NCBI RefSeq assembly: GCF_005222225.1
Contig: NZ_CP036536.1
Coordinates: forward strand, 2,690,001 to 2,754,000
From: Salinimonas lutimaris
GTDB lineage: Bacteria; Pseudomonadota; Gammaproteobacteria; Enterobacterales; Alteromonadaceae
Length of the DNA: 64,000 bases
Direction of reading: 5' to 3'
Below, piece after piece: positions 1 through 64,000 of this stretch. The translations under genes and the position numbers were made by a program. The notes under the pieces were generated by a model. It searched no databases, was not told the DNA's origin, and was given only the letters and a program-made list of their open reading frames with translations. The number at the start of each line of letters is the position of its first letter. Position 1 is the stretch's first letter.

Positions 1-293
1 CAGCTGTCGATGAGCCGGTGCAGGATCTTATGAATACCCTGCATCACACTGTGTTTGACGCCCTGCTGTGGTTTATCGGGCTGCATATCGCAGCCATACT
101 GTTTTATACCGTGATAAAAAAGCAGCGTCTGGTACCGGCGATGGTACACGGTCGCAAACACACTGAAGCCGCACCGGTTGGCTCATCGAAATTGTTACTG
201 GCAGTTATTCTGGCATTGCTGGCAGCTGGCCTGACTTATTATCTGGTGGAGATAGCACCACCTGAGGCGCCCGCTCAGGAGGTGTATTACTAA
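1..293 (+). CDS. Cytochrome b561-type membrane protein, C-terminal fragment
   Basis: This reading frame is open from the left edge and ends at TAA 291-293, so it is the C-terminal part of a gene starting outside the window. About 96 residues are visible. They include two hydrophobic segments, one containing LLWFIGLHIAAILFY with a histidine that fits a haem b ligand, and a last one near LLLAVILALLAAGLTYYL. This pattern fits the end of a cytochrome b561/hydrogenase-type b cytochrome that passes electrons across the inner membrane. A GTG at 18 is internal and probably not the start. The family is inferred from the membrane pattern, since the diagnostic N-terminal histidines are not in view. Confidence 0.6.
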   Translation, partial: AVDEPVQDLMNTLHHTVFDALLWFIGLHIAAILFYTVIKKQRLVPAMVHGRKHTEAAPVGSSKLLLAVILALLAAGLTYYLVEIAPPEAPAQEVYY

Positions 294-304
294 AAGACGT
301 TAAT

Positions 305-340
305 GATGCCCGGCATTGACGCTAATGCGCCGGGCTTTTG
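305..340 (+). terminator. Rho-independent terminator after the cytochrome b gene
   Basis: Arms GCCCGGC (308-314) and GCCGGGC (329-335) pair, with an inner CATT/AATG extension, followed by TTTT. It lies 15 bases after the cytochrome stop codon. Confidence 0.7.
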
Positions 341-355
341 ACCCGGCCTGCAATG

Positions 356-832
356 TTAATTGGCAAAGGCCTGGGTTTCCCACAGGGGCACTGTCGACAA
401 GCTGTGTTTAAAACTGCCTGAGGTTTCTTTTGTACTGTAAGACAGGTAAATCAGTGTTTTTGAGCCCGGATCGTAAATACGGCGCAGCTTCATGTTTTTG
501 AAAAAGACACTTTTCGACTTTCTGAAAATTACTTCGCCCGAGGCCGATGAGTCAATATTTTCCAGCATCTGCGCGGTAATCGGACCAGTCTGGCGGCAGG
601 CGATGGCGCTGTCTGACGGATCGGACAAATCCAGGTTCGCCTCAATACTGGATATATGACAGGTTACGCCGGTGACAACCGGGTCCTGCAAAGCGTCAAT
701 TTTAATGTCTTTGGTGGTAAATAAACCCAGCGATACATCGCCCACTTCGTTGTCGCTACAACCGCCCAGTAATCCCATTACCGAAATTACCGCCAGTCCC
801 CCAATTACTTTTAAACCCGATGTTTTACGCAT
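356..832 (-). CDS. creA: CreA-family periplasmic lipoprotein
   Basis: This is a 158-residue protein with a lipoprotein signal: a basic N-terminus, a hydrophobic stretch, and the lipobox LLGGC with Cys25. The mature part has the CreA layout, with GDVSLGLFTTKDIKIDA, the VTGVTCHIS region with one cysteine, the second cysteine in SAIACRQTG, and the DPGSKTLIYLSYSTK block near the C-terminus. CreA proteins are widespread, small and conserved, with no established biochemical function. In E. coli the gene neighbours creBCD, but here there is no two-component pair beside it. It lies downstream of prpE on the same strand, separated from it by a terminator, so it is probably transcribed alone. Confidence 0.85.
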   Translation of the reverse strand: MRKTSGLKVIGGLAVISVMGLLGGCSDNEVGDVSLGLFTTKDIKIDALQDPVVTGVTCHISSIEANLDLSDPSDSAIACRQTGPITAQMLENIDSSASGEVIFRKSKSVFFKNMKLRRIYDPGSKTLIYLSYSTKETSGSFKHSLSTVPLWETQAFAN

Positions 833-856
833 GGTCCCTCTGTCATTTTATAAGCA

Positions 857-884
857 GAAAAAAGCGGGATGCGATCCCGCTAAG
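857..884 (-). terminator. Terminator after prpE
   Basis: Read on the minus strand, arms AGCGGGAT and ATCCCGCT with a 3-base loop are followed by a run of six T. It lies about 60 bases past the prpE stop codon. Confidence 0.8.
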
Positions 885-938
885 TTCCGGATACTGATGG
901 TTTTACTACGAAAAAAATGACAATTGGAGTCACTTTTG

Positions 939-2828
939 TCAACGTTTGACCAATCCTTGCTGGTACATGGCCTGCTGAATCTGAGTGACGGCATCAGGAT
1001 CATCGATGGTCGAAGGAACCGACAGAGGCGCATCCCGGGCTATCTGACGCAGCAGCTTACGCAGGATTTTACCTGAACGGGTTTTAGGCAGCCGGGGCAC
1101 CACTACCGCACGCTTAAAGCTCGCTACCGGGCCGAGTTGTTGACGTACCCGTGCCACAAGTTCCTGCTGTAGCACCGCCTCGTCGATGACAACCCCGTCC
1201 TTGAGCAAAACCAGTCCAACCGGGATTTGCCCTTTCAGTGCATCGTCTATACCGATAACAGTACATTCTGCCACCGCCTCATGACCAGCCAGAATCTCTT
1301 CCATTTCTCCGGTGGAAAGCCGGTGTCCGGCCACATTGATGACATCATCCGTGCGTCCCATAATGTACACATAGCCTTGTTCATCCTGGTAGCCGCCATC
1401 CCCTGAGGTGTAGTACCCGGGATACTGCTGCAGATAGCTTTGCTGAAACCGGTCGTCATCCTGCCACAGGGTTGGCAGACAACCCGGCGGTAACGGCAGT
1501 TTAATCGCAATGGCGCCATGCTCTCCTGGTGAAACTGGTTGCCCCTGTCCGTCCAGTACCTGCACACGGTAACCGGGTACGGCAAAGGTTGAAGAGCCAG
1601 GTTTTACTGCATAATCCCCCAGCCCCAGGGGGTTGGCACATATGGGCCAGCCTGTTTCCGTCTGCCACCAGTGGTCAATAACCGGTTTTTTAGTGTGCTC
1701 GCAGGCCCAGGCGTAGGTAGCCGGGTCAAGCCGTTCTCCGGCCATAAAGACAGCATTGAGTGAAGACAAGGCATCAGGTGGCAGTAACCGGGCACAGGGA
1801 TCAGCTTTGCGGATGGCCCGAAAAGCTGTGGGCGCGGCAAACAGTACATTAACCTGATATGCTTTTACTACCCGCCAGAATGCGCCGGCATCCGGGGTGT
1901 TCACTGGTTTACCCTCAAACATCACCGTGGTGGCACCAAAGATAAGCGGACCGTAAACAATATAGGAATGCCCGACTACCCAGCCCACATCCGACGCCGC
2001 CCAGAACACATCGCCGGGCTTGAGGTTATAGACTGCTGCCAGTGAATAATTCAGGGCCACAGCGTGACCGCCATTGTCCCTGACCACGCCTTTGGGCTTG
2101 CCGGTGGTACCAGAGGTATACAGAATATAAAGTGGGTCCGTGGCACTGACAGATACGCAGACGGTTTCCGGCGCTGCCGCCATTGCCACATCCCAGTCGA
2201 TATCCCGGGCATGATGTAAGTCAGCCTGTAACTGTTGACGTTGATAAACAATACAACTTTCAACCGGATGACTGGTCATATCCATGGCGGCATCAACCAA
2301 AGGCTTGTAGGCGATGATTCGCTCGGCTTCGATTCCGCATGAGGCGGTCACAATCAGTTTAGGTCTGGCATCATCGATACGCACCGCCAGCTCTCTGGGC
2401 GCAAATCCGCCAAACACCACCGAGTGGATAGCGCCCAGCCGGGCACACGCGAGCATCGCAATAGCAGCCTGCGGGATCATGGGCATATAGATCACCACCC
2501 GGTCTCCCTTACTCACGCCCCGGGTGGTCAGTACACCGGCAAACCGGCTGACCTCCTCTAACAATTGCTGGTAGGTGTAACGGATCTTATGCCCGGTCAC
2601 CGGTGAGTCCCAGATAAGCGCGGTCTGCTCTCCGCGGCCCTTTTCAACGTGACTGTCCAGAGCCAGAAAACAGGTATTAAGCTGACCGTCGGCAAACCAG
2701 ACAGACTTGCCCTGATGCTGGCTCAGTGCCTGTTGCGGTGGTACGAACCAGTTGAGTTTCAGAGCCTGCTGTAACCAGAACTCATTCGGGTGGTCCTGCG
2801 CCTGTTGATAGTGGTCATGATATGTCAT
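939..2828 (-). CDS. prpE: Propionyl-CoA synthetase (propionate-CoA ligase)
   Basis: This AMP-forming acyl-CoA synthetase activates propionate with ATP and CoA to give propionyl-CoA in the cytoplasm. At 629 residues it matches PrpE (about 628) rather than Acs (about 650). The adenylate-forming motif YTSGTTGKPKGV near residue 235 runs straight into VRDNGGHAVAL, which is typical of PrpE. WWQTETGWP follows mid-protein, and the C-terminal PKTRSGKILRK carries the catalytic and acetylatable lysine near residue 590. The start is supported by AGGA ten bases upstream. The other prp genes (methylcitrate cycle) are not adjacent, so it appears to stand alone. The nearby crbS/crbR pair is of the type that controls acyl-CoA synthetase genes in relatives, a possible regulatory link. 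Confidence 0.9.
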   Translation of the reverse strand: MTYHDHYQQAQDHPNEFWLQQALKLNWFVPPQQALSQHQGKSVWFADGQLNTCFLALDSHVEKGRGEQTALIWDSPVTGHKIRYTYQQLLEEVSRFAGVLTTRGVSKGDRVVIYMPMIPQAAIAMLACARLGAIHSVVFGGFAPRELAVRIDDARPKLIVTASCGIEAERIIAYKPLVDAAMDMTSHPVESCIVYQRQQLQADLHHARDIDWDVAMAAAPETVCVSVSATDPLYILYTSGTTGKPKGVVRDNGGHAVALNYSLAAVYNLKPGDVFWAASDVGWVVGHSYIVYGPLIFGATTVMFEGKPVNTPDAGAFWRVVKAYQVNVLFAAPTAFRAIRKADPCARLLPPDALSSLNAVFMAGERLDPATYAWACEHTKKPVIDHWWQTETGWPICANPLGLGDYAVKPGSSTFAVPGYRVQVLDGQGQPVSPGEHGAIAIKLPLPPGCLPTLWQDDDRFQQSYLQQYPGYYTSGDGGYQDEQGYVYIMGRTDDVINVAGHRLSTGEMEEILAGHEAVAECTVIGIDDALKGQIPVGLVLLKDGVVIDEAVLQQELVARVRQQLGPVASFKRAVVVPRLPKTRSGKILRKLLRQIARDAPLSVPSTIDDPDAVTQIQQAMYQQGLVKR

Positions 2829-2849
2829 GGTGGTGTGTCCTGTTGTCAG

Positions 2850-2870
2850 GCACGATGTAACCCATCGTGC
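2850..2870. promoter_or_regulatory. Palindrome upstream of prpE
   Basis: Arms GCACGATG and CATCGTGC are separated by 5 bases and lie 22 bases before the prpE start. There is no T-run on either side, so a protein-binding site or leader hairpin is more likely than a terminator. The regulator is unknown. Confidence 0.4.
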
Positions 2871-2939
2871 AAACTTTCATCACCACTTACAGTAGAGTAT
2901 TTTTCAGACACAGGGCATAAGACTTCAGCCTTATACCGG

Positions 2940-5441
2940 TTAACCGGTTTTACGGGTTTTGAGCACGCTTATCCAGTCATCCACCGGAATCGGTCTGGAC
3001 AGGAAGAATCCCTGAAAAATGTCGCAGCCGCGCTCGGTCAGGTACTGCAACTGAATGTCATTTTCAATCCCTTCGGCTACGGTACTCACGCCCATCGCCT
3101 GAGCCATATCGATAATGGTATTGACGATAGGCACATCCTCACCACTGATGTTTATTTCATCAACAAAGTAACGGTCAATTTTCAGCTCACTGATAGGCAA
3201 TTCTTTAAGGTAACTCAGGCTGGAATAGCCGGTGCCAAAATCATCAATTGAAAAGGCAAAGCCATAGGAAGACAGGGTATGCATGCGCTCGCGCACGATA
3301 CTGATTGCGGTTACCAGCGTGGTTTCGGTCAGTTCTAGCTGTAATTGTTCGGGCCTGACACCCCACTTTTCGACTATCTGCAATAACCGTTCACCAAAAT
3401 CGGCCTGGGCAATATGCCGCCCGCTGATATTCACGGCTATCCGGGTCGCAATCTGTTGATTGGCGCAATGGGCCAGAATACGGCAGGCCTCGTTTAACAC
3501 CCAGTAACCAATATCTACAATCACATCGCTTTCTTCGGCAATGGGGATAAACTCTGCCGGGCTGATAAAGCCCAGGGAAGCATGAGACCAGCGCAGCAGC
3601 GCCTCAGAGCAGACAACTCCGCCACTGGCGTCATACTGCGGCTGCAGAACCAGAAAGAATTCATTTTGCTCCATTGATGTCAGAAATGCCTGGCGAATCA
3701 GGTTATGACGTTCATAATCAGAAAAGCCGTTGCGGTCAAAGGCTATTTTACCCGCCAGCCCCTGGGCTTTTGCCCTGCCGCGGCCAAATTCCAGTATACC
3801 GACGACTTTTTCGTAACTGGCAATATGGGGCTCAATCACTGCAGATGATAACGAGGCACTGACCTGATGAGCCTGGCTATTAATATACATCTCGGCTAAT
3901 ACATCATTGTGCAGCAGCCATTCGGTTTCGTTGATAAGCTCGGCCATAGCTTTGTCCTGTCTGGCAAAGCCGTTGCTGTACAAAATAAAAAAACGATCCG
4001 CATGACCACGATAAATTCTGAACAGCGGCGAAATTGTTTTTTCAATCCTGGATGCCAGCTGCTGTAAAACAAAATCGCCGACATCCTTGCCCAGCATCAG
4101 ATTGAGCTGAGAAAACTTATCGATATCCATCAGCGCACAGTATATTTCCTGTCTGACATCACAGGTTTGCTCAAGCAGCTGCTTTACATCGCGCTCAAAC
4201 GACTTCAGATTAGGTAGCCCGGTCACCTCGTCATAGTAAGCCATACGATAGATTTCATCTGAAGCCTGCTTACGCTCGGTAATATCCCTTACTATCACCA
4301 CATATTGCTGAAAGTTGTCCTGCACGATTTCTGAGATGGACACTTCGATCGGAAAACGCTGTTTGTTGGCATGCAGGGCAACAGCCTGATGCATCGTCCC
4401 GCCCTTCCGGGTGATGCGTTTGATTTGCCGCACTGTATCCTGATGACTGAAAATATCCGGCATTACCGTACTGATATCCTCGCCCAGCAAATCAACCGGC
4501 TCATAGCCAAAGGTGGGCATAGCCGCATTATTCACGGTAATAATCATACCGGTGTCATCAACGGTCAGAACCGCATCGGTCAGATTATCTAAAATCGCTT
4601 TAAGATAAACCGTAAAGTTGTGCTCGGTGTCAGAAAGCCGGTGCTGTTCACTGACATCTTTAATGGTGCCGACCACCAGGTTGTTATCGCCCCTTCTGGC
4701 ACTGAAACGCGCCCAGCGCTGCTTACCTTTACCGGTCAGATAAAGCACTTCAGCATCGCCGGTCTCTTCGCCCTTCATCACCTGACCGATAAACAGTTTG
4801 AGTTGCATGCGGGAGGTGACCGGGAACGTAACCGGCCAGCGTAACGGATCGGTTTGACCGTTTTCGTAAATACCAAAAAAACGGAATGTTTGCGGCGACC
4901 ATTCAATCTGCTGACGATCGACATGATATAACCAGCCACCGGTTTGTGCAGCCAGGCTGATTTCTTCAAGCATCTGTTGGCGGTAAGCAGAATCGGCACT
5001 GGACTGATACAGCTGACGCAGGCTGTCGGCGACCATCAGTAAGGTATCATTGATGTGACGGTCAGCGCCTGACTGATTCAGCGCGCAGATAATCAGGCAA
5101 GTCTGGTCCTGCGAGCATTTCACCGGCAGTACAACCCAGCTTTGAACTTCAGCCGGACTCGCGGTGACCTGACCGGCCGGAATGAACGACACCACGCCGG
5201 CAGGCTGACCTGAGAACAGTGACACCAATCCGGTAAAATCCATTGGCTGCCAGGTTTTAGGCGTATTATCGGCAATCAGACAAAATTCGGCGCTGGCAGA
5301 TTCAGGGGAAGTACTGGCATTCTGACTTGTGAGCCAACAGCCACTGACTGATGGCAACTGACTGATAACCCGCATCAGTGAACTCAGTTTGTCTGAAAAA
5401 CAGTATTGAGGATATACCACGACCCCATCTAACTGCTTCAT
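2940..5441 (-). CDS. PAS-GGDEF-EAL protein, probable c-di-GMP phosphodiesterase
   Basis: This 833-residue cytoplasmic signalling protein has a variable N-terminus, PAS folds (one near 280-390 containing ILDNLTDAVLTVDDTGMI and followed by a PAC region ending VRDITERKQ), a GGDEF-like domain and a C-terminal EAL domain. The EAL motif is intact (SEALLRWSH, near 611), as are DDFGTGYSSLSYL and LKIDR, so phosphodiesterase activity is expected. The GGDEF signature is replaced by RGHADRF near 478, so diguanylate cyclase activity is unlikely and this domain may only sense GTP. No membrane segment was seen. It is transcribed alone, with GGAGG eight bases before the ATG. The signal sensed by the PAS domains is unknown. 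Confidence 0.9.
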   Translation of the reverse strand: MKQLDGVVVYPQYCFSDKLSSLMRVISQLPSVSGCWLTSQNASTSPESASAEFCLIADNTPKTWQPMDFTGLVSLFSGQPAGVVSFIPAGQVTASPAEVQSWVVLPVKCSQDQTCLIICALNQSGADRHINDTLLMVADSLRQLYQSSADSAYRQQMLEEISLAAQTGGWLYHVDRQQIEWSPQTFRFFGIYENGQTDPLRWPVTFPVTSRMQLKLFIGQVMKGEETGDAEVLYLTGKGKQRWARFSARRGDNNLVVGTIKDVSEQHRLSDTEHNFTVYLKAILDNLTDAVLTVDDTGMIITVNNAAMPTFGYEPVDLLGEDISTVMPDIFSHQDTVRQIKRITRKGGTMHQAVALHANKQRFPIEVSISEIVQDNFQQYVVIVRDITERKQASDEIYRMAYYDEVTGLPNLKSFERDVKQLLEQTCDVRQEIYCALMDIDKFSQLNLMLGKDVGDFVLQQLASRIEKTISPLFRIYRGHADRFFILYSNGFARQDKAMAELINETEWLLHNDVLAEMYINSQAHQVSASLSSAVIEPHIASYEKVVGILEFGRGRAKAQGLAGKIAFDRNGFSDYERHNLIRQAFLTSMEQNEFFLVLQPQYDASGGVVCSEALLRWSHASLGFISPAEFIPIAEESDVIVDIGYWVLNEACRILAHCANQQIATRIAVNISGRHIAQADFGERLLQIVEKWGVRPEQLQLELTETTLVTAISIVRERMHTLSSYGFAFSIDDFGTGYSSLSYLKELPISELKIDRYFVDEINISGEDVPIVNTIIDMAQAMGVSTVAEGIENDIQLQYLTERGCDIFQGFFLSRPIPVDDWISVLKTRKTG

Positions 5442-5741
5442 TAATACTCCTCCCTATCCTGACATAACCCTGAACCCCGGAATCCGATTACCGGTGATAA
5501 GTCGCCATATATGGCAACTTTCTTATAAAACGTAGACGAAAGTTGAATTCAGCGCAAAAAAATCCTGCAGTCGCCTGACCGCATGACTGTAAATAATTTT
5601 ATTTATTTTTTCTTTGTGAGGATTACGGCTACTGCCGCAGAAAGTTTAGTGTTTGCGACGAAGTGCAGGCCTCAATCACGGTCAGTGGATGAAAAAGCAC
5701 GACAAAGCCTTCAGTAGGGCTTTGCCGGCTAGTTAGCAGAA
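5442..5741. other. Intergenic stretch between cytochrome c' and GGDEF-EAL genes
   Basis: This 300-base stretch has no gene. It contains the perfect 12-base palindrome GCCATATATGGC (5504-5515), about 60 bases upstream of the GGDEF-EAL start and a possible operator, and a terminator hairpin near its left end in coordinate order of the minus-strand cytochrome gene (5703-5724). Confidence 0.5.
5695..5724 (-). terminator. Terminator after the cytochrome c'-like gene
   Basis: On the minus strand CAAAGCC and GGCTTTG arms form a hairpin about 18 bases past the stop, followed shortly by a T-rich stretch. Confidence 0.55.
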
Positions 5742-6218
5742 TTACTCTTTATAGTCATCATGGCAGGACTTACAGCTGGCCCCTACTTTGCCGATGGCTT
5801 TTTTATACAGACTTTCGTCGCCGGTTTGCGCAGCAGACTGCAAATTTACCGCAGCTGTTTTCAAATCTGCAATTTTAGCCTGCACATCATCAAACTGGTC
5901 CCAGATGACAGGGCGGGCTTCAGTGCTGACATCAAACTTGCTGGTATCGACCTGTAAATAGTCGGATAGCATGGCGGCCAGCTGCTCTATCCGCATTCCG
6001 TTTGTCTGCATCACCTGTGGATCATAGGCAATAGCCCCTTTAGCCATGCCACCTAACGGGGCCATGTTGCTTTTTATCAGCTGAAAAACCGACTGCCGGT
6101 ATTCGGTATAGGCTTCGGCGTGCTTTTTATTCATCGCAGGTGTTGGCTCAGCAGCCATCGCGCACGACAGGCTGCTCAGGCTCAGGGCAATAATCAGGGT
6201 CTTTAAGGCAAATGTCAT
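5742..6218 (-). CDS. Cytochrome c'-like periplasmic haem protein
   Basis: This 158-residue protein has a cleavable signal peptide (about 1-22, ending CAMAAEP), a helical body, and a single C-terminal haem-binding motif CKSCH (Cys149, Cys152, His153) five residues before the end. Low size, all-helical composition and a CxxCH at the extreme C-terminus are the hallmarks of cytochrome c' (cytochrome c prime) proteins, four-helix bundles that bind NO or CO or shuttle electrons in the periplasm. It is a single-gene unit between a terminator and the dnaJ terminator. Its partner is not visible in the neighbourhood. Confidence 0.85.
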   Translation of the reverse strand: MTFALKTLIIALSLSSLSCAMAAEPTPAMNKKHAEAYTEYRQSVFQLIKSNMAPLGGMAKGAIAYDPQVMQTNGMRIEQLAAMLSDYLQVDTSKFDVSTEARPVIWDQFDDVQAKIADLKTAAVNLQSAAQTGDESLYKKAIGKVGASCKSCHDDYKE

Positions 6219-6315
6219 GCTCTCTCCGTTGATAGGTATCAGTGGTGTACGGTTGGTTTAATTTTGCACACTTTAAGACTAAAGACCATGCTTGTTTGTC
6301 ATTTAATGCTAAAAG

Positions 6316-6352
6316 TAAAAAACCCCCTGTCTTTGCAGACAGAGGGTTTTTA
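6316..6352 (-). terminator. Terminator after dnaJ (bidirectional)
   Basis: A stem of about ten pairs with one mismatch (CCCCCTGTCT with AGACAGAGGG) is flanked by A and T runs on both sides. It lies about 25 bases past the dnaJ stop. Confidence 0.85.
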
Positions 6353-6376
6353 AACGCAGTATTGATGATGCTAAGA

Positions 6377-7507
6377 CTAGTTGGTCAGATCATCAAAAAA
6401 CTTTTTCACACCATCAAAAAAGCCCTGCTCTTTTGGACGATGCTTTGCTTTTTCGTCGCCCATCGAGTCATCCAGTTCTTTTAGCAGTTCTTTTTGACGG
6501 CTGGACAGGTTCACCGGTGTCTCTACCACAACCTTACACATCAGATCGCCAGTAGCGCCACTGCGCACCGATTTCACTCCTTTACCACGCAGACGGAACA
6601 TACGGCCTGTCTGGGTTTCAGGTGCTACTTTCAGTTTCACTTTACCATCAAGCGTGGGCACCTGCAGTTCGCCGCCTAGTGCCGCAGTAGTAAAGCTAAG
6701 AGGGACTTCACAATACAGATTGCTACCATCACGGGTGAATATGTTGTGCTGGCGTACATGTACCTGCACGTACAAATCGCCGGCTGGTGCACCGGCTTCG
6801 CCTGCTTCACCCTCGCCGTTTAAGCGAATGCGGTCACCGGTATCCACACCGGCCGGTATTTTAACCGATAGGGTCTTGGTTTTCTCAACCCGGCCCTGAC
6901 CATGACAGCTGTTACACGGATCAGCAATAATCTTGCCGCGACCCGAACAGGTTGGACAAGTTTGCTGTACCGCAAAAAAGCCCTGACGCATCTGTACCTG
7001 ACCCTGACCATGACAGGTTGGACAAGTTTTTGGCGAGGTGCCTTTTTTCGCCCCGGAGCCATCACACACTTCACACCCGACCAGGGTGGGAACACGGATT
7101 TCTACATCTTTACCGCGTACAGCTTCCTCGAGTGACAATTCCAGATTATAACGCAGATCTGCACCCTGACGGGCGCGGGACTGACGGCCACCACGACCAC
7201 CGCCAAAGATATCCCCGAATACGTCGCCAAAGATATCGCCAAAGTCAGCGCCACCGCCGAAACCTGCACCACCACGGTTAGGATCGACACCCGCGTGGCC
7301 GTATTGGTCATAGGCAGCACGTTTCTGGTCGTCGGTCAGGATCTCGTAGGCTTCCTGAATTTCCTTAAATTTATCTTCCAGCGCTTTATCGCCCTGGGTG
7401 CGGTCGGGGTGATATTTCATCGCCATTTTCTTGTACGCTTTTTTAATTTCGCGTTCAGTGGCGCTTTTGTCTACCCCTAGCACTTCGTAGTAGTCACGTT
7501 TCGACAT
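6377..7507 (-). CDS. dnaJ: Co-chaperone DnaJ (Hsp40)
   Basis: DnaJ delivers unfolded proteins to DnaK and stimulates its ATPase in the cytoplasm. The 376 residues show the full type I layout: a J domain with HPD at 33-35, a Gly/Phe-rich linker ([20 protein letters not shown] region), four zinc-finger repeats ([32 protein letters not shown]), and two beta-sandwich substrate-binding domains. It is the last gene of the grpE-dnaK-dnaJ block on the minus strand, 174 bases after dnaK, so read-through from the heat-shock promoters upstream is expected. Confidence 0.98.
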
Positions 7508-7607
7508 ATCGCTTACTTTTCCTACTCGTTACCTCAAGTGCCTGATATGCTCACACACTTAAATATTCGTTAACTCTGCAAAAATTGCATCTTTCTTAAC
7601 ACAACAA

Positions 7608-7637
7608 AGGCGCAACAAGAAGGATCCTGCTGCGCCT
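7608..7637 (-). promoter_or_regulatory. Hairpin in the dnaK-dnaJ spacer
   Basis: AGGCGCA and TGCGCCT arms are separated by 16 bases between dnaK and dnaJ. Only three T follow on the minus strand, so it may attenuate rather than stop transcription, giving more DnaK than DnaJ. This role is an inference. Confidence 0.4.
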
Positions 7638-7681
7638 GGCTGTTATGTGGCTCCGGCTACATCCGAAGCCCGGACGACAGC

Positions 7682-9607
7682 TTACTTCTTATCGTCGTCT
7701 TTTACTTCTTCAAACTCAGCGTCAACAACATCGTCGTCGGCTTTCTTCTGAGTTTGTTCAGCACCGGCTTCAGCGCCGCCCTGAGCTTGTTGGTTAGCCT
7801 GAGCTGCTTCCATCAGTTTGCTGGACGCTTCAACCAGCTCCTGAGTTTTGGCTTCGATAGCTTCTTTATCTTCGCCTTTCGATACTGTTTCCAGTTCGCT
7901 CAGTGCCGCTTCAATAGGCGCTTTATCTTCAGCACTCAGTGCCTCGCCAACTTCTTCAAGTTGCTTACGTGTAGCGTGAATCATACCGTCAGCCTGGTTA
8001 CGTGCCTGAATCAGTTCTTCGAACTTCTTGTCAGAATCACGGTTAGCTTCTGCATCAGCTACCATTTTTTCGACTTCATCGTCGCTCAGACCAGAAGACG
8101 CTTTGATTGTGATCTTCTGCTCTTTGCCGGTGTCTTTATCTTTAGCAGACACATGCAGGATACCGTCAGCATCCAGATCCAGAGCAACTTCAATCTGAGG
8201 TACACCACGAGCAGCCGGGCGAATACCTTCTAAGTTAAACTGACCCAGAGACTTGTTACCAGCAGCTTGCTTACGCTCACCCTGCAGTACGTGTACGGTC
8301 ACTGCAGACTGGTTGTCTTCAGCCGTTGAGAAAGTTTGCGACTTCTTCGTTGGAATAGTCGTGTTCTTCTCAATCAGTGTGGTCATTACGCCACCCATTG
8401 TCTCGATACCCAGCGACAGAGGCGTAACGTCCAGCAGTAGCACGTCTTTAACGTCACCAGCCAGTACACCACCCTGGATTGCTGCACCAACAGCTACCGC
8501 TTCATCAGGGTTAACATCTTTACGCGGCTCTTTGCCGAAGAACTCAGTCACTGTTTTTTGTACCAGTGGCATACGAGTCTGACCACCCACCAGGATGATG
8601 TCGTTGATGTCACTTACTGACAGATCAGCATCAGCCAGTGCTTTTTTCACTGGTTCAAGCGACTTGGTTACCAACTCTTCTACCAAAGATTCAAGCTTGG
8701 CACGGGTTACTTTGATCGCCAGGTGCTTAGGACCAGTAGAATCAGCAGTGATGTACGGCAAATTTACTTCTGTTTGTTGAGCAGAAGACAGTTCAATCTT
8801 CGCTTTCTCACCGGCTTCTTTCAAACGTTGCATGGCCAGTGGATCTTTACGCAGGTCAATGCCCTGATCTTTCTTAAACTCGTCAACCAGGTAAGTGATC
8901 ATACGGTTGTCAAAGTCTTCACCACCTAAGTGCGTGTCACCGTTGGTCGCCAGTACTTCAAACGTATGCTCGCCATCTACCGCATCAATTTCGATGATAG
9001 AGATATCAAATGTACCACCACCTAAATCGTATACTGCAACAACGTTATCGCCTTTTTTCTTGTCCATACCGTAGGCAAGAGCGGCCGCTGTTGGCTCGTT
9101 GATAATACGCTTAACTTCAAGACCCGCGATACGACCAGCATCTTTGGTTGCCTGACGCTGAGAATCGTTGAAGTAGGCTGGTACAGTGATAACCGCAGCA
9201 GTCACTTCTTCACCCAGATAGTCTTCTGCGGTTTTCTTCATCTTTTTCAGTACTTCAGCAGAGATCTGCGGCGGCGCCATTTTTTCGCCTTTCGCTTCAA
9301 CCCATGCATCACCATTATCCGCACCTACAATTTTGTAAGGCATGATGTCGATGTCGCGCTGTACTTCGTCATCCTGAAAACGACGACCGATCAGTCGCTT
9401 GATCGCAAATAAGGTGTTTTCCGGGTTCGTCACTGCCTGACGTTTAGCAGCCTGACCTACCAGAGTCTCGCCATCATTTGTGTAAGCAATGATAGAAGGC
9501 GTGGTGCGATCGCCCTCGGCGTTTTCCACTACGCGAGGTTTGTCGCCGTCTAGAACTGCGACACATGAATTCGTTGTACCTAAATCGATACCGATGATTT
9601 TACCCAT
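7682..9607 (-). CDS. dnaK: Chaperone DnaK (Hsp70)
   Basis: This is the ATP-driven chaperone that binds exposed hydrophobic peptides. The 641 residues are full length. The N-terminal ATPase begins [16 protein letters not shown] and contains the Hsp70 signatures [13 protein letters not shown] and [15 protein letters not shown] linker reading [15 protein letters not shown] leads into the substrate-binding domain. The C-terminal lid ends in an acidic tail (EEVKDDDKK). It lies 100 bases after grpE, with its own sigma-32-like promoter in that gap. Confidence 0.99.
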
Positions 9608-9648
9608 TACGTGTCTCCGAAACTTTAAACTTTAATTTCTGCACTTTT

Positions 9649-9676
9649 AGTGGGGTTATTCCCCCACTATTTCAAT
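9649..9676 (-). promoter_or_regulatory. Sigma-32-type promoter before dnaK, embedded in a hairpin
   Basis: On the minus strand ATTGAAA (-35, 9670-9676) is followed after 14 bases by CCCCACT (-10, 9649-9655), close to the heat-shock consensus CTTGAAA / CCCCATnT. The -10 is one arm of an inverted repeat, AGTGGGG / CCCCACT (9649-9668). Confidence 0.6.
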
Positions 9677-9707
9677 AGTTATTCGCAAAAAAACAAAAAT
9701 ACTTTGC

Positions 9708-10352
9708 TTACGCCTGAGTATCTACACCACCCGCTGGGGCGCGCGATACCATTACCATAGCCGGGCGTAACAGACGGCCGTTCAGCTCAAAACCTTTTTG
9801 CATAACCATCATTACCGTATTCGGTTCGTGGTCTGCACTTTCCTGCATCGACATCGCCTGATGCAGCTCAGGGTTAAAGGCTTCACCCTGTGGATTAATA
9901 ACATTCAATCCAAATTTTTCGATGGTGCTTAAAAACGACTTATGGGTCATTTCCACACCTTCAAGCAGCGATTTCACCGCTTCATTACTGGTATCGCCTG
10001 CTTCAATAGCTCGCTCAAGGTTGTCGATAACCGGAAGCAATTCACCGGCAAAACGCTCAAGAGCAAATTTGCGGGCTTTATCAACTTCTGCTTCAGCACG
10101 GCGGCGGGCATTTTCCATATCAGCACGGGCACGCAGTACGCTGTCCTGCTGCTCATCAAACTTAGCCTGCGCTTCAGACAATGCTTTTTCCAGCTCGTAA
10201 ATGCGCTGTTCTGCTTCATTTGCAGGTTCCGCATCTTCAGTGACAACTTCACCTTCGGTTACCGGAATTTCCTGCGCTTCTGGCTGCACTGACTGTTCGT
10301 TTACTTCAGTCTCGTGCTCCTGTTGCGCTTGCTCGTCGCGCTTTTCGCTCAT
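9708..10352 (-). CDS. grpE: Nucleotide exchange factor GrpE
   Basis: GrpE releases ADP from DnaK. The protein has an acidic, disordered N-terminus, a long helical coiled coil ([20 protein letters not shown] onward), and the conserved beta domain with [20 protein letters not shown] and the C-terminal [13 protein letters not shown]. The ATG at 10352 (MSEKRDEQ) is preferred because GGAGG lies six bases upstream. A longer reading frame would begin at TTG 10364 and place that ribosome site inside the gene. With this start the protein has 214 residues. It is first in the grpE-dnaK-dnaJ run. Confidence 0.97.
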
Positions 10353-10510
10353 GCGTACCTCCAACTCAAAAATCAGGGCAAATTTTCATTTACCCTTTCA
10401 ATAGGGTCACTCAACGCGTTTTCCAGCCCTCTGGCATAAAAATTTCCAACATTTTTTCACTTGGTGTTTTTTTAGCCGGGCAATCACGCTGTGCTTGCTT
10501 GTGGCCTAGT

Positions 10511-10537
10511 AATGGGGCTGAGTCGTAGCTGATCAAG
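10511..10537 (-). promoter_or_regulatory. Sigma-32 heat-shock promoter of grpE
   Basis: On the minus strand CTTGATC (10531-10537), preceded by CC, is followed after 13 bases by CCCCATT (10511-10517). This matches the sigma-32 consensus closely. It lies about 160 bases before the grpE ATG. Confidence 0.75.
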
Positions 10538-10631
10538 GGTATCCGTATAAAATTTGTGGTTTAGGCGGCTAGCGTCCCGCTTTTTTTACGGTATGTTAGT
10601 CTAATCATCTGTTTTTTCGATTTTTATTAAC

Positions 10632-13600
10632 ATGATCAGTATATGGACATTAAGCGCTGTGATAGTGGTTTATCTGCTTGCGCTGTTTTTTATTGCTTTT
10701 ATCGGCGATAAAAAGCTCGAGCCAAACGCAGCGCATCCCTGGTTATACAGCCTGGGGCTGGGAGTGCACTGCACTTCCTGGGCGTTTTTTGGCACCACCA
10801 CACAGGCCGCCCAGTTTGGCTGGCCGGTGGTGCCCACCTATACCGGCATCATTATTGTCATGGTGTTTATGTTTCCGGTGTTAAAGCGTATCAGCGCACT
10901 ATGCCGCCAGCATAACATCAGCTCACTGGCCGAGTTTATTGCCCTGCGTTACAACGGCTCTCATCTTATTGCTGCTCTTATCACTATTTTATGTTTTATC
11001 GGCGTGGTGCCTTATATCGCCCTGCAGCTTGATGCGATAACCAAAAGCATTAACCTGCTGGCGCCCGGCGCCGATGAAAGTTCCAGTACGATGGGGCTGT
11101 ATGTGGCAGCACTAATGGCGCTGTTTGCCATATTGTTTGGTACCCGCAGCCTAAGCCTGAAAGAAAAGCATCCGGGCCTGCTGCTCACTATTGCGGTGGA
11201 GTCTGTGATCAAACTGGCCGGTTTGAGTATCGTGGGCTGGTTTGTGTGTTATGAGCTGTTTGACGGACCGCTGGATATCATCGGGCAGGCAGCGGCCCAC
11301 CCAGTCGCCAGTCAGATTATTTATGCTGATAATGCAGGCTGGATTTATGCCAGTCATGTTCTGCTGGGTGTATGCTCCATGTTTGTTCTGCCCCGTCAGT
11401 TTCACATGAACTTTGTGGAAAATAACGCCGATCGCGAACTGCACACAGCCCGCTGGCTGTTTCCGCTTTATTTACTGGCCATTACCGCCTTTATTCTGCC
11501 CATCGCCCTGGCCGGAAGCCTGTTGCTGGATACCCGCACTGTGCCGTCAGATTTGTTTGTGCTGGCGCTGCCTTTGCAAAGCGGTAATACGCTGGTTGCC
11601 CTGATTGCCTTTGTCGGCGGTTTGTCTGCCACCACCAGCATGATCATTGTTGCCACCCTGGCATTAGGCATTATGATTGCCAACAATCTGGTCACTCCGC
11701 TCTGGCTGAAGATCCGTTTGCAAAAGCGCGCGGCCACCGCCATGCAAGCGAGCGGTATTCTAAGCATTCGTCGCCTGACTGTGCTGGTTGTACTGACGGT
11801 AGCCTACTGGTATCACCTGAATATCAGCCAGTCGGCCCCCCTGGTTAAAAGTGGCATTGTGGCTATTGCACTGGTTTCGCAGATGTTTCCGGCGATGCTG
11901 TTTGGTCTTTACTGGTCAAAACGCTCGGTGCTGGCTGCCGGACTGGCTATTCTGGCCGGACTCATCAGCTGGATTATCGGTTTGCTCTACCCCAGCCTGC
12001 TAGCCAGTTATTACTTTGACCAGGCTCCAACCGATGCTCAGATGGGCATGGCATTTGTAATAAGCCTTATTATTAACTGTCTGGTGTTTATCATCACCAC
12101 CCTGCTAAGCCCGGCCCGGCCGCAGGAGTCGTCCGACCCCGGTGTAGTCCGGACGCCCTCATTAATGGTTAATATTGCCGACTTGCTGGCGCTCAGCGAA
12201 AGAGTGCTGGAAGGACCAGAACATCGCCAGCTCAGTCAACAGCTCAGTGGCACTCAGGCCGGTGCCTATGCCAGCGACGCTCTGCTTGGTAAAACCGAGC
12301 ATTTGCTGGCGAATCAGGTTGGCGTGCCCAGTGCCCGTATCCTGCTTGCCGCACTGGCCGAACGACAACCGGCTGATGGCGCCCGTCTGGTTGATTTGGT
12401 TGAAGAAGCCACTCACTCATTTCAGTTTAACCATGAACTACTGCAATCGTCAGTGCAGCATATTCAACAAGGCATCAGTGTGCTCGACCAGCAACTGAAC
12501 CTGCTGGCCTGGAACGACCGCTATGTGGATTTGTTTGCCTATCCGGCAGGCTATCTGCAGGTGGGCATCGGCATTCAGGATCTGCTGCGCTATAACGCTG
12601 AGCGCGGGCTGCTGGGACAAAAACACGACGTAGATAGTGAAATCAGTAAGCGGATTGGCTATATGCAGGCCGGCCACAGCTACCAGTATATCCGCCACCA
12701 GCCAGACGGCAGAGTGATTGAACTTAACGGCAGCCCGCTGCCAGGCGGCGGCTATGTCACCACCTATAGTGATATTACTGCCTACATCACCATTCAGAAT
12801 GCGCTTGAAAGCGCCAAGGCAGAACTGGAGGTGCGGGTGGAGGAAAGAACCCGTGAACTGCAGCATGCCCGGGCCGAAGCAGAACAGGCCCACGACAGCA
12901 AGTCACGCTTTCTGGCCGCAGCCGGCCATGATCTGATGCAACCATTTAACGCCGCCACCCTTTTTGCCTCTTTACTGGCCCAGAAAACCGTTGGCAGTGA
13001 ATTACAGGAGCTCAGTGAAGGCGTGACTACCTCACTGAAAAGTGCCGAAAACCTGCTGTCGATGCTGCTGGACATGACCCGCCTTGAGTCTGGTGTGTTG
13101 GTGCCTCAACGCAGTCATTTTGCTTTATCCGAGGTGCTATCCCCGCTTATCAGGGAGTTTACGATTATCAGTGCGCAAAAAGGCCTGCAACTGGATTATG
13201 TCCCAACTTCTGTGATGGTGTATTCCGATCCGCGCCTGCTGCGCAGAATTTTGCAAAACTTGCTATCAAATGCGGTCAGGTATACCCGTCAGGGCAAGAT
13301 CCTGATTGGTTGCCGGCGTACCCGGGATAACACCATCACCGTGTGGGTCTATGACACTGGCCCGGGTATTGCCGCCGATAAGCATGAGGCGATATTTACC
13401 GAGTTTCATCAACTTGAACAAACGCCCAGTCAGGGACTGGGGCTGGGCCTGACCATTGTGGAGCGAATCAGCCATTTACTACACCATCCGGTATCACTGA
13501 CATCGACCGAAGGTCTTGGCACCGGTTTTTGTGTGGCCCTGCCCCGCAGCGACACACCACATCACCAATCCACTGTGTCATCTGAGACGCTGCTTGCCGG

Positions 13601-13976
13601 CGAACTGCCGGTACACAATAAGCATATTCTGGTTATTGAAAACGATGTACAGATCGCCAGGGCGATGCAAAGGTTACTGGAAAACTGGGGCGCACAGGTA
13701 ACGCTGGCAGACAGTCAGGCCAGCGCACAGGAACAGTGCCCACAGGCACCCGATCTGATGGTAGTGGATTATCATCTGGACCGAGGCAGTCATGGTACTG
13801 AGGTGGCAAGCGCTTTAAGGGATTACTGGCAACAGTCAGTTCCCGGTATTCTTAACACCGCCAACCGGGACCCGGGGATACGCGAAGAAGCTGCCCGGTA
13901 TCAGTTGATTTATGTGCCTAAACCGGTCAAACCGCTGGCCCTAAAACGTGCTTTACGCCAGTGTCTGGCGTTGTGA
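10632..13976 (+). CDS. crbS: CrbS-type transporter-fused hybrid histidine kinase
   Basis: The N-terminal half (about 1-480) is a sodium/solute symporter (SLC5/SSS) membrane domain with over ten hydrophobic segments. Then come a connecting region, a PAS domain (about 610-720, containing GISVLDQQLNLLAWNDRYVD), a coiled coil, a histidine-phosphotransfer helix with His766 in AAAGHDLMQPFNA, an ATPase domain with DTGPGIA and GLGLGL, and a receiver domain with phospho-acceptor Asp1046 (VVDYHLD). This architecture at about 1100 residues is that of CrbS/MxtR kinases, which with CrbR turn on acetyl-CoA synthetase and acetate use in Vibrio and Pseudomonas. The convergent regulator next door supports this. 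The transported or sensed ligand is inferred, not shown. Confidence 0.88.
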   Translation: MISIWTLSAVIVVYLLALFFIAFIGDKKLEPNAAHPWLYSLGLGVHCTSWAFFGTTTQAAQFGWPVVPTYTGIIIVMVFMFPVLKRISALCRQHNISSLAEFIALRYNGSHLIAALITILCFIGVVPYIALQLDAITKSINLLAPGADESSSTMGLYVAALMALFAILFGTRSLSLKEKHPGLLLTIAVESVIKLAGLSIVGWFVCYELFDGPLDIIGQAAAHPVASQIIYADNAGWIYASHVLLGVCSMFVLPRQFHMNFVENNADRELHTARWLFPLYLLAITAFILPIALAGSLLLDTRTVPSDLFVLALPLQSGNTLVALIAFVGGLSATTSMIIVATLALGIMIANNLVTPLWLKIRLQKRAATAMQASGILSIRRLTVLVVLTVAYWYHLNISQSAPLVKSGIVAIALVSQMFPAMLFGLYWSKRSVLAAGLAILAGLISWIIGLLYPSLLASYYFDQAPTDAQMGMAFVISLIINCLVFIITTLLSPARPQESSDPGVVRTPSLMVNIADLLALSERVLEGPEHRQLSQQLSGTQAGAYASDALLGKTEHLLANQVGVPSARILLAALAERQPADGARLVDLVEEATHSFQFNHELLQSSVQHIQQGISVLDQQLNLLAWNDRYVDLFAYPAGYLQVGIGIQDLLRYNAERGLLGQKHDVDSEISKRIGYMQAGHSYQYIRHQPDGRVIELNGSPLPGGGYVTTYSDITAYITIQNALESAKAELEVRVEERTRELQHARAEAEQAHDSKSRFLAAAGHDLMQPFNAATLFASLLAQKTVGSELQELSEGVTTSLKSAENLLSMLLDMTRLESGVLVPQRSHFALSEVLSPLIREFTIISAQKGLQLDYVPTSVMVYSDPRLLRRILQNLLSNAVRYTRQGKILIGCRRTRDNTITVWVYDTGPGIAADKHEAIFTEFHQLEQTPSQGLGLGLTIVERISHLLHHPVSLTSTEGLGTGFCVALPRSDTPHHQSTVSSETLLAGELPVHNKHILVIENDVQIARAMQRLLENWGAQVTLADSQASAQEQCPQAPDLMVVDYHLDRGSHGTEVASALRDYWQQSVPGILNTANRDPGIREEAARYQLIYVPKPVKPLALKRALRQCLAL

Positions 13977-13984
13977 TCGCCGGC

Positions 13985-14626
13985 TTAACCGGCGCTGCGT
14001 TTGCCCAGCAGCTGATTAAACAGCACGCCGGCCTGGGTACGGTTGTTCAGATGAAGTTTTTTGAGTACCGCCGACACATGTTGCTTCACTGTGGACTCAG
14101 AAATGGACAGTTCAAAAGCAATTTGTTTATTGAGCAGGCCATTGGCGAGCATTGATAACACCTTGTACTGGTGAGGTGTAAGCAGGGTCAGACGCTGAGT
14201 AAACTGACTGGCTTCATCCGACAGTTCACTGTCTGGCAGGTTGGCCGGATACCAGTCGTGTCCTTGCAGAATGCATTCCACAGCCCGGGTAATGTCTGCC
14301 AGTGGCGTGGATTTAGGAATAAATCCGGTTATGCCCATGGTTTTGCTGCGATGAATAACCTGCGGGTCTTCCTGCGCCGACACTACCACAACCTGCACAT
14401 CCGGAAATTCGGTCACCAGGCCGGCAATCCCCGCCAGACCGTCGGCACCGGGCATATTCAAATCCAGAAAAACCAGCTCTATCCGGGGAGTCTGACGCAG
14501 TACCTGCCGGGCCTGCTCAAAATCATCAGCCTGATAAATATCCGGCCCTAACTGCGTGCTTATTGCCTGTACCATGGCGGCACGAAATAAGGGATGATCG
14601 TCGGCAATTAACACAGGAACAGACAT
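13985..14626 (-). CDS. crbR: CrbR-type LuxR-family response regulator
   Basis: This 213-residue regulator has an N-terminal receiver domain (IADDHPLF, phospho-acceptor Asp55 in LVFLDLNMPG, conserved Lys in GFIPKSTPL) and a C-terminal LuxR/FixJ helix-turn-helix (LTPHQYKVLSMLANGLLNKQ, then SESTVKQHVSAVLKKL). The ATG at 14626 is chosen over an upstream TTG at 14638. It converges on crbS with eight bases between stop codons, the arrangement expected for the CrbS/CrbR pair that activates acs in relatives. No acs gene is in the window. The acyl-CoA ligase prpE lies 11 kb away. Confidence 0.85.
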   Translation of the reverse strand: MSVPVLIADDHPLFRAAMVQAISTQLGPDIYQADDFEQARQVLRQTPRIELVFLDLNMPGADGLAGIAGLVTEFPDVQVVVVSAQEDPQVIHRSKTMGITGFIPKSTPLADITRAVECILQGHDWYPANLPDSELSDEASQFTQRLTLLTPHQYKVLSMLANGLLNKQIAFELSISESTVKQHVSAVLKKLHLNNRTQAGVLFNQLLGKRSAG

Positions 14627-14689
14627 AGTTACACTCAATGTATCGTTATCATTATGTTATGAGTGTATCAACAGATTGCTGCCGCTACA

Positions 14690-14719
14690 AAGACAAAAGC
14701 CGCCGGAGGACGGCGGCTT
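14690..14719 (-). terminator. Terminator after the TonB-dependent receptor
   Basis: On the minus strand a 9-bp stem (AAGCCGCCG/CGGCGGCTT) is followed by TTTTGTCTTT. It isolates the receptor gene from crbR downstream. Confidence 0.85.
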
Positions 14720-14751
14720 CATACAATATTTTAACCCGATAATGGCGACGG

Positions 14752-17079
14752 TCAGAACCGGTAGCCGACGGTCAGATGGACAGTTCGCGGGTCGCCATAA
14801 TAGCCAATCAACGTAGTATCGTTACCCAGCCCCGGGCCAAAGCTGCCGTCTTCATTACGGGTGACAAAATCATATCCCCCCACCAGATATTCTTCGTCGG
14901 TCAGGTTTTTCAGATGAATTCCGCCAAACCAGTTGCCCTGAGTGCTTTCCCAGGTGGCACTGACATTCACCATGCCATAGGCATCCTGCTCAATCAGGTC
15001 GCTGGTTTCAAACAAAAGATAATCATCACGATAATAGTAGTTTGCATTGAATGTGAAGTAACCATACTGACTATCGAGCGTATATGTTGTTCCGACATTC
15101 AGGGTGTTTTCCGGCGTGCTGGCCAGCCCGATAAGCGGCGGAACCGCGTTATTTTCTTTGATCTCAAAATCAATAAAACCATAGGCAATATCAAACGACA
15201 GGTTGTCGCTGGCCACATAGGTCACTTCCAGCTCTATACCATCGGCCGCGGTTTCAGCGGCATTACGCAGGCGCTGTTGTAACGCTGTGGGATCATCGGA
15301 GTTGCCTTCAATGCCGATATACTGGCGATCCTTGTGGTCATAACTGAACAAGGTGGCATTAACCCGCAGCTGGTCGGTCAAATCGCTTTTCACCCCCAGT
15401 TCAAAAGAGTCAACCACCTCCGGACTCACGCCAGGTTCGTTAACCGTTGCCCGCGGGTTGAACGTGCCGGACTTAAAGCCCTGCGAATAACTGGCAAACA
15501 ACAACATATCGCGGCTGTACTGATATTCCACCCCGACTCTGGGCGTGAAGCGGGACCAGCTTTCCTGCGCCGGCGCATCAGGTACACCGTCACCGTCGGT
15601 GTCATTACCCAGTACCTGGGGAATAAATACATCGTCAGGACGCACAAAGCCGTCTATCCAGCCGCTTTGCGGATACAGGTTGTACAGCACCGTTCCGTTA
15701 AATACCGCCGCCTGCTTTTCCTCATCGGTATAGCGGGCACCCAGCGATACCGACAGTTTGTCGGTTACATCATAACTGGCCTGGGCATAAGCAGCCCAGC
15801 TTTCGCTGTTGTTACACCCTGACACTTCCCGGGTAAAACCCGGCGTCCCTTCAGGAAAAATGCCGGCTGCTGCAAAATCGCGGCCCAGCACGCCAAGCAC
15901 AGCATCAAACACCCCGCAGGACTCGCCATCATAAAAATACAGACCGCTGACCAGCTTCAGGGTCTCTGCGGTATAGTTGAACTGCACTTCATGGGTGTCG
16001 TTTTCATCTTCATAAATCGCCGGTACGTCAAAAATATCCAGCTGCGTGTTGTCAAAGTCGATGTTGGTGGGTGAATAACTTTCCCGGTGCGACCCGATAT
16101 ACTTGACCTGCATGCTGTCGTTAATGTCATACCGTGCCATCCAGCTGTAGCCATCAAGCTCTACTGTATTGGTGGTGGGCAGGCTGGTGTATGAGTCAAA
16201 CACCGAGTCTGGCTGGGGCGCGTCGGTGCGCAGACTGGGCAGCAGACGGTAACCGCCCTTGGCATTGGAATCATCCTGGGTTTTATCCCATCCCAACCGG
16301 AAAAACAGATCATCGGTTGCCTGTATCTCCAGAGTGAGCCGGGCTGCCCATAAATCTTTATTGTAGTTTTCCCGATCCTGCCCGGGTTGCGCCGAGACTA
16401 AAAATTCACCAAAACCATCACGATTAAGATTGGCATAACCAAACCCCAGATACACTTTATCTTCAATCAGCGGGTACTGACCGGTCAGTTTAACATCCCG
16501 CTGACTGTAGCTACCCAGGGTGCCGGTGACGGTCAGCTCAGGCTCGCCGGACATTTCCCGGGTTACGTATTTAACCGCCCCGCCAATGGTGTTTTTTCCG
16601 TACAGGGTTCCCTGCGGCCCGCGTAATACTTCTATGCGCTGAACATCGAGCAAGTCGAGTACCGCGCCCTGCGGACGGGCAATATAAACATCATCCACAT
16701 AAATTCCCACACCCGGTTCATAACCCCATAGCGGGTCCTGCTGACCCAGCCCGCGAATAAAGGCGGTCAGGGTCGAATTAGTGCCCCGACTGGTCTGCAA
16801 CGTGGTGTTAGGAGAAAACTGCTGGACTTCGGTGAGCACACTGATGCCTTTTTCACTCAGCTCTGCCGCGCCCAGTGACGTAATCGCCACCGGTACTTCC
16901 TGCAAAGTTTCTACGGTTTTACGGGCAGTGACCTCAATGCGTTCCAGCTTGCCTTTTTCAGGCCCGACCGGCGCAGTCTGCTGGGCCATTACCGGTGCAG
17001 CCAGCAGAGCACCGGTTACCGCTATGGCACAGTGGGTCAGCCGGCGGGGGTGATGAGGGTTCGGGTTTATGCGTGTCAT
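14752..17079 (-). CDS. TonB-dependent outer-membrane receptor, PHB/3-hydroxybutyrate locus
   Basis: This 775-residue protein has a signal peptide ending near VMAQQ, a plug domain starting IEVTARKTVETLQEVPVAIT with the GTLYGKNTIGGAVKYVT block, and a 22-stranded barrel ending in an aromatic residue (VGYRF), as required for barrel insertion. It would import a substrate across the outer membrane using TonB energy. Divergent transcription from a permease-esterase-depolymerase-dehydrogenase operon suggests the substrate is a 3-hydroxybutyrate oligomer or related compound. That is inference, since sequence alone does not separate it from siderophore receptors. Confidence 0.85.
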   Translation of the reverse strand: MTRINPNPHHPRRLTHCAIAVTGALLAAPVMAQQTAPVGPEKGKLERIEVTARKTVETLQEVPVAITSLGAAELSEKGISVLTEVQQFSPNTTLQTSRGTNSTLTAFIRGLGQQDPLWGYEPGVGIYVDDVYIARPQGAVLDLLDVQRIEVLRGPQGTLYGKNTIGGAVKYVTREMSGEPELTVTGTLGSYSQRDVKLTGQYPLIEDKVYLGFGYANLNRDGFGEFLVSAQPGQDRENYNKDLWAARLTLEIQATDDLFFRLGWDKTQDDSNAKGGYRLLPSLRTDAPQPDSVFDSYTSLPTTNTVELDGYSWMARYDINDSMQVKYIGSHRESYSPTNIDFDNTQLDIFDVPAIYEDENDTHEVQFNYTAETLKLVSGLYFYDGESCGVFDAVLGVLGRDFAAAGIFPEGTPGFTREVSGCNNSESWAAYAQASYDVTDKLSVSLGARYTDEEKQAAVFNGTVLYNLYPQSGWIDGFVRPDDVFIPQVLGNDTDGDGVPDAPAQESWSRFTPRVGVEYQYSRDMLLFASYSQGFKSGTFNPRATVNEPGVSPEVVDSFELGVKSDLTDQLRVNATLFSYDHKDRQYIGIEGNSDDPTALQQRLRNAAETAADGIELEVTYVASDNLSFDIAYGFIDFEIKENNAVPPLIGLASTPENTLNVGTTYTLDSQYGYFTFNANYYYRDDYLLFETSDLIEQDAYGMVNVSATWESTQGNWFGGIHLKNLTDEEYLVGGYDFVTRNEDGSFGPGLGNDTTLIGYYGDPRTVHLTVGYRF

Positions 17080-17101
17080 GTGTTGTCCCTGATTATTCTG
17101 A

Positions 17102-17111
17102 TTAACGTTAA
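17102..17111. promoter_or_regulatory. TTAACGTTAA palindrome in the receptor/permease spacer
   Basis: A perfect 10-base palindrome lies 23 bases upstream of the receptor start, with further GTTAAC copies beside it. It could be an operator for the receptor side of this divergent region. Confidence 0.3.
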
Positions 17112-17172
17112 CTACTTGTTAACTTGTGTTCACAAATCAATCTAATCTAAAAGGTAAGCCCGGGTAACTAGT

Positions 17173-17195
17173 ACCTTAGTACGTAGTACGAAGGT
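17173..17195. promoter_or_regulatory. 23-bp inverted repeat, candidate operator of the PHB locus
   Basis: Half sites ACCTTnGTAC and GTACnAAGGT are separated by three bases. It is the strongest symmetric element in the 205-base divergent spacer and sits between the two start codons, a natural place for a shared regulator. No regulator gene is adjacent. Confidence 0.5.
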
Positions 17196-17284
17196 GTTAT
17201 AGGCATAACTTGCTGATTAACGACAAAATAACATTTGTCTTTATATGGCTGTGCAGTCATCAAATATAAAAAAGGAAATGCCGA

Positions 17285-18580
17285 ATGTTGAGTATGACTG
17301 GCCTGATTGCTGGCCTGTTACTTCTGGTTGTGCTGACAATCAGGGGAATGAATCTGTTTATTGCCGCGCCACTGTGCGCGCTGTTGGTGGCGCTGACCAA
17401 CGGTATACCGGTGTTTACCGGAGACGCGAATTTTGTTGGTTTGTATATGGAAGGGTTTTCCGGCTTTATTGCGGCCTGGTTTTTCATGTTTTTGCTGGGC
17501 GCCATTTTTGGCAAGTTTATGGAAGATACCGGCGCGGCAGATGCGGTTGCCCGCTGGATTATCAGCAAGCTTGGCTTTAAGCATGCGGTACTGGCGGTGG
17601 TACTGGCCTGTGCGGTACTGACCTACGGCGGTGTAAGCCTGTTTGTGGTCGCCTTCTCGGTGTATCCGATGGCGGTGAGCCTGTTTAAAGATGCCAACCT
17701 GCCCCGCCGGTTTATTCCGGCGACACTGGCATTTGGCTCAGTCACTTTCACCATGACCTCAGCCGGTTCGCCGGAAATTCAGAACTGGATTCCGATCAAA
17801 TATCTGGGCACCAGTCCGTTTGCAGCCTGGGAAGTCAGCCTGGTGGTAGCGATCTTTATGGCCAGTTTTGGTTACTGGTGGTTAAAACGCATGATTGGCA
17901 AAGCGGTGGCAAATGGTGAAAGTTTTGAAGCCAGAGAGCACGACCCGCAAATGGCAGAGCGGGATTATCCGCATCCGGTGACCGGTATTTTGCCGTTGCT
18001 GGTTGTGCTGGTTCTGTCATTTTTGCTGCACGACGCGCTGGCTCAGTATGCACTGATCATCGCGCTGTCTGGCGGCGTTTTGAGCCTGATGATTATTAAC
18101 TACCGTTATTTTCAGAATTTAGCCGGCGCCATCAATGCCGGTACCACTGGTGCGCTGGTTGCCATTGGAAATACTGCTGCGGTGGTAGGTTTTGGCAGCA
18201 TTGCCAAAGACACTCAGGCCTTTGCCAGCACGGTTGAATTTATGACTCACCTGCCCGGTAATGAACTTATCGGCGCTGCCATTGCGGTGAGTGTTATCGC
18301 CGGGCTGACCGGCTCGGCGTCCGGAGGCCAGGTGATTGTGCTGCCACTCGTGGCGCCGCATTACATTGACCAGGGCGTGGAGCCTGAGCAGTTGCACCGG
18401 ATTGTCTCGATTTCTTCAGGCGCGCTGGATACACTGCCACATAATGGCTACGTGGTGACCACCATACGGGCTATTTGCCATGAAACCCACCAGGCGGCCT
18501 ATAATGCGATGGCTGCGCTGACGCTGGTGACGCCGGTCATTGGCCTGGCCATGGCAATCGCTCTGTTCAGTGTGTTTTAA
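17285..18580 (+). CDS. GntP-family permease, likely 3-hydroxybutyrate/organic acid
   Basis: This 431-residue inner-membrane transporter has about twelve hydrophobic segments. It has GntP-family features such as TIRGMNLFIAAPLCALLVAL near the N-terminus, FLLGAIFGKFMEDTGAADAVA, and GLTGSASGGQVIVLPL followed by SGALDTLPHNGYVV near the C-terminus. GntP proteins take up hydroxy acids such as gluconate with protons, and in several bacteria a member sits beside 3-hydroxybutyrate dehydrogenase. It is the first gene of a four-gene operon with short spacers and has AAGGAA upstream of ATG. The substrate assignment rests on context. Confidence 0.8.
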   Translation: MLSMTGLIAGLLLLVVLTIRGMNLFIAAPLCALLVALTNGIPVFTGDANFVGLYMEGFSGFIAAWFFMFLLGAIFGKFMEDTGAADAVARWIISKLGFKHAVLAVVLACAVLTYGGVSLFVVAFSVYPMAVSLFKDANLPRRFIPATLAFGSVTFTMTSAGSPEIQNWIPIKYLGTSPFAAWEVSLVVAIFMASFGYWWLKRMIGKAVANGESFEAREHDPQMAERDYPHPVTGILPLLVVLVLSFLLHDALAQYALIIALSGGVLSLMIINYRYFQNLAGAINAGTTGALVAIGNTAAVVGFGSIAKDTQAFASTVEFMTHLPGNELIGAAIAVSVIAGLTGSASGGQVIVLPLVAPHYIDQGVEPEQLHRIVSISSGALDTLPHNGYVVTTIRAICHETHQAAYNAMAALTLVTPVIGLAMAIALFSVF

Positions 18581-18591
18581 GGAGAAAACCC

Positions 18592-19791
18592 ATGTTAAAA
18601 ACTCTGTTTGCCGCCGGGCTGCTGACCCTGTCCGGTACGTCTCAGTCTGATTCAGGCCAGGCCCGTACCGGTGAGTTGCCACTAGTTACAAAGCATACCT
18701 ATACCACCACAGACTTTACCTTGTTCTCTGGCAACACCCTGCCTGAGGTAAAAGCGGGCTGGGAAAGCTACGGCACGCTTAATGACAACAAAGACAATGT
18801 AATCCTGATCACCCATTACTTTTCCGGTACCTCCCACGCGGCGGGTAAATACACTGAGCAGGATGCCGAACCCGGTTATTGGGATGCCATCATAGGACCG
18901 GGAAAAGCCATCGATACCAATCGCTTTTTTGTCATCAGCGTGGACTCTCTGGCCAATTTGTCTGCTTACGATCCCCATGTAGTGACTACCGGTCCGGCTT
19001 CCATCAATCCGGCCACCGGCAAACCCTACGGGCTGGATTTTCCGGTGGTTACTATCCGTGATTTTGTGAATCTGCAAAAGCAGGTGCTTGAAAGTCTGGG
19101 GATTCACCGTTTACACGCTGTTGTGGGCCCGTCTATGGGCTCCATGCAGGCAATGGACTGGGCCGCGACTTACCCCGATAAAGTGGCGCGGGTGGTATCG
19201 GTAATAGGCACCGGGCAAAGTGACGCCTGGACCACAGCCTATCTGGAGCATTGGGCCACGCCCATCAAACTGGATAAAAAATGGCAAAACGGCCACTATG
19301 CCAAAAATGATCCTCCCATTGATGGGCTGACCGCCTCACTGGCGCTCATCACGCAGCAGGCGCTAAATCCGGATTTTTTCAATACCCAGGGTCACGAGCT
19401 GAATTATCAGGCGCTGGAGCAAGGCCCTCTGCACGACATCAATACACCTCATTCGATTGTTAGCTGGCTGAATCAGCGCGCCGGTGAACGGGCCCGTCTG
19501 ATGGATGCCAATCATCTGTTGTACCTGGTGCGGGCGTGTCAGCTCTTTGTAGCCGGTCACGGTGATACTATGAGCAAAGGGCTGGATAATGTTTCTGCCC
19601 CCACCCTGTTTTTACCGGCCTCGTCCGATTTACTGCTGATGCCCTATATGGCCCGACAAGCCTATCAGTATATGCAGGGCGCCGGGAAACCCGTGCAGTA
19701 TGATGAGTTAACCGGTACGCTTGGTCATCTTGAGGGCGTGGCCGGCATACAGCAGTATGGCCCCCAACTGAAAACCTTTTTAGAACAGTAA
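18592..19791 (+). CDS. MetX-like alpha/beta hydrolase, secreted esterase
   Basis: The 399 residues have the alpha/beta-hydrolase fold of the homoserine acetyltransferase (MetX) family. LITHYFSGTSHAAGKY and the nucleophile elbow GPSMGSMQ with Ser181 are visible, with a late aspartate (PASSDL) and histidine (LGHLEG) completing a triad. An N-terminal hydrophobic leader (MLKTLFAAGLLTLSG) suggests export, which true cytoplasmic MetX lacks, so a hydrolase role is more likely than methionine synthesis. It starts 11 bases after the permease, with GGAG upstream, and precedes the PHB depolymerase, so cleavage of hydroxybutyrate oligomers or esters is a reasonable guess. Confidence 0.75.
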   Translation: MLKTLFAAGLLTLSGTSQSDSGQARTGELPLVTKHTYTTTDFTLFSGNTLPEVKAGWESYGTLNDNKDNVILITHYFSGTSHAAGKYTEQDAEPGYWDAIIGPGKAIDTNRFFVISVDSLANLSAYDPHVVTTGPASINPATGKPYGLDFPVVTIRDFVNLQKQVLESLGIHRLHAVVGPSMGSMQAMDWAATYPDKVARVVSVIGTGQSDAWTTAYLEHWATPIKLDKKWQNGHYAKNDPPIDGLTASLALITQQALNPDFFNTQGHELNYQALEQGPLHDINTPHSIVSWLNQRAGERARLMDANHLLYLVRACQLFVAGHGDTMSKGLDNVSAPTLFLPASSDLLLMPYMARQAYQYMQGAGKPVQYDELTGTLGHLEGVAGIQQYGPQLKTFLEQ

Positions 19792-19815
19792 CGTTTGCAT
19801 TAACCTGGACTGCCC

Positions 19816-20790
19816 ATGAAAAAAACATTGTCTGCAACTCTGTCTGCCCTGCTTGGAATTGGCATGGTGAATGCCGCCTCACTGAACCTGGATCTGGACC
19901 AAATTACCGTGTCCGGGCTGTCTTCTGGTGGGTATATGGCAAACCAGTTTCACCTGGCGCACAGCGACTGGGTTAACGGTGCTGCAATTATCAGCGCTGG
20001 CCCCTATGGCTGTGCCCGCAATGACATCACTGTTGCGCTGGCCGAATGCGTCGATAAAACCAGTGAGGACACGGATCTTGATGCGCTAAGTGCCCAGGCC
20101 GCCAACCTGGCAAAAAACGGCAAAATTCCGACGCTGGATAACCTGTCCGGCGACAAAGTCTGGCTATTGCACGGTACCCGGGATACCCGGGTCGCCGATG
20201 GTGTCACCGACATGCTGGCCAGGCAGTATCAGGGCTGGGTCGGCGAGCAAAACATGCAATATATTGCAAATAAACCGTTTGCCCACGTCTTTCCTACTAA
20301 ACACAGCGGCGATAACTGCCAGACTTCGCAGAGCCCGTTTATTGGCAATTGCGATTATGATGCTGCCGGCGAATCACTACAGTTTTTGTATGGCGAGCTG
20401 AACCCACCGGCCACCGAATTAAGCGGTGACATCATTACGTTCAACCAGCACAAAGTGGCTGGCAGCGATGCCGATACGCTCGCCGAAACCGGCTATGCGT
20501 ATGTGCCCCAGCCATGTGCTGATGGCGAAAAATGCCGGGTACATGTCAGTTTTCATGGCTGTAATCAGTACGCTGATGCGGTGGGTACAGCCTATGTAGA
20601 GCAAACTGGTATTAATCAGTGGGCGGATACCAACCAACTGGTTGTGGTCTATCCGCAAACCCGAAAATCACTGTTTATGCCATTAAATCCTCAGGGATGC
20701 TGGGACTGGTGGGGTTACACCAATAAGCATTATGCCACCGCAAAAGGGCCGCAGATTAAAGCGGTGGAAGCTATCGTTCGTTCGCTCTAA
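19816..20790 (+). CDS. Secreted poly(3-hydroxybutyrate) depolymerase-type esterase
   Basis: This 324-residue protein has a signal peptide (MKKTLSATLSALLGIGMVNAA). Immediately after it comes the lipase box GLSSG with Ser36 inside ITVSGLSSGGYMANQFH. VWLLHGTRDTRV provides a candidate aspartate region, and VSFHGCNQYADAVG carries the His-Gly-Cys oxyanion-type motif. A lipase box near the mature N-terminus is typical of type 2 PHB depolymerase catalytic domains. No linker or polymer-binding domain follows, so it may act on soluble oligomers or amorphous polymer in the periplasm or outside. The dehydrogenase downstream fits the 3-hydroxybutyrate product. Confidence 0.85.
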   Translation: MKKTLSATLSALLGIGMVNAASLNLDLDQITVSGLSSGGYMANQFHLAHSDWVNGAAIISAGPYGCARNDITVALAECVDKTSEDTDLDALSAQAANLAKNGKIPTLDNLSGDKVWLLHGTRDTRVADGVTDMLARQYQGWVGEQNMQYIANKPFAHVFPTKHSGDNCQTSQSPFIGNCDYDAAGESLQFLYGELNPPATELSGDIITFNQHKVAGSDADTLAETGYAYVPQPCADGEKCRVHVSFHGCNQYADAVGTAYVEQTGINQWADTNQLVVVYPQTRKSLFMPLNPQGCWDWWGYTNKHYATAKGPQIKAVEAIVRSL

Positions 20791-20811
20791 TACTCAGTAA
20801 AAGGAATCTTT

Positions 20812-21579
20812 ATGTCTTCGTTAAATGTGTTTATTACCGGCGGTGCCAGTGGCATCGGTTTTGGCATTGCCTCAGCGCTGGCGGCCTCCGGCCACCATGT
20901 CATTCTGGCTGATATCAATGAAGATGCAGCGAATAGCGCCGCATCCCAGCTTAGCGAACAGGGCTTCAGTGCGTCTGCCGTGGTGGTGGATGTAACCAGT
21001 GCCGAGAGTGTCAGTGCTCTGCCCGGCCAGCTTCAGGACACGCCTGTCGATGTGCTTGTTAACAATGCCGGCATTCAGCATGTGGCTAAACTGGAAGAAT
21101 TTCCGGCGCAAAAATGGCAGCAGCTGATTAACATTATGCTGGTTGGCCCTGCGCTGCTGACACAGGCGTTTTTACCTGACATGAAAGCGCGCAATTTTGG
21201 CCGCATTATCAATATTGGCTCTATTCACTCCCTTGTCGCCTCACCATATAAATCAGCGTATGTGTCGGCCAAACACGGTTTACTGGGGCTGGCGAAAACC
21301 CTGGCGCTGGAGATAGGCGAAGCAGATATAACGGTGAATACCATTTGCCCGGCGTATGTTAAAACTCCGCTGGTTGAAAAGCAGATTGCCGACCAGGCCA
21401 AAGAAAACGGGATTAGTGAAGAGCAGGTAATCAACGAAATTATGCTAAAACCCATGCCCAAAAAAGCCTTTATCACGATAGAGGAACTGGCCTCCACCGC
21501 ACAGTTTTTGATCAGCGATGCAGCCCGCAATATCACCGCCCAGACACTGGTCCTGGATGGTGGCTGGACCGCCCGCTAA
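20812..21579 (+). CDS. bdhA: D-3-hydroxybutyrate dehydrogenase (SDR family)
   Basis: This cytoplasmic NAD-dependent enzyme oxidises 3-hydroxybutyrate to acetoacetate. The 255 residues carry the SDR cofactor motif TGGASGIG (9-16), NNAG, the catalytic serine in INIGSIHSLVASP, YVSAK, and then NTICPAYVKTPLV, a block typical of 3-hydroxybutyrate dehydrogenases. The late insert KENGISEEQVINEIML also fits that subfamily. It is the last gene of the PHB-utilisation operon, 21 bases after the depolymerase, with AAGGAA as ribosome site. Confidence 0.9.
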   Translation: MSSLNVFITGGASGIGFGIASALAASGHHVILADINEDAANSAASQLSEQGFSASAVVVDVTSAESVSALPGQLQDTPVDVLVNNAGIQHVAKLEEFPAQKWQQLINIMLVGPALLTQAFLPDMKARNFGRIINIGSIHSLVASPYKSAYVSAKHGLLGLAKTLALEIGEADITVNTICPAYVKTPLVEKQIADQAKENGISEEQVINEIMLKPMPKKAFITIEELASTAQFLISDAARNITAQTLVLDGGWTAR

Positions 21580-21602
21580 CGCTTTCTTTTTCGCGCTTTT
21601 TT

Positions 21603-21643
21603 ATGCTAATGTCCAACACATAGTGTTCCAAGGACGTTAGCAT
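21603..21643 (+). promoter_or_regulatory. Long hairpin covering the nadK ribosome site
   Basis: A 12-pair stem (ATGCTAATGTCC with GGACGTTAGCAT, one G-U pair) encloses a second stem (AACAC/GTGTT). The hairpin ends four bases before the nadK ATG, and the only purine-rich ribosome-site candidate, AAGGA at 21630-21634, is at the edge of and inside the 3' arm. It could be an RNA switch or a protein operator. Confidence 0.55.
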
Positions 21644-21647
21644 CATC

Positions 21648-22523
21648 ATGCCCTACAAAACGGTTGGTCTGATTGGTAAACCCGGTCATGCTGAAACCCA
21701 GACTACCCTGAATCATCTGATCGATTTTTTTCACCAGAAAGGCTGTACCATCCTGATTGAAGAAAGCATTCAGCATGAGCTGAATAATCCTGATGTGCCC
21801 GCACATAATCTGGTGACCATTGGCCGTGACGCCGATCTGGCAGTGGTTGTAGGTGGTGACGGCAGTATGCTGGGCGCAGCCCGCGTGCTGTCGCGGTTTG
21901 ATATCGATGTGGTGGGTGTTAACCGGGGTAATCTGGGCTTTTTGACAGATATTCATCCGGATGACATTACCGAACAGCTGGATCTCATTTTTAATGGGGA
22001 TGCTATTGTAGAACAGCGCTTTTTACTGGAAGTGGGCGTTTATCGCCATGAAAAACTGAAAAGCAGTAATACCGCAGTAAACGAAGTGGTGCTGCATCAT
22101 GGCAAAGTGGCGCATATGATGGAGTTTGAGATTTATATTGATGAGCAGTTCGTATTCAGTCAGCGCTCTGACGGCATGATAGTTTCCACGCCAACCGGCT
22201 CTACCGCGTACTCTTTATCTGCCGGCGGGCCCATCATCATGCCCCGGCTTGATGCCATGTCGCTGGTGCCGATGTTTCCTCATACTCTGAGCAGTCGTCC
22301 GATTCTGGTTGATGCCAATTCTCAGGTATCTATGCGGGTATCAAAAGTGAACAGTGACAGTTTGCAGGTCAGTTGCGACAGCCACATCGTGTTGCCGGTA
22401 TTGCCGGGTGATGAAATACGGGTACAAAAGAGCAAGGATAAATTGTCTTTAGTTCATCCTAAAGGCTACAACTACTTTAATGTGTTAAGAAACAAACTAA
22501 GCTGGGGCAGTAAACTCTACTGA
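21648..22523 (+). CDS. nadK: NAD kinase
   Basis: This kinase phosphorylates NAD to NADP in the cytoplasm. The 291 residues match the family length and show [13 protein letters not shown] (near residue 70), [27 protein letters not shown], and the signature [17 protein letters not shown]. In most gammaproteobacteria nadK lies between grpE and recN. Here grpE is 11 kb to the left and recN 41 kb to the right. The start is immediately preceded by a strong hairpin that may control translation. Confidence 0.97.
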
Positions 22524-22561
22524 ATAAAAAATTGCCGGGGCCGTCGCGCTTACCCCGGCAA
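22524..22561 (-). terminator. Terminator after the first PEP-CTERM gene
   Basis: A 9-bp stem, TTGCCGGGG (22532-22540) with CCCCGGCAA (22553-22561), is followed on the minus strand by a T-run. It lies just past the nadK stop and may also slow transcripts coming from nadK. Confidence 0.75.
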
Positions 22562-22568
22562 AGTGAAG

Positions 22569-23204
22569 TTAGTTCGCTTTGTCTTTGGGCTTGCGGTTTA
22601 CTCTTAAGCCCAGGGCAAACAAACCGGCTCCCAGCATGACCAGTGTCATCGGCTCGGGTACCTCAGCAGCGCTGACATCGACGGCATCCAGAAAGTTGCC
22701 GTATGAGCCACGGTTTTGTGAGGTAAACCGTAAAGTAGACTGAAAACTGACCGCATCAAACTGGGTTTCAAATACCTGCCAGGATTTTTGCAGATGATCA
22801 TCAATCAGTTGTGAAAACAGCACATTGTTTGTGTCGTCCAGTATCTCAAACAAAAAGGCTTCCCCGCTTGAACGACGTGACGCATAAGCAAAGCTGACAT
22901 CATAGGACTGGTTCGCCACCGTCATAAAACTCTGGTAAACAGACCAGGCGCCCTGATTGGGGCCGTGTGCATTTAACTCCGCATGCTGGTCGCCATCAAA
23001 CGAGGCAAAATTTTGCAAGCTATCCCAGATTTCAACATTGCTGCCATTCCAGCCATCGACTTGATCTGAGCTGAACCAGCTCCACGAGTTGTTGCGAATA
23101 TCATTGTTTTCAAAGCTTCCGTTCACTATCAGCCCTGCACTAGCAGAGGCACTGGCGACCATCATGGCACCCGTTAACACTATATTTTTAACAAGATTTT
23201 TCAT
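22569..23204 (-). CDS. PEP-CTERM sorting-signal protein A
   Basis: This is a 211-residue exported protein with a signal peptide (MKNLVKNIVLTGAMMVASAS ending ASAG), then GLIVNGSFENNDIRN at the mature N-terminus, a beta-rich domain of the galactose-binding/DUF642-like type, and a C-terminal PEP-CTERM signal (EVPEPMTLVMLGAGLFALGL plus a basic tail). Such tails are cut by an exosortase, and the proteins are linked to exopolysaccharide. The ATG at 23204 is chosen because an AGAGGG site precedes it. The longer frame to 23324 lacks one. It is a tandem paralogue of the next gene. No exosortase is in the window. Confidence 0.85.
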   Translation of the reverse strand: MKNLVKNIVLTGAMMVASASASAGLIVNGSFENNDIRNNSWSWFSSDQVDGWNGSNVEIWDSLQNFASFDGDQHAELNAHGPNQGAWSVYQSFMTVANQSYDVSFAYASRRSSGEAFLFEILDDTNNVLFSQLIDDHLQKSWQVFETQFDAVSFQSTLRFTSQNRGSYGNFLDAVDVSAAEVPEPMTLVMLGAGLFALGLRVNRKPKDKAN

Positions 23205-23350
23205 ACTACAGCCCTCTGGTAGCCACCGCAGATAACGTGTGGAAGTCAGTACAACACAGTATGTGCTGCTATGGGGGAAATAGTACACAGGAGGGGAAGC
23301 GGGAAACAGGACACTAATCGGCAATTTTGCTACATATTAGCATCGGGAAG

Positions 23351-23384
23351 AAAAAACAGCAGCCTGACCGGCAGGCTGCTGTTT
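23351..23384 (-). terminator. Terminator after the second PEP-CTERM gene
   Basis: A perfect 13-bp stem, AAACAGCAGCCTG with CAGGCTGCTGTTT, and a 5-base loop are followed on the minus strand by a T-run. It separates the two tandem paralogues into separate transcripts. Confidence 0.9.
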
Positions 23385-23399
23385 GTCACGCAAAAGAGC

Positions 23400-24017
23400 T
23401 TACCTTTGACGTCTGCGAGCGGCGCCAAGTAATAATACAGAGGCACCAAAGACAGCCACAGAAGCAGGCTCAGGCACCTGTGCCGAGACAACCTGTACGC
23501 CGTCTATAAAGTTGCCCAGTGTGCCGGTACTGGCATAGTCTGCACTGAAACGAATGGTAGAAACATCACTGGCCGCAGTAAATGTGGCCTCAAATACCTG
23601 CCAGCTGTTTTTCAGGTGATCATCAATCGTCTGGGAAAACAACACCGTGTTGGTATCGTCCAGAATCTCAACGGTGAAGATTTCGTTGTTGTTGGTTCTG
23701 GCTGCATAGGCAAAATCAAAATCATATTTCTGGTTTTCAGCGGTAGAAAACGACTGAAAAATACTGAAATCTTTTTTGCCTGATGAGTTCAGTTCAATAA
23801 AGTTATCGCCTTCAAACGCGGACACACCATTGAAATTGTTCCAGATTTCAATTTTGCTGCCCGACCAGCCGTCGACTTTTTTCGATTTAAAGGTTTTGTA
23901 AGTGTTGTCAGACAACAGATTACTTTCAAAGCTGCCGTTTTCAATCAGGCCGGCTGAGGCCTGAGCACTTACAGCCAGCAGTAGTCCGGCTACTGCCGTT
24001 GTCATTATTTTGTTCAT
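23400..24017 (-). CDS. PEP-CTERM sorting-signal protein B
   Basis: This 205-residue exported protein has a signal peptide (MNKIMTTAVAGLLLAVSAQA), a mature start GLIENGSFESNLLSDN, and a C-terminal VPEPASVAVFGASVLLLGAA followed by RRRQR, the standard PEP-CTERM tail. It shares with protein A the NGSFE start, VDGW-GS-IEIW, HL-(K/Q)-SWQVFE, and GNF(I/L)D(G/A)V blocks, so the two arose by duplication. It is expected on the cell surface or in the extracellular matrix, with no enzymatic motif. Upstream on the minus strand is a weak sigma-54-like element (see rejected items). Confidence 0.87.
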   Translation of the reverse strand: MNKIMTTAVAGLLLAVSAQASAGLIENGSFESNLLSDNTYKTFKSKKVDGWSGSKIEIWNNFNGVSAFEGDNFIELNSSGKKDFSIFQSFSTAENQKYDFDFAYAARTNNNEIFTVEILDDTNTVLFSQTIDDHLKNSWQVFEATFTAASDVSTIRFSADYASTGTLGNFIDGVQVVSAQVPEPASVAVFGASVLLLGAARRRQR

Positions 24018-24288
24018 TAATTTGCCTTTTAACGTCCTTAATCAATTAGCACGCTTAAACCTGAAAATGTCACATCAGCACGAAGTTTAACTGATCAATC
24101 AGTCATTCCTGCCCCAGCAACTATGGGTAAAAGTAAGCGCTTTGCCAGCTAATACTGCAATTAGCCATAAGATTTAAGCATCAAGCATGCTACAGGCAAA
24201 TAATGAAGACAAATAGTACATTTACTATATAAAGTGCTACAGATTCAGCCAGTTCATTACATCCGGTGTATATTTATTTGCTACTTTT

Positions 24289-25371
24289 TCAGGCCGGATT
24301 TGTCCCTACCACCGCCCTGCGTGGTGATTCGTACAGATATTTACCTGCGCCACTGTGCGTGTATTTCCAGATAAACAAACTACCGGCTGTCATGAATACC
24401 AGTGCCACAACCGGTGCAAACAGGGCCCACGCGGTAGCAAATGCGTTATTGTTAAACCAGCCTGCACTTATCATCATGGGCACCAGCACAAACACCAGCA
24501 GCTTCAGCAGAATATGGTGAATGATATAAATAGACAGGGTGTTTTTACCTATCCAGCGTAAAACCGCAATATCGGCGTGCTCCTGAAACCAGTTAATAAA
24601 AAACACCATAATAGTGACAAACATCAGGGTATTGAGCAGCCCAACATCTACCCCGATAAAACCCAGCCCCACTTTGGCAGCCAGAATACCGCCGATGTAC
24701 AAAAACGCTTTGTGGCTGATATTGTTGATCATGGGAAACAGCACCGGGGCGAAAAACACACCGATGGCGTAGAAAATGCCATTTTTTACAATACTGCTGG
24801 TTGGAAATTGCAGATTGTAATAACTGCTTAAAAAATGACAGGCCAGGAAAAAACCGATCGCAAAACCGGGCCGTGACGACATCACCTTACACAGAATAAA
24901 ATAAACAGGCAGCGCGTACAGATACCACAGGCTGCTGGTACCAATGAGCGTCAGTCCGGCGAAAGTACCCAGGTCGTTGGCATAATTTGAAATCATCGTC
25001 TCGGTGGCTGGCTTTTCAGCGCCCACACTCCACATGATGTAACTGACTGCGGCCCATTGAATAAGACTCCACAACACATAGACATACCAGATGGTCTGCA
25101 CCCGTTTAAACCAGACCTCTTTCCACTGATACTGGGTAGCAGCACGATGCACCAAAAAGCCTGAAATCATAAAAAACAGAGGCATACGGATGGGGACCAG
25201 TTTCTGGCTCAGCAACTCATAAATATTGGCTGCGGTGGCAGTGATGCCGGATAACTCCAGCCCCGGTATGCCATACACAGACTGGATGCCGTGGTGAAAA
25301 ACCACCAGCAATATCGATATGCCCTTGGCCAGGTCTATCCAGCCTATGTGATTTCGGGATGAGGTTGCCAT
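24289..25371 (-). CDS. Acyltransferase family 3 membrane protein
   Basis: The 360 residues have about ten hydrophobic segments and the acyltransferase-3 N-terminal signature GWIDLAKGISILLVVFHHG, with the conserved histidine of the first membrane segment, and IRMPLFFMISGFLVHRA next. These integral inner-membrane proteins transfer acetyl or other acyl groups to surface sugars such as O-antigen, exopolysaccharide or lipids. GGAG precedes the ATG. It is a single gene next to two PEP-CTERM genes, which suggests but does not prove a role in matrix modification. Confidence 0.85.
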   Translation of the reverse strand: MATSSRNHIGWIDLAKGISILLVVFHHGIQSVYGIPGLELSGITATAANIYELLSQKLVPIRMPLFFMISGFLVHRAATQYQWKEVWFKRVQTIWYVYVLWSLIQWAAVSYIMWSVGAEKPATETMISNYANDLGTFAGLTLIGTSSLWYLYALPVYFILCKVMSSRPGFAIGFFLACHFLSSYYNLQFPTSSIVKNGIFYAIGVFFAPVLFPMINNISHKAFLYIGGILAAKVGLGFIGVDVGLLNTLMFVTIMVFFINWFQEHADIAVLRWIGKNTLSIYIIHHILLKLLVFVLVPMMISAGWFNNNAFATAWALFAPVVALVFMTAGSLFIWKYTHSGAGKYLYESPRRAVVGTNPA

Positions 25372-25690
25372 GTGTGCTCCAAGCTAAAAAATAAATGTTG
25401 TTATTCAGACACCGCCATCAGCGCTAAAAATGCACATCGATGGCCTTCTGTTTATTTTCAAACCTGTAACAATGAAAGAATCACGCCAGTTAGCACTAGT
25501 GCATTAGAAAGGCTTTGTATACCACCTTTACGCGATACTTTAAAAAATATACCCTATTGTTTTTATTGACATTTATATTTTTACTGTTTGTTATTCATAC
25601 AAAAAAACAATACTGTCAGCTCCCCCTGCATACTAACAACTCACTAACTTTCTTCTCTTTTCGTTTGGGTGTAGGTAAAAAACTACACAT
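25372..25690. other. AT-rich spacer between the acyltransferase and yeiH
   Basis: There is no gene or RNA signal here. It contains the palindrome GCACTAGTGC near 25498 and an A/T-rich half that probably holds the acyltransferase promoter and the end of the yeiH transcript. Confidence 0.4.
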
Positions 25691-26740
25691 TCAGGATAAC
25701 AACTGATTAATTACAGCGCCCCCGCCAACCAGAAAAATAAACAGCGTCAGACCAAGTATCAATGGTTTTAGTCCGGCTTGCCGCACCACCTGCAGATGGG
25801 TTTTTAAGCCTAGCGCCACCATGGCCATCGTTAGCAACAGATTATCCAGCGACAATAAAAAATGAGTAAACACGGTACTGAGCTGTATCAATGAATTGAA
25901 GCCAATTACCAGTACAAAAAGAATGGCAAACCAGGGCATCTGAGCCAACATTACTCTGAGCGATGAAGGGGTATGTGCAGAGGCGGACTTTGCTGGCAGC
26001 ATGGCCAGAACAATTAAAAACGGCCCCAGCAGCATGACCCTGATCATTTTTTCCAGTACCGCCACCTGCGCAGCATCAGGGCTCACTGCGCTGGCGGCAG
26101 CAACCACTTGCGCCACTTCATGAATAGTAGAGCCGGCATACACACCAAAGGCGTAATCAGATAGCCCCAGATAAGCACCGATAAACGGATAAACAAACAT
26201 GCTGGTCGTGCCGAAAATAACCACGGTAGCTACCGCAATGATAACGCTATCGGCTTTGGCTTTGATCACCGGAGCAGTCGCTAAAATGGCGGCAGCGCCA
26301 CAAATGGCAGAGCCTGCGCCAATCAACAGGCTGGTGTGCCTGTCCAGTTTAAGCAGTTTGCGTCCGGTGACATACGCCAGAGCCAGCACGCCGGTCATGA
26401 TGAGTACATCTATGAGCACGCCGCGCCAGCCCAACCCGATGATCTCGCTGAAAGTAAAATGAAAGCCAAACAAAATAATGCCGGTTTTCAGAATCCGGCT
26501 TTTGGCAAATTCCACTCCTGCGTCAACTCGCACAAGCTGATCTGCCGTGGCTAAATTTCCTACCAGCATACCCATGATAATGCCGAGCGTCAGCGGACTG
26601 ATCCCCGCCTGTGAAAACCAGCTCAGTTGTGCCAGGCTAATTGCACCAATGGCCAGCAGCATAACTAATGCCAGCCCACGGCGTATCATCAGACACCTGG
26701 TTACGGGTTTGTTATGAGGTGAAAGTAAGCGTGTTGTCAT
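25691..26740 (-). CDS. yeiH: YeiH-family membrane protein, putative sulfate/anion exporter
   Basis: This 349-residue inner-membrane protein has about ten hydrophobic segments. Family features (UPF0324) are ISPLTLGIIMGMLVGNL, GIILFGFHFTFSEI, SLLIGAGSAICGAAAI and VYAGSTIHEVAQVVAA. YeiH is annotated as a putative sulfate exporter. The transport activity has not been firmly shown. The divergent LysR gene is the YeiE type that controls yeiH in enterobacteria, which supports the pair as a unit. Confidence 0.88.
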   Translation of the reverse strand: MTTRLLSPHNKPVTRCLMIRRGLALVMLLAIGAISLAQLSWFSQAGISPLTLGIIMGMLVGNLATADQLVRVDAGVEFAKSRILKTGIILFGFHFTFSEIIGLGWRGVLIDVLIMTGVLALAYVTGRKLLKLDRHTSLLIGAGSAICGAAAILATAPVIKAKADSVIIAVATVVIFGTTSMFVYPFIGAYLGLSDYAFGVYAGSTIHEVAQVVAAASAVSPDAAQVAVLEKMIRVMLLGPFLIVLAMLPAKSASAHTPSSLRVMLAQMPWFAILFVLVIGFNSLIQLSTVFTHFLLSLDNLLLTMAMVALGLKTHLQVVRQAGLKPLILGLTLFIFLVGGGAVINQLLS

Positions 26741-26793
26741 GGCGCTGCCCGGTAGTGGCTAAAGTTGCATTGACTCTATCCCCGGACTTATCA

Positions 26794-26826
26794 TTACTCA
26801 AATACACTATTTTCACTTTTGAATAA
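26794..26826. promoter_or_regulatory. Inverted repeat between yeiH and yeiE, candidate LysR site
   Basis: TTACTCAAA (26794-26802) and TTTGAATAA (26818-26826) form an inverted repeat with one mismatch and a 15-base spacer, in the divergent region of a LysR-type regulator. This is the usual position for autoregulation plus activation of the neighbour. Confidence 0.45.
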
Positions 26827-26837
26827 CCTGAGGTTAT
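26823..26837 (+). promoter_or_regulatory. ATAACCT-G-AGGTTAT palindrome over the yeiE ribosome site
   Basis: Perfect 7-base arms around one base end three bases before the yeiE ATG and contain its GAGG ribosome site. Either a bound protein or an RNA fold could block translation. Confidence 0.4.
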
Positions 26838-26840
26838 ACA

Positions 26841-27719
26841 ATGAATTTGCACGGCTTACGGGTATTTTATACTGTGGCTACCCAGCACAGTTTTTCACTG
26901 GCTGCGGAGGCGCTCTGTATCAGCCAGCCAGCGGTTTCTAAAGCGGTCCGGGAACTTGAACACACGATTGGTCTTGCCCTCGTTGAGCGGGCAGGTAGAG
27001 GCAAAACTATTCGCCTGACCGGGGCCGGCCAGGCGTTGCTGGAGCATGCTACCGGCATTTTTGCCATTGAAGCGGCCGCAGAGCAGGATTTAAAAGCCCG
27101 CGCCGGACTTACCCGCGGCCAGCTTAACATTGGCGCCAGTACCACAGTAGCCAGTTACTGGCTGACCCATTTGCTGGCTCATTTTAATCGCGCACATCCG
27201 GATATAGACATCACCCTGAATGTGGCTAACTCATCACATATTGAGCAAGCACTGCTGCAAAATGATATTGAACTAGGCTATGTGGAAGGTAAAATTGCGC
27301 ATTCGCTGATCCACTGTGAACACTGGAAAAGTGAGTCGCTGAGTGTGTTCTGTGGGAGTTCCACTACACTGCAGAAGGCGAGCACAAAGGCCCTTGAGCG
27401 TGCAACCTGGCTGGTCAGGGAACCGGGTTCTGGTACCCGCAGTGTCAACGACCAGTATTTTGATGCGCATTATATCGCACCGTCTCGTACCATTACCCTG
27501 GGCAGCAATGAAGCTATTGTCCATGCTATTGCTGCGGGTATGGGCATTGCATTGTTGCCGGATGTGGTGGCCGCTCCGCTGCTGGCCATTGATACCGTAA
27601 AGCGGCTGCCTGTCATCAGTCAGCTTCAGCCGGCCCCGCGTCCGTTGTATTGTCTGACTCACACCACCCGCCCCCGCTCACCAGCCGCAGAAGCTTTTTT
27701 ACGCCTCAGTGGTGAGTAA
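26841..27719 (+). CDS. yeiE: LysR-family transcriptional regulator, YeiE type
   Basis: The 292 residues have an N-terminal winged helix-turn-helix (LRVFYTVATQHSFSLAAEAL, then ISQPAVSKAVRELEHTIG) and a periplasmic-binding-protein-like effector domain containing GQLNIGASTTVASYWLTHLL and EPGSGTRSV. YeiE responds to sulfite in enterobacteria and acts on yeiH and other genes. The divergent yeiH 100 bases away supports the assignment. The ribosome site is inside a palindrome, consistent with autoregulation. Confidence 0.85.
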   Translation: MNLHGLRVFYTVATQHSFSLAAEALCISQPAVSKAVRELEHTIGLALVERAGRGKTIRLTGAGQALLEHATGIFAIEAAAEQDLKARAGLTRGQLNIGASTTVASYWLTHLLAHFNRAHPDIDITLNVANSSHIEQALLQNDIELGYVEGKIAHSLIHCEHWKSESLSVFCGSSTTLQKASTKALERATWLVREPGSGTRSVNDQYFDAHYIAPSRTITLGSNEAIVHAIAAGMGIALLPDVVAAPLLAIDTVKRLPVISQLQPAPRPLYCLTHTTRPRSPAAEAFLRLSGE

Positions 27720-27747
27720 TCGGGTGCTGCTGGTCAGCCAGATAATA

Positions 27748-28398
27748 TTAGTAACTGCCTTTTTGTTGTTCCTGCTTTTGCTCCATGTCAGCCGGAAAGA
27801 TGGGAATACGCCAGCCCCACTTCAATGCTCCGAGCCGCAGAATGAGAGTGGTGAATAATGAGCCCGCAATACACCACTCATATTCTGCATTGAAATGAAA
27901 TAGTATTGCGTACACGCCACCGCCGATGAGTGAGGCCGTAGCATACAACTCACAGCGCATTACCAGAGGTATTTCACGACAAATAACATCGCGGATCAGG
28001 CCCCCAAATATGGCGGTACAGGTTCCCAGCGTTATCGCTACCAGCATATCGGCACCGCTGATGAGGGCTTTTTCTATACCAATAATATTAAACAGCCCAA
28101 GACCGATGGCATCGACCAGCATCAGGTAAAAGCCTTTTAAATTCGATCTCAGCCTCAGCAATACAATGGTGACGATAATCGCTAAATAACAGGCATAAAG
28201 GTAATCAGAGTTCGCTACCCAAAAGACATCTTCATCCAGCACCAGATCACGCAGCGTGCCCCCACCCACGGCGGTGATGCTCCCCAGTACCACCACCCCA
28301 AAACTATCGACGTCTTTTTCATATGCTGCCAGTGCACCGGAAATGGCAAAAAACGCCACCCCGGCCAGATTCAAAAGATGAAACCATGCATCGCTCAT
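27748..28398 (-). CDS. TRIC-family cation channel (UPF0126/YadS type), copy 1
   Basis: This 216-residue inner-membrane protein has about seven hydrophobic segments and two repeated family motifs, GGGTLRD (first half) and FGGLIRDVIC (second half). These mark the internal repeat of trimeric intracellular cation channels. Bacterial members conduct K+ or Na+. Their physiological role is not settled. ATG 28398 is preferred over ATG 28413 because AGGA stands seven bases upstream of it. A second copy lies at 61800-62417 in this window. Confidence 0.87.
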   Translation of the reverse strand: MSDAWFHLLNLAGVAFFAISGALAAYEKDVDSFGVVVLGSITAVGGGTLRDLVLDEDVFWVANSDYLYACYLAIIVTIVLLRLRSNLKGFYLMLVDAIGLGLFNIIGIEKALISGADMLVAITLGTCTAIFGGLIRDVICREIPLVMRCELYATASLIGGGVYAILFHFNAEYEWCIAGSLFTTLILRLGALKWGWRIPIFPADMEQKQEQQKGSY

Positions 28399-28937
28399 AC
28401 TCTGTTCCTGCATTAACTTTGTTTAACGTTTTTTGTGTAAAACAATATAGATGGATCAGCCCGACATATAATTGGAAAGAGGCAGTCAGCGGGTTCGGGG
28501 AATAACACAGACAGTTACATTCTGACTATTTGGCTATACAGTAAGGACATATAGCGGACAGGAACTTTGTTCCGGACCATTTTGACAAAGGTGCCAGACT
28601 ACGGTAAATAAAGGCAGACAAGTGCCTTGAAGCCTGTAGTGTGCTGTTTGTTAATTAAATCACCATCGGTCAAACTCATTGTATCTTTACAATGTTACTT
28701 TGAGCAGCCGCTAACCATACGGTTTTTCGCCTTAATTCAGGGTCATCATTCGGGCCTGTCTACCACGTCTTGTTATCACCAGACATGACTATGCTGCTGG
28801 CCTGGCCAGGCTAGTTACATGGCCATCGTCACTATTACACCTCAAAAAACGCCTCATACATGTCATTGGTTTTTAAGCACTTGACTCTCTTTCAACCTCC
28901 TTTACACTTTCTGTTTTCAATGACTGCAGGCGTAAGC
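28399..28937. other. Long spacer between TRIC copy 1 and the TPR-sulfotransferase
   Basis: No convincing gene was found in these roughly 540 bases. There is a 12-base palindrome, GCCTGGCCAGGC, at 28800-28811. Two in-frame ATGs of the next gene (28860 and 28920) fall at the right end and could be its true start. Confidence 0.4.
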
Positions 28938-30548
28938 ATGGACAAGCATGCATTCAATAATGAAATTATTGAAAAAGGGCTGGATAACACACCATTTGCA
29001 CCGCAATTGATTAAGGCCTTTAACGCATTAGAAAAAGGTGACATCAGACAAGTCGCCGCGATTGCGCAAGACACTTTAAAATCTGACAACCAAGTGCCCC
29101 AGGCGCATTACCTGCTTGCCAGAGTTGCCATACAAACCAGACAACTTGATATTGCCCTGAGAGGCTTTATCAGGGCCACGGAACTCGACCCGACAGTTGC
29201 TGATTACTGGGCTTTTTTAGCTCTTGTTCACAGCCAGACTGGCAATATGCCTGCCGCTGAAATATCGGTAAAAAAAGCGCTAAATCTTAATAGTGAGAAA
29301 GCGCATGTTTTACGTCCTATGGCACATGTTCTGAGTCTGTTAGGACAGCTTGAAGAAGCGTCCGGGTTACTCAACAAAGCAGTCGAAAAATCGCCTCAGG
29401 CCGCCATTTATCATCATGCTCTGGCGGTAAATCTGTTGGGGCTGGGTGATTTTCAGGGGGCGCAAAGGGCCATACAAAGAGCGATTGAGCTTAATCCCTA
29501 TTACGCAGAATCCCGCTGGATTTTATCTTCCCTGATAAAGGCCGAAGATAATGGCATGGCAAATGAATTGGTATTGCTGATGAATACGCCTAACATGCCA
29601 GATATCGAGAAAGCCTATCTTGGGTATGCTGCCGGCAAGCTCTTTGAAGATACACAACACTGGCAGCAGGCATTCAGTGCGTTTGAACAAGGCGCGGCGG
29701 CAAAACGCCGGTTATTGCATTACGATCGCAATGAGGCCCGTCGAACCTTTGATACGCTAAGGCGTGTTTGCACAAAAGACTGGCTCAACAACAAAACAAA
29801 TGTTCGGCATGATGCCACCCCTATTTTTATTGTAGGGCAACCCCGCACCGGCACAACGCTGGTAGACAGGATTGTTTCAAGCCATAGCCAGGTTCACTCA
29901 GCCGGTGAGTCCGTGCAATTAGCCATGTCACTAAGAGCTATGAGCGGTGTGCGCACAAAAGAATTTATCTCGGCTGAGCTAATTGAAAAAGCCAAACAGG
30001 TTTCTGCTGCAGAATTAGCCCGCTCATATTTAACCGGCGTCGACAAAGTAAAAGGAAATACCCCTTACTTTATCGATAAATTCCCGATGAACTTTATGTT
30101 GCTCGGGTTTATTGTAAAGGCATTTCCGAATGCCAGAATCATCCATGTAACACGCAACCCCATTGATACCTGTTTTGCCGTTTACAAGCAGCTTTTTGAA
30201 GAGGTTTACCCGCATAGCTACGACCAAACTGAAATGGCCGAGCACTACGTGATGTATCGACAATTAATGGCTCACTGGCACGCTGTGATGCCGGGTAAGA
30301 TCATTGACATCGCTTACGAGGATATTGTTCAGGACAATCATAGCTCTGCCCAAAAATTAATAAAAGATCTTGGCCTGGAATGGGAAGATGATTGCTCAGC
30401 GTTTGAAAAAAATAACACTGCGGTGACGACGGCCAGTGCAGTTCAGGTAAGAGAAAAAGTCCATACCAGTTCAGTAGGCCGGTGGAAAAAGTACGAGCAG
30501 CAACTCGCCCCTACTCTTAACATATTGCAAAAAGCGGGAGTTATCTGA
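28938..30548 (+). CDS. TPR-repeat sulfotransferase
   Basis: The first half (about 1-270) is a run of tetratricopeptide repeats, for example QVPQAHYLLARVAIQTRQLD and KSPQAAIYHHALAVNLLGLG. The second half is a sulfotransferase domain with the PAPS 5'-phosphosulfate loop PIFIVGQPRTGTTLVDRI and the downstream HVTRNPIDTCFAVYKQ block that binds the 3' phosphate. It would transfer sulfate from PAPS to a protein, glycan or small molecule. The target is unknown. The start is uncertain: 28938 (MDKHAFNNE, 536 residues) is chosen, while 28860 would add 26 residues with no better ribosome site. It is a single gene. Confidence 0.82.
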   Translation: MDKHAFNNEIIEKGLDNTPFAPQLIKAFNALEKGDIRQVAAIAQDTLKSDNQVPQAHYLLARVAIQTRQLDIALRGFIRATELDPTVADYWAFLALVHSQTGNMPAAEISVKKALNLNSEKAHVLRPMAHVLSLLGQLEEASGLLNKAVEKSPQAAIYHHALAVNLLGLGDFQGAQRAIQRAIELNPYYAESRWILSSLIKAEDNGMANELVLLMNTPNMPDIEKAYLGYAAGKLFEDTQHWQQAFSAFEQGAAAKRRLLHYDRNEARRTFDTLRRVCTKDWLNNKTNVRHDATPIFIVGQPRTGTTLVDRIVSSHSQVHSAGESVQLAMSLRAMSGVRTKEFISAELIEKAKQVSAAELARSYLTGVDKVKGNTPYFIDKFPMNFMLLGFIVKAFPNARIIHVTRNPIDTCFAVYKQLFEEVYPHSYDQTEMAEHYVMYRQLMAHWHAVMPGKIIDIAYEDIVQDNHSSAQKLIKDLGLEWEDDCSAFEKNNTAVTTASAVQVREKVHTSSVGRWKKYEQQLAPTLNILQKAGVI

Positions 30549-30837
30549 TGCCGGGCGGCAATAAAGACCATAAATATATATAAGTTAAGTTCAAATCAGC
30601 TATCTATTCTCTGCCTGCCCTGCTCTGTCCACAGCCAGGCCAATGACCACCCTATCTGGTACAATGATTGAATATTGCCAATGTAGCCTATCAGACCGAT
30701 ATCTTAGGCAAGGCATTAAATGCTAACTAAGATTTATCTGCCGTGCTAATTCATTGATACGATTTAAACCATGAATACAAAAGACACTACAAAAATAGAG
30801 TGTTTGGCCTCAGGCAGATTTATTTTCAAATAAAGAC
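30549..30837. other. Spacer before the cold-shock promoter
   Basis: This is about 290 bases, A/T-rich, without a coding or RNA signal that I recognise. Confidence 0.3.
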
Positions 30838-30866
30838 TTTACTTACGTAAATAAAGGGCCTACTAT
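30838..30866 (+). promoter_or_regulatory. Sigma-70 promoter and long leader of the cold-shock gene
   Basis: TTTACT (30838-30843) and TACTAT (30861-30866) are 17 bases apart. Transcription would start near 30873, leaving an untranslated leader of about 160 bases, the length seen in cspA-type genes. An AAAGGGC/GCCCTTT repeat (30853-30895) overlaps the start region. Confidence 0.5.
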
Positions 30867-31032
30867 ACACACGCTTTAGATAAATAAAGCCCTTTCTACT
30901 ACAGCTCTGTTTTCTACTACTACCTTTTTTTAAAAAGTCGGCATAGATATTCATCAGTTTTATTAGTCAAGTTAACTATCTATCGCGCTCAGGTAATTTT
31001 TACCATCATTATTTTTTAAAAAGGTTTCAAAT

Positions 31033-31245
31033 ATGTCTAATCAATCTATTGGCACAGTAAAATGGTTTAACGAAGATAAAGGCTTTGGTTTCATTAGCCC
31101 TAGCGACGGCGGAAAAGATGTTTTTGTACACTTCCGTTCAATCGTTTCTGACGGCTTTAAAACGTTGGCTGAAGGTCAAAGCGTATCTTACACTGTTGAG
31201 CAAGGCCAGAAAGGTCCACAAGCAAGCAACGTTAATGTTGCCTAA
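31033..31245 (+). CDS. Cold-shock protein, CspA family
   Basis: This 70-residue single-stranded nucleic-acid-binding protein acts as an RNA chaperone. It has the complete OB-fold core: [15 protein letters not shown] (RNP1 KGFGFI) and DVFVHF (RNP2), ending with QASNVNVA. The long leader upstream and terminator downstream make a one-gene unit, as for cold-inducible csp genes. Cold induction is inferred from the leader, since the family also has constitutive members. Confidence 0.95.
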
Positions 31246-31262
31246 TATTGCTTAAAAAGATT

Positions 31263-31296
31263 TAAAAAAGAGCCGGTTATCCGGCTCTTTTTTTTG
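31263..31296 (+). terminator. Terminator after the cold-shock gene
   Basis: A 10-bp stem, AAAGAGCCGG with CCGGCTCTTT, and a 4-base loop are followed by a run of T. Confidence 0.92.
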
Positions 31297-31456
31297 CTTT
31301 ATCACCATTATCTTTTCTTTCTGCGTTTTACCTCATCCCGAATTTAGCCATATTTTTATATCAGCAAATAGTTACGCCTGATAAAACTCTGCTTTTCTCA
31401 TAAAAAATAGCGTATTCGTTGTACTTGAAGTTAACAATATTCGTACTTAAGAGACA

Positions 31457-31618
31457 ATGAAAGCTGACGCAATGTTTCCGTTATTTATAAAAGATGTCAT
31501 TCTTTTGTCCGGACAAAGCAAAAAGCGAAAGCTAACACTTCAAAGCCTAAAATACTGGTTCCAAACGCGCTGCAGGCGATGTGAGGTTCAAGATTGGTGT
31601 GGCTGCTGGGCTGGTTGA
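31457..31618 (+). CDS. Possible 53-residue protein with Cys-rich end
   Basis: ATG 31457 to TGA 31618 encodes a basic middle (SKKRKLT) and a C-terminus with four cysteines, RCRRCEVQDWCGCWAG. There is no strong ribosome site. I do not recognise it. It could be a chance frame, and only conservation in relatives would show it is real. Confidence 0.2.
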   Translation: MKADAMFPLFIKDVILLSGQSKKRKLTLQSLKYWFQTRCRRCEVQDWCGCWAG

Positions 31619-31637
31619 TACGACTTGTCTGGTAATA

Positions 31638-31703
31638 TCAATTTTTGGGAATGGGTTTTATATCACCTCCCCAGAACCTACCAAAAGATTTCTGAGTCAT
31701 CAT
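31638..31703 (-). CDS. Possible 21-residue peptide with good ribosome site
   Basis: On the minus strand two adjacent ATGs follow AGAGGGGCA, a near-ideal ribosome site. The peptide begins MMTQKSFGRFWGGD and ends with two prolines and lysines. It stands alone in a 615-base spacer. There is no known match that I can name. It could be a leader peptide or chance. Confidence 0.25.
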   Translation of the reverse strand: MMTQKSFGRFWGGDIKPIPKN

Positions 31704-31912
31704 TGCCCCTCTTATTTGAACTCAGGGAATTATAGTCTTCTTTAATAGAAAACAAGTTAGCTTCGGTAATCAGACATGTAACACGCTTATGTTGCCGGAT
31801 TGATCCTCGCGCTCCCAAAATTCGCCGTAGATGTGGATATTAAAGGTCAATTTCTTGTCTATAAATGCCAGGCAATGCCGGAAGAGTATTCCGGCTTTGC
31901 TAACTAACCTGC

Positions 31913-33412
31913 TCAGGGCACACTATTTACGCTGGCGTAGGCTGGCTGCTTTTTGGCCAGCAACATATAGACAATGCTTGCCACCAATAAGCCGACAAAC
32001 CAGGCGTAGGCGTATAGGGTGTCAAATATCGCCGGTACGGAGTTTACAATACCAGCAGCATGAAAAAAGCCCGGGATATTGGGCAGTACACCTATCACCA
32101 ATGCTGTGATGCCTGCCATATTCCAGCCTTTAGTGGCTGCATATTCTCCCTGATGCTGGAACAGTGCATCAATATTCAGGGTAGATTTGCGTAAAATAAA
32201 ATAGTCAGCAATCAGAATACCGGCGATAGGCCCCAGCAGCGCTGAATAGCCGGTTAGCCAGGTAAACAGGTAGCCGCCTGCGGTTTCCAGTAACTTCCAG
32301 GGGAAAATAGCAACGCCGATTCCGGCGGTAATATAGCCACCCATTTTAAAGCTGACCTTCGAGGGCGCCAGATTGGAAAAACCGTAAGCCGGTGCCACCA
32401 TGTTGGCCGCCAGATTAGTGGTAAGTGTAGCCAGCGCCAGCGCAGCCAGTGCCAGTACCACGCCCAGTCCCCCCATGCGACCGGCCAGTTCCACCGGGTC
32501 CCATATGGCTTCGCCATAAATGGTCACGGTGGCTGAAGTGACCGCCACGCCGATAAATGCAAATAACGCCATGGGTAATGGCAGTCCCACTGCCTGTCCA
32601 ATCATCTGGTCTTTTTGCGAGCGTGCAAACCGGGTGAAATCGGGAATGTTTAATGCCATTGTTGCCCAGAACCCGACCATGGAAGTCAGTCCGGCAAAAA
32701 AAGTCGGCCAGAAATGCCCTTCTTTGGCACCACCTGGCACAAACTGGGACGGCGTAGAGAGCATATTGTCAAACCCGCCTGCCTGAACGTACGCCCAGCC
32801 AAGCAGGGCCAGTCCCATTAAAATTAAAAACGGGGCGGCAAAGGTTTCCAGCCAGCGAATGGACTCGGTGCCGTGTTTTATAAACACCAGATGCATGGCC
32901 CAAAAAGCAAAAAAGCAGAGAGTTTGGGTAATATCAATGCCCAGTACCGGCAGGGGCTGACCCACAAAAAAATCACTGCTGACGCTATTTAAAATCACAT
33001 AAATAGCACTGCCACCTACCCAGGTATTAATACCAAACCAGCCACAGGCCACCAGCCCTCGCGCGACTGCCGGAATTTTAGCGCCCCGGGTGCCAAACGA
33101 GCTGCGTAACAGAACCGGAAACGGCACCCCGTATTTTGCCCCTGCATGCCCGATAAACATCATCGGTACCAGTACAATGACATTGCCCAGTAACACGGTA
33201 ATCACAGCCTGATACCAGTTCATGCCTTCAGACACTAATCCGGCAGACAGTAAGTAAGTGGGTACACACACCACCATGGCTACCCATAGCGCAGCGTAGT
33301 CTTTCCATACCCAGGTCCGGGTTTCCACAGTGGTCGGAGCCAGATCTTCATTCCATAAGTCACTGTCGTAATGAGAGGGTTTTATCATGGGCTGATTGCT
33401 ACTTTTATCCAC
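31913..33412 (-). CDS. NCS1-family nucleobase permease of the rut locus
   Basis: This 499-residue inner-membrane transporter has twelve hydrophobic segments and the NCS1 N-terminus: NEDLAPTTVETRTWVWKDYAALWVAM, then WYQAVITVLLGNVIVLVPM and FGTRGAKIPAVARGLVACGW. NCS1 proteins import uracil, cytosine, hydantoins and related bases with Na+ or H+. In E. coli the rut operon uses RutG, an NCS2-family protein. Here an NCS1 protein stands at the end of the locus and probably replaces it. The start appears to be GTG at 33412, with AAAGGA eight bases upstream. Confidence 0.88.
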   Translation of the reverse strand: MDKSSNQPMIKPSHYDSDLWNEDLAPTTVETRTWVWKDYAALWVAMVVCVPTYLLSAGLVSEGMNWYQAVITVLLGNVIVLVPMMFIGHAGAKYGVPFPVLLRSSFGTRGAKIPAVARGLVACGWFGINTWVGGSAIYVILNSVSSDFFVGQPLPVLGIDITQTLCFFAFWAMHLVFIKHGTESIRWLETFAAPFLILMGLALLGWAYVQAGGFDNMLSTPSQFVPGGAKEGHFWPTFFAGLTSMVGFWATMALNIPDFTRFARSQKDQMIGQAVGLPLPMALFAFIGVAVTSATVTIYGEAIWDPVELAGRMGGLGVVLALAALALATLTTNLAANMVAPAYGFSNLAPSKVSFKMGGYITAGIGVAIFPWKLLETAGGYLFTWLTGYSALLGPIAGILIADYFILRKSTLNIDALFQHQGEYAATKGWNMAGITALVIGVLPNIPGFFHAAGIVNSVPAIFDTLYAYAWFVGLLVASIVYMLLAKKQPAYASVNSVP

Positions 33413-33521
33413 GATGCATATCCTTTAAGAAAGGTTGTCATTAATTAATAAGCGAAGTGCCGGCACAGCAGAAGCAGCGCCGGTAAGCACGGCTTCTGAC
33501 TAAACGCCTGAACCAGTCTGG

Positions 33522-35843
33522 TTAAAAGTTGCGTCTGACTGATACCCCGTAAGTGCGGGGTTTGGCATACGAAATCTGACTGGTGCCATAAAAACCGGTC
33601 ACATCAAAACCAATCAGTTCGTGATCTGAGTCAAACAGATTATCTATGTATGCCGCCAGTCGCCACACATTGTCACTGTCTGCCCAGGTCACGCGCGCAT
33701 CGGCCTTGGTATAACTACCAATTTTGTGAGCGGTGAAATTGCGGGCATTGTGGAATGTTTCAGACTGATAACTGCCCGACAGCTGGGCAGCCATATTACC
33801 TTTAAATACGTTCCAATTGTACCTGATCATGGCTGAGGCCTGAATTTCAGGCGTAAAAGGCGGGGTAGTATCGGCAAAATAGCCTGATGCTACTTCCAGG
33901 TCTTCTACAACAGCATCGGTGTAAGATATGTTGATCATGAGATCAAGCCGGGCATTAGGAGTGAGGAAGAGTTCGAGCTCAGCACCGCGAAACGTGGCTT
34001 GTTCGTTAGATACCACACCGGCGTTATTCACCCAGGAAAATGACTGATAATCAGTATAATCATAGTAAAAAATACCGGCATTCAGAACACCACGGTTAGC
34101 CATAAAACTGTGCTTCATACCCGCTTCATACGCCGTGAGTTCCTCGGGTCTGTACTGACTGAACCCCCCGAATAATGGCGCATTGAAACTACCGGCTTTG
34201 ACCCCTCTGTTAATACCAGCGTAATACAGGGTTTCACCAATGCTGTACTCCAACTGCAATTTAGCAGACCATAAATCCTGATCATTGTTGTCATCCACTG
34301 ATTCCAGTGAAGGTGACTGTGTATTTATCTCTATCACACGATCATTGGTATTCTGATTCTGGTAAACATTACCGCTGAACGTTTTATTTTCCCGGGTATA
34401 CCGCAGCCCGCTTACCAGAACAAAGGCATCGGTGAAGCTATAGTCCATCTGACCAAATACAGAATAGGAATCTGTGGCCAGACTCACCAGTGTATTGTTT
34501 TCCTCCCCGCCCAGAAAAAAAGTGGTCGGGGAACCGGCCAGTCCCTGACTGTAATCGGTGTCAACACGCAGCAGATATACACCGGACACCCATTTTACAT
34601 CGCTCGTCATACCGGAAAGACGTACTTCCTGGCTGTACTGCTCTATTGTGCTGTCAGACTGAAATATCAGCTCAGGGGACGCCGTCTGGTCAGAATCCAG
34701 CCCCACTGTTCGCTTGAACTGTTTGTAGTCAGACATCGCAAACAGATCAAATTCATCAAAGGCATATTCCAGCGTACCGGCCACACCGTGAGATTTAATT
34801 TTATTCTGGTCATCAAAAGCAAAATCTTTGTTGACCAGGTTTCCCGATCCATCGGGATCAAAATTACCGTTGAAATCCCCTCCCTGAACCGGGCGTAATG
34901 GATCGCCATTGAAATTACCATCCACGCAGATCCCTGCCTGAATCGTATCGCACCCCAGAGGATCATCGGCAGCATAAATCACATCGGTCACGTTACCGGC
35001 AGCATCTTTCACCTCGGTAGTATTAATAACCTGGTACGGACCTTCGCTTTTTGTCGTATCTGCCCAGTTTGCGCTTAGCAGAAAGCTGCCCTTTCCGGCG
35101 ATGTCAAACATCAGCTGTCCACGCAGCGCTTTGGTGTCATCGTTGAAGCCATCTTCCCCGCCGCCCTGCGACCCCAAACGTGTATCCGGCGCAGCGCCGT
35201 CCTCATAGATATTTTCGAGAATCTCACCCTGCTGATTGGTAAAGCCGGATAAACGACCATAAATGCCTTTTGTCAGTTTGCCGGAAACAGCACCCTCGAA
35301 CCGATACTGATCAAACCTTGCAGCGGTGACTTCGGCAAACCCTTCAGTGGTTTCGGTGGGTTTTGCTGTTATGGTATTCACCAGACCACCGGTTGCATTT
35401 CTGCCGAACAGCGTCCCCTGCGGCCCTTTGAGAATTTCGATGCGCTCTACATCAAACAAGCCGAAAGTCTGCGCCTGCGTACTGGCCAGATAGCCGTTGT
35501 CGACATAGACCGCGACGGGCGCTTCGGCCAGATCAGCATAATCATTTTGCACCACACCACGAATATTAAAAATCGCGCGCTGGCCGCCAATATCACCGGC
35601 CAGCGATACGCCGGGTGTAAATGCAATTAAGTCTGTACTGCTTTCCAGCCCCAGTGCATCCATTTGTTGGCCTGAAAATGCGGTCAGCGCAATGCCAACA
35701 TCGCTAATATTCTCATTACGCTTTTGTGCGGTTACCTCGATGGTTTCCCACACGTTTGCTGCGGCCTCAGCCGCCGGCACCACAGTCAGTGCCATTGATA
35801 CAGTCAGCGCCAGCAGACACCTGTGTGTGTTTAACATTTGCAT
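33522..35843 (-). CDS. TonB-dependent outer-membrane receptor of the rut locus
   Basis: The 773 residues have a signal peptide ending near AEAAANV, a plug domain (WETIEVTAQKRNENISDVGIA, VERIEILKGPQGTLFGRNATGG) and a C-terminal barrel ending VSVRRNF with a final aromatic residue. It lies on the same strand between mmsA and the NCS1 permease, so it probably imports a pyrimidine, nucleoside or nucleic-acid breakdown product. The substrate is inferred from position only. It is not closely alike to the receptor at 14752-17079 outside the conserved plug motifs. Confidence 0.85.
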   Translation of the reverse strand: MQMLNTHRCLLALTVSMALTVVPAAEAAANVWETIEVTAQKRNENISDVGIALTAFSGQQMDALGLESSTDLIAFTPGVSLAGDIGGQRAIFNIRGVVQNDYADLAEAPVAVYVDNGYLASTQAQTFGLFDVERIEILKGPQGTLFGRNATGGLVNTITAKPTETTEGFAEVTAARFDQYRFEGAVSGKLTKGIYGRLSGFTNQQGEILENIYEDGAAPDTRLGSQGGGEDGFNDDTKALRGQLMFDIAGKGSFLLSANWADTTKSEGPYQVINTTEVKDAAGNVTDVIYAADDPLGCDTIQAGICVDGNFNGDPLRPVQGGDFNGNFDPDGSGNLVNKDFAFDDQNKIKSHGVAGTLEYAFDEFDLFAMSDYKQFKRTVGLDSDQTASPELIFQSDSTIEQYSQEVRLSGMTSDVKWVSGVYLLRVDTDYSQGLAGSPTTFFLGGEENNTLVSLATDSYSVFGQMDYSFTDAFVLVSGLRYTRENKTFSGNVYQNQNTNDRVIEINTQSPSLESVDDNNDQDLWSAKLQLEYSIGETLYYAGINRGVKAGSFNAPLFGGFSQYRPEELTAYEAGMKHSFMANRGVLNAGIFYYDYTDYQSFSWVNNAGVVSNEQATFRGAELELFLTPNARLDLMINISYTDAVVEDLEVASGYFADTTPPFTPEIQASAMIRYNWNVFKGNMAAQLSGSYQSETFHNARNFTAHKIGSYTKADARVTWADSDNVWRLAAYIDNLFDSDHELIGFDVTGFYGTSQISYAKPRTYGVSVRRNF

Positions 35844-36028
35844 GTTGTACTCTCATTTTATTGTTCTTTTTAACAAGCCGTTGCGGCGGTGTTGTCCCGA
35901 TATTTTAAGAGTAACTGTCGATGAGAACTGCGTATCGAAGGCCACAAATTCCAGTCCGTGGCAGCGCCTTTAAAGGGCACACTGCACGGTGCTGGTTTAA
36001 TTATTATTTTATGTAATGATGTGGCGTA

Positions 36029-37513
36029 TCAGCTGGGGAATGAAAAGCTCACGCCGTCGCGTACGCCGCTGGAAGGCCAGCGCTGGGTAATCGTTTTTCG
36101 ACGGGTATAAAAGCGGACGCCATCAGGACCATACGCATGCAGGTCGCCAAATAGTGAGCGTTTCCAGCCGCCAAAGCTGTGATAGGCCACAGGAACGGGC
36201 AGCGGAACATTGATTCCCACCATTCCCACTTCAATATGATCAGAAAAATAGCGCGCGGCTTCACCGTCCCGGGTAAAAATGCAGGTGCCGTTACCAAATT
36301 CATGCTCATCGACGATACGCATCGCCTCCTGCATGCTTTCCACCCGCATCACCTGCAATACTGGACCGAATATTTCTGCCTGATAACTGGCCATGTCGGA
36401 GGTGACATTATCAATAAGCGTCGCGCCCAGAAAAAAGCCCTCATCCAGTCCTTCCGGCTCGCGCCCATCAACCACAATATGCGCCCCATCACTGGCTGCA
36501 CTGGCAATGTATCCGGCCACCTTGTCTTTGTGCTGTTGGGTAATAAGCGGCCCAAAATCGTTAGCCGGATCACTGCAGTGTCCTGCTTTTAATCCCAGCA
36601 TACCGGTTTGCAGTTTATCCACTAACCGGTCGGCCACATCATCGCCCACCGCCAGCACTACCGACAGCGCCATGCAACGTTCACCTGAGGAGCCAAAAGC
36701 CGCCCCCAGCAACTGATTCGCTGCATTATCCAAATCAGCATCCGGCATGACGATGGCGTGATTCTTTGCTCCGCCAAGGGCCTGACAGCGCTTACCCCGG
36801 GCACTGGCCTGAGTGTAAACAGACTCGGCCACCGGGGTTGAGCCAACAAAGCTGACTGCTTTGGTACGCTCATCATTAAGCAGTGCGTCCACGGCTTCTT
36901 TATCACCGTTTATCACGTTAAATACGCCGTCCGGCAAGCCGGCTTCTTTTAGCAGCCGAGCCAGAAAGATCGCACAGCTTGGGTTGCGCTCTGAGGGTTT
37001 AAGAATAAAGGTATTGCCGCATACTATGGCCAGCGGGAACATCCATAAAGGCACCATGGCCGGAAAGTTGAATGGCGTGATCCCAGTAACCACACCCAGT
37101 GGCTGAAATTCACTCCAGGCATCAATGCCCGGCCCTACGTTTTTGGTATGCTCACCTTTTAACAGCTGTGGAGCACCGCACGCAAATTCCACGTTTTCAA
37201 TCCCCCGCTGCAACTCACCGGCTGCATCATGACTGATCTTGCCGTGCTCAGCGCCAATCAGCGCAATAATCTCTTCTGCGTGCTGTTCCAGCAGATGTTT
37301 AAAATTAAACATAATGCGGGCGCGTTTACTGACCGGCGTATTACGCCATTCACTGAACGCATTCTGGGCTGTGACTATGGTCTCATTCACCGTTTGAGCT
37401 GACGCCAGTAAAACCAGTTTTTCCGGCTCGCCGGTAGCAGGGTTAAATACTTCCTGCATACGTCCTTTGGGAGTACAGGTTTCGCCGTTAATAAAATGAC
37501 CAACTACTTTCAT
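36029..37513 (-). CDS. mmsA: Methylmalonate/malonate-semialdehyde dehydrogenase (CoA-acylating)
   Basis: This 494-residue aldehyde dehydrogenase-fold enzyme converts malonic semialdehyde to acetyl-CoA and CO2 (or methylmalonic semialdehyde to propionyl-CoA). PFNFPAMVPLWMFPLAI, the NAD-binding FVGSTPVAE, and the catalytic cysteine in SGERCMALS are present, with VPVAYHSFGGWK near the C-terminus. ATG 37513 is chosen over the longer frame to 37549, with AAAGGA upstream. It starts 21 bases after rutF, so it is part of the rut operon. It gives an oxidative exit for the malonic semialdehyde made by uracil breakdown, alongside the reductive exit through RutE. Confidence 0.92.
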   Translation of the reverse strand: MKVVGHFINGETCTPKGRMQEVFNPATGEPEKLVLLASAQTVNETIVTAQNAFSEWRNTPVSKRARIMFNFKHLLEQHAEEIIALIGAEHGKISHDAAGELQRGIENVEFACGAPQLLKGEHTKNVGPGIDAWSEFQPLGVVTGITPFNFPAMVPLWMFPLAIVCGNTFILKPSERNPSCAIFLARLLKEAGLPDGVFNVINGDKEAVDALLNDERTKAVSFVGSTPVAESVYTQASARGKRCQALGGAKNHAIVMPDADLDNAANQLLGAAFGSSGERCMALSVVLAVGDDVADRLVDKLQTGMLGLKAGHCSDPANDFGPLITQQHKDKVAGYIASAASDGAHIVVDGREPEGLDEGFFLGATLIDNVTSDMASYQAEIFGPVLQVMRVESMQEAMRIVDEHEFGNGTCIFTRDGEAARYFSDHIEVGMVGINVPLPVPVAYHSFGGWKRSLFGDLHAYGPDGVRFYTRRKTITQRWPSSGVRDGVSFSFPS

Positions 37514-37533
37514 ATCTGTTTCAATCCTTTGGG

Positions 37534-38064
37534 TTAAACATCCTGGCAAACTGAGTGATAGCCGCGCTGATAATAGAGCAAGGCGTCGGCTTCTTCGTTA
37601 AGCCGGATATCAGTGACCTGACAAAACAGCACATCGTGGGTGGCCACATTCTTTATCTCGGTGATCACACAGTCAAAGCATACTGCCGCGTCACTTAGCA
37701 CCGGTGAGCCGTTTGCCGACGTTGCCCAGGCTCCGCTTTCAAAACGTTCGGCCATCGGCGCTTTACCGCCAAACAGGTTCGATAATGGCGACTGAACAGA
37801 TGTCAGGGTGTTGATAGCCAGATGCTGACTCTGGGCAAAAATACTATGCACTGAGGCACCGCGATTCAGGCAGACCAGAAGTGTTGCCGGATCATCACTG
37901 ACACTACACACGGCAGTAGCGGTAAAGCCGGCAGGTCCTTGCGGGCCTTCGGTAGTGACAATATTGACGGCTGCGGCCAGCCCCGCCATCCCTTTTCGGT
38001 AAGTGTCAGGCGAGACGGTCCGGACGGGCGTGGTAACAACTTCATTGAGTGCTGTAATAGTCAT
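37534..38064 (-). CDS. rutF: FMN reductase RutF
   Basis: This flavin reductase supplies reduced FMN to the RutA monooxygenase. The 176 residues have the split-barrel flavin reductase fold, with YRKGMAGLAAAVNIVTT, GPAGFTATAVCSVSDDPATLLVCLNR, and the C-terminal ALLYYQRGYHSVCQD histidine block. It lies in the run rutA-B-C-D-E-F on the minus strand. Confidence 0.93.
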   Translation of the reverse strand: MTITALNEVVTTPVRTVSPDTYRKGMAGLAAAVNIVTTEGPQGPAGFTATAVCSVSDDPATLLVCLNRGASVHSIFAQSQHLAINTLTSVQSPLSNLFGGKAPMAERFESGAWATSANGSPVLSDAAVCFDCVITEIKNVATHDVLFCQVTDIRLNEEADALLYYQRGYHSVCQDV

Positions 38065-38085
38065 ACAGAGATCCTTTTTGTCACA

Positions 38086-38676
38086 TTAAATAATCTGGCA
38101 GGCTTGTTCAAAGCTCAGGCGGGGTAAGCGTTCATGAACTTTTTTGCCGTCGCCATAACCAATGTTGAGTAAAAAATTAACCTTCCATGTGCTGTCAGCA
38201 AAAAAGGTGTCATTCAGGGCTTGCGGATTAAATCCGGACATGGCCCCGGTATCCAGCCCTAGCGCCCGGGCCGCGCTAAGCAGATAAGCCCCCTGCATGG
38301 AGCTGTTGCGCAGTGCGGTTTCATAGGCAGCCTGCGGGCTGGAGGTAAACCAGCTTTTGGCATCGGCGTAAGGAAACAGCGTGGGCAACTCGTTATAAAA
38401 CTGCTCATCGTAGGCCACGATCACTGTGCAGGGTGCGGTCATGGTCTGCTCAACATTACCGCTGGACAGGCACGGCTTTAGTTTTTCCCTGCCCTGCTCG
38501 CTGGTAATAAAAACAAAGCGGGCCGGGCTACAGTTGGCTGATGTTGAGCCCACTTTTACCAGCGCATACAGCTGGCTCAATATCTGCGGCTCAATAGCTT
38601 TATCCTGCCAGCTGGTGTGGGTATGGGCCCCGGTAAAAAGCTGTTCCAGTGCCTGCTGCGAAAGAGGTGTTGTCAT
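38086..38676 (-). CDS. rutE: Malonic semialdehyde reductase RutE
   Basis: This 196-residue nitroreductase-fold flavoprotein is the same length as E. coli RutE. It reduces malonic semialdehyde to 3-hydroxypropionate. [38 protein letters not shown] and [20 protein letters not shown] are family blocks. ATG 38676 (MTTPLSQQ) is preferred to the longer frame. It starts 4 bases past the rutD stop. Confidence 0.93.
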
Positions 38677-38680
38677 AAAT

Positions 38681-39484
38681 CTAATTCCGGTTAACAAGTT
38701 TCATGGTGCCAAAGCCCTGTAAGTGGCTGAGCAATAACTGGTTGAATTGTTCTGGTATTGTCACACTGGAAGCATGCCCGCCGTATTCCACTAACGATAA
38801 AGTGGCATTCGGCAGTGCGTTGGCTAGCTGTTCAGAGCGCTGCCAGGGCACCAGCGCATCATCCTTATTGGCAATGACTCCCACAGGTATATGAATGTCG
38901 CCCAGCTGGCCGGTGATATCGAAGGTGGTTAGCGCTTCAATCCGGGCCAGCAGGTTGTCGATATCAGGAAAAGCGGCCAGTGCGTGGGTTTCTTCCTCAG
39001 CCAACAGTCCGGCATGCCCGGCAATCCAGTCGGGCGGATAAAGCAACAGTGCCTGTAATTGCAGATAACTGCGGAATTGCCCGGCCGCCAGTAACGCTTT
39101 GCGTATATCAAAACAGCGCTGGCTGTGGGGGTTCGGTTCAGCCCAGGCGTTAACCAGGGTCAGGCTGGATAGCAGATGCGAATAACTCAGCGCCAGTTGT
39201 AGCCCAACCAGACCGCCCAGCGCATGGCCAACCAGATGACATTGCTGCACATCGGCCTGGCCCAGCAGTTCAGCCAGTTCCTCCGCCATATCAGCAATGC
39301 GGTAATTGGCCGGTAACGTCTGAGGGCTGTTATTAGTGCCGGCCTGATCATAAACAATCACCCGATAATGGCGGCTCACTGCATCCAGCTGGGGATACCA
39401 GAATCTGGCCGCACCGCCCAACCCTGAACTGAACACCAGCACCGGCGCGTTGGATGAGGTCAGGCCGTATTCTTCAAAATGCAT
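38681..39484 (-). CDS. rutD: Putative aminoacrylate hydrolase RutD
   Basis: This 267-residue alpha/beta hydrolase has [19 protein letters not shown] as oxyanion region and [14 protein letters not shown] around the expected nucleophile. The usual serine of the GxSxG elbow reads alanine here (GHALGG), as is found in RutD proteins. RutD speeds removal of aminoacrylate in vivo and is not strictly required. It sits between rutC and rutE. Confidence 0.92.
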
Positions 39485-39542
39485 ACATTTCTCCCAGATA
39501 CAGCCAGTGAGCGCAGCCAGTCAGTGTTTGAATCATAGTGGT

Positions 39543-39926
39543 TTACTCCAGATGCGCGACTGAGGCGATTTCAATCAGCGCTTCAGGTTTAACCAGTCCA
39601 ACCTGAATACAGTACCGGGCAGGCTTCTCACCCGGGAAATACTCTGCATACACTCTGTTTACCGCGGCATAGTTGGCCCAGTCGGTAATAAAGATGGAAT
39701 TAAAGGTGACATCGGCCATGGTACCGCCAGCAGCTTCAATCACACTTTTGATAGTTTCCAGCACATGGCGCGTCTGGGCTTCTGCGTCACCCACATGCAC
39801 CACGTCATTATTGGCATCAAATGGCAGCGTGCCTGATACATACAAAATATTGTCGGCCATAGAACCTGGTACAAACGGCGCTATTGGCGTGGACGTTCCG
39901 GCGGGAATAATGGCTTTTTTGGGCAT
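39543..39926 (-). CDS. rutC: Aminoacrylate deaminase RutC (RidA-like)
   Basis: This 127-residue member of the YjgF/RidA/UK114 family converts 3-aminoacrylate to malonic semialdehyde and ammonia. It has [20 protein letters not shown] and [11 protein letters not shown] at the N-terminus, and the arginine of [19 protein letters not shown] in the active site. The ATG at 39926 is chosen because AGGAA precedes it. The longer frame to 40154 overlaps rutB and is not needed. Confidence 0.94.
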
Positions 39927-39939
39927 AATAGGTTCCTGA

Positions 39940-40692
39940 TTACTGTGCGTTAGAGGTGGATGGAAGCTGACCGATGACTTCGCAAAATTGTTGCGTGTCA
40001 GAGACCCAGCCAAAAAAGGTTTGAATGTTGTACAAGGACGCATCGTGAATTTCCCGTGGCCCGGCCTGATATACCGCGTCCTCGAGCACCACACCGAAGT
40101 ACTCCAGGTGAAAGCCGTCACGTAAGGTAGACTCCACACATACATTTGTGGCAATGCCGGTAAACACCAGGTTGCGAATGCCCCGTGCGCGAAGCATGCT
40201 GTCGAGGTTGGTATTATAAAAACCGCTGTATCGGGTTTTGGGTATGACGATATCGTCTTTTTGCGGGGTTAAGGCATCCACCAGCTGATAATCCCAGGTG
40301 CCTTTTGCCAGTAAACTGCCGTGCAGTTGCGGATTGCGGCGCATGGTTTTAAGCGCATTTGACTTATACCAGTTCGGAGAGCCCGGCCCGCCTGCTTCCT
40401 GATATTGCGGGTCCCATCCATTTTGCAAAAAGATAACCGGCATTTGGGCCTGGCGAGCCGTGTGCAGTACTTTCACTGTATTACTGATAACCGGCTCGGT
40501 GGCCGATACATCAAACCCCGCTTTATCCAGATAGCCCTGCTCGCTGGCGTAAGCGTTTTGCAGATCCACTACAATCACAGCCGTTTCTGCGGGATTTAAC
40601 AGCAAAGGCTCAGGTTGGGCCGCCAGTATTGGCTGGCCCGCTTGCCGATCAACAAAACTGCCCGCCACCTCGTACATTTTATCCCTGTTCAT
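39940..40692 (-). CDS. rutB: Ureidoacrylate amidohydrolase RutB
   Basis: The 250 residues are an isochorismatase-like cysteine hydrolase that splits ureidoacrylate into carbamate and aminoacrylate. The triad is visible: Asp in [10 protein letters not shown], Lys in [12 protein letters not shown], and Cys in [11 protein letters not shown]. Its ATG overlaps the rutA stop by one base, with AGGAG upstream, showing translational coupling. Confidence 0.94.
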
Positions 40693-41780
40693 TATGCAGC
40701 TCCTGAAGCACCGGCCAGATGCTGACGGGATTTCATCAAAGGCTGAATCCGGGTGCCAAAATCATCCATCCCCTGCAAAAAGTCATCAAATGTCAGCAGC
40801 ACCCCTTCGCAGCCTGGTACAGTAGCGATTTCATCGAGCATGGCAGCCACCGACTGAAAAGACCCGACCAGCGTTCCCATGTTCAGGTTCACCGCCGAAG
40901 TGGGATTCGTCATGTCCCGGATGTTAGTATCTTTGTCTGATTTTTTATCCGCAGCGCCCTGTGTAGCCATCCAGTCAAGAGCTGACTGGTCCTTGCCCTC
41001 TTTATAGCTTTCCCACTTCGCCATGGCTTTTTCGTCGGTTTCATCAGCAATCACCATCATCAGCACCGCCGATCCCACCTGCCGGTTGTGCTTTTGCGCA
41101 GCGTCGGTCAACCGGGCGGCGGTAGGGGCAAACGCTGTAGGCGTATTAACGCCTTTACCAAAACAAAAATTGTAATCAGCGTGGCGAGCCGAAAAGTCCA
41201 TACCTGCTGCACTTTGTCCTGCACAGATAAGCGGAATTTTGCGTTGAGGCTGGGGTAACATCCGGCAGTCGTCCATCTGAAAATGTTCGCCCTTAAAATC
41301 ACTCTGGCCGGTTTCCCACAGCTCTTTGACCACCTGAATGTATTCGTCCAGATATTCATAGCGGTTACCAAAAAACTCATCTCCCGGCCACATCCCCATT
41401 TGTGAATATTCGGGTCGCTGCCAGCCGGTCACCAGGTTGACCCCAAACCGCCCATTGGAAATAGAATCGATGGTGCTTGCCATTCGTGCCATGATGGCCG
41501 GCGGCAATACCAGCGTGGCCGCTGTGGCATACAGTTGAATTTTTGAGGTCACTGCGGCCAGTCCGGCCATCAGGGTGAATGATTCCAGATTGTAATCCCA
41601 GAACTCGGTTTCGCCGCCAAACCCACGCAGTTTGATCATTGATAATGCAAAATCCAGATCATACTTTTCAGCTTTCAACACAATCTCTTTATTAAGATCA
41701 AAAGTGGGCTTGTACTGAGGTGAGTTTTTTGAAATTAACCAGCCATTGTTTCCAATTGGAATGAAGACACCTATATCCAT
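40692..41780 (-). CDS. rutA: Pyrimidine monooxygenase RutA
   Basis: This flavin-dependent monooxygenase opens the uracil ring between N3 and C4 using reduced FMN and O2 to give ureidoacrylate. The 362 residues are a luciferase-like TIM barrel, with [53 protein letters not shown] and [15 protein letters not shown] as family blocks. ATG 41780 is chosen, with AGAGGG upstream. It is the first gene of the rut operon, divergent from rutR. Confidence 0.95.
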
Positions 41781-42085
41781 GTTGTTCCCTCTGCTTGTCT
41801 GTGTTTTGAGCTGCCGGGGCAGCATTTTTTCAGGTCGCCGTGTTCAAATAACTGAAGTGACGGGTTGATTACCGAACAGCATAATGTGGACCATATTTTT
41901 TAATTCTTTAAATTCAATAAGTTAAATAAATCTGATGCTGAAGCTGGACCAGTCGGTTCAAATTGGAGTAACCAGTCCAGTGCAACTGTTCGATAGTGGT
42001 GCAATTTTGTTCAGTCTGGTTTAAACCCGCCTCAACAATCGCTAAACTACGTACCCCAGTTTGGCTATTACCAAGAAGTAAATTC
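41781..42085. other. Divergent rutA/rutR control region
   Basis: These 305 bases hold the promoters of both directions. They contain TGGACCA half sites at 41887-41893 and 41945-41951, like the RutR half-site TTGACCA, and an inverted repeat described separately. Confidence 0.5.
41944..41980. promoter_or_regulatory. Inverted repeat with RutR-like half sites
   Basis: CTGGAC (41944-41949) pairs with GTCCAG (41975-41980), and GGTT/AACC pair inside. The stretch 41945-41961 reads TGGACCAGTCGGTTCAA, one spacer base longer than the RutR consensus TTGACCA-N2-TGGTCAA with few changes. Confidence 0.45.
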
Positions 42086-42751
42086 ATGCCACAGAGCCCT
42101 AAAAAGGAAAAATCCGAACGCATTTTTAGCCCCCAGGCACAAAAACGCCGGGAGGAGGCCATTGCCGCTAAGCGTCACAAAATCATGCAGGCTGCTCTGG
42201 CGCTATTTGCAGAAAACGGAGTCAGTGGTACCACGGTGGAGCAGGTGTCAGCGCTCGCCGATGTATCAAAAAGCAATCTGCTGTATTACTTTAAAAGCAA
42301 GGACGGCCTGTATCTGGCGGTAATTACCCACCTACTTGAAGTATGGCTAAGTCCGCTTCACCGCTTTTGCGCAGAGCAAGACCCGATTGAAACATTGGGT
42401 GAATACATCAGGCTGAAACTGGAGATGTCCCGGGACAACCCGGCTGAGTCAAAGCTGTTTTGCATGGAGATTGTTCAGGGCGCGCCCATGCTGATAAAAG
42501 AACTGGAAACGCCGCTTAAACAGCTGCTTGATGCAAAGAGCGCGGTCATTAATCAGTGGGTGGCCTCAGGGAAGCTGAAACCGGTAGAGCCTTATCATCT
42601 GATTTTCAGTATCTGGGCCATCACTCAGCATTACGCGGATTTTAGTGTGCAAATAAAGGCTGTTACCGGCGAGGATCTGAGTAGCCCGTCCTTTTTCGAC
42701 AGCACGCTAAATAATATCCAGCGTATTATTTTAGGTGGACTAACGCCCTGA
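42086..42751 (+). CDS. rutR: TetR-family regulator RutR
   Basis: This 221-residue repressor binds uracil or thymine and releases the rut operon. It has an N-terminal helix-turn-helix (HKIMQAALALFAENGVSGTT, VSALADVSKSNLLYYFKSKD) and a long ligand domain with LFCMEIVQGAPML and the C-terminal W-AITQHYADFSVQ, all RutR-like. ATG 42086 (MPQSPKKEK) is chosen over the frame to 41996 by comparison with RutR length, though its ribosome site is weak. It is divergent from rutA. Confidence 0.9.
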   Translation: MPQSPKKEKSERIFSPQAQKRREEAIAAKRHKIMQAALALFAENGVSGTTVEQVSALADVSKSNLLYYFKSKDGLYLAVITHLLEVWLSPLHRFCAEQDPIETLGEYIRLKLEMSRDNPAESKLFCMEIVQGAPMLIKELETPLKQLLDAKSAVINQWVASGKLKPVEPYHLIFSIWAITQHYADFSVQIKAVTGEDLSSPSFFDSTLNNIQRIILGGLTP

Positions 42752-42966
42752 TTAATTGCTTGCCAATTGCAGCACATCATTTCTACTACAATATTCCGGT
42801 GTGTAATGAGTAACCGGCTGGCGCAGGTGCCTCATCCGGTCTGTTTACTGTTTGCAATACTGTTGGCAATAATATGCCTGACTTCGTAACTGGCTAAATG
42901 TAACCACCTTTCCCGCCCTCTCCTGCCGCTTAAACCGGCCCGGCAATAATATAATGAAGGTAGCCT

Positions 42967-43683
42967 ATGTTACGTGCGCTGGTAATTGATGATGAACCCC
43001 TGGCCCGAGATATATTGTGTGAACTGCTGGATGAAACCGGCAGTGTAACGGTCATCGGACAGGCAGCCAATGCTATAGAAGGACTGGAGATGATTCAGCA
43101 ACATCAGCCGGATGTGCTGTTTCTGGATATTGAAATGCCTCAGTTATCCGGTCTGGATTTGCTGGCCATGCTTGACGGTGACACCATGCCTTATGTGGTA
43201 CTGGTCACGGCTTTTGAACAATATGCTATTGCGGCTTTTGAGGGGAACGCGTTTGATTATCTGCTCAAGCCGGTCGAGCCAGAACGGCTGGCAAAAACCC
43301 TCGACCGACTGCAAAAACGCTCAGTACCTCAGTCGTTGCCGCCCGGCTCTGCTACCCTGACTCACATTCCCTGCTCAGGCCATCAGCGGATCCGGCTGAT
43401 TGCTGAACAGGATATCGATATGGCGTTCAGCGATCTGGCCGGTGTTCACATTAAAACAGCATCACAACAGTCTGACACCCAGCTGACACTGAAAACACTG
43501 GAGCAAAAAACGTCCCTGATACGCTGCCATCGCCAGTATTTGGTGCGGCTTAGCAGCGTTAGTGAAATAAAGCTGTTGGACAACGGGCTGGCCAGTCTGA
43601 TTACCCATGCCGGCGACACGGTTCCGGTCAGCCGCCGGTATCTAAAAAAACTTAAAGATGCATTGTTTGTGCAAAAGCATTAA
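42967..43683 (+). CDS. btsR: LytTR response regulator, BtsR (YehT) type
   Basis: The 238 residues have a receiver domain (VIDDEPLARDIL, Asp54 in VLFLDIEMPQLSG, Lys in YLLKPVEPERLAKTL) and a C-terminal LytTR DNA-binding domain (LIRCHRQYLVRLSSVSEIKL, VPVSRRYLKKLKD). BtsR with its kinase BtsS senses extracellular pyruvate in E. coli and turns on a pyruvate transporter. The kinase gene is not next to it, so it is an orphan here. AGG stands upstream of the ATG. Confidence 0.8.
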   Translation: MLRALVIDDEPLARDILCELLDETGSVTVIGQAANAIEGLEMIQQHQPDVLFLDIEMPQLSGLDLLAMLDGDTMPYVVLVTAFEQYAIAAFEGNAFDYLLKPVEPERLAKTLDRLQKRSVPQSLPPGSATLTHIPCSGHQRIRLIAEQDIDMAFSDLAGVHIKTASQQSDTQLTLKTLEQKTSLIRCHRQYLVRLSSVSEIKLLDNGLASLITHAGDTVPVSRRYLKKLKDALFVQKH

Positions 43684-43698
43684 TAACGCAGTACAGAA

Positions 43699-44763
43699 TC
43701 AGTCTGTGGCGCCGTCAACCTGCAATACCAGCTTGCCCACGTGGCTTTTTTGCTGAAACGCTTCCTGCGCCTGATTAATATCTTTCAACGGATAAACCTG
43801 AGCAACCAAAGGTTTAATTTGTTGTTTCTCAATCCGGCTGACCAGATTACCGAACACTTCGGGCCGTAATACGGTACAGCCGTAAAAACTCAGATCTTTA
43901 AGATACAGGGTTCTGACATCCAGCTCTACCAGCGGCCCGGCAATAGCCCCTGACACGGCATACCGGCCCTGCGGTTTTAAAATCTCCAGCAAGGTCGGCC
44001 AGGCTGGTCCTGCCACCAGATCAATCACTACACTCACGCTGCTTTCGCCCAGTGTCTGGACCAGATCTGCGCCCCGTTCAATAATTTTGTCCGCGCCCAG
44101 CTCGGTCAGCTGCGCCGCTTTAGCAGGGCTGGTGACCGCATAAACAGTGGCACCACGGGCTTTAGCCAGCTGGATTGCCGCCGAGCCTACCCCACCGGAT
44201 GCGCCGGTAATCAGCACAATGTCCTGTTCACCGACCTGTGACTTGGTCAGCATATTTTCAGCCGTGGAGTAAGAACATGGGAAACTGGCCAGTTCAGCCG
44301 CAGACAGATTGCTGTTTACTGTTACCGCATGACGCGCTGCCACCACGGTATACTGGGCAAAGCCGCCGTTGATTTCTGAGCCAAGATACCAGGGATAATC
44401 CAGAGTTTTGCCATCGGCCTCCTGCAGGCAGGGCTCAATCAATACTCTGTCGCCAACCCGCTGTGCCGGCACATTATCACCCACAGCCACAATCTCACCA
44501 CATACATCTGCGCCCTGTATCAGCGGCAGATTCAGGGCGCTGCCGCCCCAGCCGGCATCTTCGCTGTCGTTATCACCTTTTGAATACCAGCCTACCCGGG
44601 TATTGATATCCGTGTTGTTCACCCCCGCCGCCAGTACTTTTATTAATACTTCGCCGGGTTTGGGTTTGGGCACCGGAATATCCGTACGATATTCCAGGCA
44701 TTCAGGGCCGCCGTGTGCTGTCAGGTATACGCCGTACATAGTACTGGGAATTGCTGTATTCAT
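43699..44763 (-). CDS. Zinc-independent MDR oxidoreductase (quinone reductase-like)
   Basis: This 354-residue medium-chain dehydrogenase/reductase has a GroES-like N-terminal domain (PKPKPGEVLIKVLAAGVNNTD) and a Rossmann domain with ITGASGGVGSAAIQLAKARG. It probably reduces quinones or alkenals with NADPH. GADVCGEIVAVGD is present, but the zinc-binding cysteine cluster of true alcohol dehydrogenases is not evident. A short gap to btsR suggests convergent single genes. Its substrate is unknown. Confidence 0.82.
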   Translation of the reverse strand: MNTAIPSTMYGVYLTAHGGPECLEYRTDIPVPKPKPGEVLIKVLAAGVNNTDINTRVGWYSKGDNDSEDAGWGGSALNLPLIQGADVCGEIVAVGDNVPAQRVGDRVLIEPCLQEADGKTLDYPWYLGSEINGGFAQYTVVAARHAVTVNSNLSAAELASFPCSYSTAENMLTKSQVGEQDIVLITGASGGVGSAAIQLAKARGATVYAVTSPAKAAQLTELGADKIIERGADLVQTLGESSVSVVIDLVAGPAWPTLLEILKPQGRYAVSGAIAGPLVELDVRTLYLKDLSFYGCTVLRPEVFGNLVSRIEKQQIKPLVAQVYPLKDINQAQEAFQQKSHVGKLVLQVDGATD

Positions 44764-45606
44764 CGGTGGTGCCTCCAGTTGATTCAGTTATAGATTCTGC
44801 TGAGCGACGAATAAAGATTAGTACGCCAACACAATCAATGTAGAACGATTACTGTACAAAAGAGTAAAACGATCACTTTACCATGTCAAATCTGTGGTAA
44901 ACACCAAATGAGAAGGCGCGATGCTAATTTACTGACTCCGGTATTTGGTCTTTGTTAGCGGTCAGAACTGACTACTCAGACACCTTAGGGTGGTCGATGG
45001 TTGAAGCCCGGTAAATTCTGTAGCCGAAAAGTTAGGCAAGTAGTACTGCAGATCCTTATAACCCCACATAGATGTCACAGGCTATACGAGATGGTCTTGA
45101 GAGGTTCGGGCGGGTCTGGCTGAAACTGTTGTACTAGTGGGCCGACTTATTTTTGTATATTAAGTCATCGGCCTCACGGAGACCGGTAACAGCGCTGCCA
45201 GGGTACTAATGGTTATGCATAGATGCCCGCTGGCTCAGGATCTGTTCGTCATTGTTGTGCCAAGACTGTCATTCCCATCAATATGAATCAGGGTGGTCCC
45301 GATACACTTTTTAAGTCACTGGCAGCCCTGACCTCGGCACTCAGATTAACTCGTCACAAATTTTACCAAGTCATACTTAGGTTCGTGTTAATGAACCCAG
45401 ATCATCGCAAAGCCACTTGTATCAGTGCTGTGTCATGTAATACAAGCGCCCGCCCGGCCTTTACTGGTAACGCTTTACCATCAGCTAACTCGCCAGCGCT
45501 GGAAAACGTTTGCTCTGGTGCTCAGACATAGCCCGCTCGCCGGAGTCTACCTTTGCAAAACACCATCTGCCCTGTTCAGGGTTGCAAAAACCTGCGTGAT
45601 GAAGAT
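44764..45606. other. Gene-poor stretch of about 840 bases before the Zur operon
   Basis: Only a weak frame of about 100 codons (45223-45531) is open here, with no recognisable motif and no good ribosome site. The sequence is not visibly AT-rich and may be decayed coding DNA. Confidence 0.4.
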
Positions 45607-45625
45607 AATGTAATAATATAACATA
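45607..45625. promoter_or_regulatory. Zur box
   Basis: AATGTAATAATATAACATA matches 14 of 15 positions of the palindromic core TGTTATAATATAACA of gammaproteobacterial Zur sites. It ends 21 bases before the MerC-family start, so Zur with zinc would block transcription. Confidence 0.75.
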
Positions 45626-45646
45626 ACTACCAAAGAGGGTAATATT

Positions 45647-46090
45647 GTGCAAAAACGTCAAGCCTGTGGCGATAACCTGGCTGTCGCGCTGTCAGCACTA
45701 TGTATGCTGCACTGCCTGACACCGGTTCTGGTGTTACTGCTTCCCTCACTCACCAGTTTACTGGCGTTTCATGATGAAACATTCCACGCCGGTTTACTTT
45801 TTATCATTATCCCTGTTGGTCTACTTGCGCTGTGCTCCGGTTATCGGCATCACCTGCAGCGACGCTGGCTGAGTGTTGGGATTGCGGGGCTGACAGTACT
45901 GGCGCTCCCCGTCGTGCTGGGTCACGAGCGCATTCCGGAACAAACTGAAACCATCATCACGATAACCGGTTCTCTGCTAATAGTATGCGCACATATTCAG
46001 AACCTTCGCCTGGCGCGGGAAACAGATTGTGCTGAGAACCACAGCCGGCACGAACACTCAGTTCCATCTTATAAAAGGAATATAACCTGA
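45647..46090 (+). CDS. MerC-family membrane protein, Zur-controlled
   Basis: This 147-residue membrane protein has four hydrophobic segments, a cysteine pair near the first helix (SALCMLHCLTPVLVLLLP) and a histidine-rich tail (ENHSRHEHS), consistent with metal binding. MerC proteins carry mercury in resistance operons, but relatives outside mer operons occur with zinc-starvation genes. The Zur box and the DUF1826 gene point to zinc here. GTG 45647 is the start, with GAGGGT upstream. Confidence 0.8.
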   Translation: MQKRQACGDNLAVALSALCMLHCLTPVLVLLLPSLTSLLAFHDETFHAGLLFIIIPVGLLALCSGYRHHLQRRWLSVGIAGLTVLALPVVLGHERIPEQTETIITITGSLLIVCAHIQNLRLARETDCAENHSRHEHSVPSYKRNIT

Positions 46091-46683
46091 TGATAGCGAC
46101 AGAAATTCCTGTTCAACCAAGATACGCCGTGTGCGGCACAACGCCGGAAATACTGGCTGATATTTTTGATCCGAAAAATAATCTGGCGGTCTGGCAGCGC
46201 CTCCTGCCTCAAAGCTGCACTGACGCCATCGAAAACCTGCTGAATGACGGAAAAAGACTGAATATTACGCAGGAAGTACCGGCCAGCGGCTGTCTTGATG
46301 TGCTCAACCACATAGTACAGCTAACAGACTGGCCCGATGCGCTGAAACAAGACATAGCGCACATCGTCGATATGTACACCTGCTTATTTGGTGTTGACTC
46401 GGCAGGGTTACGCCTGCGCACACTAGATGGCGCCATGTGCCCGAAATTTCATTTTGATCGGGTGCCCTGCCGGCTTATCACTACCTACCACGGCACCGGT
46501 ACGCAGTGGCTGCCGCAAACCGGCAATAAATACCAGAACAGTATGCAGACGCTGAACAGCGGTGATATAGCGCTGCTTAAAGGCGCAACCTGGCCTGACA
46601 ACGCAGACGGGGCCATTATCCATCGCTCCCCACCCGTGATGCCGGGAGAAAAACGCCTTCTGCTTACTCTTGATGCTATCTGA
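46090..46683 (+). CDS. DUF1826 protein, zinc-starvation operon
   Basis: This 197-residue protein of unknown function has the DUF1826 core, AMCPKFHFDRVPCRLITTYH and GTGTQWLP, with His and Cys residues that could bind metal, and SGDIALLKGATWP near the end. Its ATG shares one base with the upstream stop, so it is translationally coupled to the MerC-like gene. DUF1826 genes are often found with Zur-regulated genes (COG0523 GTPases, FolE2). That fits the Zur box upstream and the folE2 remnant downstream. Confidence 0.82.
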   Translation: MIATEIPVQPRYAVCGTTPEILADIFDPKNNLAVWQRLLPQSCTDAIENLLNDGKRLNITQEVPASGCLDVLNHIVQLTDWPDALKQDIAHIVDMYTCLFGVDSAGLRLRTLDGAMCPKFHFDRVPCRLITTYHGTGTQWLPQTGNKYQNSMQTLNSGDIALLKGATWPDNADGAIIHRSPPVMPGEKRLLLTLDAI

Positions 46684-46693
46684 TCTTACGGAC

Positions 46694-46903
46694 ATGATGA
46701 CTCAATCAAATCTGCAGGATATTACCACTATCCCCTGCTCCATTATGCCAGCCAGCAAAACTGGGTCGGCATGAAGGGCGTTGCCGGCCGCAAACCCGGT
46801 ACCGGCCCGGCTGGGAATTTTTGTCAGTCTGGATAGCCCGACGGCAAAAGGGATTCAAATGACGCGAATGTATCAGCTGGTACAGGATAGGCTGGCAAAC
46901 TAG
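46694..46903 (+). pseudogene. folE2: Broken N-terminal remnant of folE2 (GTP cyclohydrolase IB)
   Basis: Ten bases after the DUF1826 stop, ATG 46694 opens a frame interrupted by TGA near 46772. The same frame continues with LGIFVSLDSPTAKGIQMTRMYQLV, which aligns with the FolE2 block (V-SLDD-ARGIHMSRLYLAL). In another frame NWVGMKGVA resembles the FolE2 segment LDWVGM-GIA. Stop codons and frame changes show decay, and nothing of the catalytic C-terminal two thirds follows. FolE2 is the zinc-independent replacement of FolE made under zinc limitation, so its place in a Zur operon makes sense. The match is from memory of the family. Confidence 0.6.
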
Positions 46904-47654
46904 GCTTTGACTACTGCACGCCTGCAACACGTCGTTAAGCTGCTTATTGTCAATAAGATGAACATAGTATGCTTTACTACTTGCAACACCCAGACTGGGT
47001 ACAGTCATCAGACACTGAGATAGCACCAGTGTACTGAACATAATAGCTTACCCACTTTTTATTATTCACAAGATAGTCTCCAATCTATCTATAAAAAGAG
47101 TGGCGATCACATCAAGATAATGTATCTTCCAGCAAACTTATCATTAATATTTATTATTTTTTATATTTATTGTAGACACTTAGTATATCCAGTTCTGTTA
47201 TTCAACTCTCACTACTTATAGTTTTACCTTTAAAAACTGCCTCTCCATGATGTCAGCTACGAAAACATGCCCGAGCATTAGGACATTTTATATAATGTAT
47301 AAGCTAAGTTAGCTATTCAGAGTAGAACAACTCATAGTTTTTAAATTATTTCCATGGGGGACCAAAAAAGCAGAAACAAATTTTAGTGATTTTGGCTGTT
47401 TGCTTATCATTTAACTACCGTCAATTTATTATACATGCCAATCTATTATTTCTATCGTTGCGAACCAGAAATACGATTACCTCATGGCATGACACTTAAA
47501 GATTTCTTGTAAAAAAATCCCATTAAAAAGAACTACCTTTTTAGATATAACTATATGTTTCGTAAATTTAAAAATGTTTAATCTTATAGTGAACGATAGT
47601 CATTTTCTTAGAGTAGTAACTGTGATTTCAAATAAGAATATGAGGGAATATACT
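46904..47654. other. AT-rich left border of the accessory region
   Basis: These 750 bases of AT-rich DNA have no gene I recognise. They mark a clear change from balanced composition to AT-rich DNA. No tRNA, integrase or direct repeat that would mark an insertion point was seen. Confidence 0.4.
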
Positions 47655-49721
47655 ATGTCAGAATCGTTTAAATATGATGGTCAGAAAGGACACGGAGGCG
47701 AGGTGCATCAGACTCCGGAAGCAGCGGACCAGATTATGACGACTGCGCAGGGCTGCCCTGTGCATGATGACCAAAATTCACTAAAAGCGGGAAAGCACGG
47801 ACCTACGTTATTGGAAGACCATATAATGCGGGAAAAGATCTTCCACTTCGATCATGAGCGTATACCAGAGCGCGTTGTGCATGCCCGGGGTTATGGAGCC
47901 CATGGCTACTTTGAAACCTACGATAATTTTTCTGATCTGACTTGCGCAGATTTATTCCAGCGAAAAGGTGAACAAACACCGGTATTTACACGATTTTCAA
48001 CGGTGGCCGGTAATATGGGGTCACCTGATGTGGCCCGCGATGTACGTGGTTTTGCGGTTAAGTTTTATACAAAGGAAGGAAACTGGGATCTTGTTGGCAA
48101 CAACATACCAGTGTTTTTTATCCAGGATGCGATGAAGTTTCCAGACCTTATTCACGCTGCGAAACAGGAACCTGACCGAGGTTTTCCTCAAGCCCAGACA
48201 GCACATGATAACTTTTGGGATTTTGCAAGTCTTTCGCCCGAATCCGTGCACATGCTGATGTGGGCGATGTCCGACAGAGCAATACCACGCTCCTACAGAT
48301 TCATGGAAGGATTCGGCGTTCATACCTTTAAATTTGTTAACAGTGCGGGCGAAGAGAAATACGTAAAATTTCACTGGAAGCCAAAATCAGGTTTGCAATC
48401 TGTGGTCTGGAATGAAGCCCTGAAAATTAACGGTGCCGATCCCGATTTTCACCGTCGTGATTTGTGGAACGCTATTGAGTCTGGTGACTACCCTGAGTGG
48501 GAGTTGGGCGTTCAGGTTTTTGATCAGTCATTTGCTGATCAGTTCGAATTTGATGTGTTTGACTCAACAAAACTTATTCCGGAAGAACAGGTTCCGGTAC
48601 AAAAAATTGGCAAAATGGTATTGAATCGAATGGTCGACAATTTTTTTGCTGAGACAGAGCAGGTAGCATTCTGTACTCAGAACATTGTCCCTGGTATCGA
48701 TTTCACCCCAGATCCGCTTTTACAAGGGCGTAACTTTTCATATCTTGATACACAGACAAAACGTCTTGGGGGCCCTAATTTTACGCATATCCCTATCAAT
48801 GCTCCTCAATGTCCTATGCGTCACTTCCAGCAAGATGGGCATATGGCTATGCATAACCCGAAAGGCCGCGTGAACTACGAACCTAATTCCTGGCCGCGTG
48901 ACGAATACAATCCCCGGGCCTGTCCTGCTCACGGATATAAAAGTAGTTCAGAGGCTATCGAAGGTGACAAGTTAAGATACCGCTCTGAGACATTCGCTGA
49001 TCATTACAGCCAGGCTTTGCAATTTTACAAAAGCCAGACACCAGTTGAACAGCTCCATATTCAGGACGCTTTTGTGTTTGAGCTATCAAAAGTACAGACC
49101 CCGGCTATCCGCGAACGTGTTGTTTCACATCTATTGAATGTTGATGAAGCACTTGCGAAAGGTGTTGCTGAAGGTTTAGGCCTTACAACTTTGCCTCAAA
49201 AAGCTGAAGCAGCTATGGAAACGCGTACTGATCTGAAGCCTTCTGATGCTTTGAGTATTATTAAAAATGCACCAGAGTCTTTCAAAGGCAGAAAACTGGG
49301 CATCTTTTGCTGTGACGGGGCAGACGATGATGTACTGGAGAGTCTAATAAATAGCATTCGGGCAGAAGGCGCTATGGTAGAGATTGTGGCTCCGACTATA
49401 TATGGCATAACTACCCGCGATGGCAAACGTATTGAAGGACAGCAAAAAATAGATGGGGGTCCATCAGTGCTTTACGATGCTGTAGCGCTTGTTCTTGCAA
49501 AAGAAAAAGCCGACGAAGTTGCTGCTATTCCGCAAGCAAAAGACTTTGTTACAGATGCCCATGCGCACAGCAAATTTATTATTTATAACGAAGAAGCTAT
49601 GCCTCTGATCAAAGAAGCAAATTTGGAAGATAAAATGGATGCAGGTTATCTATCAACATTGAAAGCGGATAGTGATGCTATTGTCCGGCAGTTGCGTGCA
49701 CTACGTTTTTGGGAGCGGTAA
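47655..49721 (+). CDS. katE: Large-subunit catalase (HPII type) with C-terminal flavodoxin-like domain
   Basis: This 688-residue haem catalase detoxifies hydrogen peroxide. The catalytic histidine is in [17 protein letters not shown], the asparagine region in [20 protein letters not shown], and the haem-ligand tyrosine in [15 protein letters not shown]. After residue 540 the extra domain of large catalases begins, [23 protein letters not shown] 47655 is chosen over the frame to 47574 because GAGGG precedes it. KatE enzymes are usually stationary-phase or stress induced, like the DUF421 and YghA-like genes further right. A hairpin follows the stop. Confidence 0.95.
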
Positions 49722-49727
49722 GGATTG

Positions 49728-49750
49728 TCAGGGGCTGAATCAGCCCCTGT
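49728..49750 (+). terminator. Hairpin after katE
   Basis: CAGGGGCTGA and TCAGCCCCTG form a near-perfect 10-bp stem with a one-base center, followed by TTATTA. It is a strong fold with a weak T tail. Confidence 0.6.
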
Positions 49751-49768
49751 TATTATGCAGGGATATAA

Positions 49769-51277
49769 ATGATGAGCTTATCGACTCGAATTGCTGTAAT
49801 TGGAAGCGGCCCTGCAACCGTTTACTTCCTTTACAACTTATTTCGCAAAGGTGCGTTGTCACTGCCTATCTCGATTTTCGAAGCTAGCCAGTCCCCCGGG
49901 CGCGGAACGCCATACAGCGCGGAAAATACAGGTAAAGCTTTATTGTCAAACCTGGCAGCGAATGAAGTTCCGGACCTATTGATGCCTTTTACGCAGTGGT
50001 GTGCTCACAATCATATTGAGCAAACTGGAACACAAGTTCCCCGCTATTTATTAGGGCAATATTTTCAATGGAATTTTTTTGCGTTGCTCAGTCGTTTTGA
50101 ACATGTGCAATGTTTTGCAGAATGCAAGGTTATCGATATACGACAATCAGGAGAGTATTATTTAGTAAAAACAAATGCTGGTTGTTTCTCACGCTTTACC
50201 CACCTAGTCGTCAATACCGGTCATACCGGGCAAATTGTTCAGTTTGATGACGCTAAACCTGCTTATCCTTTGATTGAATCTGTAGCAACGCGCTATAAAA
50301 ATTATCATTTAATTGGTAGTTCAATGAGCGCTGTAGATTGCTGTATTCGCGCAGCGGAATTATTTGGTGAATTTAAAAACAACAACAACAGCCTGGTATT
50401 TAACCCACGAGAAAGTTTTTCTGTCACTATGTATTCCCCTTCCGGGACCCTCCCTCATTTGTTTTACTACAGTTGCAACTTTGCCACATCTATTGAAACC
50501 GGCTTTAATAAGCTATTAGGCAATGCATGGCAGGAAACTAACGTACTGAATCTGGAGAGTTTGTATAGTAAAGTATGCAAGCCGCTAATAGCGGAGCATT
50601 GTTGTACTCTGTACCAACAAGTTGCTGGTTTAACATTACAACAGACTATCAGATTTATCTGCAATACGGATGAACCGTTTGAGGGCCAATACAAGCTTAA
50701 AATAGCGTTGATCGCGCATGATCCAGAATATGGTAAGTTTCAGGCTATCATAGAAGCTTTTTGCGACAACCTTTATAGAGTTTCTACCTATTTATCGTCT
50801 AACGACCAATATTTTTACTATGATAAACTGTACCCATTTTTAGCCAAAGTCAATGGGGCTCTACCACGGGCATCAGCGTTGAAACTCTGTGCGCTTATCG
50901 AAGCTGGAAACCTGAAAATAGTACGTAAAAAAATTGATTCTGTACCTACTCCCTCTGCTGGACATCGCTGGATTGACTGCAGCGGTTCAACTTCATACCA
51001 AATACCTAGTTTATTAAACTGGCTAATAAACCATAAAACCATAGTACTTTATACTCATTTAAACGACAAAAAGCCTGTAAGCATTAAAGTCAATAATCAT
51101 TACCAAGTGATAAATCATCATTGTGAAGAAGAAAATATTTACATTGGCTCTGCTCAGCTATTGAACGAAAAACTTCTTACTTTGCCTGGGCTGGAACTGT
51201 CTAGCCGTATTTCAAGTGTTATTGTCGAAAAGATCATTAAGTATTATTCGAACGATGTATCTGCATATTCGCAATAA
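49769..51277 (+). CDS. FAD/NAD(P)-binding protein
   Basis: This 502-residue protein has an N-terminal dinucleotide fold (IAVIGSGPATVYFLYNLFRK) and a conserved SPGRGTPYS stretch of the NAD_binding_9 type. LIGSSMSAVDCC is a second dinucleotide site. Such proteins are flavin-dependent oxidoreductases of mostly unknown substrate, some close to N-hydroxylases. It follows katE by 47 bases but across a hairpin. The glycosyltransferase/YcgG/DUF1989 operon follows 212 bases later, so a shared pathway is possible. There are two ATGs in a row (49769, 49772), and the first is annotated. Confidence 0.75.
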   Translation: MMSLSTRIAVIGSGPATVYFLYNLFRKGALSLPISIFEASQSPGRGTPYSAENTGKALLSNLAANEVPDLLMPFTQWCAHNHIEQTGTQVPRYLLGQYFQWNFFALLSRFEHVQCFAECKVIDIRQSGEYYLVKTNAGCFSRFTHLVVNTGHTGQIVQFDDAKPAYPLIESVATRYKNYHLIGSSMSAVDCCIRAAELFGEFKNNNNSLVFNPRESFSVTMYSPSGTLPHLFYYSCNFATSIETGFNKLLGNAWQETNVLNLESLYSKVCKPLIAEHCCTLYQQVAGLTLQQTIRFICNTDEPFEGQYKLKIALIAHDPEYGKFQAIIEAFCDNLYRVSTYLSSNDQYFYYDKLYPFLAKVNGALPRASALKLCALIEAGNLKIVRKKIDSVPTPSAGHRWIDCSGSTSYQIPSLLNWLINHKTIVLYTHLNDKKPVSIKVNNHYQVINHHCEEENIYIGSAQLLNEKLLTLPGLELSSRISSVIVEKIIKYYSNDVSAYSQ

Positions 51278-51431
51278 AATTTAATTTACAGTAAAGCAAC
51301 AGCTAAACGTAAAAAAAAACTTATATAAGTAGAAAATTCTTTTTTATTGCAACAATTTCATCATTATTTAAAACCCCACGAAACAACCACAAAAAAACTA
51401 TACTTATCATATATTTATAATTAATCCATAT

Positions 51432-51446
51432 TGGCAGAAACATTGC
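51432..51446 (+). promoter_or_regulatory. Sigma-54-like promoter before the GT/YcgG/DUF1989 operon
   Basis: TGGCAG-N5-TTGC, followed by T, has exact -24/-12 spacing with the invariant GG and GC. It is one mismatch from TGGCAC-N5-TTGC and lies 44 bases before the glycosyltransferase start. Confidence 0.55.
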
Positions 51447-51489
51447 TCTATCAACAGGTAATTAGCAATATTTTATTCGGAGCCATGTG

Positions 51490-52356
51490 ATGCAGGTAAG
51501 CTTATTCACCCTTGTAAAAAATCGTACCGAACAATTACAAAATCTGATAACGCACTTGGAAAAATGCTCTCCTCTACCAGATGAACTAAACGTCATCTGG
51601 ATGCGACCTCCTTGTGAACTTTCACTCATAAAGTCTACATATTTCACTATCAACCATAAATTTATGACAGAAGATGCATTACCTATTTTCCGAGCGAAGA
51701 ATAAGGGATTGGATTCTGCTAAATATACTTTAGTTGGGCATATTGGTGTTGACGTATTACCGTCATTTGACTTTATTTCTAAACACCTAAAGACCACAAA
51801 GCCAGGCTCTGTATCGGTGTCTTCTTCTTATATATCGGTAAAAGAAAAAGATTTATATCTGGGTTATAAAAATCTGGAAGATACTTTCTTAAAGAATAAT
51901 CTGGACTTTATTCCCAGCAATACTACTGGTGATATTCAAAATAGCTCATTATTTTTTATTCATCGTGAAGATATTAAAAAAGTGGGCGGATATGATGAAA
52001 ATCTAGGCGGTTTTGGCATTAATGACGATGATTTTTTCAGACAATGTAAAGAGGCCGAATTAAAGTTAGAAAGAGTCGCTGATCGGACGTTTTGTCAGTA
52101 TCGCGCTAATTATTTCTGCCCCGTGAATCATTTACTGGATTTTACCCATAATGCCTCCTTGTTTCACAAGAAATGGGGAGCATTCCCTGAAGTACATATT
52201 CTTGAAACATTTGCTCAAAAAGGCTTTATTAATGAGGATTTCAAAATCTCAGGTATACATATTGTGCGTATGCCAACCCAACATGAAGTCAATCAATCTG
52301 TTAGAGATGCAGTATCTGATAATTTGCCAGCATCCACACTAGAGGTTGCCGTATGA
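51490..52356 (+). CDS. Family 2 glycosyltransferase, copy 1
   Basis: The 288 residues have a GT-A fold starting VSLFTLVKNRTEQLQNLITH and a galactosyltransferase-like acceptor region (KKVGGYDENLGGFGINDDDF). The C-terminal block NASLFHKKWGAFPEVHILE is shared with the glycosyltransferase at 58178-59014, so the two are paralogues. ATG 51490 is chosen, with GGAG seven bases upstream; GTG 51487 is an in-frame alternative. Its stop overlaps the next start by four bases. Acceptor unknown. Confidence 0.8.
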   Translation: MQVSLFTLVKNRTEQLQNLITHLEKCSPLPDELNVIWMRPPCELSLIKSTYFTINHKFMTEDALPIFRAKNKGLDSAKYTLVGHIGVDVLPSFDFISKHLKTTKPGSVSVSSSYISVKEKDLYLGYKNLEDTFLKNNLDFIPSNTTGDIQNSSLFFIHREDIKKVGGYDENLGGFGINDDDFFRQCKEAELKLERVADRTFCQYRANYFCPVNHLLDFTHNASLFHKKWGAFPEVHILETFAQKGFINEDFKISGIHIVRMPTQHEVNQSVRDAVSDNLPASTLEVAV

Positions 52357-53021
52357 TCTCTTTAATAGAATCTCCTGATGATGCCATTTCACAATTTGTA
52401 CAGCAGCCTGGTTTTCCGTGTGCAGGGGCGAAAACGGCGTTAAATCGGGAACAGATTCATAGTTATCGATTTGGTGAACTCGATGATGCAAGTGATAACT
52501 TAGATATCTTGCACCATCTATATACGTTCATTAATGGTTTCAACCTTAATGAGCATATGTACTCTTCGTTTGTTTGTATATTTGATGGTCCCTATGACTA
52601 CACAGAACGCTATTATGAAAAGCTATTGTGGAATAAGCTTCAGCAACTTCATAATATCGACTCAAGGTTGCATAGCTGGGATAGTGGTGTAAGCAATAAC
52701 CCGGAAGATGATAACTTTAGTTTTAGTCTGGGGGGACAGGCATTTTTTATAATATGTCTGAACCCGGCCAGTCGTCGAAAAAGCCGCAGGTTTGAATTTC
52801 CCGCTATTGTATTTAATCTTCACCAGCAGTTTGAACACCTGAGAGAACAAAATAAATTTGATGCATTTCAGCATCATATACGCCAGCAAGACAAAATTTT
52901 TAACGGAACAGAAAATCCAATGCTACAAGATCACGGTAGTGATTCCGAGGCACGACAATATAGCGGCCGTTTGCTGGAATCTAACTGGCAATGCCCATTT
53001 CATGTTAATAAGGACAAGTAA
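52353..53021 (+). CDS. YqcI/YcgG-family protein, haem-dependent N-oxygenase-like
   Basis: The 222 residues carry the family landmarks FPCAGAKTAL near the N-terminus, FSFSLGGQAFFIICLNPASR and FPAIVFNLHQQFEHLR in the middle, and ARQYSGR then WQCPFH at the end. The family includes GntA, which N-hydroxylates a guanidino amino acid in guanitoxin synthesis. Most members are uncharacterised, so guanidine or amine N-oxidation is a family-level inference. It overlaps the upstream glycosyltransferase by four bases and is followed by the DUF1989 gene after four bases, so the three are translated together. Confidence 0.82.
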   Translation: MISLIESPDDAISQFVQQPGFPCAGAKTALNREQIHSYRFGELDDASDNLDILHHLYTFINGFNLNEHMYSSFVCIFDGPYDYTERYYEKLLWNKLQQLHNIDSRLHSWDSGVSNNPEDDNFSFSLGGQAFFIICLNPASRRKSRRFEFPAIVFNLHQQFEHLREQNKFDAFQHHIRQQDKIFNGTENPMLQDHGSDSEARQYSGRLLESNWQCPFHVNKDK

Positions 53022-53025
53022 AAAA

Positions 53026-53607
53026 ATGACACACACTATCTTGCCAAGAAGCGGAACCGCATTTGAATTAAAGCAGGGTCAAAAGCTCGTAGTTATTGAT
53101 CCGCAAGGAGAACAGGTCGCTGACTTGTACTCTCTCAATAGCTATAATCATAACGAATACCTGTCGTCAGGCCGGTCCCTTGATTATAATGAAAGCATTA
53201 AATTTGGTAAGGGATCTTTATTATACTCAAATCAGAGTAATATTATGTTCGAAATCATCGAAGACACTGTTGAAGATCACGATTTTTTACTTACTCCTTG
53301 TAGCAAAGATACGTTCAGACACTTTTATCCTGAGGAAGAACCTGTCCCAGGTTGCCATGGTAATCTGGTCGCAGCGTTTGCTGAGTTTGGTATTCCAGAG
53401 CACCTGATCAATACCACGTTTAATACTTTTATGAATGTGGATATTAATGAAACCGGAAAAATATCTGTACTCCCTCCCACCAGTAAAGCGGGCGACAGAA
53501 CTGTATTTGAAGCAAAAATGGATATGATTGTCGGGTTGACAGCTTGCTCAGCCGGGGAATCGAATAACTTCAAATATAAGCCAATTCAATATAAAATCGT
53601 CGACTGA
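53026..53607 (+). CDS. DUF1989 / urea carboxylase-associated family protein
   Basis: The 193 residues have an N-terminal GTAFELKQGQKLVVIDPQGE, QVADLYSLN (a typical family strand), DFLLTPCSKDTFRHF, a middle NTTFNTFMNVDINETGKI and the C-terminal LTACSAGESNNFKYKPIQY. Two members of this family (CgdA/CgdB) form carboxyguanidine deiminase beside urea/guanidine carboxylase. Here there is no carboxylase and only one copy, next to a YcgG-family gene, so a different guanidino or amine reaction is possible. ATG 53026 is chosen over the frame starting at 52858, which overlaps the previous gene. Confidence 0.82.
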   Translation: MTHTILPRSGTAFELKQGQKLVVIDPQGEQVADLYSLNSYNHNEYLSSGRSLDYNESIKFGKGSLLYSNQSNIMFEIIEDTVEDHDFLLTPCSKDTFRHFYPEEEPVPGCHGNLVAAFAEFGIPEHLINTTFNTFMNVDINETGKISVLPPTSKAGDRTVFEAKMDMIVGLTACSAGESNNFKYKPIQYKIVD

Positions 53608-53608
53608 C

Positions 53609-53639
53609 AATAAGCCGGGCACCTGCCCGGCTTATTTAT
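53609..53639. terminator. Bidirectional terminator between DUF1989 and DUF421 genes
   Basis: A perfect 12-bp stem, AATAAGCCGGGC with GCCCGGCTTATT, and a 4-base loop lie between two convergent genes, with T-rich flanks. Confidence 0.88.
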
Positions 53640-53641
53640 AT

Positions 53642-54181
53642 TCAAGGTAAATGAGGGTTTCCTACAGACTGCTTAATTCTTTCAAGCGATTGGTTTTCTT
53701 CACTATTATTGTTTGGCTTTCCAAGTACACTAAGCTCCCCATTTGGCTCGATCACTACAGCCATTACCTGATGGATATCAACAAATCCTTTACTTCTGAC
53801 ACCCACTTCAATTTCTTCACGTGTAACTCTTTCATTAACCATATTGTTCGAAAGAAACTCTTTGTCGAAATAAAGCAAAGTCGGACTTTTTTTCATTACT
53901 CTTTTAAAAATTTTACTTTTTACCGCTAACTTAGTAAATAAGAACTGCATAAATAGCAAAACAAAAAGTCCTAGCGCGACTTCCAGAATTACCACTTTTT
54001 TTAATAGTACAGCAGAGCCCAGGATTGAACCCATTGCTACAGTAACAATCCAATCGAAATTGTTCATTTTTGCGCTTGAACGCTTACCAAATATACTGAT
54101 TAGGCAGACGCATAAAAAATAGGCGACGATCGCAGTAATACCCACACGGAAAAGTTCCCACCAGCTTTGAAATAAAATCAT
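53642..54181 (-). CDS. DUF421 (YetF-like) membrane protein
   Basis: This 179-residue protein has three N-terminal hydrophobic segments (LFRVGITAIVAYFLCVCLIS, WIVTVAMGSILGSAVL, VALGLFVLLFMQFLF) and a small cytoplasmic domain beginning near SPTLLYFDKEF and containing EEIEVGVRSKGF. DUF421 proteins are stress or sporulation associated in several bacteria. The biochemical role is unknown. ATG 54181 has AGGA upstream, and a longer frame to 54208 lacks this. Confidence 0.85.
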   Translation of the reverse strand: MILFQSWWELFRVGITAIVAYFLCVCLISIFGKRSSAKMNNFDWIVTVAMGSILGSAVLLKKVVILEVALGLFVLLFMQFLFTKLAVKSKIFKRVMKKSPTLLYFDKEFLSNNMVNERVTREEIEVGVRSKGFVDIHQVMAVVIEPNGELSVLGKPNNNSEENQSLERIKQSVGNPHLP

Positions 54182-54374
54182 ATTTTTTCCTAAAAGTTTT
54201 TGTCTCATTCTTTCTTATCCAAATTTTAGATCAAGAAAATATTTACCTTGTGATATGTAACTTTTTTCAATGCTTTTGTAATAAGTAAAAACAATATATA
54301 TAGCGATGTGCTCCCCACCTGCAGGAAAGAATAAAAACCCTTTTAATTCAGCAAAATACGAAACTTAAGCAAAC

Positions 54375-54389
54375 TGGAACAGCCATTGC
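54375..54389 (+). promoter_or_regulatory. Sigma-54-like promoter before the five-glycosyltransferase operon
   Basis: TGGAAC-N5-TTGC followed by TT has correct -24/-12 spacing and invariant GG and GC, and is one mismatch from consensus. Transcription would begin just upstream of the GGAGGG ribosome site of the small gene. Confidence 0.55.
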
Positions 54390-54415
54390 TTAGTCAACTA
54401 CCCGGAGGGCAAATT

Positions 54416-54571
54416 ATGACACTAATTAGTTACGAAAAGCTAAAAGCAGAAGTGGCCAAAACTGAGCATTTATTATCCATCATTCCACATTGGAAGGTGA
54501 GTGAAAAACTGCGCCTTAAACTACGTGTAAAACAAATGAAAGGCTTACTTAACACAAGGAACCAATCATGA
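54416..54571 (+). CDS. Small basic 51-residue protein leading a glycosyltransferase operon
   Basis: ATG 54416 follows the strong ribosome site GGAGGG. The stop overlaps the next ATG in an ATGA junction, so the gene is real by coupling even though I do not recognise it. It is lysine- and arginine-rich, helical in look, starting MTLISYEKLKAEVAKTEHLL and ending LLNTRNQS, with several Ser/Thr and no cysteine. There is no signal peptide or membrane segment. It could be a scaffold, a regulator or a peptide substrate for the enzymes encoded after it. Confidence 0.6.
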   Translation: MTLISYEKLKAEVAKTEHLLSIIPHWKVSEKLRLKLRVKQMKGLLNTRNQS

Positions 54572-55137
54572 ATCATCAAGTTATTACCGGCATTTTTGTA
54601 ACTTACGAGATGAACCTGGGCATTCTAAAAAATCTAAAGAATTTTTTAGAAGGGTTTCCCCATTCAACAGCAGTGGTTGTCGATAATTCTTCACGTTCCT
54701 ACAAGAAAAAACATCGACTGGATAAACAGCTCAAAGCATTATCTAACCAGATTATCTATGTTAACCATGAACAGAATTGTCGTCTGCGGGCATATAGTAA
54801 AGGAATTGCCTATTGCAATGACGGATACGTGGTATTCAGAACTGACGACGATTATTTCGATGAGCGTTCACTTGCCGTACAGCTGGATGTGACAGGTTGG
54901 CCAGATCTGGCTGTGACTCCGCACTTTTACGATGGTTTATTCGAGAACCCAGAAAGCTGGGAACGTCCTCTTGAAACAATGGTATTTAAAGCAGCGCTAT
55001 TACACTCTTTGTGTCCGATGCAGCACACGCCTGGTGGAGACTGGCGCTTTTTGAAAAAAGCATTTGAATCCTATACCCCCCACAGAATGAACGATGCAGT
55101 ATTGCACAAACGACCGCATGGACGATCGGTAGCATGA
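54568..55137 (+). CDS. Small GT-A glycosyltransferase-like protein
   Basis: This 189-residue protein starts ITGIFVTYEMNLGILKNL with a nucleotide-sugar-binding fold pattern, has VVVDNSS, and a DxD-type motif in FRTDDDYFDE. It is shorter than most family 2 glycosyltransferases and may be a minimal catalytic domain. The start overlaps the small upstream gene and the stop overlaps the next gene (ATGA). The sugar and acceptor are unknown. Confidence 0.7.
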   Translation: MNHQVITGIFVTYEMNLGILKNLKNFLEGFPHSTAVVVDNSSRSYKKKHRLDKQLKALSNQIIYVNHEQNCRLRAYSKGIAYCNDGYVVFRTDDDYFDERSLAVQLDVTGWPDLAVTPHFYDGLFENPESWERPLETMVFKAALLHSLCPMQHTPGGDWRFLKKAFESYTPHRMNDAVLHKRPHGRSVA

Positions 55138-56153
55138 AAATAGCGGTTATCGCTCACCCCCGATTTCCTATTGCAATGCCTTATGCCGGAGGGCTTGAGG
55201 CATTTGTAGCATCTTTGCTAGATAGTTATAGTCGGTTTGCTGAAGTTTACGTCTATGCGCATCCTGCAAGCAAAGTCGATGGTAAACTTGTTTCCTTTCC
55301 TTTTGATACAGAGGCCCATTCCAAATTTCCTGAAATTGTAGAAAACGACTTTCTGCTAAAGGTGATGGCAGATATTTCTAAGCGAAACATTGATGTTGTT
55401 CATAACAATGCAATTAGTTCAATTCCCCCACTATGGGCTGCCAAATATAATATTCCACTTCTCACTACTTTACATACACCGCCCTATAGCAAGCTTAAAG
55501 CTGCTGCAGAACTGGCCTCCTATGCGCCAAATGTGCACTACAATGCCGTGTCGTATTCAGTTGCAGAACAATGGCGTCCGTTTTTGAACGATGATATTGA
55601 TGTTATTTATAATGGGATTGATTTATCTCGTTGGAGCTCAAGAAAAACAAATCCCGAATACGTCTTCTCATTCGGCCGGATTTTACCTTCTAAAGGGTTT
55701 GACCTGGCTATCCAGTGTGCCAATCAACTAGGGGTAGATTTCAAGTTTGCCGGTCCGGTATTTGATCAGCATTACTTCGATAAATCAATAGCGCCGCTGC
55801 TAAATGACCGGGTGACCTATCTTGGCCATTTAACTCATGATTCGATTAATTCTTATCTGCTTAAAGCACAGGCCGCTATTTTTGCGGCTCGTTGGGATGA
55901 ACCATTTGGCCTTTCTACTGTTGAAGCCATGGCTACTGGTACACCTGTTGCGGCATTCAGACGTGGCGCATTTCCCGAGGTCGTAGCAGAATCAGGTGGA
56001 CGGCTCGCCAGCGGTAATAATGTATCAAGCCTGACAGAAGCATTAAGCAAAACACTTTCGTGTCATCAAGATGATGTATTAGATCGAGCTGCTCAGTTTC
56101 CTCTGGAAAAAATGTGCAGTCAGTATCAGCAAAAATTAATAGGGATGATATGA
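55134..56153 (+). CDS. Family 4 glycosyltransferase, copy 1
   Basis: The 339 residues have the GT-B fold: an N-terminal YAGGLEAFVASLLDSY, the mid-protein DVIYNGIDLSRW and SFGRILPSKGFDLAI, and the donor-binding EPFGLSTVEAMATGTPVAAF with the E-x7-E pattern. It is a retaining-type cytosolic transferase. The next gene is a clear paralogue (shared GG-EAFV, V-I-NGI-L, EPFGL-T-EA---GTPV). It overlaps its neighbours by four bases each. Confidence 0.85.
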   Translation: MKIAVIAHPRFPIAMPYAGGLEAFVASLLDSYSRFAEVYVYAHPASKVDGKLVSFPFDTEAHSKFPEIVENDFLLKVMADISKRNIDVVHNNAISSIPPLWAAKYNIPLLTTLHTPPYSKLKAAAELASYAPNVHYNAVSYSVAEQWRPFLNDDIDVIYNGIDLSRWSSRKTNPEYVFSFGRILPSKGFDLAIQCANQLGVDFKFAGPVFDQHYFDKSIAPLLNDRVTYLGHLTHDSINSYLLKAQAAIFAARWDEPFGLSTVEAMATGTPVAAFRRGAFPEVVAESGGRLASGNNVSSLTEALSKTLSCHQDDVLDRAAQFPLEKMCSQYQQKLIGMI

Positions 56154-57178
56154 AAATTTTGCTTGTGACAAGTCCGGTTGTAGATCTTCGTCAGCCCTTT
56201 GCCGGTGGTACAGAAGCATTTGTTGTAAGACTGGCGAATGGCCTTGCCAGGCGGGGTCACATTGTAGATGTGCTATGTCAGTCCAGCGACGAAACAAATC
56301 TATTTACCAGTTTGCATATTAATGAGTCTGCTCTACGCATGTGTGACGCTATCACCAGTGAGAAAATAGGACAGAAACAGTATCAAGCTGCTCAGTTTGG
56401 TTTACTTGATAGTGATGAGTACGATGTTATTCACTACCATAGCTATTATCATGCGATTTATGACTACGGTTTTTTACATCAGCGCCAAGCTGTGATTACC
56501 CTCCATAGTCCAGTTACCCCGCGGTTAGCACTGTTACACCAACTGCACCGAGCCCGCTCTAACGATATTTACGTTGCCGTGTCTCAGCGCTTAGCTACAC
56601 GATGGGAGCATCAAATAGGCGGTGATATCCGGGTTATCGCAAACGGTATTGAACTTAATCAACACACTGACATTATGGTAGAAGAAAATTACTATTTATG
56701 GTCTGGACGTATATGCAGTGTTAAAAATCCTGCTTTAGCGATTCAATGGGCAAAGCATCATAACCTGAAACTGAAATTAGTCGGTCCAATTGCTGATGAG
56801 GACTATTTCTTATCTTATATTAAACCCTTTCTAGATGAGCATATTACCTATGCCGGACATGTAGACCAGTCGGAACATATAGAGTTACTCAGGGGTGCCC
56901 GTGCATTATTTATGACTTCCGATTGGGAAGAGCCATTCGGGTTGGTCACTCTGGAAGCATTGAATGAAGGTACTCCTGTCATCGGTGTTGGCAACGCTAT
57001 TGTTGAAGAACTCCGAGTTTCTCCCATGGTCCAGATTGTTGATGACTGCCTCACTATTACTCGGTGTTTAACAGAACTTGAACACATTAGTGCGAAACAG
57101 TGCCGGCAAGTCGCCGAAAAATTTGACTTTGCCCATACACTTAATCAGTACGAGGAGCTTTATGCCTCACTTCAATAA
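56150..57178 (+). CDS. Family 4 glycosyltransferase, copy 2
   Basis: The 342 residues start MKILLVTSPVVDLRQPFAGG and carry VIANGIELNQ, LWSGRICSVKNPALAIQWA and EEPFGLVTLEALNEGTPVIG, the standard GT4 donor site. Tandem duplication with copy 1 is likely. ATG 56150 is chosen because it makes the ATGA overlap. The longer frame to 56114 runs back into the upstream gene. Confidence 0.85.
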   Translation: MKILLVTSPVVDLRQPFAGGTEAFVVRLANGLARRGHIVDVLCQSSDETNLFTSLHINESALRMCDAITSEKIGQKQYQAAQFGLLDSDEYDVIHYHSYYHAIYDYGFLHQRQAVITLHSPVTPRLALLHQLHRARSNDIYVAVSQRLATRWEHQIGGDIRVIANGIELNQHTDIMVEENYYLWSGRICSVKNPALAIQWAKHHNLKLKLVGPIADEDYFLSYIKPFLDEHITYAGHVDQSEHIELLRGARALFMTSDWEEPFGLVTLEALNEGTPVIGVGNAIVEELRVSPMVQIVDDCLTITRCLTELEHISAKQCRQVAEKFDFAHTLNQYEELYASLQ

Positions 57179-58181
57179 AACTTTACTGTACTATGTTCAC
57201 CCTCACGGAATGGGACATTTACAACGTGCACGCCAATTGATCCCGGTACTTGCAGAGCAATATAATATTGTACTATGTACTGCTTCACAGGCTATGAAAA
57301 TAAAAATTACCGAGCTATTCGGGTCACTACCCTGCCATATCCTTCCATCAAAATGGCCCGGGCAGGTCATACCTACTGAGCGCCAATATAATGCTGCTTT
57401 TGAAGGTATAAGCTGGTGTAGCGAAGCTACAGAGCGCGCGGCTTTTTTTGTCAACCTCCTGCAACGCTATAAAGTTGATTTGTTTATTAGTGATGTTTCA
57501 GCCGAGCTTACTATTCTTGCAAGAGGTGCTGGCATACCTGTGTTGATGCAACGTCATTCTGGTAGCATTTCAAACGATCCGACCCAGGTCTTTGCCTATC
57601 AAAGTGCTGCAGCCTTGTTTGCACCCTACCCAAAAGAGGTGGAAACCGCAGGCTATGAATTCGAACATAAAACGCGCTACCTGGGTTTTTCGTCACCCAA
57701 CCAACTTAAAGCCCCCTGTTCTGGAAAGGGCATGACATTTATCACTGCGAACAAAGAACATCTGGTTGGCTGGCTTACCTGTATTGAACCGATTCATGGT
57801 CCGTTGACCGCAATTGGGTGTGAAATCAACTATCCGGACGTCGAGTGTGTAGGCTATGTAAATGATATCAGCCAGTATATTACTACTGACATCGTCGCCT
57901 GTAGTGCCGGAAACAATATGATAAGCGAACTTCTTACTTTAAATAAAAAACTTATTCTTATTCCTGAACCAAGACCCTATGACGAACAACATGCTAAAGC
58001 TCAGGCACTGGCTGCCCAGCATCAGGCGGTGGTACTAAATCCTGCTGAGGCACAAACGAGTACTGAAGCCTGGGAAAAAGCAATTTGCGCTGTCACCAGT
58101 GAGATCGGTAGTCCGCCTGCTGCTTGGCTCAATCAGAATAGCGGAGCAACTTTTGTGCAATTGGTGAAGACCATCATATGA
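57162..58181 (+). CDS. GT-B glycosyltransferase, MurG/UGT-like
   Basis: The 339 residues begin with LLYYVHPHGMGHLQRARQLI, the GxGHxxRA pattern of MurG- and UDP-glycosyltransferase-like enzymes, then DLFISDVSAELTILARGAGI, and end with a donor domain containing VACSAGNNMISELL and PEPRPYDEQHAKAQAL. It overlaps the previous gene by 17 bases, with GAGGAG before ATG 57162. It is the fourth transferase of the operon. Confidence 0.8.
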   Translation: MPHFNKTLLYYVHPHGMGHLQRARQLIPVLAEQYNIVLCTASQAMKIKITELFGSLPCHILPSKWPGQVIPTERQYNAAFEGISWCSEATERAAFFVNLLQRYKVDLFISDVSAELTILARGAGIPVLMQRHSGSISNDPTQVFAYQSAAALFAPYPKEVETAGYEFEHKTRYLGFSSPNQLKAPCSGKGMTFITANKEHLVGWLTCIEPIHGPLTAIGCEINYPDVECVGYVNDISQYITTDIVACSAGNNMISELLTLNKKLILIPEPRPYDEQHAKAQALAAQHQAVVLNPAEAQTSTEAWEKAICAVTSEIGSPPAAWLNQNSGATFVQLVKTII

Positions 58182-59014
58182 ATGACTTTACTTTGATAAC
58201 ATTGGTAAAAGGACGAGCCAAGCAATTAGCTAATTTGCTGGAGGCAGCGACAGCAAGTAATCCCACTCCGTCTGAAATTATTGTAGTAATAATGGATGAT
58301 GCCAGTATTGACTATACAGAGATAAATCATATCAGCGTTCGCTGTATACGTTTGAATGAACCTGTTCTTGCGCTGGCCAAAGCCAGAAACATGGGGGCGC
58401 AAACTGCTTCTAGTGAAAACTTGGTCTTTTTGGATGTGGATTGCATTTGCAGTCCTACCCTCTTTGCCAATCTGCTTTCGCGTCTGACACGTAATAACAT
58501 TGTCTCCGCCCGAGCGCGTTATCTTGACCATGTTCCGGAACACGGAAAATACCAAGAGTTAGCTATTCAGGCGGTAGAACATCCCAAAAGAGCCAGCCTT
58601 CCGGTTGACACTCCTGTACAGTGGAAACATTTCTGGTCGTTGGTCTTTGCTATGAAAAGAAACCATTTCTTCTCCATTGGCGGGTTCGATAGTAACTTCA
58701 GTGGGTACGGTGCCGAGGATACTGACTTTGCTTACCGCCATGACCAGGCTGAAGGCAGGCTGGTTTTTTGTAATGATGAAGTATTACATCAGTATCATAC
58801 AAAATACTCACCGCCGATTAATTATTTAACAGATATTATTCACAACGCCGAGGTGTTTTTTCGTAAACATGGTGTTTTTCCCATGTATGGATGGCTAAAG
58901 CAATTTTCCGAGATGGGATTGATTGTTATTGATACGAAAACAGGTACTATCAGGCTCCGACGCCATCCGACTAACCAAGATTTCGAAAACTGCTTTAGCA
59001 AATCGGTGTACTGA
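58178..59014 (+). CDS. Family 2 glycosyltransferase, copy 2
   Basis: The 278 residues have FTLITLVKGRAKQLANLLEA, a metal-binding VFLDVDCICS, and the C-terminal GGFDSNFSGYGAEDTDFAYR that marks galactosyltransferase-like members. It shares its start and C-terminal NAEVFFRKHGVFPMYGWL with the family 2 enzyme at 51490-52356. It overlaps the previous gene by four bases (ATGA). It is the last gene of the operon before the phytochrome gene. Confidence 0.83.
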   Translation: MNDFTLITLVKGRAKQLANLLEAATASNPTPSEIIVVIMDDASIDYTEINHISVRCIRLNEPVLALAKARNMGAQTASSENLVFLDVDCICSPTLFANLLSRLTRNNIVSARARYLDHVPEHGKYQELAIQAVEHPKRASLPVDTPVQWKHFWSLVFAMKRNHFFSIGGFDSNFSGYGAEDTDFAYRHDQAEGRLVFCNDEVLHQYHTKYSPPINYLTDIIHNAEVFFRKHGVFPMYGWLKQFSEMGLIVIDTKTGTIRLRRHPTNQDFENCFSKSVY

Positions 59015-59117
59015 AGTCCCGATGCCGTGAGCAGCATCAGAATTTTGATCGTTTAAAGCTAAATATTTTAAATACAGGTAGGTCTCCTATTCTATTACTG
59101 CTAGGACAATAAACTAA

Positions 59118-61766
59118 ATGGCTCTCAATAACTATGCTTTCGATCGTTGCGAACAAGAACCTATACACATCCCGGAAAGTATTCAGGGATATGGTTTTTT
59201 AATTGCCTTTGACTATGACAACCTGGCAATTACGGTTGTCAGTGAGAATACCAGGGATATATTCAACGTTGACCTACTTGGACTGCCTTTTCTCAACTTG
59301 ATTACCCCTGAAGCAGAAGAAAAAGCATTTCTCGATGAAACATTTGAGCGGATAACGCAGAGTAAAATAAGGCTACCAATTAAGCTACAACTGAATCCTT
59401 CGTGTTTACATAACCCGGAAGAGAGAGATTACCAGGCTGTTGCATACGACTCAGGTAAACATTATGTAGTTGAACTCGAACCCGCTACAGAATTCAGGAA
59501 TACTTACAGCGCAGAACAATTTATAAAACTGTACGCTATGTCGGTGGCACCTCGCTTTAAAGAAATGACCACTTTGCGGGACATGGCTCAGGAAATGGTA
59601 TCTACTATCCGTTACTTAACCAATATGGATAGAGTCGTTTTATACAAATTTCAGGATGATTATTCAGGCCGGGTCATTGCTGAATCTAAAGCAGATGATA
59701 TCGAGTCATATCTTCATTTATACTTTCCAGCAAAAGATATCCCCAGTCAGGCGCGAGATTTGTACAAAGTTAACTGGGTGCGACTGGTTCCTGATACAGA
59801 CCTCCCACCGTCGCCTTTGTTGCCATCAACAAAAAATAGCCAGCGCGAACCGCTTGATCTGACACGTTCGCTACTTCGCTCATTTTCTCCTATTCATCTC
59901 CAGTATATAAAAAACCAGGGGTTAAGAGCCTCTTTTTCGATATCCCTAGTTACTGAAGGCGAACTGTACGGGCTAATTTCTTGTCATCACCGTGACCCTT
60001 GCTACATTCCGCAAGACGTCAGACTTCAATGTGAAAATTTAAGTCAACTTTTCAGCTGGCACCTCAGGGCAAAGGAAGAAGAGCTGGCACGAATCAAACT
60101 TCAGGACACCGAAGATTCAGTCGACGCCATGTTAGATAAAATCGGTCCGGCCAATCCCATTGGCAAAGTGGTTAAAAGTGCTGAGCAGGAGTTTTTGGGC
60201 GCTTTAGATACCGATGGTTTTTTATATTTTTCCGAGTATGAAACTATCACACTTGGCCAGACGCTTCCGATTAAACTGGTTAAAAAGATATTTCAGCATG
60301 CTCGCCAAAACGGGGGGTTCCCCTATATAAATGATAGTCTTTATGACGCCTGGCCCGCTACCAGAGAACTTGGTATTGCAGGCATTATGATCATTCCTTT
60401 ATTTGAGAAAAAGCAATATTTTACCGCCTGGTTCAGATACGAGCAGCCTATTGTTCAACGCTGGATTGGAGCGCCTGAAGAAACCTCAGAACATGCTTCA
60501 AAAGCTAACCGTCTTGAACCTCGAAAATCTTTCTCAGTACATGAGCGCAAGATAATGGGGCAATCCAAGTACTTTGACAGAGCTGATGTTAACATCGCCC
60601 ACCGTTTAAACCGTATGTTTTTAGTCTACGCACTGGAAGTTCAGGAAAGAATGCATGTCAGCCTGGCGGAGCTCGAAAAGCAGGATAGATACCGTAATGA
60701 GTTTCTTGCCACACTCGCCCATGAATTGCGAAACCCGCTTGGTCCTATCATGTCCGGAGCAGGTATTCTGGAAACTGTTGAAGACGAAGCTACCAGACGT
60801 CGGGTAACGTCTATAATTAACCGCCAGGCTGAGTACATGTCCAAGCTTATCAATGATTTGATGGATGTGTCACGAATCACCCGTGGCAAAGTAAAGCTTG
60901 AATATGAACAATTGCATATCAGTGAGGTAATTAATGAGTCATTGGAGATTGTCGAGCAGCATATAAAGAATAAACATCACCATGTCATTGTTGATAATAA
61001 CGCTCAGGACTGCCTTGTTTATGGCGACAAAGCCAGGTTGAGTCAGGTGTTTTCAAATATTATTCACAATGCTGCAAAGTATACAAATGATTATGGGAGT
61101 ATCCATATTACCTTATCCCAGGAAGGCGCCATGGTTGTGATTAGTATTCAGGATAATGGTATGGGTATTCCAGCGGAAAGACATCGGGATGTATTTAATA
61201 TGTTCACTCAAATTGAAGCGCATTCTACCCATACCAAAGGCGGTTTAGGTATCGGCCTGACATTAGTGAACAAACTAGTTTCTCTTCACCATGGCAGTAT
61301 TGATGTCTATAGTGAGGGCATAAATCAAGGTAGCACTTTCACCATCAGATTGCCGATTTCCCAATCTGCATTTCAGCAGAATGAAAATACAAGTAGTGAG
61401 CTGAATTCTGCTTCTGGACGTCGAATTATGTTTGTTGATGACAACAAAGATTTAATTGATACTTACTGTATGCTCGCTGAGTCAATGGGGTACATTGCTC
61501 TAGGTATAACCTCTCCACATAAAGCTATAGAGGCATTTCAAGAGTTTCGCCCACATAGTGTTTTTCTGGATATAGGGATGCCAGATATCGATGGGTTTGA
61601 GTTATGTAAAAAACTTAAAGCTTTGCCTGATGCATATCTTGTACGTTTTTTCTCCCAAAGTGGATGGGGCACAGAAAAATATACTGAAACCTCAAGGGAA
61701 GCAGGATTTGAACAGCATTTTGTTAAACCAATCTCGAAAGACAAGATTCGCATTGCAATGGAATAA
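59118..61766 (+). CDS. Bacteriophytochrome hybrid histidine kinase
   Basis: This 882-residue red/far-red light sensor has the order PAS-GAF-PHY-HisKA-HATPase-receiver. The biliverdin-binding cysteine is Cys11 in DRCEQEPIHIPESIQ. The GAF domain has FPAKDIPSQAR (DIP motif), and the PHY domain has WFRYEQP and the tongue motif PRKSF. The kinase histidine is His535 in ATLAHELRNPLGP, and the receiver Asp818 is in FLDIGMPDIDG. An oddity: the usual IQPHG after the PAS start reads IQGYG. No haem oxygenase gene (biliverdin supply) is next to it. Confidence 0.92.
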   Translation: MALNNYAFDRCEQEPIHIPESIQGYGFLIAFDYDNLAITVVSENTRDIFNVDLLGLPFLNLITPEAEEKAFLDETFERITQSKIRLPIKLQLNPSCLHNPEERDYQAVAYDSGKHYVVELEPATEFRNTYSAEQFIKLYAMSVAPRFKEMTTLRDMAQEMVSTIRYLTNMDRVVLYKFQDDYSGRVIAESKADDIESYLHLYFPAKDIPSQARDLYKVNWVRLVPDTDLPPSPLLPSTKNSQREPLDLTRSLLRSFSPIHLQYIKNQGLRASFSISLVTEGELYGLISCHHRDPCYIPQDVRLQCENLSQLFSWHLRAKEEELARIKLQDTEDSVDAMLDKIGPANPIGKVVKSAEQEFLGALDTDGFLYFSEYETITLGQTLPIKLVKKIFQHARQNGGFPYINDSLYDAWPATRELGIAGIMIIPLFEKKQYFTAWFRYEQPIVQRWIGAPEETSEHASKANRLEPRKSFSVHERKIMGQSKYFDRADVNIAHRLNRMFLVYALEVQERMHVSLAELEKQDRYRNEFLATLAHELRNPLGPIMSGAGILETVEDEATRRRVTSIINRQAEYMSKLINDLMDVSRITRGKVKLEYEQLHISEVINESLEIVEQHIKNKHHHVIVDNNAQDCLVYGDKARLSQVFSNIIHNAAKYTNDYGSIHITLSQEGAMVVISIQDNGMGIPAERHRDVFNMFTQIEAHSTHTKGGLGIGLTLVNKLVSLHHGSIDVYSEGINQGSTFTIRLPISQSAFQQNENTSSELNSASGRRIMFVDDNKDLIDTYCMLAESMGYIALGITSPHKAIEAFQEFRPHSVFLDIGMPDIDGFELCKKLKALPDAYLVRFFSQSGWGTEKYTETSREAGFEQHFVKPISKDKIRIAME

Positions 61767-61799
61767 GAGTTAGCTGCTTTGTAATAAAGAGACGCTAAC

Positions 61800-62417
61800 C
61801 TATATATTTTTACTCATAAAGGTTGGCGTCCAATCTCTCCACATCGCTATCAAACGTAGTGTTAAACAAGTAATTAATGCAACGATACCTGCCAGATTTT
61901 CACTATAACCTAAATTAAGAGATACACCAAAAGTCATACCACCTATGATAACAGACAAGGTATAAACCTGCCCTTTCATTACCAACGGTTTATCCTGGCA
62001 TATGACATCCCGAACCAGACCACCAAAAATAGCAGAAACAACACCCATTGTTATACAAATGGTCAGGTCAACTCCCACCCTCGCTGCTTCCACCAATCCA
62101 ACTACATTAAGCGCTGCCAAGCCAATAGCATCAAAAGTTAAAATAATCTGTCGACTAATCTTTAATTTAAGCCTACAGACAATTATGGCTGCAGTAATGC
62201 CCACAATGGTTGCATAAAGATAAAACACTTCAGCGACCCAAAATGCGGTTATATCCAGATAAAGATCTCTTAGTGTACCTCCTCCTAAGGCTGTTAGTAC
62301 TCCTAATACAATCACTCCGAATCCATCAATCGCCGAATTTTCTGCTAAAAGGCATCCCGATATAGCCAAACACACTACACCAGTTACACCGACAATCATT
62401 AGTAATGTCTCGTTCAT
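61800..62417 (-). CDS. TRIC-family cation channel, copy 2
   Basis: This 205-residue membrane protein has seven hydrophobic segments and the paired motifs GGGTLRD and FGGLVRDVIC, as in copy 1 at 27748-28398. The copies differ most at their ends, and this one lies in AT-rich DNA, so it was probably gained separately rather than by a recent local duplication. It converges with the phytochrome gene, 33 bases apart. Confidence 0.86.
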   Translation of the reverse strand: MNETLLMIVGVTGVVCLAISGCLLAENSAIDGFGVIVLGVLTALGGGTLRDLYLDITAFWVAEVFYLYATIVGITAAIIVCRLKLKISRQIILTFDAIGLAALNVVGLVEAARVGVDLTICITMGVVSAIFGGLVRDVICQDKPLVMKGQVYTLSVIIGGMTFGVSLNLGYSENLAGIVALITCLTLRLIAMWRDWTPTFMSKNI

Positions 62418-62633
62418 AAAAGACTCACGTTAATCAGCATATAAAAATTTATCAGTAAATCTTTTTTATAAGGAAGTATATTTAATAGAATATTAGTTAC
62501 TGGTAATTATTAGAAAGTAACGCTATATCATCTATATACTTGGGTATTTACACCTATTGAACAGAAAAAGTTTACCAATTTAATAACCTTTTAAATTTGG
62601 ATAATCTAATGTAAACCTAAGAAAATTAAAAAA

Positions 62634-62648
62634 TGGCATAGCTCATGC
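62634..62648 (+). promoter_or_regulatory. Weak sigma-54-like element before the YghA-like gene
   Basis: TGGCAT-N5-ATGC keeps the spacing and invariant GG and GC of a -24/-12 element, with two mismatches. It is 65 bases before the start. Confidence 0.3.
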
Positions 62649-62712
62649 GTTCAAGGAATTTACAACATCTTTTAATCATTGTGTTGTGAGTTCATTTTTT
62701 AAGGAGATTTTT

Positions 62713-63588
62713 ATGCCAGATCGCAATTACCCTGTTCCACCGTTCGAAGAACAGCATACTGGACCGTTGCCGGGTAATGAGGAAGCTATGCAAGATAAAC
62801 CTCATTATCAGGGAAAAGATTACAAAGCAGCGGGGAAATTAGATAATAAAGTTGCACTGATTACCGGTGGTGATTCGGGCATAGGTCGTTCTGTAGCGTT
62901 ACTTTATGCTCGAGAAGGAGCACGCGTCATGGTGACCTACCTACCCGAAGAACACGAGGACGCTGTTCAAACTGTGAAGGCAGTAAAAGATGCAGGCGGT
63001 ACTGCGGAAATGGTTGAACTTAATGTTACCGTACAAAGCAGTTGTGCCCATGTAGTAGAACATACATTATCCACATTTGGCTCTATTGACATTCTGGTCA
63101 ATAATGCGGCGTTTCAAAATCATGTGGACTCAGTTGCAGAGTTATCGTTTGAACAGTGGGATAAAACCTTCCAGACCAATATCTATGGCTATTTTCGTAT
63201 GGTCAAAGCAGTACTCCCCTATTTAAATGCTGGTTCCGCTATTATCAATACAGGATCGATTACTGGACTTGAAGGCTCGCAAGGCTTATTGGATTATTCA
63301 GCGACGAAGGGCGCGATTCATGCCTTTACAAAGACCCTTGCTCAGGAACTGGCAGAAAAAGGTATAAGAGTCAATTGCGTTGCTCCCGGACCTGTTTGGA
63401 CGCCACTTAATCCAGCTGAAAGAAGTCGCGAAAGTACCCGTAAATTTGGTAGCAAAACGCCATATGGACGCCCGGCACAGCCTGAAGAAATAGCACCGAC
63501 CTATGTATATCTAGCCTCTGACGCTGACTCTGGCTATATCACAGGTGAAGTTATCACATTATTAGGAGGGAATACGCGCGCTGGATAA
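62713..63588 (+). CDS. Short-chain dehydrogenase, YghA/GSP39-like
   Basis: The 291 residues have the long N-terminal extension of this SDR group (PDRNYPVPPFEEQHTGPLPG), then ALITGGDSGIGRSVALLYAR, NNAAFQ, INTGSITGLEGS, YSATKGAIHAF and RVNCVAPGPVWTPL. Members are stress-induced general stress proteins with unclear substrates. ATG 62713 is chosen because AAGGAG stands eight bases upstream. The longer frame to 62686 has no such site. Confidence 0.88.
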   Translation: MPDRNYPVPPFEEQHTGPLPGNEEAMQDKPHYQGKDYKAAGKLDNKVALITGGDSGIGRSVALLYAREGARVMVTYLPEEHEDAVQTVKAVKDAGGTAEMVELNVTVQSSCAHVVEHTLSTFGSIDILVNNAAFQNHVDSVAELSFEQWDKTFQTNIYGYFRMVKAVLPYLNAGSAIINTGSITGLEGSQGLLDYSATKGAIHAFTKTLAQELAEKGIRVNCVAPGPVWTPLNPAERSRESTRKFGSKTPYGRPAQPEEIAPTYVYLASDADSGYITGEVITLLGGNTRAG

Positions 63589-63627
63589 CTCATACTTATT
63601 GTACAAATATTGCCTTCCCACAGAACA

Positions 63628-63647
63628 TACTGTATAAATAACCACTG
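63628..63647 (+). promoter_or_regulatory. Probable LexA (SOS) box of recN
   Basis: TACTGTATAAATAACCACTG keeps the left half TACTGTATA of a LexA site with a weaker right half, 37 bases upstream of the recN ATG. A second CTGTAC follows directly. recN in E. coli has overlapping LexA boxes in this position. Confidence 0.5.
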
Positions 63648-63683
63648 TACATTCAATCACTATTTTGTGGGTGGGCTTTTTTT

Positions 63684-64000
63684 ATGCTTGTGCATTTGTC
63701 GATTAAGAATTTTGCGGTGGTGAAGCAGCTGTCGGTCAATTTTGAAGCCGGACTGACGGCCATTACCGGTGAAACCGGTGCCGGTAAGTCTATCGCGATT
63801 GACGCATTAAGTTTATGTCTGGGTGAACGGGCGGATGCCGGAGCAGTACGCAAAGAGGCTGCCAAGGCAGAAATCGTTGCCCATTTCAGCCTAAAAGGCA
63901 ACAGCGGCGCAGTACACTGGCTGGGCGAGCAAGAACTGGATAGCGAAGATGATCCGGAAGGTTGCTTCATTCGCCGGGTGATTTCCCGGGAGGGACGCTC
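63684..64000 (+). CDS. recN: DNA repair protein RecN, N-terminal part
   Basis: The gene starts at ATG 63684 and runs off the right end, so only 105 codons are visible. They begin MLVHLSIKNFAVVKQLSV and include the Walker A loop GETGAGKS, then IDALSLCLGERADAG, which is diagnostic for RecN, an SMC-like ATPase acting at double-strand breaks. An SOS-type box precedes it. In relatives recN directly follows nadK, but here 41 kb separates them. Confidence 0.93.
   Translation, partial: MLVHLSIKNFAVVKQLSVNFEAGLTAITGETGAGKSIAIDALSLCLGERADAGAVRKEAAKAEIVAHFSLKGNSGAVHWLGEQELDSEDDPEGCFIRRVISREGR

Follow-up and report, generated by a model that had tools for sequence, protein, structure and literature searches.

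YqcI/YcgG-family enzymes are described as hydroxylating a guanidine nitrogen (PMC12866846, PMC10849742, PMC8976061), and the GntA/AglA-type members as serving antibiotic or toxin pathways (PMC12866846, PMC10849742); a 2010 paper had taken the conserved cysteine of the family for a peptide anchor (PMC2922099). Among DUF1989 proteins, the carboxyguanidine deiminase CgdAB (UAAP1/UAAP2) is described as acting on a guanidine derivative (PMC11271267) and as a two-subunit enzyme with a guanidine carboxylase in its operon (PMC12508155). A DUF1989 domain is also present in the characterised TMAO demethylase Tdm, the substrate of which has an N-O bond. Here, we analyse a locus in which genes of both families lie side by side, and show that the conserved unit is a pair of a gntA and a DUF1989 gene, rather than a set of three genes including the glycosyltransferase gene in front of them.

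The window, i.e. the whole stretch of DNA analysed, covers 64 kb of a genome of 4.12 Mb in one contig, and the named close homologues belong to Salinimonas and Alteromonas. Three genes follow each other on the forward strand: a gene for a GT2-type glycosyltransferase (GT) at 51490-52356 (Pfam Glyco_tranf_2_2 and Glyco_transf_7C; start codon ATG at 51490, with GTG at 51487 as alternative start), a gene for a GntA-type YqcI/YcgG protein of 222 amino acids at 52353-53021, a predicted haem-thiolate N-oxygenase, and a gene for a DUF1989 protein of 193 amino acids at 53026-53607, a predicted Zn(Cys3) enzyme. The first two overlap by 4 bases, a gap of 4 bases separates the second from the third, and the region is AT-rich with a GC content of 0.36-0.39 versus about 0.50 for most of the window. 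Upstream, on the same strand, lie genes for a catalase (47574-49721; PF00199, 615.2 bits) and an FAD/NAD(P)-binding protein (49769-51277; Pfam NAD_binding_9, 60.1 bits), relatives of which were found near gntA at a single one of the genus loci searched (L023), in the same order as in the window. A catalase near the pair is also annotated on one Comamonadaceae plasmid. An earlier sequence-only reading of this stretch had given position, overlap and gap as well as family labels for the three genes and an FAD/NAD(P)-binding protein upstream of them, all of which we confirmed by the open reading frames and the Pfam matches.

The product of 52353-53021 is likely a haem enzyme and a candidate YcgG-type N-oxygenase, as judged from its sequence and its predicted structure. 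It reaches 186.5 bits with PF08892 (cut-off 27) and 248.3 bits with the NCBIfam GntA model NF041366 (cut-off 145), and its AlphaFold model (pLDDT 92.5) shows the sandwich fold of AglA, its best Foldseek match (9ubb, E 5.2e-10, TMq 0.78), all five matches with E up to 0.001 being AglA structures. We aligned the profile of 47 rows, i.e. the window's protein and 46 selected homologues, with AglA, using the residue roles reported for that enzyme (PMC12866846). Cys23, within the sequence PGFPCAGAK, is aligned with the AglA haem ligand Cys44 and is kept in 46 of the 47 rows, the remaining row being gapped, and all 47 rows contain R145, corresponding to the haem-propionate residue Arg166, and F160, corresponding to Phe182. 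The other haem-propionate residues of AglA, Lys196 and Arg200, fall beyond the aligned stretch, leaving Arg166 alone for comparison. The sequence-only reading had proposed a YcgG-type haem N-oxygenase and had made this dependent on the haem-ligating residues being kept in an alignment with GntA; with the haem cysteine in place, the candidate stands.

The protein resembles GntA, AglA, ChmN, DcsA and Mhr24 in its predicted fold, in the haem cysteine and in the residues R145 and F160. Unlike for these, no antibiotic or toxin cluster was seen around the window's protein, its partner is a DUF1989 protein, and the position of the AglA substrate-gate residue Arg179 is occupied by His157, a histidine in 46 of 47 rows, so that the substrate may differ from that of AglA. 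This difference at the gate would fit a reading in which a different N-H substrate, such as an amine, an amide or a peptide, is oxidised by the YcgG protein, and the DUF1989 protein acts on an N-oxide as the TMAO demethylase does. We consider this reading unlikely, as arginine derivatives are given as the substrates of all six functionally characterised YqcI/YcgG enzymes (PMC12866846), and the features of the DUF1989 protein bear on it in both directions.

The DUF1989 protein, which by its sequence and its model is likely a zinc enzyme, reaches 162 bits with PF09347 (cut-off 27), and its AlphaFold model (pLDDT 95.5) matches the structures 3siy (TMq 0.94-0.95), 3oru and 3di4. In an alignment of 40 rows, comprising the window's protein and 39 selected homologues, Cys92, Cys110 and Cys174 are present in all rows and align with the zinc cysteines reported for Tdm (PMC12560246). 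Asp33, His85 and Asp86 are present in all 40 rows as well, Asp33 corresponding to Asp198 of Tdm via an inferred numbering offset of 22. The DUF1989 profile matches the TMAO demethylase structure 9q59 with an E-value of 9e-23, and this match, together with the three cysteines and the aspartate common to both proteins, speaks in favour of chemistry at an N-oxide. In contrast to Tdm, the window's protein has no GcvT domain and lacks both proposed iron ligands, His276 being replaced by V107 (the histidine is kept in 27 of the 40 rows) and Asp346 by G177, and the Tdm family model stays far below its cut-off (56.5 of 1100 bits), which argues against a Tdm-like reaction.

Two described routes were considered and rejected. 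For the synthesis of guanitoxin we found no sign: GntC, the sole other enzyme checked, reached at best 200.5 of 415 bits, and none of the 14 control genomes gave a score above the cut-off either. For the guanidine-carboxylase route, the whole genome contains no urea-carboxylase-family match over the cut-off, in agreement with the absence of a carboxylase stated in the sequence-only reading; it carries one single DUF1989 protein, in contrast to the two-subunit CgdAB, and the UAAP1 and UAAP2 models score below their cut-offs on this protein (90.2 of 284.7 and 71.6 of 205.95 bits, respectively). In public annotation, 14 of 22 plasmid matches of the YqcI/YcgG protein are listed as gntA, i.e. as the N-hydroxylase of the guanitoxin pathway, and no other guanitoxin-named gene is listed beside this gene in the stretches read.

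The two genes are found together with high consistency. In a phylum sample of 398 genomes, a search with PF08892 yielded 22 YqcI/YcgG genes in 21 genomes, and a DUF1989 gene lies next to 21 of these, the lone exception being a second gntA copy of one genome (L094 in G206). The reverse search with the window's DUF1989 protein yielded 21 strong matches (183.6-436.5 bits) in the identical 21 genomes, each of them, the window's own included, adjoined by gntA. Scores drop after this set to at most 94.1 bits in 15 other genomes, and at nine such weaker loci examined the flanks of 1.5 kb contain no gntA. Forward and reverse searches agree one to one, apart from the one extra gntA copy, and the pairing of the YcgG-type protein with DUF1989 that the sequence-only reading had pointed out is a feature of 21 out of 21 genomes. 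Within the window's genus, we read 20 further loci with flanks of at most about 9 kb in either direction (from 21 other places, G019 being left out), and DUF1989 directly follows gntA in 19 of them, the remaining one, L023, ending at a contig edge.

The pair is also carried by plasmids. Out of 22 plasmid records with a gntA match, 21 were read (H20 was left out), and 14 of these contain the pair, with carriers from Sphingomonas, Sphingobium, Novosphingobium, Skermanella, Comamonas, another member of the Comamonadaceae, Hymenobacter (with DUF1989 matched in two frames), Chryseobacterium and Deinococcus. The seven records without the pair comprise two Streptomyces, one Rahnella and two Pseudoalteromonas plasmids, the YqcI/YcgG match of Pseudoalteromonas being partial (residues 10-161), and two distant proteins with 25-27% identity. 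A search of genome contigs with the YcgG protein gave two loci only, and the pair is present on one Armatimonadetes contig. Taken together, the pair was found additionally in Bacteroidota, Deinococcota and Armatimonadota and as a fusion in Myxococcota and in relatives of Legionella, so that gntA and DUF1989 are adjacent or fused in five phyla.

A homologue search with P0101 gave 3155 matches in total, and of the 120 listed, counting the query itself, 56 contain both domains in one chain, with Nannocystis, Chondromyces and Legionella/Tatlockia among the names of the fused proteins; eight fused sequences were examined as sequence. On a gntA tree of 69 rows, seven of them fused, the distribution of the fused label needs four gains or losses, three of which are forced by well-supported branches, suggesting that the fusion apparently arose or was lost more than once. 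Several branches of this tree are long, making some placements unsure. The rows without DUF1989 are two outgroup proteins, the two Pseudoalteromonas proteins, a Streptomyces-Rahnella group, L094 and the contig-edge locus L023.

The glycosyltransferase behaves differently from the pair. At 11 of the 21 genus loci (the window and the 20 others) it immediately precedes gntA, and a search of 1.5 kb around the pair in the 19 non-genus loci of the phylum sample did not find it. Seen from the side of the GT, 30 loci were examined: the order is GT-gntA-DUF1989 in 16, the contig ends after GT-gntA in one, and in the other 13 the 1.5 kb around the GT contain no gntA, a group in which some GTs may be paralogues. 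Among these 13 is L104, where just the final 25 DUF1989 codons follow the GT and the genome has no gntA; it reads as the remnant of a lost pair. The sequence-only reading had treated the three genes as one operon, to be judged by their staying together in relatives: for the pair this holds (21 of 21 in the phylum sample), but not for the GT with its 11 of 21 genus loci, and as the GT is separable and the pair adjacent throughout, the comparison strikes the GT and spares the pair. We read the GT as an optional, lineage-specific neighbour outside the conserved pair and as a separate sigma-54-linked gene.

Sigma-54 promoters have a GG-N10-GC core in their -24/-12 consensus. The element TGGCAGAAACATTGCT at 51432-51447 on the forward strand, upstream of the GT gene, matches this consensus at 10 of 11 positions, and the frequency of such patterns in the window is near chance, with two found versus 0.74 expected, or six versus 4.21 with one mismatch allowed. 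We searched the 150 bases preceding the aligned start of related GT genes (the window's and 29 others) for the box, and found it with a score of at least 9 of 11 in 19 of the 30, compared to 0.21 in shuffles and none on the other strand; with a score of at least 8 it is present in 22, compared to 0.88 in shuffles and four on the other strand. The element proposed by the sequence-only reading is supported as real by this recurrence in 19 of 30 relatives against near none in shuffles and on the other strand. Nine of the 19 box-bearing loci lack a gntA next to the GT, so the box follows the GT gene whether the pair is there or not. In L023 a sigma-54-like box is present at a similar place, and in the window as well as in L024 and L028 one stands at -193/-194 before the second GT cluster. 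Within 200 bases of gntA it is found in 3 of 10 genus loci without the GT, this being a raw count.

These data bear on the suggestion of the sequence-only reading that the three genes make a glycosylated N-hydroxyguanidine, the GT decorating the product of the other two. The tight packing of the three genes in the window, the GT directly in front of the pair in about half of the genus loci (11 of 21), a cluster of five other GT genes upstream of the pair in L024 and L028 and a glycosyltransferase gene that follows the pair on each of two Comamonas plasmids would agree with it. On the other side, 10 of the 21 genus loci have the pair but not this GT, the 19 non-genus loci show no such GT in the surrounding 1.5 kb, box-bearing GT genes, some of them possibly paralogues, stand without the pair, and L104 keeps the GT with only 25 codons of DUF1989. 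With the GT dissociable, we regard a glycosylated product as very improbable.

A different promoter motif was found in front of the pair elsewhere. The published motif for promoters of the general-stress sigma factor EcfG is given as GGAAC-N17-20-GTT (PMC6599016) or GGAAC-N16-CGTT (PMC7083833). We analysed 27 upstream regions, taken as the 350 bases before the aligned gntA start; the set was defined beforehand to leave out Bacteroidota, Deinococcus, Streptomyces, Rahnella and the genus loci. GGAAC-N16-19-GTT is present in 12 of the 27 regions, compared to none on the reverse strand, none in the downstream control and an average of 0.37 in dinucleotide shuffles, and the spacing is 17 or 18 in all 12, i.e. 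inside the published motif. In 15 control regions from the same genome set, nine matches occur in 378,030 strand-bases, corresponding to 0.008 per 350 bases. A looser pattern, GGAA[CT]-N16-18-[CT]GTT, occurs in 8 of the 27 regions with one match in the downstream control. No EcfG-type box was found in the other 15 regions, including two of the window's class (L073, L077) and two of Comamonadaceae (L046, L056); as these four have none, the ratio among the remaining regions is 12 of 23. Three of the 12 box carriers are named Alphaproteobacteria (two Sphingomonas and one Skermanella), and we infer the class of the other nine; five (L074, L075, L079, L080, L094) belong to one genus, so that the 12 regions are not independent. 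One carrier, L094, is the gntA copy without DUF1989, and in L087 the box may overlap the start codon. The motif occurs also in 2 of 19 loci of the window's genus (L034, L038), which lies outside Alphaproteobacteria.

These observations suggest that the pair is predicted to be switched on by EcfG in Alphaproteobacteria and that its role is probably part of the general stress response. The gene neighbourhood gave no support, and the stress role rests on the promoter motif: in a Pfam scan of 138 out of 139 neighbouring open reading frames from 18 loci versus 126 out of 132 from 17 control regions, the rest being dropped for their length, stress families were not enriched, with two YetF in 138, and no widely shared neighbour of the pair appeared, in both cases among the 25 families displayed out of 131 and 130, respectively. 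Neither YqcI nor YcgG is named in the main text of the two EcfG-regulon papers (PMC6599016, PMC7083833), and the term DUF is absent from the main text of the latter.

We propose a model according to which a guanidino N-H would be hydroxylated by the YqcI/YcgG protein at a haem with a thiolate ligand, and the N-hydroxyguanidine so formed would be hydrolysed or rearranged by the DUF1989 protein at its Zn(Cys3) site. That the genes at 52353-53021 and 53026-53607 are a conserved unit of two, with products that act in this way in sequence on a guanidino compound, has, in our estimate, about an even chance. We infer the second step because the DUF1989 relatives act on carboxyguanidine or an N-oxide and because the pair is fused or travels alone. 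If the reaction were a C-N hydrolysis as in carboxyguanidine deiminase, a ureido product and hydroxylamine or ammonia would result. The substrate would be a common guanidino-bearing metabolite of the cell, most simply arginine or a close relative, as genes for synthesis, transport or tailoring were not seen to accompany the pair. In Alphaproteobacteria, the pair would be stress-induced via EcfG; in part of the genus loci it stands behind sigma-54-like boxes, and in part of this lineage it is located beside the separate, sigma-54-linked GT.

The stress promoter motif, and the finding that the unit is self-contained and has different neighbours on the various plasmids and chromosomes, would also suit a role in detoxification or salvage, in which the pair removes an outside or damaged guanidine or amidine, N-hydroxylation priming it for cleavage by the DUF1989 protein and stress control reflecting damage repair. 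Other bacteria are reported to clear methylguanidine by a dioxygenase and a lyase (PMC12508155). We rate this role as rather improbable in view of two observations: no transporter was seen travelling with the pair, and an Rfam search of the whole window at gathering scores returned cspA only and no guanidine riboswitch.

A further reading would make the pair a two-protein counterpart of nitric oxide synthase (NOS), the haem enzyme forming N-hydroxy-arginine and the zinc enzyme converting it to citrulline and hydroxylamine, or a precursor of nitroxyl or NO. We see this as a long shot. The genome contains no NOS and one arginase-family protein. If true, it would mean stress-induced reactive nitrogen, or protected arginine nitrogen, in many bacteria without NOS.

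The name-giving genes of the two families are ycgG and ycgI of Bacillus subtilis, which presumably lie close together on its chromosome. B. subtilis is among the control genomes with a YqcI/YcgG match, which stays below the GntA cut-off, and among those with DUF1989. Both enzyme families are known, but the pair, its fusions and the stress promoter appear to be undescribed in the searchable open-access literature. The statement of the sequence-only reading that the combination matches no known pathway agrees with this: we found no paper on the pairing of gntA and DUF1989 among the results viewed in searches of one open-access library, in which no query required both names.

As a summary, a gene annotated as a guanitoxin enzyme mostly travels, in the stretches read, with a DUF1989 gene. 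If such a conserved and often fused two-enzyme unit is under a general-stress promoter, this would indicate a branch of arginine or guanidine nitrogen metabolism not yet described; the pair could account for one of the many unknown genes in the alphaproteobacterial stress regulon, and it offers a testable substrate class for DUF1989 enzymes.

Downstream of the gntA-DUF1989 pair, the window carries a second glycosyltransferase cluster on the forward strand (54416-59014), headed by a gene for a conserved 51-amino-acid protein (54416-54568) for which the Pfam search returned no match. The same cluster is located upstream of the pair in two loci of the same genus (L024 and L028), and a sigma-54-like site precedes it at equal distance in L024, L028 and the window.

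At L104, DUF1989 behind the glycosyltransferase gene is reduced to its last 25 codons (80% identity) and the genome yields no gntA match, the remnant apparently being the leftover of a lost gntA-DUF1989 pair. The DUF1989 partner on the Hymenobacter plasmid (L043, 6635-7200) matches across two reading frames and has no entry in the annotation table, the gene possibly being broken or affected by a sequencing error.

Outside the genus, genome G206 encodes a second gntA copy (L094) that lacks a DUF1989 partner but is still preceded by an EcfG-type promoter box, located at -213. Two gntA loci of the window's genus (L034 and L038) each contain an EcfG-like GGAAC-N16-19-GTT match, although EcfG is alphaproteobacterial.

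In Rhodoferax (L167, 3923-7864), the gene for a distant YcgG protein is followed by genes for an amino acid permease, a 2OG-Fe(II) oxygenase and a LysE transporter. A Rahnella plasmid operon (L051, 5941-11226) departs from the gntA-DUF1989 arrangement, with gntA as its first gene and further encoding an SDR, a hypothetical protein, a 2Fe-2S protein, a LysE exporter and PheT-related and MOSC proteins, and resembles a biosynthetic cluster.
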